IMG/VR virus record: IMGVR_UViG_3300028025_003286
Span: 1-23,655 of that record
From: a virus
Direction: 5' to 3' (one strand)
Length of the DNA: 23,655 nucleotides
The position numbers and the translations under genes are program-made. How positions within the stretch are numbered: the stretch's first letter is position 1; each line of letters starts with the position of its first letter. The notes beneath the pieces were generated by a model. The model did no database searches, was not told where the DNA came from, and saw only the letters and a list, made by a program, of their open reading frames with translations. Below are positions 1 to 23,655 of the stretch, one piece after another.

Positions 1-41
1 ACTGGGGCTACTGGGGCTACTGGGGCTACTGGGGCTACTGG
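1..41 (+). repeat. 9-bp tandem repeat coding for Gly-Ala-Thr collagen-like triplets
   Basis: The unit ACTGGGGCT occurs four times without change at 1-36, followed by a partial unit ACTGG at 37-41. It lies in frame, so gain or loss of units would lengthen or shorten the collagen-like stalk of the fibre without breaking the reading frame. The array may extend upstream of the window. Confidence 0.9.
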
Positions 42-243
42 AACTTCTGGTGGTTCATTTGTCTATACACCTGCGGATGCAAGGGATACTTACACAATTA
101 CACACAATTTAGGGTATCAACCAAACGTAATGGTGGTTGATTCATTTGGCACTGAATATTTGGGGCAAATAATTTACACTAATAGTAACAGCCTAACCAT
201 TACTTTCACCTCTGCGGTTTACGCTACCGCTTACCTATCTTAA
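1..243 (+). CDS. C-terminal end of a collagen-like tail fibre protein (5' truncated)
   Basis: The frame is open from base 1 and ends at TAA 241-243, so the start lies outside the window; 80 residues are visible. It begins with Thr-Gly-Ala triplets encoded by a 9-bp tandem repeat, then a Gly/Ser joint, then about 60 residues with the pattern THNLGYQPNVMVVDSFG and an alternating beta-strand tail ending in AYLS. That pattern is the small C-terminal domain found at the tip of many phage fibres, with a conserved H-N-L-G and V-V-D, where it probably forms the trimeric, possibly receptor-contacting tip. The next gene starts 9 nt downstream. The role as a host-binding fibre tip is inferred from family resemblance; the full protein and its attachment domain cannot be seen. 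Confidence 0.8.
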   Translation, partial: TGATGATGATGATGTSGGSFVYTPADARDTYTITHNLGYQPNVMVVDSFGTEYLGQIIYTNSNSLTITFTSAVYATAYLS

Positions 244-252
244 GGATAACTT

Positions 253-2952
253 ATGGCAAAATCATTTTTGACGGACATTCAACTAAACAGGAACGTCCTG
301 CTTAATGCAAAGATTCAAGCGTGGGGCTCTGCTCCTACAGGCATTGGAAGTCCTGATGGTTCAGGAAACGCTTTAGCAGGTCAGATTTCCTCTTACCTTG
401 GTGACCTATACATTTTTACTGGTGCAAGCGGAACACCTGCAAACACGTGGAGTCGAGTAGGCAATACTCTTTCAGATAGCACAAGCACTACAAGTTCTAC
501 AACTGGTGCATCTTCTACTGCTGTTAAGGCTGCTTATGACTTAGCGGCTGCTGCTCTGCCTAAGAGCGGAGGTACCATGACAGGTACTTTAGCAATGGGT
601 TCAAACAACATCACTGGTACAGGAAGCATCTCTGCAACAACTTTTACTGGTGCTCTTACAGGCAACGCTTCTACTGCTACTACAGCAGGAAAGTGGACTT
701 CAGCGGTAAACCTTGCGGGCAACAGCGTTGATGGTTCTACTGCCGTAGCCTTTGCAAACAAGTTTATTGTTCAAGGAACTACCGACGCTGGTTTGTCAGG
801 TGCTCAGTTCCTAGGTGCTTTAGGTACAGGTATCGTAAAGAACACCACCACTACTGGTGTTTTGTCCATTGCTTCTGCTGGTGACTTCCCAACCCTTAAC
901 CAGAACACTACTGGCTCTGCTGGCTCTGTTGCTAACACTCTTACTTTTGGAACTGGTCTTACCGCTGGTGGGGCTTCCTTTAACGGTTCTGCCGCTGTAA
1001 CTATTACCCCAGTGTCTGCTACTACTAGCGTTGCTGGTATTGCCCAGTTGAGCGACTCTACCTCTACTACTTCCTCAGTTCTTGCTGCTACTGCTACTGC
1101 TGCTAAGGCTGCGTATGACCGTGGTAGCACAGGTGTAACTAACGCTGCTACTGCTCAAAGCACTGCTGATGCTGCTCTGCCAAAGGCTGGTGGCACCATG
1201 TCTGGTGCTATTGCTATGGGAAACAACAAGATTACTGGTCTTGGAACTCCTACTGACGCTGGAGATGCTGCAACTAAATCTTATGTAGATAACGTTTCTA
1301 CTGGCGTCAACATTCACGACGCTGTTGTTGCTGCAACCACTGGAACTATTGCTGGTGTGTATGCTGCTGGTTCAACCACTGCTAACCCTCCAGGTGATGG
1401 CGGTACAGGTGTTGGTGCAACCATTACTTACTCCGCCACTGGTGTAGTAACGCTAGATACTTCAGTAACTCTTGCTCAAGGCGACCGTGTTCTTGTAAAA
1501 GACGGTACTACAGCATTATCTGGAGCATCTTCTGTTGCTAACGGTATCTATGTAGTTACTACTGCTGGTGCTGTCGGAACAGCCGCAATCCTAACTCGCT
1601 CTACTGATGCTGACAACAGCCACTTTGGTGACCTTTCTGCTGGTGACCTTGTTTACGTTATTGGTGGAAATACTTACGCTGGTGACCAGTTTGTTCAGAC
1701 TACTAAGGGAACTGCGACTTCAGGTACTGGAGCAGACCTTACTTACTCTGTAAAGATTGGCACTGACGCCATTTCTTACACCCAGTTCTCTGGTGCTGGT
1801 GCTGTTCCTGCTGCAACTACCACTACTCTAGGTATTGCCTCATTCACAAACACACAGTTCGATGTTGCGTCTGGTGCGGTGTCAATCAAGTCTGCGGCTG
1901 CACTTCCTAGCCCTGTCCTTACAACTCCTACACTAAATGGAACGATTACCCTAGGTAGCACACCGTCATTTAGCGGTGCAGTCAGTTTTGCTAATACGCT
2001 TACTGCCACTGGCGGTATCACTATGGGCAACGTTCTTGCAACAGGTGCAAACAACATCACTCAAACTACTGGTTACTTACAGACTGCTGACATTAGATGG
2101 ACCACTAACAACACCGCAATTACTTTATGGGACACTACTCTAACTATAGGCTCGATTAGTACAGGTGGAGCATTAACCACAGGTTCTCTAAACCTAGGCA
2201 ATGGCACTGCATGGACTACAGGTACCATCAATATTGGTAATGGTGCTTCTGGTTCTCCAACCATTAGAGTTGGTGCAGGTAACGGCACTGCTGGTACTGC
2301 AACTATTGCTATTGGTAACAATGGTCAGTCTGGAACAGGTAAGAGTACCACCACTATTGCGGGTATTGTTAAACTTCCACAGGTTACAACTGGTACTGCT
2401 GGTTTTGTAAAAGTTGCTACTGATGGAACTCTTTCTACAGATACCACAACTTATGGAACTGGAACAGTAACTGGTGTATCGGTTGCTTCTGCTAACGGTT
2501 TTGCTGGCTCTTCTAGCGGAGGTGCTACCCCAGCACTTACTCTTTCTACCAGCATTACTGGTGTTCTAAAGGGTAATGGAACTGCAATCAGTGCTGCTAC
2601 TGCTGGAACTGATTACATCGCTCCATACGGTAGCACTACTGCAAACACTTTCCTTGCTGCTCCAAATGGTTCTGCTGGAACACCGTCATTCCGTACGGTT
2701 GTTTACGCAGACCTTCCAACTAACGTAGGTGTTGTTGCTCGTAAGGTATCTCTTGTAGGTACTGGTTCAGGAACTACTATTGCTTTGACTCACGGTCTTG
2801 GAACTAACCTAGTTACTGCTCAGGTTTATGACACTTCTACCTCAACTGCTACTTTGGTAGAAACTGATATCACTGTAACTAGCACAGTTGCTACCGCCAC
2901 TTTTGCAGCCACCACTACACTAAGCAATTACACACTCGTCGTCGTAGGTTAG
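253..2952 (+). CDS. Large tail fibre protein with phage-tail repeats
   Basis: 899 residues, ATG start preceded by AAGGATAA. Residues 1-70 look like a fibre N-terminal attachment domain (FLTDIQLNRNVLLNA, then GDLYIFTG and WSRVG). Two copies of a phage-tail repeat follow, near residues 73 and 266: LSDSTSTTSS, then KAAYD, then ALPK(S/A)GGTM(T/S)G and NNITG or NKITG. Residues about 350-515 form a domain common in phage fibres, with GDRVLVKD, NGIYVV, a run of aspartates around STDADN, and a closing YTQFSGAG. A Gly/Thr-rich stalk with TGSLNLGNGT-type repeats (from about 640) follows. The last 70 residues have the H-G-L-G and QVYD tip pattern, related to the tip of the preceding gene. The expected role is a trimeric host-recognition fibre. 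No enzymatic motif is visible. The fibre assignment is firm; the receptor is unknown. Confidence 0.85.
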   Translation: MAKSFLTDIQLNRNVLLNAKIQAWGSAPTGIGSPDGSGNALAGQISSYLGDLYIFTGASGTPANTWSRVGNTLSDSTSTTSSTTGASSTAVKAAYDLAAAALPKSGGTMTGTLAMGSNNITGTGSISATTFTGALTGNASTATTAGKWTSAVNLAGNSVDGSTAVAFANKFIVQGTTDAGLSGAQFLGALGTGIVKNTTTTGVLSIASAGDFPTLNQNTTGSAGSVANTLTFGTGLTAGGASFNGSAAVTITPVSATTSVAGIAQLSDSTSTTSSVLAATATAAKAAYDRGSTGVTNAATAQSTADAALPKAGGTMSGAIAMGNNKITGLGTPTDAGDAATKSYVDNVSTGVNIHDAVVAATTGTIAGVYAAGSTTANPPGDGGTGVGATITYSATGVVTLDTSVTLAQGDRVLVKDGTTALSGASSVANGIYVVTTAGAVGTAAILTRSTDADNSHFGDLSAGDLVYVIGGNTYAGDQFVQTTKGTATSGTGADLTYSVKIGTDAISYTQFSGAGAVPAATTTTLGIASFTNTQFDVASGAVSIKSAAALPSPVLTTPTLNGTITLGSTPSFSGAVSFANTLTATGGITMGNVLATGANNITQTTGYLQTADIRWTTNNTAITLWDTTLTIGSISTGGALTTGSLNLGNGTAWTTGTINIGNGASGSPTIRVGAGNGTAGTATIAIGNNGQSGTGKSTTTIAGIVKLPQVTTGTAGFVKVATDGTLSTDTTTYGTGTVTGVSVASANGFAGSSSGGATPALTLSTSITGVLKGNGTAISAATAGTDYIAPYGSTTANTFLAAPNGSAGTPSFRTVVYADLPTNVGVVARKVSLVGTGSGTTIALTHGLGTNLVTAQVYDTSTSTATLVETDITVTSTVATATFAATTTLSNYTLVVVG

Positions 2953-2961
2953 TATTAACCT

Positions 2962-4116
2962 ATGGCTAGAATATTTAAAACAGGTATAACTGCTGAAGGC
3001 ACAGTTACTGCTAATATTATAGATGCTTCTTCTGTAAGCACTACTACCGCTGATATTTTTGGTAACGTAACCACTGGCATTGTAGGTATTGCAGATGGAC
3101 TAACTACTGGAACACTAAACATTGGAAATGGCACAACGTCATCCACTGGTAGAACTGTAAACATTAATACTAATGCTTCTGGCTCTGTAACCGTTACAAC
3201 AAATATTGGTAGCAGCGTTCTCGGTGGGACAATCAATTTAATTGCTGGGTATCCTGGCGTAATCCTTAGTGGCACACCTCTTATCACTACCCCAGCAACA
3301 ACTGGCTCTTCATCTAGTAACCTGAGCATTAGTACTGGAGCAACAACAACATCTGGAAGTAGCGGAACTATAGTTGTTGATGTTGGAACTTCAGCAGGTA
3401 CCGCTGGAGCAGTTTACTTAGGTACAAGTAACTCCTCTGAAGTTAGAGTTGGAAGAGTTGGAATTACAACAAACTTAAAAGGCACAGTAAATTACGATTC
3501 CACAACAACCCCTATACATTTAAATGCTTCTGCTGGAACAACTGGTCAAGTGCTCACTTCTGCTGGTACAGGTGCAACACCTACTTGGACAACTCCAGGA
3601 CTAACTTCATGGACAGCATTTCAGTCAGGATATTATTATTACGCTCAAGGCGGTACTCAGACAAATGCAACGCCTACTTTAAACACAATGACACTTGTCC
3701 CATTTGCACTATCTGTTTCTACTACATTTACTAAAATAGGTATCTATGTTAATACTGGAGGTGCTGCGGGAGCAGTTGTTAGATTAGGTATCTACAATTC
3801 ATCAAACGGACTACCAGGTACTAGGCTATTAGACGCTGGAACAGTTGCTACAACAACATCTTCAGCACTTGCTCTGATAACAATAAGCCAAACACTAGCC
3901 CCTGGACTATACTGGCTTGCAGCAGTTCCACAAACAACAACATGCTCTGCACAATGCAAGGGTGCAGGACACGTTCCGATGGTTCCTTTTAATGGAAGCC
4001 CAGCAAACTCTAGTGCCAGAGGTTTACAGGTTGCTTCTGTTTCAGGAGCACTGCCAACTCCAGCAGGAACTTTGGCAATGTCATCAACTCCATTCGAGGT
4101 GTTTTTACAATTATGA
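2962..4116 (+). CDS. Fibre or spike protein with repeat stalk and receptor-binding-type C-terminal domain
   Basis: 384 residues, starting 9 nt after the previous stop with no convincing Shine-Dalgarno, so reinitiation after the 899-aa gene is likely. Residues 1-210 are Gly/Thr/Ser-rich, with GLTTGTLNIGNGT and beta-helix-like repeats that also occur in the 899-aa fibre. Residues about 195-210 (TGQVLTSAGTGATPTWT) are a typical fibre linker. Residues 217-384 form a compact domain: LVPFALS, TFTKIGIYVNTGGAAG, VVRLGIYNSSNGLPG, LLDAGTV, ITISQTLAPGLYWLA. That arrangement recurs at the C-terminus of many phage tail proteins and is thought to bind surface glycans or receptors. Cys328 and Cys332 lie in a loop and could form a local link. 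The stop overlaps the next start (ATGA). Function is inferred from family pattern. Confidence 0.8.
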   Translation: MARIFKTGITAEGTVTANIIDASSVSTTTADIFGNVTTGIVGIADGLTTGTLNIGNGTTSSTGRTVNINTNASGSVTVTTNIGSSVLGGTINLIAGYPGVILSGTPLITTPATTGSSSSNLSISTGATTTSGSSGTIVVDVGTSAGTAGAVYLGTSNSSEVRVGRVGITTNLKGTVNYDSTTTPIHLNASAGTTGQVLTSAGTGATPTWTTPGLTSWTAFQSGYYYYAQGGTQTNATPTLNTMTLVPFALSVSTTFTKIGIYVNTGGAAGAVVRLGIYNSSNGLPGTRLLDAGTVATTTSSALALITISQTLAPGLYWLAAVPQTTTCSAQCKGAGHVPMVPFNGSPANSSARGLQVASVSGALPTPAGTLAMSSTPFEVFLQL

Positions 4117-4316
4117 CAAAAGTTATTATTTATGGTGAAGGTGGTTTCTGTGAAGATTGTGACAATACTCATGACCATCCGCTAAACAACATTGTGGAAC
4201 AGTACGAGGTTGAAGACCTTGAGCCTACCCCAGAAGAAGTAGCCAAAGCCTCTGCGTTGGCTAAGTTAAGTGTTTTAGGGCTTACTGAAGAAGAAGTTAA
4301 GGCTCTATTAGGGTAA
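4113..4316 (+). CDS. Small acidic protein following the fibre gene
   Basis: 67 residues, start overlapping the upstream stop as ATGA, so translationally coupled to the 384-aa fibre gene. It opens with a beta-strand-like MTKVIIYGEGG, has a CxxC pair (Cys13, Cys16) and a His-rich stretch (NTHDHPLNN), then an acidic hinge (EVEDLEPTPEEV) and a C-terminal helix ending LGLTEEEVKALLG. Small acidic proteins with this last motif often follow fibre genes in phages. A chaperone or fibre-associated role is possible, but nothing in the sequence proves it. Confidence 0.7.
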   Translation: MTKVIIYGEGGFCEDCDNTHDHPLNNIVEQYEVEDLEPTPEEVAKASALAKLSVLGLTEEEVKALLG

Positions 4317-4328
4317 GTAAAGCCTTAC
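4298..4328 (+). promoter_or_regulatory. Possible alternative hairpins at the stop codon of the small acidic gene
   Basis: TAAGGCT (4298-4304) can pair with AGCCTTA (4321-4327), and GTAAG (4313-4317) can pair with CTTAC (4324-4328). Both use the same 3' arm, so they are mutually exclusive. No T-run follows, so this is not a standard terminator. A weak regulatory or RNA-processing role is possible; chance is also possible. Confidence 0.25.
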
Positions 4329-4355
4329 AATTAAAGAAGACTTTAGGAGATTTAA

Positions 4356-6275
4356 ATGGCTGTAAAAACAAAAATTCAAGTACGTAGGGACACTGCCGCT
4401 AACTGGACTTCAACTAACCCTGTTTTAGCACAAGGTGAAATTGGCTATGTAATTAGCGGAACTAACGCCACCTACTTCAAAATTGGCGATGGAACTACTG
4501 CTTGGGAATCCCTTGCTTTTCAAAACACTACTGGACCTACAGGAGCCACTGGTTCTACAGGTGCCACAGGTGCAGGTTTTAGCGGTGTAACATCAACTTC
4601 GTCAGTTGCTATCGGTACAGGTTCTAAGACTTTTGCTGTAGCCAGCACAGGTGCGTTTGTGCTTGGAGACCGAGTTAGAGTAATTAACACTGCAACCAAC
4701 TGGGTTGAAGGAACAATCACCGCCCTAACTTCAAACACCTCAATCACTGTTAACGTAGACCAAACTTCAGGTACAGGAACTTTAAGTTCTTGGACTGTAA
4801 GCATTGCAGGTCTCCCAGGAACTGTAGGTCAAACTGTAACAGGTCCTACAGGTCTAGGTTACTCTGGTGTTACATCTACTTCTTCTGTGGCTATTTCTAC
4901 AGGCTCTAAGGCGTTTACTGTTACTAGTACTGGGGCTTACGCAGTCGGTACTCGTGTTCGTGCCGCACACACTTCTACCCCAACTAACTATGTTGAAGGT
5001 GTAATCACTGCGTTAGTTGCAGATACTTCTATTACTGTTAACGCTGATGCTATTGGCGGTTCTGGTACACAGACTGCATGGACTTTCTCTGTTGCAGGTC
5101 AACCTGGCCCTACTGGTGCGACTGGCTCTACTGGTGCGACTGGCTCTACTGGTGCGACTGGTGCACAGGGTGCTACTGGGCCGCAGGGCTCTACAGGCTC
5201 TACTGGTGCTGCTGGTACTAATGGAACTAACGGTGCCGATGGAGTTGGTTATGATGGCGTAACTTCTACCACATCAATTTCGGTGAGCACAGGTTCCAAA
5301 GCAATTACTGTAAACAAGGTTGGTGCGTATGCACTTGGCACTAGAGTTCGTGTAGCCAATACTGCTACCCCAACTAACTTTGTTGAAGGTATTATCACTA
5401 ACATTGCCAGCCTAGTCGTTACCGTTAACGCAGATGCTATTGGTGGTACAGGAACTTTCACAGCATGGACTTTTTCTGTTGCAGGTAGCGTAGGTGCTAC
5501 TGGAGCGACTGGTGCCACTGGTGCTCAAGGCACTACAGGTGCCACAGGGGCTACTGGCTCTACTGGTGCTGCGGGTACTAACGGTGTTGGTTATGACGGA
5601 GTAACCTCTAGTTCCTCAGTGTCAATTAGCACAGGCTCTAAAAACTTTACCTTAAACAAGGTAGGTGCCTTTGCTGTTGGTACTAGAGTGCGTCTAGCAA
5701 ACTCTTCTTCTCCAGCAAACTTTGTTGAAGGAGTCATCACTGGAATCGCCTCTTTAGTTATTACCGTTAACGTGGATGCTACTGGCGGTTCTGGAACTTA
5801 CTCTTCTTGGACAGTTTCTGCTGCTGGAGTTAACGCTCTCGGTGCCATCCCGACAGGGATTAGAGTCCCTTACGCAACATCCTCAAACACAATCGCTTAT
5901 TCTGAAATCTCGTATCAAAGTGCTTATGGAGAGGTACTGACAAGAAACGGCTCAACCGTGGAATGGCAATACCCTCATCCGTACAAGATTCAAGTAGGTA
6001 AGCAAACATCAGTACTTGCTGGCGGTGCTACCCATGCGTCTATGACTGTTATTTTCCCTGTGCCATTTGACTATGTCCCTGTTGTAACCGTTACTCCAAC
6101 AGGAACAAGCACTCCTACTTCAGTAACTATAAGCAGCGTTACAACTGATAGTTTTGTGGCATACATCTTTGCGGGTACTGGAACCAATAACTCTGTTTGG
6201 GGAGCGTCAACTACCGCTAGAACTATTCACTGGTCTGCTGTTCAATACGCCTATAACGGTGCTGAGTCTGCCTAA
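4356..6275 (+). CDS. Collagen-like modular fibre protein with Mtd_N-like N-terminus
   Basis: 639 residues with a strong AGGAGAT site 7 nt before the ATG. Residues 1-57 (IQVRRDTAANWTS, LAQGEIGY, FKIGDGTTAWESL) match the major tropism determinant N-terminal type of fibre attachment domain. Four copies of an ~80-residue module follow at about 74-152, 167-248, 297-378 and 411-490. The consensus is GVTST(S/T)S at the start, TGSK, RVR, (Y/F)VEG.IT, VN.D, and a closing W(T).S.AG. The modules are joined by Gly-X-Y strings (GATGSTGATG) of varying length. Residues 543-639 form a different terminal domain (QVGKQTSVLAGGA, VPFDYVPVVTVTP) ending in NGAESA. This suggests a long trimeric fibre of beads on a collagen-like string. 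The stop overlaps the start of the next gene as TAATG. Confidence 0.82.
   Translation: MAVKTKIQVRRDTAANWTSTNPVLAQGEIGYVISGTNATYFKIGDGTTAWESLAFQNTTGPTGATGSTGATGAGFSGVTSTSSVAIGTGSKTFAVASTGAFVLGDRVRVINTATNWVEGTITALTSNTSITVNVDQTSGTGTLSSWTVSIAGLPGTVGQTVTGPTGLGYSGVTSTSSVAISTGSKAFTVTSTGAYAVGTRVRAAHTSTPTNYVEGVITALVADTSITVNADAIGGSGTQTAWTFSVAGQPGPTGATGSTGATGSTGATGAQGATGPQGSTGSTGAAGTNGTNGADGVGYDGVTSTTSISVSTGSKAITVNKVGAYALGTRVRVANTATPTNFVEGIITNIASLVVTVNADAIGGTGTFTAWTFSVAGSVGATGATGATGAQGTTGATGATGSTGAAGTNGVGYDGVTSSSSVSISTGSKNFTLNKVGAFAVGTRVRLANSSSPANFVEGVITGIASLVITVNVDATGGSGTYSSWTVSAAGVNALGAIPTGIRVPYATSSNTIAYSEISYQSAYGEVLTRNGSTVEWQYPHPYKIQVGKQTSVLAGGATHASMTVIFPVPFDYVPVVTVTPTGTSTPTSVTISSVTTDSFVAYIFAGTGTNNSVWGASTTARTIHWSAVQYAYNGAESA
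5113..5165 (+). repeat. 18-bp in-frame tandem repeat in the collagen-like linker
   Basis: The unit CTGGTGCGACTGGCTCTA occurs at 5113-5130 and 5131-5148, and its first half recurs from 5149. It codes for Gly-Ala-Thr-Gly-Ser-Thr steps between the second and third modules. Copy-number change would alter linker length in frame. Confidence 0.85.
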
Positions 6276-6880
6276 TGCGTGGCGGTGGTGCCGATAACGG
6301 CAGGTTTAGCGTAGACTATGAAGCCAAATCCATGTATGAAGGAATTGGTGAAGAACTAGGTGCTACCGTCGGTGTTGAAGTTGACTGGTGGCGTTGGCAA
6401 GACTACTACCTAAACGATAACTACACAGACATCGTAGACCCTATCTATGACGTATCATCATCTACAGCCACTAAAGGTAGGCGTTGGATGTTGCCGTTCA
6501 AAATGCCTGTAGTTATGGCTCAACTAGTTCGTGGAACTAACGTTATGAATGAGCGTGGTTTCTACGTTTCAGACACACTTCGCCTAGTTATTAACGTAGG
6601 TGAAGTAAACCGCTTTTTACCAACTCTACTTACCAATTCTAGCGGCCACATTAAAGATAGAATTATATATCGTGGTCAAGTATTTGTTCCTACACGGGTA
6701 CTACCTAGAGGTTCTTTCGGGTACCGTTGGGCTGTAGTAACAATTGACTGCAACCAGATGAACGCTGAAGAACTTGTAAATGACCCGCAGTTTCAGGCAT
6801 ACGCCACACCATCTAAATCAGATTACAGAACTTTTGGTTATGATGTTAGCACTTATGGTTCTGACCTTTACGGAGAGTAA
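6275..6880 (+). CDS. Putative virion protein, possibly neck or head-closure
   Basis: 201 residues, start in a TAATG overlap with the collagen-like fibre gene. Features seen: a Trp-rich stretch DWWRWQDYYL, a basic GRRWMLPFKMPVVMAQL, then GFYVSDTLRLVI, KDRIIYRGQVFVPTRVLPRG, and NAEELVNDPQF near the C-terminus. The alternating strands and the D-R-I-I-Y-R-G-Q-V-F segment resemble small beta-barrel head-closure or adaptor proteins of tailed phages, but similarity by eye is modest. Tight coupling to a fibre gene upstream and a mini-fibre downstream supports a structural role. It could instead be a fibre-associated adaptor. I do not recognise a named family with confidence. Confidence 0.6.
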   Translation: MRGGGADNGRFSVDYEAKSMYEGIGEELGATVGVEVDWWRWQDYYLNDNYTDIVDPIYDVSSSTATKGRRWMLPFKMPVVMAQLVRGTNVMNERGFYVSDTLRLVINVGEVNRFLPTLLTNSSGHIKDRIIYRGQVFVPTRVLPRGSFGYRWAVVTIDCNQMNAEELVNDPQFQAYATPSKSDYRTFGYDVSTYGSDLYGE

Positions 6881-6882
6881 AA

Positions 6883-7098
6883 ATGCCACTTGTTAAACCT
6901 ACTATTGGGCAGTCCTCTTGGGGTACAACCCTAAACACTGCCCTTGACTACCTAGACACTAAGGTAGGCCCTTGGGTCGCTGTCCCAGCATCAGCAACAG
7001 CAACAGGTACCGCAGGTCAAGTAGCCTACGCATCTGGGTTTCTATACATATGTGTAGCAACTAACACTTGGAGAAGAACCGCTTTATCTAGTTGGTAA
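6883..7098 (+). CDS. Mini tail-fibre-like protein
   Basis: 71 residues, starting 2 nt after the upstream stop. The N-terminus KPTIGQSSWGTTLN has the G-x-x-x-W-G-x-x-L-N pattern seen at the start of many phage fibre proteins. The C-terminal half, with GTAGQVAYASGFLYICVATNTWRRTALSSW, matches the small beta-hairpin unit that ends many fibre or head-decoration proteins (A-G-x-x-A, Y-x-C-V, T-W-R-R, final W). The protein therefore looks like a fibre reduced to its two end pieces without a stalk. It is probably a virion component; its site on the particle is unknown. Confidence 0.65.
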   Translation: MPLVKPTIGQSSWGTTLNTALDYLDTKVGPWVAVPASATATGTAGQVAYASGFLYICVATNTWRRTALSSW

Positions 7099-7100
7099 TT

Positions 7101-7235
7101 ATGCCGTTTAAATCAGAGCAACAACGCAAGTTTATGTACGCCACTAACCCTAAGATGGCGGTACAATGGGAAGAACATACCCCTAAAGGTAAGGCTCTAC
7201 CTAAAAAAGTAAAGAAGAAACAGAGGAAAAAATAA
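7101..7235 (+). CDS. 44-aa basic phage protein (MPFKSE family)
   Basis: A short ORF of 44 residues starting 2 nt after the mini-fibre stop and ending in a TAATG overlap with the next gene. It begins MPFKSEQQRKFMYATNP, continues WEEHTPKGKALP and ends in a lysine-rich tail (KKVKKKQRKK). The M-P-F-K-S-E-x-Q-R-K start and the W-E-x-H-T-P-K-G-K-x-L-P segment are the hallmark of a small protein common in tailed phages, whose function is unknown. About 27% of residues are Lys. Coupling on both sides and the family pattern make it a real gene. Confidence 0.85.
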   Translation: MPFKSEQQRKFMYATNPKMAVQWEEHTPKGKALPKKVKKKQRKK

Positions 7236-7441
7236 TGGCACTACCGAGACCAAAACGCTCAAAGAAGGCTAACGTAGCAAACACTAAAGACTCTAACGGA
7301 AAAGCCGAAAAGACTGTGAAAGCACAGCACAAGGGAAACATTAAGAAGAACCCTACTGATGTTGCTGGTGAGAAGGTTCACAGCCGTTACAGCACTACAG
7401 GTAAGGGCCCTAAGAAGACCCCTAAGTTTAAGAAGGACTAG
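7235..7441 (+). CDS. Lysine-rich small protein, unknown function
   Basis: 68 residues, about 25% Lys, almost no hydrophobic core. The start is in a TAATG overlap. It opens MALPRPKRSKK and ends KTPKFKKD. Composition suggests an unfolded, nucleic-acid-binding or virion-internal peptide, but no family is recognised. It belongs to the coupled chain of small genes; the next gene starts 2 nt after its stop. Confidence 0.7.
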   Translation: MALPRPKRSKKANVANTKDSNGKAEKTVKAQHKGNIKKNPTDVAGEKVHSRYSTTGKGPKKTPKFKKD

Positions 7442-7443
7442 TC

Positions 7444-7758
7444 ATGGCAAGCGAAGCATGGCAGAAGAAGTCTGGTAAGAACGCTAAAGGCGGTCTTAAT
7501 GAAAAGGGACGTAAGTCCTATGAGAGAGCAAACCCTGGCTCAGATTTGAAGGCTCCAGTTAAATCTGGCGATAACCCTAGACGTGCTTCATTCCTTGCGA
7601 GGATGGGTGGTAACCCTGGGCCAGAGCGTAAGCCTAACGGTGAGCCTACAAGACTACTGTTGTCTCTACAGGCGTGGGGTGCCTCTTCTAAGGCTGATGC
7701 TAAGAAGAAGGCTGCGGCTATGTCTAAGCGTCTTGACGCTAAGAAAGGTAAAAAATAA
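7444..7758 (+). CDS. DUF6321-like small basic protein
   Basis: 104 residues. The core AWQKKSGKNAKGGLNEKGR, then SYERANPGSDLKAPV, RRASFLARMGG, GPERKPNGEPTRLLLSLQAW is the pattern of the DUF6321 family, which occurs in many environmental and T4-like phages and has no established function. A lysine-rich tail (KKKAAAMSKRLDAKKGKK) is added at the C-terminus, as in its neighbours. It starts 2 nt after the upstream stop and ends in a TAATG overlap. Family assignment is by eye from the G-G-L-N-E-K-G-R and R-x-S-F-x-A-R-M-G-G motifs, which are distinctive. Confidence 0.8.
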   Translation: MASEAWQKKSGKNAKGGLNEKGRKSYERANPGSDLKAPVKSGDNPRRASFLARMGGNPGPERKPNGEPTRLLLSLQAWGASSKADAKKKAAAMSKRLDAKKGKK

Positions 7759-8561
7759 TGGCGGATACTATTCTTTCAGTAGCATACGACATGATTAAGC
7801 CTCATCTAAAACCTGAGCACGACAAATGGGTGCTAAACAATGGTGGTTCACCTGAGGCTATTGCTCTGGGTAACCAGGCACATAACGCTGCTCATGGTGA
7901 CTCTGAAGTTATTGCTGCAAAAAACCTTTCAAATGCTGCTTTGGATAAGGTAAGCAAAATTAGGGAAACTGCACCTAATAGCCCAGAACATGAGGCTGCG
8001 ATTGACGCTTATCAACCTCTTAATGATGCCCATGGGAAGTTGTATGCAAAGAAGTTTGCCGAACATTTAGGCAATCTAATTGACCAGCATATTGCCACCG
8101 CTCCACAACGTGAAGCACAAGAACGTGTTGCTAAAGCAACTGAAGAAGGCAAGAATCAGCCTATCGTTAAAAAGCCTAACGGTAAATTTGTTGCGGGATG
8201 TTTGAAGTGCCAAGGGTCTGGTGTAATCCCTCGTTTTGGAAATACCGCTGATGGTATGTGCTTTGACTGTAAAGGCGTTGGCTTTAGTAACAAAAGTCAG
8301 GAACATGACTCTGCTGAAGAACTCCGTAAACTGATGGTGGACACTAGAGTTGCTCGTGCCCAAGGTATGCCTGTTAGAAACACCACTTCTACACCAGCGG
8401 TTGCTGCTCCTGCACCTTCAGAGAGACCTAAAGGCTTTACAAACAAGTTCCCAGGAACCTGTGTTGGATGTGGTACTCGTGTAGGTAAAGGCGAGGGTAT
8501 GACCTCTAAAGGTCCTTCCGACAATTGGGAAGTTAGATGTGTGGGGTGCCACCATGGCTAA
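7758..8561 (+). CDS. Protein with DnaJ-type zinc finger and second zinc ribbon
   Basis: 267 residues, the only mid-size protein in the small-gene chain. Residues 1-130 are mostly helical and Ala/His-rich (ALGNQAHNAAHGD; ALDKVSKIRE) with no recognised family. Residues 148-175 contain CLKCQGSG and CFDCKGVGF (Cys148, 151, 168, 171), the CxxCxGxG pair of DnaJ-type zinc fingers. A Pro/Ala linker (about 208-225) leads to a second four-Cys site, CVGC and CVGCHHG (Cys235, 238, 261, 264). There is no J-domain HPD motif, so it is not a DnaJ co-chaperone in full. Roles in protein or nucleic-acid binding are possible. The stop overlaps the next start by 8 nt. Confidence 0.75.
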   Translation: MADTILSVAYDMIKPHLKPEHDKWVLNNGGSPEAIALGNQAHNAAHGDSEVIAAKNLSNAALDKVSKIRETAPNSPEHEAAIDAYQPLNDAHGKLYAKKFAEHLGNLIDQHIATAPQREAQERVAKATEEGKNQPIVKKPNGKFVAGCLKCQGSGVIPRFGNTADGMCFDCKGVGFSNKSQEHDSAEELRKLMVDTRVARAQGMPVRNTTSTPAVAAPAPSERPKGFTNKFPGTCVGCGTRVGKGEGMTSKGPSDNWEVRCVGCHHG

Positions 8562-8859
8562 GAAACTTAAACCAACTAATGCTGTTAAAGGTGCTGCTAC
8601 TGAATACGCTAGAAGAGCAGTTACAAACCGTAGCAGCCAGAAGAAACTTCTAAAAGATACCTCAGAACTACCTGCATTACGTCAGTTGAAAATTGACGCA
8701 GCAGAGCAGGACATTAACGCTGCCCGTAATGCCGTAAAGAGTTCTGTGCAGTTTGCTTCTAGGGCAGGGGCTAGTACCCCACAGATTGGTGTCGCTTATT
8801 ACAAGGGGGCTATCAAAGGTGCGGTTAAGGGTGCTGTCCAGAACATAAGAGGTAAATAA
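8554..8859 (+). CDS. Basic helical small protein, unknown function
   Basis: 101 residues from the ATG at 8554. I chose this over the ATG at 8539 because MAKKLK matches the M-A-K starts of its neighbours and gives the same ATGGCTAA 8-nt overlap with the upstream stop that is seen at two other junctions in the window. The sequence is basic and mostly helix-forming (ALRQLKIDAAEQDINAARNAV; YYKGAIKGAVKGAVQNIRGK). The C-terminal G-A-x-K-G-A-V-K-G-A-V stretch could be an amphipathic helix. No family is recognised. Confidence 0.7.
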   Translation: MAKKLKPTNAVKGAATEYARRAVTNRSSQKKLLKDTSELPALRQLKIDAAEQDINAARNAVKSSVQFASRAGASTPQIGVAYYKGAIKGAVKGAVQNIRGK

Positions 8860-9083
8860 TGGCTAAAGTACGCACTAAAGATGGTGTTGGTCACGTTGTG
8901 ACTAAGAAGAAGTCTGACAAAGGTATCGGTAAAAAAGGCGATGTTATTGTTGACCATACAGCCACTAAAAAGGGTAAGTACGATAAAATGAACTTAACCA
9001 AAGTCGCTGGTTCTAAGACTGTTAAAGACGGTGTTAAAGCAACTCGTAAGTGGCATAAAGATAACCCACAGAAGAAGAAGTAA
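8859..9083 (+). CDS. Lysine-rich small protein, unknown function
   Basis: 74 residues, 21 of them Lys. Start and stop both lie in TAATG overlaps. It contains short strand-like pieces (GHVVTKKK, GDVIVDHTATKKG) and a helix near the end (VKDGVKATRKWHKDN), and finishes in a run of lysines. No known family is recognised. Composition suggests nucleic-acid contact, but this is inference only. Confidence 0.7.
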   Translation: MAKVRTKDGVGHVVTKKKSDKGIGKKGDVIVDHTATKKGKYDKMNLTKVAGSKTVKDGVKATRKWHKDNPQKKK

Positions 9084-9247
9084 TGGCTAAAGAAAAGAAG
9101 GTCTGGGAGAAGCCAGACCCAACTAAGAAAGACAAACCTCTATCTAAGAGTCAGAAGTCTTCTGCTAAGGCTCGTGCTAAGGCTGCTGGTCGCCCATACC
9201 CTAATCTAGTGGATAACATGGCAGCGGCTAAAAAGAAAAAGAAGTAA
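9083..9247 (+). CDS. 54-aa lysine-rich protein with GRPYPNLVDNMAA motif
   Basis: A short ORF of 54 residues, start and stop in TAATG overlaps. It begins MAKEKKVWEKPDP, has an alanine/lysine helix (SKSQKSSAKARAKAAGR) and the motif RPYPNLVDNMAA, then five lysines. The A-K-A-A-G-R-P-Y-P-N-L-V-D-N-M-A-A core is, as I recall, repeated in small proteins of environmental and actinobacterial phages; its function is unknown. About 30% of residues are Lys. Confidence 0.75.
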   Translation: MAKEKKVWEKPDPTKKDKPLSKSQKSSAKARAKAAGRPYPNLVDNMAAAKKKKK

Positions 9248-9537
9248 TGGCTGAGACTAAGAAGTTTGGTCCATACAAAGGCTCTAAAGCCAATGGTGGT
9301 AGACCTATCTATGTCTATAAGACTAAGCAAGCCGATGGTACTTGGAAAACTACAAGTAAAAATAAGGCTAGGGCTGACTATGAGTCTAAAAATGGTAAAC
9401 TGAGTAAAGATACAGATGTCGACCACAAGAACAATAAGGGTCGTTCAGGTGATGACCGTATGTCTAACCTGAAGGCAATGAAGCATAAAGATAACGTCGC
9501 TAAAGAAAATAAGCGTAGAGCAGGAAAGAAGAAATAA
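9247..9537 (+). CDS. HNH-like small protein
   Basis: 96 residues, start in a TAATG overlap. Residues 9-47 form a probable beta-hairpin domain (YKGSKANGGRPIYVYKTK, GTWKTTSKNKARADYE). Residues 57-84 resemble an HNH nuclease core: DVDHKNN with His60, then SNLKAM with Asn74, then HKDNVAKEN with His80 and Asn83. This order (D-H, then N-L, then N) is that of HNH endonucleases in which the third position is Asn. No CxxC zinc pairs are seen. The protein is small and basic, ending RRAGKKK. It may nick or bind DNA, or may be a degenerate relative. The next gene starts directly after its stop. Confidence 0.65.
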   Translation: MAETKKFGPYKGSKANGGRPIYVYKTKQADGTWKTTSKNKARADYESKNGKLSKDTDVDHKNNKGRSGDDRMSNLKAMKHKDNVAKENKRRAGKKK

Positions 9538-9795
9538 ATGGCTGCAAATCCAAAACCAACTCGTAAGACTGTAAAGACTACCTCGGCTAGAACCCCAGGA
9601 GGCACTAAGGTCGCTATCCAGACCGTTAAAGGTAAGGGTACTAGTTACAACAGAAACAGCAAACCTGGGTACGACAAGGCAGGTAACCAGACTGGTGAAG
9701 TGCTTTCAATCCGTGGTGCTGACATGAAGTCAACCAAGAAGGCTGTAAGAACTGGCCGTGCAGCAGGTATTGACCTTCCTAAGAAGAAGAAGTAA
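9538..9795 (+). CDS. Basic small protein, unknown function
   Basis: 85 residues, with an ATG immediately after the upstream TAA. Thr/Lys-rich N-terminus (KPTRKTVKTTSARTPGG), a short strand KVAIQTVKG, a Gly/Asn-rich loop with YNRNSKPGYDKAGNQTG, then a helical end (KSTKKAVRTGRAAGIDLP) and four lysines. It has the same style as its neighbours and no recognised family. The stop overlaps the next start as TAATG. Confidence 0.7.
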   Translation: MAANPKPTRKTVKTTSARTPGGTKVAIQTVKGKGTSYNRNSKPGYDKAGNQTGEVLSIRGADMKSTKKAVRTGRAAGIDLPKKKK

Positions 9796-9932
9796 TGGCT
9801 GTCAAGAAGCCTTGTGGCTGTGGCACATGCCCAGCATGTAAGACAAAGAAGAACCCTAACATGAAGCGTGACCAGAGTATTTCTGCCCGTAAGAAGAACT
9901 CTTTGGGCAAGATGCGTGGAGGCAAGAAGTAA
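9795..9932 (+). CDS. 45-aa Cys-cluster mini-protein
   Basis: A short ORF of 45 residues bounded by TAATG overlaps on both sides. Four cysteines are packed at residues 7-15 (CGCGTCPAC: Cys7, 9, 12, 15), followed by a basic tail with RDQSISARKKN and GKMRGGKK. The tight C-x-C-x-x-C-x-x-C spacing suggests a metal-binding knuckle. The same C-G-C-G-x-C core returns at the end of the next gene. No known family is recognised. It may bind nucleic acid or a host protein. Confidence 0.7.
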   Translation: MAVKKPCGCGTCPACKTKKNPNMKRDQSISARKKNSLGKMRGGKK

Positions 9933-10114
9933 TGCCTACTTGTGAAGTCTGCTCTACTGAAGAAAACATTGTTTACTCTGGCATAGACGCACTACTACTT
10001 GGCATCGACGGTGCTGAGACTGAAAGAATTTGCTACGATTGTGCAAATAAGCGAGTTCCTACAAACTGTGGTTGCGGTAACTGTGACTGCAAGAAAGAAG
10101 AAAACAATGGCTAA
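9932..10114 (+). CDS. Zinc-ribbon-like mini-protein with second Cys cluster
   Basis: 60 residues, unusually acidic for this cluster. A first pair CEVC (Cys4, Cys7) and a second CYDC with KR following (ICYDCANKR) give a plausible four-Cys zinc ribbon with a hydrophobic loop between them (GIDALLLGIDG). Residues 46-53 (CGCGNCDC) form a second cluster very like that of the preceding protein. The start is in a TAATG overlap, and the stop overlaps the next start by 8 nt (ATGGCTAA). Function unknown. Confidence 0.7.
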   Translation: MPTCEVCSTEENIVYSGIDALLLGIDGAETERICYDCANKRVPTNCGCGNCDCKKEENNG

Positions 10115-10301
10115 GAAACCATACATCGGCTCAAAGGCTGACGAAAAGCAAGACAAGAAAACCATGAAGGGTATGACCCCTGCACAGAAGGCTAAGTTCA
10201 AGAAGGAAGACGCCAAGATGGACAAGGACAAGACCTTGACCAAGAAGGCTGACACCAAGAAGGACAACGCTCTCGCCAAGAAGATTAAAGGCAAGAAGTA
10301 G
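10107..10301 (+). CDS. Very lysine-rich small protein, last of the chain
   Basis: 64 residues from the ATG at 10107, 23 of them Lys (about 36%). I chose this start rather than the upstream GTG at 9999 because MAKK matches neighbouring starts and gives the recurrent ATGGCTAA overlap. It contains KGMTPAQKAKFKKEDAKMDKD and ends KKIKGKK. It is probably helical and disordered in isolation. The composition resembles histone-like or DNA-condensing tails, but this is inference. It is followed 20 nt later by an intrinsic terminator. Confidence 0.75.
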   Translation: MAKKPYIGSKADEKQDKKTMKGMTPAQKAKFKKEDAKMDKDKTLTKKADTKKDNALAKKIKGKK

Positions 10302-10321
10302 TCCCAACACAAACAAAGTTT

Positions 10322-10348
10322 ACCCTGCCAAAAGCAGGGTTTTCTTTT
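10322..10348 (+). terminator. Intrinsic terminator after the small-gene chain
   Basis: Stem CCCTGC (10323-10328) and GCAGGG (10334-10339) with loop CAAAA, one further A-T pair, then a T-rich tract TTTTCTTTT. It separates the fibre and small-gene block from the neck and tail block, so the two are probably separate transcription units, or there is partial read-through. Confidence 0.85.
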
Positions 10349-10360
10349 ATCCTTAGAGGG

Positions 10361-10382
10361 TAGGTATCCGTGCGGGTACCTA
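10361..10382 (+). promoter_or_regulatory. 10-bp inverted repeat upstream of the neck/tail block
   Basis: TAGGTATCCG (10361-10370) and CGGGTACCTA (10373-10382) are complementary except for one T-G wobble, around a TG centre. As RNA it would form a strong hairpin with a GTGC tetraloop. As DNA it is a near-perfect palindrome of operator size. No T-run follows. It could be an operator, an RNA-processing site or an mRNA-stabilising 5' hairpin. I see no clear -10/-35 promoter nearby. Confidence 0.55.
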
Positions 10383-10402
10383 TCTACTAACGTAGCCCTG
10401 CA

Positions 10403-10415
10403 CCTTTAATAAAGG
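10403..10415 (+). promoter_or_regulatory. Shine-Dalgarno contained in a small hairpin
   Basis: CCTTT (10403-10407) can pair with AAAGG (10411-10415) across an AAT loop. AAAGG is the ribosome binding site for the ATG at 10424. Pairing would partly hide it. The stem is short, so any effect is modest. Confidence 0.4.
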
Positions 10416-10423
10416 ATTTTGCG

Positions 10424-10612
10424 ATGTCATCTAAGGACTGGAAACCTTGGTGGGAACGTGTTGCTGACATACCCAACCCTCAAGAACAACAAGAGTTCAT
10501 CAGAGGAGTCGGGGGAGCACGTAAGCCTACCTTCGGTCAAACTATCTTATTATCTGTGATTGCTGGTTACGTTGGCGGTAAAGTTGCCCAACGTACAGGC
10601 GATGACGAGTGA
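10424..10612 (+). CDS. Small protein with hydrophobic segment, first gene of the neck/tail block
   Basis: 62 residues, with AAAGGA before the ATG. It starts with a polar, Trp-rich head (KDWKPWWERVADIPNPQEQQEF) and has a glycine-rich hydrophobic stretch of about 16 residues (TILLSVIAGYVGGKVA), then ends RTGDDE. This could be one short membrane segment or a buried helix. No family is recognised. The next gene begins with GTG overlapping the TGA stop (GTGA), so the two are coupled. Confidence 0.65.
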   Translation: MSSKDWKPWWERVADIPNPQEQQEFIRGVGGARKPTFGQTILLSVIAGYVGGKVAQRTGDDE

Positions 10613-10920
10613 AGAAGTTACTAGAAGCAACGCAAAAAGCAACGCAGGATACTGCACGCTATATGACGGCACAGTTGCGTAAGCAAGCCGTCCACAGTGG
10701 CTGGGACCCTGAAGTGGCCAGCACTTTGAACGTCACCCATGAGAACGGCAAGTTCACTGCACAGGCTCACCCAGATTACGCTGACCGTGCTTTTGTTCAC
10801 GAGTACGGCGATGAGAACGTTAAGCCTACCGCCACCATCCGCAAATTTTTAAATGACCCTAAGCACGTTAATGATGCTTTTATGGTTACCCTAAACAACC
10901 GTTGGAAGGAGACTAAATGA
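10609..10920 (+). CDS. HK97-gp10-like neck or tail-completion protein
   Basis: 103 residues from a GTG that overlaps the upstream TGA. It has an N-terminal helix (LEATQKATQDTARYMTAQLRKQAV), a GWDPEVASTLNVTHENGKFTAQ hairpin, then ADRAFVHEYGDENVKPTATIRKFLND. The F-x-x-E-Y-G, then P-T-A-x-x-R-x-F pattern is that of HK97 gp10-type proteins, which sit at the head-tail joint and help complete the tail. Its place just before a tail-terminator-like gene and the sheath fits. The stop overlaps the next start as ATGA. The family call is by motif. Confidence 0.65.
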   Translation: MKKLLEATQKATQDTARYMTAQLRKQAVHSGWDPEVASTLNVTHENGKFTAQAHPDYADRAFVHEYGDENVKPTATIRKFLNDPKHVNDAFMVTLNNRWKETK

Positions 10921-11519
10921 CTTTCCTTTTATCTGAAGATGATGCTTTACGTAAGCAAATTCAAGGTATAACTGTGCATGACCAGCGTGCTACTGGGGAT
11001 GACACTCCACGCCAAGTTGGTGTGTTCTTTGGTCAACCTGACCAGGAATTGCGTGCACAGGTTTACCCTTACATAACTATTGACATGATTGATATTCAGC
11101 GTGATACTGAGCGTGAAATGCGTGGCCGTATTACAGGCACTGTAGAGCAGTTTGGCTATTTGGGCCCTACTGAGACTAGTGACTTAGGTTGGGACATTGA
11201 CCTACCTATCCCAGTCAACATTGACTATCAAATAACTACTTATGCACGCCAACCTAGACATGACCGTGAGTTGCTGTCTCAACTGCTGCATGAAAAACTT
11301 CCTTTACGTTTCGGTCAATTAACTCTAGATGACAATACTGTTCGTCGTTTAGAGGTACTTGACGTAGCGAAAAGGGATAGTGTTGAACAAGCAAAACGTT
11401 TGTTTATCAATGCTGTAACTGTACGAGTCACTAGTGAAATCGTGCAGGAAGCATACCGCCAATACTACACGGTAGAAGAAGTCGTACTTACCCCCGTCGA
11501 ACTAATAAATCGCCACTAA
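10917..11519 (+). CDS. Putative tail terminator or neck protein
   Basis: 200 residues, start in an ATGA overlap. It combines strand-rich segments (RAQVYPYITIDMIDIQRDTEREMRG; VNIDYQITTYARQPRHDRELLSQLLHEKLP) and a late strand pair (RRLEVLDVAKRD; INAVTVRVTSEI). The Y-P-Y-I-T-I and Y-Q-I-T-T-Y-A-R, then L-L-x-x-L pattern is common in phage proteins that cap the tail tube. Position immediately before the sheath gene supports this. Identification is by context and fold-like pattern, not a diagnostic motif. Confidence 0.55.
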   Translation: MTFLLSEDDALRKQIQGITVHDQRATGDDTPRQVGVFFGQPDQELRAQVYPYITIDMIDIQRDTEREMRGRITGTVEQFGYLGPTETSDLGWDIDLPIPVNIDYQITTYARQPRHDRELLSQLLHEKLPLRFGQLTLDDNTVRRLEVLDVAKRDSVEQAKRLFINAVTVRVTSEIVQEAYRQYYTVEEVVLTPVELINRH

Positions 11520-11553
11520 TCGGAATTTTCCCAATTAACCCTAAGGAGATACA

Positions 11554-13134
11554 ATGACCTATGGTCGTCCTGGAGTCTATGTAAACGAGACTCTAATCCC
11601 TGCACCTATTGAAGCATCTGGTTCGGCTGACGCCGCTGGTGCTATTGTCGGTGCTTTCCCACAAGGTCCATCCACAGTAACTCTTGTTACTTCTTGGTTT
11701 GACTTCACACAGCAGTTCGGTGGCTACAACGCTTCATACCCAGCAACAATTGGTGTAAACCAGTTCTTTGCTAACGGTGGTTCAGAGTTGTATGTTCGCC
11801 GTGTGCTTGGTTCTGGTGCAGCCGTTGCATCTGTAACTATCCCTAAGTCTGGCGGTAACCTTGGAACTGCTTCGTCAAAAAACAAGGGTGCAGATAGCAA
11901 CAACTTCCGTATCCAGATTACTGGCACTTCAGTAGCAAACTATTACAACTTAACTGTTTTGAAGGAAGTAGCGTCTACCTACCTAGGCACCAACAACGCT
12001 GACGGAAATAACGATGTTATTGTTGAGCAGTTTACTAACGTAGTATTCAACAGTGCTACTTCTGCTGACTACGCTCAGACTGTAGTTAACGCTACTTCAA
12101 AGTACATTACTTTGGCATTGTCTTCTACAGGTACTCCAACCACTCAGGAAATTACTGCTGTTCTACCATTGACTGGTGGTGCTGATGGTTCTGCCCCTGT
12201 AGTTGGTGATTACACTGGAGTTTTTGCTACCGATGGTTCTTCAGAGTTTGACGCTATCGACCGCCCATTGGTTGTCTTCGCACCAAACATCCATGAGAAG
12301 TTTGTTGTAGACGGAAACGCTTCTGCAGACGCTCACTTGGCTTCAGTTCATGACGCACTAATTGCGTGGGCTAACTCAGGTAGCGGTTTTGCAATCATTG
12401 ACACCGCACCAAGCCTAACTGTCCCACAGGCTATTGCATACATCACTGCTCGTACCGCCTCATCTCGTGCCGCTGGTTACTACCCTCACTACTACGTTCA
12501 GGACCCTATTGCTCGCAGTGCCCAGGCACTTCGCAAGACTGCCCCTGCAGGTGCTATTGCTGGTATCTACTTGTCAACTGACAAGACTTACGGCCCATTC
12601 AAATCTCCAGCAGGTGTTTCCGCAAACATTCGTACCGCAGTTTCTTTGGAACGTGCCTTTACTCCAGCAGACCTAGACTCACTAAACACTGGTACTTACG
12701 TATCTGGTGGTAGCACTGTCTATGGTGATGCTGTGAACGCTATCCGCAACCTTCCAGGTGCTGGTGTAGTTGTTATGGGTGCACGTACTCTTCTACAAGA
12801 TGGTACTGCAAACAAGTATGTGAGCACTCGTCGTTCTTTGATTTACATTACAAAGCAACTACAGAACCTTACACAGTTCGCTGTATTCAACAACAACAAC
12901 GCAAAGTTGTGGTCTCAACTTCGTACTGTAGTCGGGGTGTTCCTAAACGAATACCGTAACCAAGGTGGACTGCGTGGAAACTCACCTGCCGAGGCTTACT
13001 ACGTAAAGATAGACAGCCAAATCAATACTCCAGAGTCTATTGCTCAGGGTGTAGTAAACATTCAGGTTGGTGTTGCTCTTGAGTACCCTGCTGAATTTGT
13101 AGTTATCAACCTAAGCCAGATTACTGGCAACTAG
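11554..13134 (+). CDS. Contractile tail sheath protein
   Basis: 526 residues, with a strong AAGGAG 5 nt before the ATG. The N-terminus YGRPGVYVNETLIPAPI and the segment DFTQQFGGY, then QFFANGGSELYVRRV are typical of contractile sheath proteins. The C-terminal domain carries the usual late pattern: LIYITKQLQNLTQFAVFNNNNAKLWSQLR, FLNEYRNQGGLRG, AYYVKID and the closing strands VVNIQVGVALEYPAEFVVINLSQ. Sheath subunits form the outer cylinder that contracts to drive the tube into the host. The intergenic gap and strong ribosome site fit high expression. This gene alone makes the phage a myovirus. Confidence 0.95.
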   Translation: MTYGRPGVYVNETLIPAPIEASGSADAAGAIVGAFPQGPSTVTLVTSWFDFTQQFGGYNASYPATIGVNQFFANGGSELYVRRVLGSGAAVASVTIPKSGGNLGTASSKNKGADSNNFRIQITGTSVANYYNLTVLKEVASTYLGTNNADGNNDVIVEQFTNVVFNSATSADYAQTVVNATSKYITLALSSTGTPTTQEITAVLPLTGGADGSAPVVGDYTGVFATDGSSEFDAIDRPLVVFAPNIHEKFVVDGNASADAHLASVHDALIAWANSGSGFAIIDTAPSLTVPQAIAYITARTASSRAAGYYPHYYVQDPIARSAQALRKTAPAGAIAGIYLSTDKTYGPFKSPAGVSANIRTAVSLERAFTPADLDSLNTGTYVSGGSTVYGDAVNAIRNLPGAGVVVMGARTLLQDGTANKYVSTRRSLIYITKQLQNLTQFAVFNNNNAKLWSQLRTVVGVFLNEYRNQGGLRGNSPAEAYYVKIDSQINTPESIAQGVVNIQVGVALEYPAEFVVINLSQITGN

Positions 13135-13151
13135 CCTTAAAGGAGAAAACA

Positions 13152-13808
13152 ATGGCTACTATATTAAACAACCGCTCTAACATTGCAACTGACCCGATTA
13201 GAAACTTTAGGTTTCTAGTCACTTTCAAACCACACGTTACAACAGGTGGTAACACAGGTGCTAACGCCACAAACCCTTGGTCTCAGGCAGTTGCATCAAT
13301 TCCATTTGGGTTTACTTCGGTATCAGGTATGGCTGTGTCTACTGACTCAATCCCTTACCGTGAAGGTGGTTACAACACCACTGTTCACCAGATTCCAGGC
13401 CAAACTGCATTTGCTCCACTAACAATGCAGCGTGGTGTGCTTCTAGGTACAGACGAAAACTGGAAGTGGATGAAGCAACTGTTCCAAACAGTTCAAGGAA
13501 CTGTTACACGTACTGCGGCTTCAGACTTCCGTGTTGACATTGACATCGATGTTTTAAGTCATCCACTAGCGTCTACCGCAACAGCAGGAAACTCTGCGAG
13601 TACCTACAACGACCACGTTTCAATGCGTTTCAAGGTGTACAACGCTTGGATTACCTCACTAGCATACTCAGACCTAAACGCAGGTGACAACGCAATCTTG
13701 GTTGAGCAGATGTCTCTGACTCACGAAGGATTCGAAGTTATCTGGGGTAAGGACCTAACTGACGCTGGTTCAGCAGCAGTACGTGAATCTGAGTACGAAG
13801 CATACTAA
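13152..13808 (+). CDS. Tail tube protein (T4 gp19 type)
   Basis: 218 residues, with AAAGGAGAA just upstream. It contains the gp19-family pattern: DPIRNFRFLVTF at the N-terminus, FTSVSGMAVSTDSIPYREGGYN, then TMQRGVLLGTDENWKWM and late YNAWITSLAYSDLNAGDNAILVEQMSLTHEGFEVI. The subunit forms hexameric rings stacked inside the sheath. It is somewhat longer than T4 gp19, with an inserted Gly/Thr/Asn-rich loop after residue 30 (TTGGNTGANATN). It follows the sheath gene by 17 nt, the usual order. Confidence 0.93.
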   Translation: MATILNNRSNIATDPIRNFRFLVTFKPHVTTGGNTGANATNPWSQAVASIPFGFTSVSGMAVSTDSIPYREGGYNTTVHQIPGQTAFAPLTMQRGVLLGTDENWKWMKQLFQTVQGTVTRTAASDFRVDIDIDVLSHPLASTATAGNSASTYNDHVSMRFKVYNAWITSLAYSDLNAGDNAILVEQMSLTHEGFEVIWGKDLTDAGSAAVRESEYEAY

Positions 13809-13835
13809 ACCAACTAATTAAACAAGGAGAATAAC

Positions 13836-14642
13836 ATGGCAGAACAAACCCTGAGAGCAGCAGATGACGCTAACAAAGCAAATGATTTGCTTGCTCAAGC
13901 ACTATCCGAACCACAAACCGTAGAAGCACCAAAAATTGTTTCTCCTACAGACATTCTTGTCGACCTCCCTGGAGGTATCGTAATCGACGGGGAGGTTGTC
14001 AAGACTGCTCTTGTAAGAGAAATAAATGGTAGAGACGAAGAAGCATTAATCCGAGCAGAATCATCAGGAAAAATGTTTTCAATAGTTGTAAACCGTGCAA
14101 CAGTTTCTTTAGGCGACACTAAAGCCACAGACGAATTACTTGATAGCCTACTAGTTGGAGACAGAGATGCCATCCTTCTAGGAATTTATCGTGCAACATT
14201 TGGTGAAACAGCAGAACTATCTGGGTACTGTAACGGTTGCTCTGAATTTAAACCTGTAGAAATTGACATTCTAAAAGACATTAAAAGCAGAGTTTTACCT
14301 GACGCTCAGGAAACAAACTTTATCGTTAAAGGTAAGAACAAAGAGTTTTTGGTGACTTTACCAACAGGTAAGACACAGAAAAAACTCTTGGCTAACCCAG
14401 AAGCAAACATTGCAGAGTCTTTAACAACTTTGCTAGAACAAACCGTGTTAGAAATTGACGGCAGACCCGTCTTTAGTAAAACACAAATCCAAGCATTAGG
14501 ACTTGTCGACAGACGTGCTATTGCTGACGCTATCGCAGACCGAAACCCTGGCCCACTATTTGACCCAATAAATGTAACTTGCCCAGATTGTGAGAGTGAA
14601 GTGCAGGTGCCGATTAGCCTCGGTACTTTGTTTCGCCTCTAA
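13836..14642 (+). CDS. T4_baseplate-like protein in tail-assembly-chaperone position
   Basis: 268 residues, AAGGAG 6 nt before the ATG. The layout matches the T4_baseplate (gp26-type) family, often found between tube and tape measure: VDLPGG near the N-terminus, ALVREINGRDEEAL, LLVGDRDAILLGIYRATFG, two zinc-type Cys pairs (Cys132/135 in CNGC; Cys249/252 in CPDC), and LPTGKTQKKL. The segment QALGLVDRRAIADAIADRNPGP precedes the second Cys pair. By position it is expected to act as the chaperone that guides tape measure assembly. Its 3' end overlaps an open +1-frame segment that looks like a frameshift extension. A baseplate-hub role like T4 gp26 is an alternative. Confidence 0.75.
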   Translation: MAEQTLRAADDANKANDLLAQALSEPQTVEAPKIVSPTDILVDLPGGIVIDGEVVKTALVREINGRDEEALIRAESSGKMFSIVVNRATVSLGDTKATDELLDSLLVGDRDAILLGIYRATFGETAELSGYCNGCSEFKPVEIDILKDIKSRVLPDAQETNFIVKGKNKEFLVTLPTGKTQKKLLANPEANIAESLTTLLEQTVLEIDGRPVFSKTQIQALGLVDRRAIADAIADRNPGPLFDPINVTCPDCESEVQVPISLGTLFRL

Positions 14643-14802
14643 TTTAATAAGTTATGAAGAATTAATTTACTCTTGGGCCGCATTGGCTAAGTTGTATAAA
14701 GGTTGGACTCTAACGGAAATCCGTGAGATGTCTAGCCGTGAAAGGTTGAACTGGTTTGAAATAGCCAGAACAAGCGGAAAGGTGGTGAAGGATAATGGCT
14801 AA
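14635..14802 (+). CDS. +1-frame extension of the tail assembly chaperone (probable frameshift product)
   Basis: 55 residues open in the +1 frame from inside the end of the chaperone gene to TAA 14800-14802. The segment EELIYSWAALAKLYKGWTL, then EIREMSSRERLNWFEIA resembles the helical T-part of G/GT tail-assembly chaperones. It has no good start codon of its own: a GTG at 14590 lies inside the chaperone gene without an obvious ribosome site. A +1 slip of tRNA-Phe from TTT (14631-14633) to TTC (14632-14634) would fuse it to residue 266, giving about 321 residues. A second possible site is CTC-TAA at 14637-14642. The TAA overlaps the tape measure start by 8 nt. Confidence 0.65.
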   Translation, partial: ASNLISYEELIYSWAALAKLYKGWTLTEIREMSSRERLNWFEIARTSGKVVKDNG

Positions 14803-17323
14803 AGACGAAATCGTTGGCGACATTGAAGGGGCTAATAACGCCCTATCCAAAATGACACGCCTTGTTAAATCTCTTGTTGGGGACTTTGCAAAACTAGGTA
14901 AGGGCATCACTGGGGCTGTACAGCCTATGGGTAACGGCGGGTTTGGTCAACGAGGTTTAGGTGTAGGTTCAGGTAACCGCCTATCTCAAGCGTTGGGCGG
15001 ATTCAGTTTCATGCCTCCAACAGGAAACGTTGGGGCTACTTGGGACTGGACCAAGAAGATGAACCTTGGTATGGGTACCCTCCAAGGACTAACTAAAATG
15101 GCCACAGGCGTTGTTGCTGGTGGTTTCATGGCTATGCCTGACGTTGAAACAACCATAACTAGGGCATCAGGTTTTTATGGGGCTAACCTTATGCAGGGGG
15201 GTTCTGCTGGGGGTAGGGCAGGAATAGCAAACGCCACCTTTAATGGTATGAAAGGCGGTATTACAGGCCTTGGAATGGACTCTGCTGCCGCAGCAATTTT
15301 TTCTGGTATGGGAGTTAGCACTAATGCCACAGGAGTTAACGCTGGGCAATTTCAAAACTTACTTACATCAACTAAAAATGCTGCAAAATATTTAAACATA
15401 GATAACGCTACTGCTGCTCAGGCATTAGGTGGCTTAACTAGCGGTGCAACCTCTAGTTCCTTGATGCGTAACTTTGGTATGTACACAACAGACCCTATAA
15501 CAGGTAAGCGTCTTTCACAGGGCGAAATCTTTTCTCAGTTAAATGAGCGTATGACTGGTGGGCAAAAACTTACTGTGCAAGAATTACAGACTTCTATGCA
15601 GGGTGGTGCTTTAGAGCAAAACCTTAAAAACTCAGGCTTAGATGCTACTCAACAGCGTATGGCTTATCAATACATGATTGATGCTGCTGGCGGCAAGAAC
15701 ATGGACTTGAGCGACGATAAACTAATGGCACAACTTCAGAAAAGTGCTGGCGATAACCCTATGCAGTCTGAGTACAGTGCTATCAGTTCTCAAACAAAAA
15801 CTATGGAAACTGCAACAGACGCCTACATTGAAGGTATGAAAAAAGCCGCTGTAGTAATCGACCAGTTTAACGGTGCTATGCAAGGTTTCTTAAAGACCCC
15901 TGCAGGACAAGCGATGGCTCAACTAAATGCTGGAACTAGTTTAGGTATTAAAGACCCTACAATCGCTGGTGGTCTTACTGCACTTGGAGGTATAGGTGGC
16001 GGTCTAGGCTCAATTGGTGGGGCACTATTAACTAACGCATTACTAACAAAAAGTTTAAGAGGGGCAGGAGTTCTTGGCCCTAAAGGCGGCGGTGCAGTTG
16101 CTGCTGGTGGTGGTCGCTACCGTGACCCTAAGACAGGCAGATATACCAAGGCACCTGCGGCTAAAGGTGGCGGTGGATTTAAAGGTAGAGGTTTTGGTCT
16201 TGGTTTGCTTGCAAGTTTGGGTGGAGGATTTGTTGGAGACTTAGTTGCTGGTGATTCTGCACAAGGTAGTACCCAAAGTAAAATTGGTAATGCTATTGGT
16301 ACTGCCGCATCTTGGGGTGGTATGGGTGCAATGGTTGGAAGCATTATTCCAGGTGTGGGCACAGGAATTGGTGCTGCGATTGGAGCGACTGCTGGGGCAA
16401 TCTACGGTGGGTTTAGTGGTGATGGTGGTACCAGCAATGGTGGTGGAAGTAACAGTGCGGGGGCTGGAGCAGGGGCAGCGTTTAAACTTATTCACCCTGT
16501 AGGTAAAGCAAGAATGGTTTGTGGCTACGGTGTTTACGATGACTTACACCCTAGAGGTCACTGGGCGGTTGACTGGTCTGCCGCTGAAGGCACAGGAATT
16601 ATGGCTGCTGCCGCTGGTAAAGTAATTTTCACTGGTGGTCGTGCAGCCAACACTATGGGAACTAGTGACCGCAGTTATGGTCTACACGTAAAAGTTGACC
16701 ACGGAAATGGGTATGTGACCAACTACGCTCACGTAAGTGGTTTTGACGTTAGTGTTGGACAGCAAGTTACCCAAGGACAGCAAATCGCTAGAGTCGGTAA
16801 CACAGGTTACTCTGAAGCCGCTCACCTTCACTTCGAACTTTGGAAAGGTGGGACAAGAGTTGACCCATCACCATTCTTAGGTGCAAACTACGCAAAAAAC
16901 TCAGGAGTTAAAGGTGGAAGCAGTACTTCATCTAACTCTGTTCGTGGTATGGGTGGCTCTGCTGACGCTGGGCTTTTAGGTTTCTCAACAGGTGCATCAG
17001 GTAATGGTACTAAAATCCCTTCATCGTATAAAGGTGCCGCTATTGGTAAGTCAGTTGTTGCTGGTGGCGGTAGAACTAGTGCATCTTCTGGTGGTAGCGG
17101 AACATTGCTGGGTAAAGGAACTTCTACAGGTGCAAACCTAGGTGGAGGTATGGGAACTACTGGTGGAGGAGATGGACCTAGTAGTGGTGGCGGTGGCGGA
17201 AACAATGTCACTATAAACGTATCTGTAGCACAGGCTTCAGAATCTGAAGCAAGACGCTTTGCAAAACTTATTAAAGAGTATCTAGATAACGATACATTAA
17301 CTTCAACAATGGGGAGACTATAA
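14795..17323 (+). CDS. Tape measure protein with M23 peptidase domain
   Basis: 842 residues, start in an ATGGCTAA overlap with the +1-frame extension. The N-terminal half is Gly/Ala/Met/Gln-rich and helical (for example FSQLNERMTGGQKLTVQEL; DAYIEGMKKAAVVIDQFNGAM). Three hydrophobic glycine-rich stretches lie at about 390-416, 465-485 and 500-540, the last with a glycine-zipper look. Residues 565-697 are a LytM/M23 endopeptidase: His589 and Asp593 in HWAVDW, His646 in NYAH, and HLHFEL with His677 and His679. All zinc ligands appear present, so it is probably active against peptidoglycan. A Gly/Ser-rich region follows, then a helical tail. The protein sets tail length and probably helps open the cell wall during injection. 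Confidence 0.92.
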   Translation: MAKDEIVGDIEGANNALSKMTRLVKSLVGDFAKLGKGITGAVQPMGNGGFGQRGLGVGSGNRLSQALGGFSFMPPTGNVGATWDWTKKMNLGMGTLQGLTKMATGVVAGGFMAMPDVETTITRASGFYGANLMQGGSAGGRAGIANATFNGMKGGITGLGMDSAAAAIFSGMGVSTNATGVNAGQFQNLLTSTKNAAKYLNIDNATAAQALGGLTSGATSSSLMRNFGMYTTDPITGKRLSQGEIFSQLNERMTGGQKLTVQELQTSMQGGALEQNLKNSGLDATQQRMAYQYMIDAAGGKNMDLSDDKLMAQLQKSAGDNPMQSEYSAISSQTKTMETATDAYIEGMKKAAVVIDQFNGAMQGFLKTPAGQAMAQLNAGTSLGIKDPTIAGGLTALGGIGGGLGSIGGALLTNALLTKSLRGAGVLGPKGGGAVAAGGGRYRDPKTGRYTKAPAAKGGGGFKGRGFGLGLLASLGGGFVGDLVAGDSAQGSTQSKIGNAIGTAASWGGMGAMVGSIIPGVGTGIGAAIGATAGAIYGGFSGDGGTSNGGGSNSAGAGAGAAFKLIHPVGKARMVCGYGVYDDLHPRGHWAVDWSAAEGTGIMAAAAGKVIFTGGRAANTMGTSDRSYGLHVKVDHGNGYVTNYAHVSGFDVSVGQQVTQGQQIARVGNTGYSEAAHLHFELWKGGTRVDPSPFLGANYAKNSGVKGGSSTSSNSVRGMGGSADAGLLGFSTGASGNGTKIPSSYKGAAIGKSVVAGGGRTSASSGGSGTLLGKGTSTGANLGGGMGTTGGGDGPSSGGGGGNNVTINVSVAQASESEARRFAKLIKEYLDNDTLTSTMGRL

Positions 17324-19074
17324 TGGCAGGATATCCAGGTTCAGGAAACCCACCTACACCTACACCACCACCACAAAGCCTTCTTAACGAATACAACATT
17401 GCTAAAGCCAAGGAACAGATTGCTAAGGCTTGCTACGAGGCTGTTGTTAGCGAAACAAAAAAGGCTAAAGCACGTATTGAAGGTACTAAAAAGAAGATTA
17501 ATTCTTACAGAATTTCTGGTGGCAAGGTTTTCTTACAAATAGCATCAGGTATTCAAACCGCAAGTTTTAATAAAGACCATTACATTGAAGGCATCAATGT
17601 TGCGGGAGTACGAGGGCGTATTGATAACGACTTTAGTTTTGTTACAGGTTCAACCACTGAAGTGAAATACGACACTAATTTAGCAACCTTAGGGCTACAG
17701 TACCCTACTGATGCGTACGTGTATTCAGTTGACTCTACAAAATCAAGTGGTCGAAAGAAATTGGCTGCGGATGAATGGGAAAGTGCACTAGGACAATTTG
17801 CTAGGAAGTTTGGTACTAGAAAGTTAACTTATGAAGATTTGCCTAGATGGAATAGTAATTTAAACCCCCAAGGTAATGGTGGTAATGCCCCAGTAAGTCC
17901 TGAGGACGGCTGGGGTGCACGAGATGACGTTTATTGGTATGAAACTCTTCATGAATACGAAAAATACTGTCTGTGGTTCTACAAACAAAAAATTGCTGAA
18001 ACAAAGACTAAGAAAACTGAATTAGACAAGGCCACTGGAAATGGTGGTACCGACACTTCTAAAGTAACTCCAGATGGCGGAAAAGGCGGAGGAAAAGGTG
18101 GCGGCGGCGGTGGTGGGAGTGGTAACTCAAGCGGTAACATGGTTGGAGTTGGAGATGACAAAAAACCTGTTATACATAATTTTCCAGCCGTTAAAGAAGT
18201 ATATTTCACTGCAAATAACCTAGCCAACTTTAAAGTAGATAAAGGCAATTTACCAGCAATAGTAAGTGCCGCTGAAAAGTTGTGGGAAGATAGTTCGCCG
18301 TATAAAGGTATGATTCAAAGTTATATTGTTCCTTCAAGGCTAAAATCAAACGGTACATGGTGGAGACCTGATGACGCTGGAGTAACTGGTTTAGGTGGAG
18401 ATAACAAGACAAGGCGAATTAACACTCGTCGTTATGGTTTCCAATTTCAATATAATCCTTCAACAGTTTCAATGAACTATGCGGGTGCACCTCAGGTGGA
18501 CATAGGTCTACAGACAAGCGGTGCGGATAAGGTGCCTCTTATTGGGTCTAGCGTTACAAGTAGCACAGTAACATTTAGCATCATAGTCAACAGGATGCAC
18601 GATTTTAAGTATCTTGATACTTTAATTTACGGCCAAGGAACTTTGCCAGTTAAAGAAATCTATTCCCATGTAGGAAATCATCCAGTAAATACAGCAAACG
18701 CTGGAACTGCCGCAGAAGTGACAAGCATTAATGAAGAGTTGAAACTGATTAAGGAACTAGGCACAATGTACGACATTGAGTACTTGCTTCGCACATTACT
18801 GGGGTACCAGTTAAAAAGCAACTTACGTGGAAAATTTACATCAGATATTGGTTATTTAGGTGCTTATCCTGTAGAACTGCACCTTGGGAAAAACTTAAGG
18901 TATTTAGGAATCATTGATGGGTTTAGTGTTAGTCACACTATTTTTAACCAAAACATGGTTCCAGTGTTTTCTAACGTCCAAATTACATTTAGTCGTCTTC
19001 CTGACTTTGCTAAAAAAATTAGTGAAGTTCTTAAAGCCCCAGTTGTTGTAGAAGAAAAGGACAAAAAAGATTGA
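17323..19074 (+). CDS. Baseplate hub or tube-adaptor protein with N-terminal extra region
   Basis: 583 residues, start in a TAATG overlap with the tape measure gene. The C-terminal part (about 360-575) has the pattern RRYGFQFQYNPSTVSMNYAG, VTFSIIVNRMHD, a helical middle (EELKLIKELGTMYDIEYLLRTLLG), and LRYLGIIDGFSVSHTIFNQNMVPVFSNVQITFSRLPDF. That recalls tube-adaptor/LysM-partner proteins at the base of contractile tails. Residues 1-240 (Pro-rich start, a Lys-rich helix near 25-60, Trp/Tyr-rich end) are not recognised. A glycine/lysine linker of about 30 residues (251-275) joins the parts. The LysM-like gene that usually accompanies such proteins follows. A cell-wall-contact role for the N-terminal part is possible. 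Confidence 0.65.
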   Translation: MAGYPGSGNPPTPTPPPQSLLNEYNIAKAKEQIAKACYEAVVSETKKAKARIEGTKKKINSYRISGGKVFLQIASGIQTASFNKDHYIEGINVAGVRGRIDNDFSFVTGSTTEVKYDTNLATLGLQYPTDAYVYSVDSTKSSGRKKLAADEWESALGQFARKFGTRKLTYEDLPRWNSNLNPQGNGGNAPVSPEDGWGARDDVYWYETLHEYEKYCLWFYKQKIAETKTKKTELDKATGNGGTDTSKVTPDGGKGGGKGGGGGGGSGNSSGNMVGVGDDKKPVIHNFPAVKEVYFTANNLANFKVDKGNLPAIVSAAEKLWEDSSPYKGMIQSYIVPSRLKSNGTWWRPDDAGVTGLGGDNKTRRINTRRYGFQFQYNPSTVSMNYAGAPQVDIGLQTSGADKVPLIGSSVTSSTVTFSIIVNRMHDFKYLDTLIYGQGTLPVKEIYSHVGNHPVNTANAGTAAEVTSINEELKLIKELGTMYDIEYLLRTLLGYQLKSNLRGKFTSDIGYLGAYPVELHLGKNLRYLGIIDGFSVSHTIFNQNMVPVFSNVQITFSRLPDFAKKISEVLKAPVVVEEKDKKD

Positions 19075-19346
19075 TTTACGCAGATAGTAGATACGCTGAC
19101 GGTCGTGTTTTTAAAGCCATGGATTCAAGAACTGAAAAAGCACAAATTACGGTTTTAAGGCAATACTCAAACTTACAGTCAAATTACTACACCATGACTT
19201 GGCGAGAAGGTGACCGTATTGATGTTATTGCTCAACAACTTTACGGTACTAGCGATAACTGGCATTACATCATGGACCATAATCCAGAAATTGTTGACCC
19301 TAGCGGAATAGCCCCTGGAACTTTGATAAGAGTGCCTAATGACTAA
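19071..19346 (+). CDS. LysM/tail protein X-like baseplate protein
   Basis: 91 residues. I chose the TTG at 19071, which overlaps the upstream TGA (TTGA) and has AAGGA 9 nt before it. The first ATG lies 16 codons further in, without a ribosome site. Residues 39-89 (YYTMTWREGDRIDVIAQQLYGTSDNWHYIMDHNPEIVDP, then APGTLIRVP) follow the LysM/tail-X pattern: G-D, I-A-x-x-x-Y-G, W, N-P, P-G, I-R-V-P. Such small proteins tie the hub to the tube or wedge in contractile tails. The stop overlaps the next start by 8 nt. Confidence 0.8.
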   Translation: MIYADSRYADGRVFKAMDSRTEKAQITVLRQYSNLQSNYYTMTWREGDRIDVIAQQLYGTSDNWHYIMDHNPEIVDPSGIAPGTLIRVPND

Positions 19347-20619
19347 ACTTCTTTTAACTAGTAAATACCGTAGAGGTACGACCTACTCGGTATCTTTTCC
19401 TACAGTCCCCTCATTGTCTACTGTTCCTCGTAGGGTCGAACTATTACAAGAACCATATAATCATGATGTTCTTATCATGGAGTTCTCTAAAACAAGCGAA
19501 AAATGGTTTACTTTAATGAGGACTGGGGTGCCAGTAAGGTTTTCTTGGAAACAAGGTGCAATCTCAAACACTTGGGTTGGGTATGTTTCGTTTGTAAAAA
19601 AGACTGTAGCAGGTCAAATTGAAGAACTTATGGAAGTCCATTGTATAGGCTCAACTTTTCCCCTTAAAGACAGTACAACAAAGGTTTTTAGAGATAAGTC
19701 TATTCCTCAAGCAGTTGAAGAACTAGTTACTAGTTTTGGTTTTAAATTTGTTGGAGAAGATAACAAAGTAGTTTTTGAGCAACTGACTATTGCAGGACAT
19801 TCTTATTGGGAATGGATTGTAGAGCACGCCAAGAGTATTGGTTACGGAATTCTTGTGGATAAGATGACGTTTTATTTCAGACCATTAGATAAACTAATTG
19901 ACCAGAACATAACTAACGTACCTGTTTTGAGTATGAACTCTACAAAATTTGGTATAAACAACGAGTTTTTAGACCGAACTTTAGATTCCTTTAAAGTTAT
20001 CAACGGTGAACACGTTGAAATTGAAGGTCAAATGAGAACAAACAAATCTATTGGTGGAGTAAATCCACTAACTGGAGAGATTATTTTGTCCAAAGCGTCC
20101 CCAAAAACCGTGGGAGAGAACTTTAAATCTGCAGTTAATGACGTTATTTTTAATGACGTTGTGGCTACAGAGGTTTCTTTGTCACAGGAAATTGCTCAGG
20201 CTCAAGTTGATGGCTCCGCTCATTTAGGTAGACTAAACATGCCAGCACGTATTGCGTGTCAGGGCGACCCTAGAATTCGACCTTTTGCCCCAATAATAAT
20301 TCAAGGTACAGGTTCTTTGACTGACGGGTATTGGATTGCATCTCAAGTTAAACACATGTTTGCTCGTCTAGGAGACTACCAAATTGAGATGAAAGCAGCC
20401 ATTGATGGAACTGGATATGACACTAAGGTTTACGCAAAAGATGGGGCCCAAAATACTGTTGGAGTGATAAACTTGGTAGAGGCTTTAAGCGGAAATGTTC
20501 AAGTAAACAAAAATAATGCTGCGGTATTAAACGCAGTAAACCCAATTGTTTTTGAATTAAATCAAGGATGGAATCGAACCCCTGCAACATGGGGACACAG
20601 ATTTACAGGAGATAAATAA
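19339..20619 (+). CDS. gpD/gp27-like baseplate hub protein
   Basis: 426 residues, start in an ATGACTAA overlap. The sequence has the layout of late-control gpD-type hub proteins: a beta-rich N-terminal part (VELLQEPYNHDVLIMEFSKTSEKW; GVPVRFSWKQG; WVGYVSFVKK), then a helix-strand middle (IPQAVEELVTSFGFKFV; YWEWIVEHAKSIGYGILVDKMTFYFRPLD), and a late barrel with ARIACQGDPRIRPFAPIIIQGTG and YWIASQVKHMFARLGDYQIEM. The W-x-x-I-x-x-x-A-x-x-x-G-Y and P-x-I-I-I-Q-G-T pieces are typical. The trimer forms the base of the tube and holds the gp5-like spike encoded downstream. The stop overlaps the next start as TAATG. Confidence 0.8.
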   Translation: MTKLLLTSKYRRGTTYSVSFPTVPSLSTVPRRVELLQEPYNHDVLIMEFSKTSEKWFTLMRTGVPVRFSWKQGAISNTWVGYVSFVKKTVAGQIEELMEVHCIGSTFPLKDSTTKVFRDKSIPQAVEELVTSFGFKFVGEDNKVVFEQLTIAGHSYWEWIVEHAKSIGYGILVDKMTFYFRPLDKLIDQNITNVPVLSMNSTKFGINNEFLDRTLDSFKVINGEHVEIEGQMRTNKSIGGVNPLTGEIILSKASPKTVGENFKSAVNDVIFNDVVATEVSLSQEIAQAQVDGSAHLGRLNMPARIACQGDPRIRPFAPIIIQGTGSLTDGYWIASQVKHMFARLGDYQIEMKAAIDGTGYDTKVYAKDGAQNTVGVINLVEALSGNVQVNKNNAAVLNAVNPIVFELNQGWNRTPATWGHRFTGDK

Positions 20620-21020
20620 TGGCTAACATTGAACAGGCTATAAGCCTACCTTTTACTCTGGGCATAAATGGTTCTATAGTCACTACGACTGACCAAAGAA
20701 AACTTTGGGCAGATAGAGTTCTGTCCGTTATAGGTACTGCTTTAGGGGAAAGAGTCCAAAGGTACTACTTTGGGAGTAAAATTCATTTTGATAACTTTGA
20801 CAGTGTTACTGGGGCTGAAGAGTCGCTTTACAAACACATATCAGAAGCATTTTCAGACTATCTTCCATTATTGAATTTCAGTGATTTGCAAACCTCTTAC
20901 AGTAAAGACACTGGAGTTTTAGAAGTAACAGTTTTCTACTCTTTGCCTGATGACACTACTACAGAAACCAAAATAGGTACTGTATTAATTAACGGAACCC
21001 AACCACCTAAGGAAATTTAA
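20619..21020 (+). CDS. gp25-like baseplate wedge protein
   Basis: 133 residues, start in a TAATG overlap. The pattern of gpW/gp25 family proteins is visible: a start with LPFTLGINGSIVTTTD, a helix VLSVIGTALGERV, F-G-S in the middle, a helical ISEAFSDYLPLLNF, then a strand LEVTVFYSLPD. In T4 and P2 this protein begins sheath assembly and forms part of the wedge. The family's usual R-x-x-x-P-x-F-G is replaced here by RYYFGSK, a mild variation. The next gene (gpJ-like) starts at its stop, the standard order. Confidence 0.82.
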   Translation: MANIEQAISLPFTLGINGSIVTTTDQRKLWADRVLSVIGTALGERVQRYYFGSKIHFDNFDSVTGAEESLYKHISEAFSDYLPLLNFSDLQTSYSKDTGVLEVTVFYSLPDDTTTETKIGTVLINGTQPPKEI

Positions 21021-22909
21021 TGGCTATTCAAAAAATAACTTCGTCTATTGATTATACAAGTAGAGATTTTTTTGCTTTAAGAGAAGACTTAATTACTCGA
21101 ATCCAAACTCGTGTAAACGCTAATGGTAAAACTTGGTCTGCAACTGACCCTGCAGACTTTGGGGTGGCTATCGTTGAGGCGTTTGCTCATATCGGTGACT
21201 TAAATAACTACTACATTGATAGAGTCGCTAACGAAGCGTATCTAAGTACGGCTACGCAAAGGCAAAGCCTTCTAAATATTGCCTCAATGTATGGGTATCA
21301 AGTTTCAGGGTATCGCCAAGCGTTAGTTGATGTTACTTTAACCAACTCGACGGGGGTTGACGTTGTTGTGCCTGAGGGTACTTTGGTTTCAGCAAGTATC
21401 ACTATAACTAACAATGGCTCGGCTACTACATACCAAGAGTATTACACGGTAAACTCTGATGTCACAATTGGTCCTAACGCTTCTGCTTTAGGTGAACTGG
21501 TGCACGGAAAAAATGTTACTGCTGACGCAGTTAATGCTGCTAATGGTGATGACATCTATGACATTCCAGGAGAGAGACTAGCGTACTCTACAGGTCTACC
21601 TAACCAATCATACATTTTAACCAGTAATCAGGTAGTTGACGGTAGTGTAGAGGTTTTTGTCAGAAATGGGGACTCATTTGTTCAGTGGACACAGGTGGAC
21701 AATCTATCTGAGTATGGTCCTCAAGACTTTGTTTACTCGCTCTCTTACAGTGGCACTGACTATGTGTCTGTAAATTTTGGTAATGGAGTTTCAGGTGCTA
21801 TACCTGTGTATGGCGATGACATTAAGGCTCAATACTTTGTTGGTGGTGGACTTATCGGAAACGTTGATAGCGGTACTAACTTTAGAGTTATTAGTGTCCC
21901 TGTTTCGAGCGGTGTTCTACTTGCCAGTATTGTTAACGTCACTATTTCTAACGACGCTGCTGGTTATGGTGGGGAAAACCCTGAGTCTAACGATAGTATC
22001 CGTGCTAATGCACCATCCGCTCTGCGAGTGTCTCAGCGTGCTGTAAGCCTGAATGACTTTAAAAACTTTGCTTTAACAATGTCTGGGGTTGGTAAGGCGG
22101 CGGCGTATGCCTCATCCCCAACTTCTGTGGTGTTATACATTGGTGAGAGTACTACAGACACTTCTCCTGACTATTACCCAGGATTTAATGCCTCCAACAC
22201 AGCGGTAACTTCAAAATGGTCTGACTTAAAAAGTTCTGTTGAAACTGATTTTTCTAATAAAACGCAAATTGGGACTACACTAACAATACTTCCTCCTACA
22301 TACGTCTCTGCAGATGTGGTAGTAGAGTACGTGGCTGAAACAGGGTATTCTGATGCTCAAATTATTACTGCAATCAATTCTGAAGTAGTTTATGGTTACG
22401 GGTACAACTACCTTGACTTTAACCAAAACATTCGCCCTGAAAAATTAGAGCAAAGTCTTAGTGCTATTAACGGCGTTGATTCAGTAAGAATAGTGAAGTT
22501 GTTCAGGACTGGTGGGTCTTCTGCAAGAACTACTCTTATCCCAGCACAAGGCGAATACTTTGTGTTCAAAGATGCTAACACAAAGATTTACCCAATGGCG
22601 AGCCTAAGCAACCTTGTGGTTACTATCGCTAACGGAACAATGCCGTCATTCAATGCTTTGACTAAAACTTATGCGTTTACTAGCACAAGCAGTACTATGA
22701 CATTTACCCCAACCTCCGTGAATACTGTAGCAACTTTGACTTACACCTTCACTAACGGCTCAGGCACAGTTACTGGACCTACCTCTATTACTAGTGGCGT
22801 TGCTTCAGGTTCATTGACTCTAACTACTGGGCTTAACACTATTGCTGTAACTGTAACTTCATCTGATGGTCTCAACACAAACATTTACTACATCAAGGTC
22901 ACTAAGTAA
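21020..22909 (+). CDS. Baseplate J-like (gp6-type) wedge protein with C-terminal cadherin-like domain
   Basis: 629 residues, start in a TAATG overlap. The N-terminus DYTSRDFFALREDLITRI, then TDPADFGVAIVEAFAHIGDLNNYYIDRVANEAYL, TQRQSLLNIASMYGY is the hallmark of baseplate J proteins. FGNGVSG and GGLIGNVDSGT occur in the middle (about 252-286), as does NDSIRANAPSALRVSQRAVSLNDFKNFALTMSGVGKA (325-360). Residues 528-629 are an added beta-sandwich: LSNLVVTIANGTMPSFNALTKTYAFTS, then TGLNTIAVTVTSSDGLNTNIYYIKV, which matches the cadherin-like (PF12733-type) pattern of surface proteins. The main part forms the wedge ring that holds the fibres; the added domain could bind a fibre or a host glycan. Confidence 0.87.
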   Translation: MAIQKITSSIDYTSRDFFALREDLITRIQTRVNANGKTWSATDPADFGVAIVEAFAHIGDLNNYYIDRVANEAYLSTATQRQSLLNIASMYGYQVSGYRQALVDVTLTNSTGVDVVVPEGTLVSASITITNNGSATTYQEYYTVNSDVTIGPNASALGELVHGKNVTADAVNAANGDDIYDIPGERLAYSTGLPNQSYILTSNQVVDGSVEVFVRNGDSFVQWTQVDNLSEYGPQDFVYSLSYSGTDYVSVNFGNGVSGAIPVYGDDIKAQYFVGGGLIGNVDSGTNFRVISVPVSSGVLLASIVNVTISNDAAGYGGENPESNDSIRANAPSALRVSQRAVSLNDFKNFALTMSGVGKAAAYASSPTSVVLYIGESTTDTSPDYYPGFNASNTAVTSKWSDLKSSVETDFSNKTQIGTTLTILPPTYVSADVVVEYVAETGYSDAQIITAINSEVVYGYGYNYLDFNQNIRPEKLEQSLSAINGVDSVRIVKLFRTGGSSARTTLIPAQGEYFVFKDANTKIYPMASLSNLVVTIANGTMPSFNALTKTYAFTSTSSTMTFTPTSVNTVATLTYTFTNGSGTVTGPTSITSGVASGSLTLTTGLNTIAVTVTSSDGLNTNIYYIKVTK

Positions 22910-23628
22910 TGATTAAAGATGAATCTGGTAATCGCCGATTTATTGGTGTTTACCGTGGGGTAGTTGTAGACAACAACGACCCATTAGGTAAAAGCCGTTT
23001 AAGGTTACAAATACCTCAGGTGTTACTGGAAGAAGAAACTGGTTGGGCTTGGGGTGTTTTCCCAAACATTGCCGTTACTCTTCCAGAAATTGGTGATGGT
23101 GTTTTTGTGAGTTTTGAAGGTGGAGACCCATCATTTCCAATTTGGTTGGGGTCGTTTACCCCCGCACCAGTCGTAGTGCCAACTCAAACACGATGGTCTC
23201 CTATATTTCAAGCAACTGGGCTTACTTTTACAGGTACTGGAGCAACCTACCCCACCTATAACAGTTACTATGTGAGATACGGGCAGTTAGTCACATTCAA
23301 TATATCGATTAACTTGACTACAGTAACTAACTTTGGAACAGGCCAGTTTAAAGTAGACCTACCATTTGCACCCATTCCTAGTGCAGCAAATCACTTCTCT
23401 GCGTGGTCATGGGTAGACCCATCACAGCCAGCAGAAGAGTTAAATGGGCATAAACAGTTAATTGCTGACCACATTCCTGGTTCACAGACTATGGACTTTC
23501 ACTGGCTTAAAGAAACAACCGCATCACCAAAGCCGCTTATTGAAAGCATATTAGTTCAAGGAACTCCAGTAACATTTACCACAGCCAGCAAAATGTACGT
23601 AAATGGTACGTACATCTGCGTGGCATAA
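22909..23628 (+). CDS. gp5-like OB-fold spike protein with fibre-like C-terminal domain
   Basis: 239 residues, start in a TAATG overlap. Residues 10-85 have the gp5/gpV OB-fold pattern: GVYRGVVVDNNDPLGKSRLRLQIPQV, then GWAWGVFPN, LPEIGDGVFVSFEGGDPSFPIWLGSF. No lysozyme motif or beta-helix needle follows. Residues 95-239 instead form a domain with W-x-P-I-F, YPTYNSYYVRYGQLVTFNISINLTT, GTGQFKVDLPF and MYVNGTYICV, a pattern found at the C-terminus of phage fibre or capsule-binding proteins. The spike therefore seems to carry a binding tip in place of an enzyme; cell-wall cutting would be left to the M23 domain of the tape measure. The end carries an inverted repeat, and the window ends 27 nt later. 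Confidence 0.8.
   Translation: MIKDESGNRRFIGVYRGVVVDNNDPLGKSRLRLQIPQVLLEEETGWAWGVFPNIAVTLPEIGDGVFVSFEGGDPSFPIWLGSFTPAPVVVPTQTRWSPIFQATGLTFTGTGATYPTYNSYYVRYGQLVTFNISINLTTVTNFGTGQFKVDLPFAPIPSAANHFSAWSWVDPSQPAEELNGHKQLIADHIPGSQTMDFHWLKETTASPKPLIESILVQGTPVTFTTASKMYVNGTYICVA
23593..23615 (+). repeat. 8-bp perfect inverted repeat inside the 3' end of the gp5-like gene
   Basis: ATGTACGT (23593-23600) and ACGTACAT (23608-23615) are exact complements around a 7-nt loop AAATGGT. It codes for MYVNGTYI. It can form an RNA hairpin just before the stop codon. Confidence 0.75.
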
Positions 23629-23642
23629 GCCCTGTAAAACCT

Positions 23643-23655
23643 GCCTAAATAAGGC
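23643..23655 (+). terminator. Possible hairpin at the window edge
   Basis: GCCT (23643-23646) and AGGC (23652-23655) can pair around loop AAATA, 14 nt after the gp5-like stop. The window stops here, so the rest of the stem and any T-run cannot be seen. It may be the start of a terminator for the tail block. Confidence 0.35.

Follow-up and report, generated by a model that had tools for sequence, protein, structure and literature searches.

What do twelve small, mostly basic genes do between the fibre and the neck genes of a tailed phage? We addressed this question for positions 7101-10301 of a stretch of 23,655 nucleotides from IMG/VR record IMGVR_UViG_3300028025_003286 (positions 1-23,655; hereafter the window), the host group of this virus and its relatives probably being actinobacteria. 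All features described lie on the + strand. The left flank consists of a conserved 201-aa protein of the fibre/virion block (6275..6880, the MRGG anchor), a homolog of gp75 of Streptomyces phage GiJojo (E 3e-16), and of a 71-aa short fibre-like protein (6883..7098; phrog_17312, tail protein, E 7e-12) whose cluster, F7, has members of 71-498 aa in relatives. On the right, the neck block opens with a 62-aa KPWW protein (10424..10612), followed by a 103-aa neck-region protein (p103, 10609..10920) without PHROG match, and both served as anchors in relatives.

An earlier note on this DNA had read twelve small genes in a row, and all twelve reading frames were indeed present and open. With length, net charge and the family in a pool shared with relatives, these are g1 (7101..7235, 44 aa, +11, F13), g2 (7235..7441, 68 aa, +15, F17), g3 (7444..7758, 104 aa, +17, F3), g4 (7758..8561, 267 aa, +3, F29), g5 (8554..8859, 101 aa, +14, F23), g6 (8859..9083, 74 aa, +16, F2), g7 (9083..9247, 54 aa, +13, F9), g8 (9247..9537, 96 aa, +17, F12), g9 (9538..9795, 85 aa, +17, F24), g10 (9795..9932, 45 aa, four cysteines, +13, F16), g11 (9932..10114, 60 aa, eight cysteines, acidic, -6, F30) and g12 (10107..10301, 64 aa, 36% lysine, +14, F1). 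Seven of them (g2, g4, g6, g7, g8, g10 and g11) overlap the preceding stop by one base in the expected TAATG. The assertion that overlaps or gaps measure 0-2 nt was nearly right: the gaps before g3 and g9 are 2 and 0 nt, but g5 and g12 overlap their predecessors by 8 nt. A terminator-like hairpin with a T tail lies directly 3' of g12 (10322..10340). We propose that this myophage, presumably of actinobacteria, would express the genes late and together with the virion, as the last part of the fibre transcription unit, on one translationally coupled message that ends at this terminator. The claimed position among structural genes was borne out by the contig of a relative (L072), in which the fibres are preceded by terminase, portal and major head protein and the cassette lies downstream of all three.

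Ten of the twelve products have net charges of +11 to +17 and pI values of 10.1-11.0, the non-basic members being g4 and g11 (pI 4.3). The estimate of at least six genes with 25-36% lysine was too high by one, since five reach 25.0% (g1 27.3, g2 25.0, g6 28.4, g7 29.6 and g12 35.9%) and g10 has 24.4%; lysine makes up 1-10% of the products of 20 other translated genes of the window. Many of the products are basic enough for DNA binding, and each would consist of one tiny domain of high positive charge that in most cases ends in a lysine tail.

Similarity searches placed few of these proteins. The DUF6321-like member, g3, matched PF19846 over the whole model (positions 1-72 of 72, E 4e-24, 85.4 bits against a cut-off of 28.5), and the GRPYPNLVDNM-type protein g7 matched phrog_34011 (E 3e-22), to which no function is assigned. 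The MPFKSE-type protein g1, which had also been thought to resemble a known family, gave no significant family match. The HNH-like assignment of g8 held in part: its score against HNH_3 (E 0.002, 18.1 bits) stays below the Pfam gathering threshold of 24.8, but D59-H60, N74 and N83 are invariant in 12/12 aligned relatives. Eight cysteines in C..C motifs occur in g4, which matched phrog_4046 (E 1e-6) and a DnaJ-type CxxCxGxG motif at E 0.1 only. Among relatives, pool family F4 is DUF6496 (PF20106), like DUF6321 a domain without known function. AlphaFold2 models of g3 (pLDDT 87, four helices) and g6 (pLDDT 83, four strands and two C-terminal helices) had no fold match in the PDB, a PDB search by sequence returned nothing, and the analysis yielded neither a known fold nor a known function for the cassette products. 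In line with the suspicion that no functional description of such a cassette exists, literature searches under the names DUF6321 and DUF6496 retrieved no paper, a search under DUF5872 nothing relevant, and keywords for small or lysine-rich phage proteins no description of this locus; nor were such genes found, under the terms searched, in the accessible passages of freshwater phage papers.

The locus was then compared among 39 distinct loci with both flanks present, located by tblastn with the flank anchors after the duplicates L004, L042 and L063 had been dropped. The interval between the 201-aa protein and the neck genes was filled with small genes in 39/39 loci, with 5-16 ORFs per slot, 4-14 of them basic; as the ORFs of relatives were called by a custom script, some starts and weak ORFs are surely wrong in these counts (examples are the long F3 start in L005, F25 and single-member clusters). 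Net charges of +5 or more were found for 317 of 359 slot genes, the fibre-like cluster F7 being excluded from charge counts, and 26 families of at least three members contain 309 of the 359. The family of g12 occurs in 35/39 slots, that of g6 in 30/39, that of g3 in 28/39, that of g7 in 14/39 and that of g8 in 12/39; the family of g4 was also seen in L085. Content varies, yet gene order was kept in 726 of 746 ordered pairs. Three pairs of families never shared a slot: F8/F9 (expected 5.0 times), F3/F18 (4.3) and F4/F13 (5.5), with P values that ignore kinship. On a quick sheath tree, in which 13 of 34 forks are open and L082, L091 and L049 form long branches, these alternatives switched at least six, four and two times, respectively. 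Conversely, F14 was accompanied by F15 in 8/8 cases. The earlier note's idea of a conserved cassette applies to the slot, its order and its chemistry, but not to the gene set, which is hypervariable and replaced gene by gene, a property which that reading had missed.

Comparison with the nearest relative, L002, separated conserved from replaced genes. In seven genes with clear one-to-one orthologs dN/dS was 0.00-0.16 (g1 0.12, g2 0.08, g3 0.07, g10 0.12, g11 0.16); purifying selection acts on these genes. Chance ORFs are ruled out because of these ratios and because a comparable slot is present in 39/39 loci. Four genes (g5, g6, g9 and g12) have been swapped singly for divergent alleles, with dS of 1.5-2.7 (g5 1.5) against 0.02-0.36 in flanking genes; g9 also occupies a different position in L002. 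The blocks of DNA homology stop near gene junctions.

We tentatively favor the reading that the twelve genes constitute a position-specific, hypervariable plug-in slot for DNA-binding accessory proteins that are made with the virion and most likely packaged and injected, by analogy with T4 internal proteins. The internal proteins of T-even phages are IPI, IPII and IPIII, IPI* being an anti-restriction protein; those of the T4 type have a leader at the N-terminus that targets them to the capsid and is cleaved after L/I-x-E, and a gp21-like prohead protease belongs to the system. In the portions of the literature available to us, they are described as basic proteins of about 8-20 kDa and roughly 300 copies each that are made with the head, bind DNA, are dispensable and in many cases ejected (PMC9026906), and as a varied set for defence, with lysines that contact DNA (PMC3012670). 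Common to both systems are proteins that are small, basic and encoded among virion genes, and a set that is highly diverse between close relatives. By extension, the products of the slot would bind DNA and act jointly, as a set drawn in kept order from a shared pool; several would most likely accompany the genome into the head and be ejected into the next host, where they could shield or organise the incoming DNA or clear a path for it. If the proteins are injected, an arms race with host defences would account for a slot that endures while its genes are exchanged one by one. Unlike the T-even proteins, the cassette comprises 4-14 ordered basic genes per slot and lacks an L/I-x-E leader: the motif occurred in the first 20 residues of 20 of 317 basic proteins (6.3%), compared with 8.7% of 20-mers from protein bodies. 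Nor was a prohead protease seen among the part of the ORFs scanned beside the portal and head genes of L170.

The missing packaging signal is also what an intracellular role would predict, in which late DNA-binding or packaging accessories coat concatemeric DNA, or pass it to terminase, and are left behind. We regard this as unlikely, yet as a serious contender, and the same families outside the lineage lend support to it as well as to packaging. DUF6321 was matched in 480 of 50,697 phage records and g7 has relatives in more than 500 IMG/VR stretches among the candidates listed, widespread domains for which nevertheless no function was found. Pool genes co-occur there as well, conditional on the DUF6321 or g7 matches from which these screens began. 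Their nearest large neighbors included the terminase large subunit (16/106) and head-tail adaptors (9/106), besides primase/helicase and DNA methyltransferase, in a survey of 106 of 215 listed flanking ORFs that was restricted to viral loci and in which matches overlap between families. Some pool domains are fused in one polypeptide, which argues that the products act together; gp114 of syn9 is an F8+F3 fusion encoded between gp16 and gp17. The corresponding cyanophage protein, T4-GC119, is a "hypothetical protein" in the accessible part of the paper reporting S-SM1 virion proteomics and in the S-SM1 record, and since record labels do not strictly track virion detection, this weighs moderately against packaging. 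Against an intracellular role, genes turn over strongly, one at a time, and certain families exclude each other, a pattern more readily explained by an arms race or by adaptation to hosts than by a constant packaging task.

Three further observations concern the fused proteins. Glutamate stands at the domain boundary in 29 of 35 (expected 7.5), but as a sign of prohead-protease processing this fails for F3, whose stand-alone copies share it (25/28); only F8 discriminates (10/13 fused versus 0/14 stand-alone). A link to the virion-detected cyanophage protein T4-GC190 through a DUF5824-like segment was rejected, as phmmer gave no match, and so was an N-terminal targeting peptide on gp114, as its homologs reach further upstream.

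The setting of gp114 resembles the slot in another respect. According to the sections available to us, the cyanomyovirus hyperplastic region (g15/g16 to g17-g18) is a hypervariable insertion point within the virion module (PMC2984593, PMC3037559), and T4-GC119 combines F8 and DUF6321 domains. In cyanomyoviruses the domains are fused and host metabolic genes lie alongside, whereas the slot consists of individual genes that overlap and are chemically of one type. It is conceivable, although unlikely, that aquatic tailed phages share some two dozen tiny basic domains, DUF6321 and DUF6496 among them, and that each phage builds a nucleoprotein core of its own from them. Actinophages would encode the domains in separate, overlapping genes, and cyanophages and others would string them on one polypeptide that may be cleaved into its beads; the set would be packaged with DNA and exchanged domain by domain as host defences change. 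An ordered combinatorial slot with interchangeable alternatives unites the families: numerous orphan proteins become one system open to testing, and the evolution of virion-linked cargo can be studied on a tractable model.

A joint task may be doubted altogether. Unrelated small genes with separate functions could gather, like morons, where they do little harm, just ahead of the terminator that closes a transcription unit at its 3' end, their shared charge denoting no more than a class of nucleic-acid binders. A terminator-like hairpin comes directly after the slot in 21 of the 29 (window included) whose end gap is at least 40 nt, genes are gained, lost and swapped one by one, HNH genes, possible drivers of mobility, are present in 18/39 slots, and Streptomyces phage GiJojo has no such cassette between the homologous flanks. 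We nevertheless judge this improbable in view of the kept order, the exclusion of alternatives, the obligatory F14-F15 pair and the fusions elsewhere. More improbable by far are fibre or neck assembly factors, such as chaperones or small structural adaptors co-varying with the upstream fibres: the location between fibre and neck genes suits them, but the same families adjoin terminase, primase or methyltransferase genes in other lineages and their chemistry is that of nucleic-acid binders.

Finally, that the lysine runs are mere Shine-Dalgarno-like purine tracts for the next coupled start is scarcely credible and largely refuted: AAG is used more in coupled tails (372/507) than in bodies (1208/1882), but the last five residues of genes followed by a gap of more than 20 nt are 55% K/R (n=51), as basic as those of tightly coupled genes (58%, n=197; bodies 25%), which makes the tails a protein-level feature.

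The twelve small genes at 7101-10301 (+) were present as the earlier note had described them, with small corrections only. Both flanks of the interval that holds them (hereafter the slot), a 201-aa virion-region protein on the left and the neck genes on the right, were located by tblastn in 42 members of a set made up of 160 loci and the window, and 39 of the 42 were distinct. Small genes lay between the flanks in all 39: the called ORFs per slot ranged from 5 to 16 (median 10), and the basic ones among them from 4 to 14 (median 8). When a fibre-like cluster (F7) was left out of the charge and size counts, the 359 slot products had a median length of 62 aa and a median charge of +12; net charge was at least +5 in 317 and lysine content at least 20% in 232. 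Gene junctions were exact one-base overlaps in 176 of 334 cases and fell within -8 to +3 in 264. A terminator-like hairpin (10322-10340 in the window) closed the slot in 21 of the 29 slots having an end gap of at least 40 nt. Streptomyces phage GiJojo has homologues of the left flank (E 3e-16) and the tail terminator (E 3e-24); neither of the two small-to-medium genes checked next to the latter is basic, and so the slot is absent from this phage. At 6883-7098 the window has a 71-aa stub. Its start is also that of far longer fibre-like proteins, reaching 498 aa, which relatives encode at the corresponding position (F7). Another run of small genes, several basic, lies outside the slot of a 70-kb relative (L168:2224-6736).

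The proposal of a conserved cassette held in part: the slot itself and its gene order are kept across the 39 distinct loci, but gene content changes and the cassette is not fixed. Families with at least three members number 26 and take in 309 of the 359 genes. The commonest, that of the g12 product, occurs in 35 of 39 slots and supplies the last basic gene in 24. Among families present in at least nine slots, the majority order was found in 726 of 746 ordered pairs. Three pairs of families never share a slot: F8/F9 (14/39 and 14/39), F3 (DUF6321)/F18 (28/39 and 6/39) and F4 (DUF6496)/F13 (24/39 and 9/39), with a minimum of six, four and two switches, respectively, on the sheath tree. The resemblance of F18 to DUF6321 is faint (E 0.037, below cut-off), in keeping with a remote cousin replacing F3. 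F14 and F15 always co-occur (8/8 slots) and are a single fused ORF in several other phages. We are highly confident that a hypervariable but ordered slot exists. The row of basic genes often starts with an extremely acidic peptide (F11), roughly 40 aa long and with a net charge near -20 (13/39 slots, e.g. L010, L016, L065).

The nearest relative, L002, whose sheath is 92% identical to that of the window, served as reference for selection. Seven shared slot genes proved conserved rather than showing high Ka/Ks: their dN/dS was 0.00-0.16, and that of flanks and sheath 0.03-0.29, the top value coming from a 62-codon gene with few changes. In g5, g6, g9 and g12, dS was 1.5-2.7, against 0.02-0.36 in flanking genes and 0.35-0.66 in the other seven slot genes; this rise over their neighbours makes it probable that divergent alleles have taken the place of these four genes. 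The L002 slot is without g4, has g6 and g7 in inverted order and carries added new genes. DNA similarity between the two stops or resumes near gene junctions (7762 and 10293). The common AAGAAGTAATGGC-like junction could offer a short homology stretch for gene exchanges, and HNH genes, found in 18 of 39 slots, could drive them.

The lysine-rich gene ends were borne out: in the 197 basic genes with tight coupling, K/R made up 58% of the last five residues, versus 25% in the bodies. The value was 55% in 51 basic genes with a gap of more than 20 nt after them; tails are equally basic with or without a coupled follower, so the lysine tail is a property of the protein. AAG use is higher in tails of coupled genes, and a second role in the start of the next gene is possible.

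Matches to DUF6321 occur in 480 of 50,697 phage records. Outside the lineage, this family is also present in 45 of 75 loci found via g7, and DUF6496 in 33 of 75 found via DUF6321. Among 106 large flanking ORFs there, 16 match terminase large subunit (phrog_2) and nine a head-tail adaptor (phrog_332), but five match primase/helicase and three a methyltransferase family. Pool domains are fused in several phages, as in cyanophage syn9 gp114 (F8 plus DUF6321). At L300:2135-5188, a 1018-aa protein with DUF4214 repeats has DUF6321 and F9 beads in its end part, with repeats of a DALRIA-like spacer between them. Models of DUF6321 and F2 (the g6 family) were confident in shape (pLDDT 87 and 83), and their comparison with solved structures gave no match. 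Charge, the Cys-rich members and the HNH-like member point to nucleic acid as the predicted target. The best analogue is the T-even internal-protein set, as portrayed in two papers (PMC9026906, PMC3012670). By this analogy the slot products may be DNA-binding proteins that are packaged and injected, a tentative reading to which we give slightly under even chances, because defining parts of the T-even system are absent or unseen in this lineage and the single indirect packaging test, via the cyanophage homologue, leans against packaging.

The window, a 23,655-base virus record, carries contractile-tailed phage genes (fibre, neck, sheath, tube, tape-measure and baseplate). By sheath its nearest relatives are uncultured viruses, and the best matches among the 50,697 phage records are Streptomyces phages (35-36%). 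An actinobacterial host is likely, since the 70-kb contig of a relative encodes WhiB, a key indicator for actinophages according to a paper on Nanopelagicales phages (PMC10202952). On the contig of L072, terminase, portal and major head protein all lie upstream of the fibres. The window fibre at 4356-6275 combines an Mtd_N domain with collagen-like repeats, and the fibre regions of L007 and L008 hold genes of about 350 aa that, on reading their sequence, appear glycosyltransferase-like. A tape-measure-like protein (14795-17323) has an M23 peptidase domain at residues 588-691. A small GTG-start ORF (14590-14802) has a 53-nt overlap with the gene for the T4_baseplate-domain protein at 13836-14802, and the two are a possible frameshifted tail chaperone pair.

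Follow-up and report, generated by a model that had tools for sequence, protein, structure and literature searches.

Invariant UUU-C sites point to programmed +1 frameshifting in T4_baseplate-family tail genes of bacterial viruses

A tail gene of a virus found in IMG/VR (record IMGVR_UViG_3300028025_003286) carries the tetranucleotide TTT-C at positions 14631–14634, a few codons before its stop, and a protein-like +1 frame remains open beyond that stop. Here, "the window" is the whole stretch of DNA analyzed, positions 1–23,655 of the record, which includes a contractile-tail gene cluster. The best explanation for this pattern, and one that we hold with high confidence, is that programmed +1 ribosomal frameshifting at UUU-C generates a G/GT pair of tail assembly chaperones. 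The direct basis for this proposal is the conservation of the site, of the frame, and of both protein parts, together with the homology of the downstream (T) part with T4 gp51. From these observations we infer the slippage itself, its direction (+1 or −2), its rate, the chaperone function, and the binding partners, including the tape measure protein. Because chance alone could leave so short a frame open in a single genome, the proof is comparative.

The genes of interest all lie on the plus strand. A tail sheath gene (11554–13134; phrog_23, E 8.1e-46) precedes a tail tube gene of the gp19 family (13152–13808; PF06841, E 4.4e-24). Directly downstream of the latter is a gene for a 268-amino-acid T4_baseplate protein (13836–14642; PF12322, Pfam E 7.2e-10), which we call the G part and which ends at a TAA codon (14640–14642) whose position and type vary among relatives. 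Phe266 is encoded by TTT at 14631–14633, and the C at 14634 begins the codon CGC (14634–14636) that would occupy the A site when UUU in the P site slips. The +1 frame is open from upstream until the stop at 14800–14802 and encodes ...NLISYEELIYSWAALAKLYKGWTLTEIREMSSRERLNWFEIARTSGKVVKDNG; its T part, ASNLISYEELIYSWAALAKLYKGWTLTEIREMSSRERLNWFEIARTSGKVVKDNG, spans 14635–14802 with the stop included. Beyond the 0-frame stop, this frame specifies a helical-looking peptide of 53 amino acids, and a fusion of G and T through a +1 shift would be 321 amino acids long. A GTG at 14590 is simply the mechanical start assigned in the ORF listing of the +1 frame. An earlier, sequence-only reading of this DNA had noted the 268-amino-acid gene, the +1 frame open to 14802, and the TTT-C at F266, all with correct coordinates.

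The +1 ORF overlaps by 8 nt the candidate start (14795) of the next gene, which encodes a putative tape measure protein of 842 amino acids (14795–17323). This assignment is based on position and on an M23 peptidase domain (PF01551, E 5.5e-28) located at residues 588–691, and the counterpart of the gene is annotated as tape measure in SP-15, LIS04, and immuto. The resulting order of sheath, tube, G, T, and putative tape measure protein places the candidate frameshift where G/GT genes are found. Elsewhere in the window are a 639-amino-acid protein with collagen-like GPTGATGSTGATG repeats that is perhaps a tail fibre (4356–6275) and a 267-amino-acid protein whose CxxC cluster weakly resembles the DnaJ zinc-finger repeat CXXCXGXG (7758–8561).

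Relatives were drawn from three IMG/VR scans, one scan of bacterial genome contigs, and phage records. Those compared were IMG/VR loci L002–L092 and L098–L176, five Streptomyces phages (L008–L012), and four loci from bacterial genomes (L093–L096). Many of the loci are metagenomic, and isolated phages show the same arrangement. At every junction examined, all relatives of the clade carry TTT-C and an open +1 frame at the same position of the protein, followed by a related +1 peptide of the form L..W..L....GWTL.EI..LS.RER.NWLE. Clustering yielded 86 representatives with <80% nucleotide identity to each other and with proteins that are as little as ∼28% identical. TTT-C occurs in 86/86 of these, and no other four consecutive bases near the junction are invariant; the invariance extends to the wobble base. 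The sequence-only reading had suggested aligning related phages to see whether the overlap and the TTTC are conserved; both are kept in every representative, which supports TTT-C as the candidate slip site.

The surroundings of the site are more variable. The codon that follows TTT is CGN in 60 representatives, CAR in 18, CTN in seven, and CCA in one, so CGN after UUU is preferred but not required; the window itself, with TTT CGC, has the preferred form. The E-site codon is nearly always a leucine codon and is TTG in 52/86. The distance from TTT to the 0-frame stop ranges from 2 to 9 codons, and that stop can be TAG (36 representatives), TAA (32), or TGA (18).

Representatives on a tree are not fully independent, and a parsimony count of changes served as a test that allows for kinship. 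By this measure, the third base of the slip codon has changed 0 times, versus 10–24 times at 13 other conserved two-fold codons. The same preference is evident in six loci of high GC content (L096, L108, L113, L119, L129, and L159), where the gene and the following ORF use TTC in 156/156 cases and TTT in 0 elsewhere, and yet the site is TTT.

The +1 segment behaves as a protein-coding sequence. Across 30 independent pairs, pN/pS beyond the 0-frame stop is 0.21 in this frame, versus 1.04 and 1.62 in the two alternative frames, and the segment is under purifying selection. This value contradicts a lack of conservation of the +1-frame protein, which had been named in advance as an outcome that would count against a frameshift. 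The T part could be aligned in 51 relatives. No conserved start codon for the +1 ORF was found in the 86 representatives, as had been suspected from the window alone: GTG and TTG codons are scattered at positions that are not conserved, and 45/86 have no ATG, GTG, or TTG ahead of the first conserved helix. A stop codon interrupts the +1 frame no more than 27 nt before TTT in 56/86, which restricts the shift to a few codons around TTT-C.

A simple mechanism can be proposed for these genes. Most ribosomes would terminate at 14642 and release G, the 268-amino-acid T4_baseplate-family protein. The anticodon of tRNA-Phe is GAA, which forms a wobble pair on UUU and pairs perfectly with UUC. In a minority of ribosomes, peptidyl-tRNA-Phe would leave UUU and re-pair perfectly on the UUC one base ahead, and decoding would then proceed through ...GTLF-ASNLISYEEL... 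up to 14802 to give a GT protein of 321 amino acids. If these proteins work like lambda G/GT, the tape measure protein encoded downstream would be coated by a large number of G and a small number of GT molecules, and the helical T part would serve to bring in tail tube subunits. Searches for stimulatory elements revealed nothing convincing in the downstream RNA fold (z of −0.7 to −1.2 vs. −0.4 to −0.55 in controls), and a Shine-Dalgarno-like sequence before TTT is present in 22/86 representatives and is not conserved. Also counting against the mechanism, the codon in the A site, usually CGC, does not stand out as rare.

The family and the predicted fold of the 0-frame protein are consistent with a chaperone role. 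The sequence-only reading had placed this protein in the T4_baseplate family, and the PF12322 profile agrees, with a score of 39.3 bits against a Pfam cut-off of 24.5; matches in BFVD are T4-like baseplate hub assembly proteins. Structures were modeled for the 0-frame protein and for one close T4-like gp51. The AlphaFold2 model of the former (pLDDT 90.8) predicts a tandem two-domain fold in which each half, as read from the order of elements, has a strand pair, helices, and a hairpin with a CxxC knuckle. The knuckles (C132/C135 and C249/C252, one per half; window 14226–14592) may together form one shared zinc site. No direct sequence relatives of the protein were found in the PDB. The best structural match of the G model among 350,542 PDB chains is the HK97 tail assembly chaperone 2ob9 (Foldseek probability 0.80, E 0.1), and VIA-align gives this pair a moderate Z of 7.0 (<8) over 90/104 residues, with the next match at Z 3.7. 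The model of the gp51 relative has no VIA-align row above Z 4.9, and this comparison is uninformative. We regard the predicted HK97 likeness as support rather than proof of G function, and count it as support because this family is expected from the gene position. Site conservation, selection on T, gene position, and this fold match thus all favor the G/GT logic that had been applied to the window.

By profile comparison, the T part of the window is related to the C terminus of T4 gp51. T4 gp26 and gp51 are paralogues that both belong to PF12322 (L177, 7803–8429 on the minus strand and 8480–9229 on the plus strand), and gp51 has ∼48 extra C-terminal residues that are predicted to form three helices in the model of its close relative. 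The +1-segment profile alone finds gp51 weakly (best E 0.096), and the bridge between the two is a segment from cyanophages. In cyanophage gp26, T_TTT_TTC is invariant in 65/65 representatives, nearly all of them relatives of S-SM2 gp26 (loci L204 3160–3370 and L206–L285), and the −1 frame after the stop encodes a homologous segment, YHKYSLTEIENMIPWERDIYV. A profile of this segment finds the −1 ORF of KVP40 (E 1.7e-12), the C termini of gp51 proteins (best E 3e-6), and the +1 segments of the window's clade (best E 0.001). Profile–profile comparisons link cyanophage T to the gp51 C terminus (96.5%, score 47.7; best of 100 shuffles 17.2), cyanophage T to the window T (score 22.0; best of 100 shuffles 15.9), and gp51 to the window T (score 21.3; best of 100 column shuffles 14.9). 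A −1 programmed frameshift in gp26 of T4-superfamily cyanophages, as these sequences suggest, is apparently undescribed. In KVP40, gp26 is followed by ORF 0327 (L205 3300–3490), which is annotated as a gene of its own with similarity to the C terminus of T4 gp51. Because this ORF is in the −1 frame downstream of GAT TTT TTC GTA TAA, it probably supplies the T part of a gp26 made by frameshifting.

Related T parts are found in the +1 frame in SP-15, LIS04, immuto, Mel-JY01, SagM, and LR756508, and in the −1 frame in PA5oct, Atu_ph07, RAS14, and L097; LR756511 (L201) is included in neither group. In Bacillus phage SP-15, Listeria phage LIS04, and Microcystis phage Mel-JY01 (L197, L198, and L199), the +1 T parts follow TTT TTT N, so some lineages may also slip at UUU-U. 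L097 (3660–3900), from an Acidobacteriales MAG, has GGT TTT TTT TTG and a T part in the −1 frame, and the direction of the shift therefore switches within the family; used as a query against viral contigs, L097 gave no matches. Since the T part reappears both at the C terminus of gp51 and in the −1 frame of cyanophages, T4 gp26 and gp51 look like a duplicated G/GT pair. It is thus probable that the whole PF12322 family consists of tail assembly chaperones whose short and long forms arise through recoding that differs by lineage (+1 at UUU-C in the window's clade and −1 at U_UUU_UUC in both cyanophages and KVP40), and that T4 swapped the frameshift for a duplication, with gp26 as the short form and gp51 as the long one. 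The sequence-only reading had suggested that a zinc-ribbon G part with a GT-like tail would be a less described arrangement. That was an understatement, because T4_baseplate proteins seem to be organized in this way as a rule.

Other explanations for the overlapping frames were considered. One indel in a single contig would create the same picture, but an assembly error or a decayed gene is refuted because 86 divergent representatives, obtained in many projects and including isolated phages, share the arrangement; the probability of such an artefact is negligible. The downstream ORF might instead be a small gene in its own right, whose translation begins at a non-ATG codon through reinitiation or coupling. 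The scattered GTG and TTG codons are compatible with this possibility, and short separate ORFs are annotated at this place in GenBank for the Streptomyces phages, SP-15, immuto, RAS14, and KVP40. However, these ORFs have inconsistent starts or, in other records, are not annotated at all. We read the separate genes LuckySocke gp91, GiJojo gp83, and BRock gp135 as annotation artefacts because their called starts do not agree in position and all lie over this TTT-C overlap. It is in these GenBank annotations that a separate downstream gene, which would have spoken against a shift, appears. A gene with its own start also fails to account for the missing start codons, for the invariant TTT-C, or for the zero synonymous change at that codon. 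T4 gp51, moreover, contains this segment and this kind of domain in one polypeptide. We consider independent translation very unlikely.

If the frames are joined, the route and the products still have to be weighed. A −2 shift, for which phage Mu provides a precedent (PMC3498833), leads to exactly the same downstream frame as a +1 shift. However, with the E-site codons observed, tRNA-Phe moving two bases back would meet TGT, TAT, or TCT and mismatch at the middle base. The invariant C after TTT is what a +1 shift needs for perfect UUC pairing and a −2 shift does not, and for this reason +1 is favored and −2 seems quite improbable. The sequence-only reading had also offered CTC-TAA, the last sense codon plus the stop, as a second candidate. 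Hungry-stop +1 sites are known in prfB and phage PSA, and YTC followed by a stop is common in the clade (51/86). Nevertheless, the last sense codon varies widely (TTC, CTC, CTA, TTT, GAG, CGT, TAC, and others) and the stop moves relative to TTT, so CTC-TAA is refuted as a general mechanism and we give it almost no credence. Lastly, the +1 shift at UUU-C could be real while its products act as baseplate hub assembly factors, not as tape-measure or tube chaperones. This would agree with PF12322 and PHROG names and with the listing of T4 gp26 and gp51 as baseplate hub assembly chaperones (PMC3004832). The position of the gene immediately before the tape measure gene and the predicted HK97 tail chaperone fold argue otherwise, and we judge a purely hub-related role to be unlikely. 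The two views may be one, because T4 gp29 is both a hub protein and the tape measure.

According to PMC5009743, conservation of tail-chaperone frameshifting extends across the long-tailed phages "except T4". PMC3004832 lists gp51 as an essential protein that is not part of the virion and whose function is unknown. If the family-wide interpretation is true, T4 is no longer an exception and gp51 gains a specific role. This account is testable, in that the T4 chaperones gp26 and gp51 share a family with proteins that apparently make two forms by +1 or −1 frameshifting. We found no description of frameshifting in PF12322 genes in the open-access literature, and papers beyond that scope may exist. 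The clade would also supply, for bacterial viruses, a set of 86 distinct +1 sites that occur naturally and all use the tetranucleotide UUU-C. Most earlier predictions of this motif class came from viruses of eukaryotes, and it has been proposed in one group of archaeal viruses. Finally, many phage records list these short ORFs as genes in their own right, when they probably encode the end of a recoded protein.

The G/GT frameshift of the lambda type was reportedly described by Xu, Hendrix, and Duda in 2004. As reviewed in PMC5009743, its second ORF lacks a start of its own, a feature shared with the window. Lambda-type systems usually shift −1 on a heptamer, whereas the window would use +1 at UUU-C, and the G part in the window is larger, being a two-domain T4_baseplate protein with CxxC knuckles. 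Listeria phage PSA likewise has a programmed +1 shift in a bacteriophage, although its capsid and tail shaft proteins are unrelated and the shift occurs on a proline codon (PMC5009743). Within PF12322, T4 gp26 and gp51 share the family and the helical extension related to the T part, but each has its own gene and no frameshift is involved; the two apparently arose by duplication, with the long form fused in frame. The gp26 genes of cyanophage S-SM2 and Vibrio phage KVP40 are closer in layout, with a PF12322-type G, an out-of-frame T, and a location before the next large ORF, but their T part is in the −1 frame after T_TTT_TTC.

The motif itself has counterparts beyond this family. The UUU_CGN class of +1 sites, which includes influenza PA-X (UCC_UUU_CGU) and amalgaviruses (PMC3498833), resembles the window in the P-site slippage from UUU to UUC that we infer here and in having CGN as the commonest next codon. 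It differs in operating on eukaryotic ribosomes and in its E-site codon, which is UCC there and nearly always a leucine codon here, and in the window's clade CAR and CTN also follow UUU. In HF1-group haloviruses (HF2 and HSTV-2), a +1 shift at TTT-CGC has been proposed for the tail chaperone (PMC7230728). These viruses match the window in the motif, the direction of the shift, the location of the chaperone gene just before the tape measure gene, and the myovirus form, but have archaeal hosts. Halorubrum phage HF2 (L289 11264–11400, minus strand) carries AAG TTT CGC AGA TAG in an apparently unrelated tail chaperone, with no sequence homology to the window's family detectable. The HF2 motif is thus probably convergent, and the motif appears to have been adopted for this task on more than one occasion.
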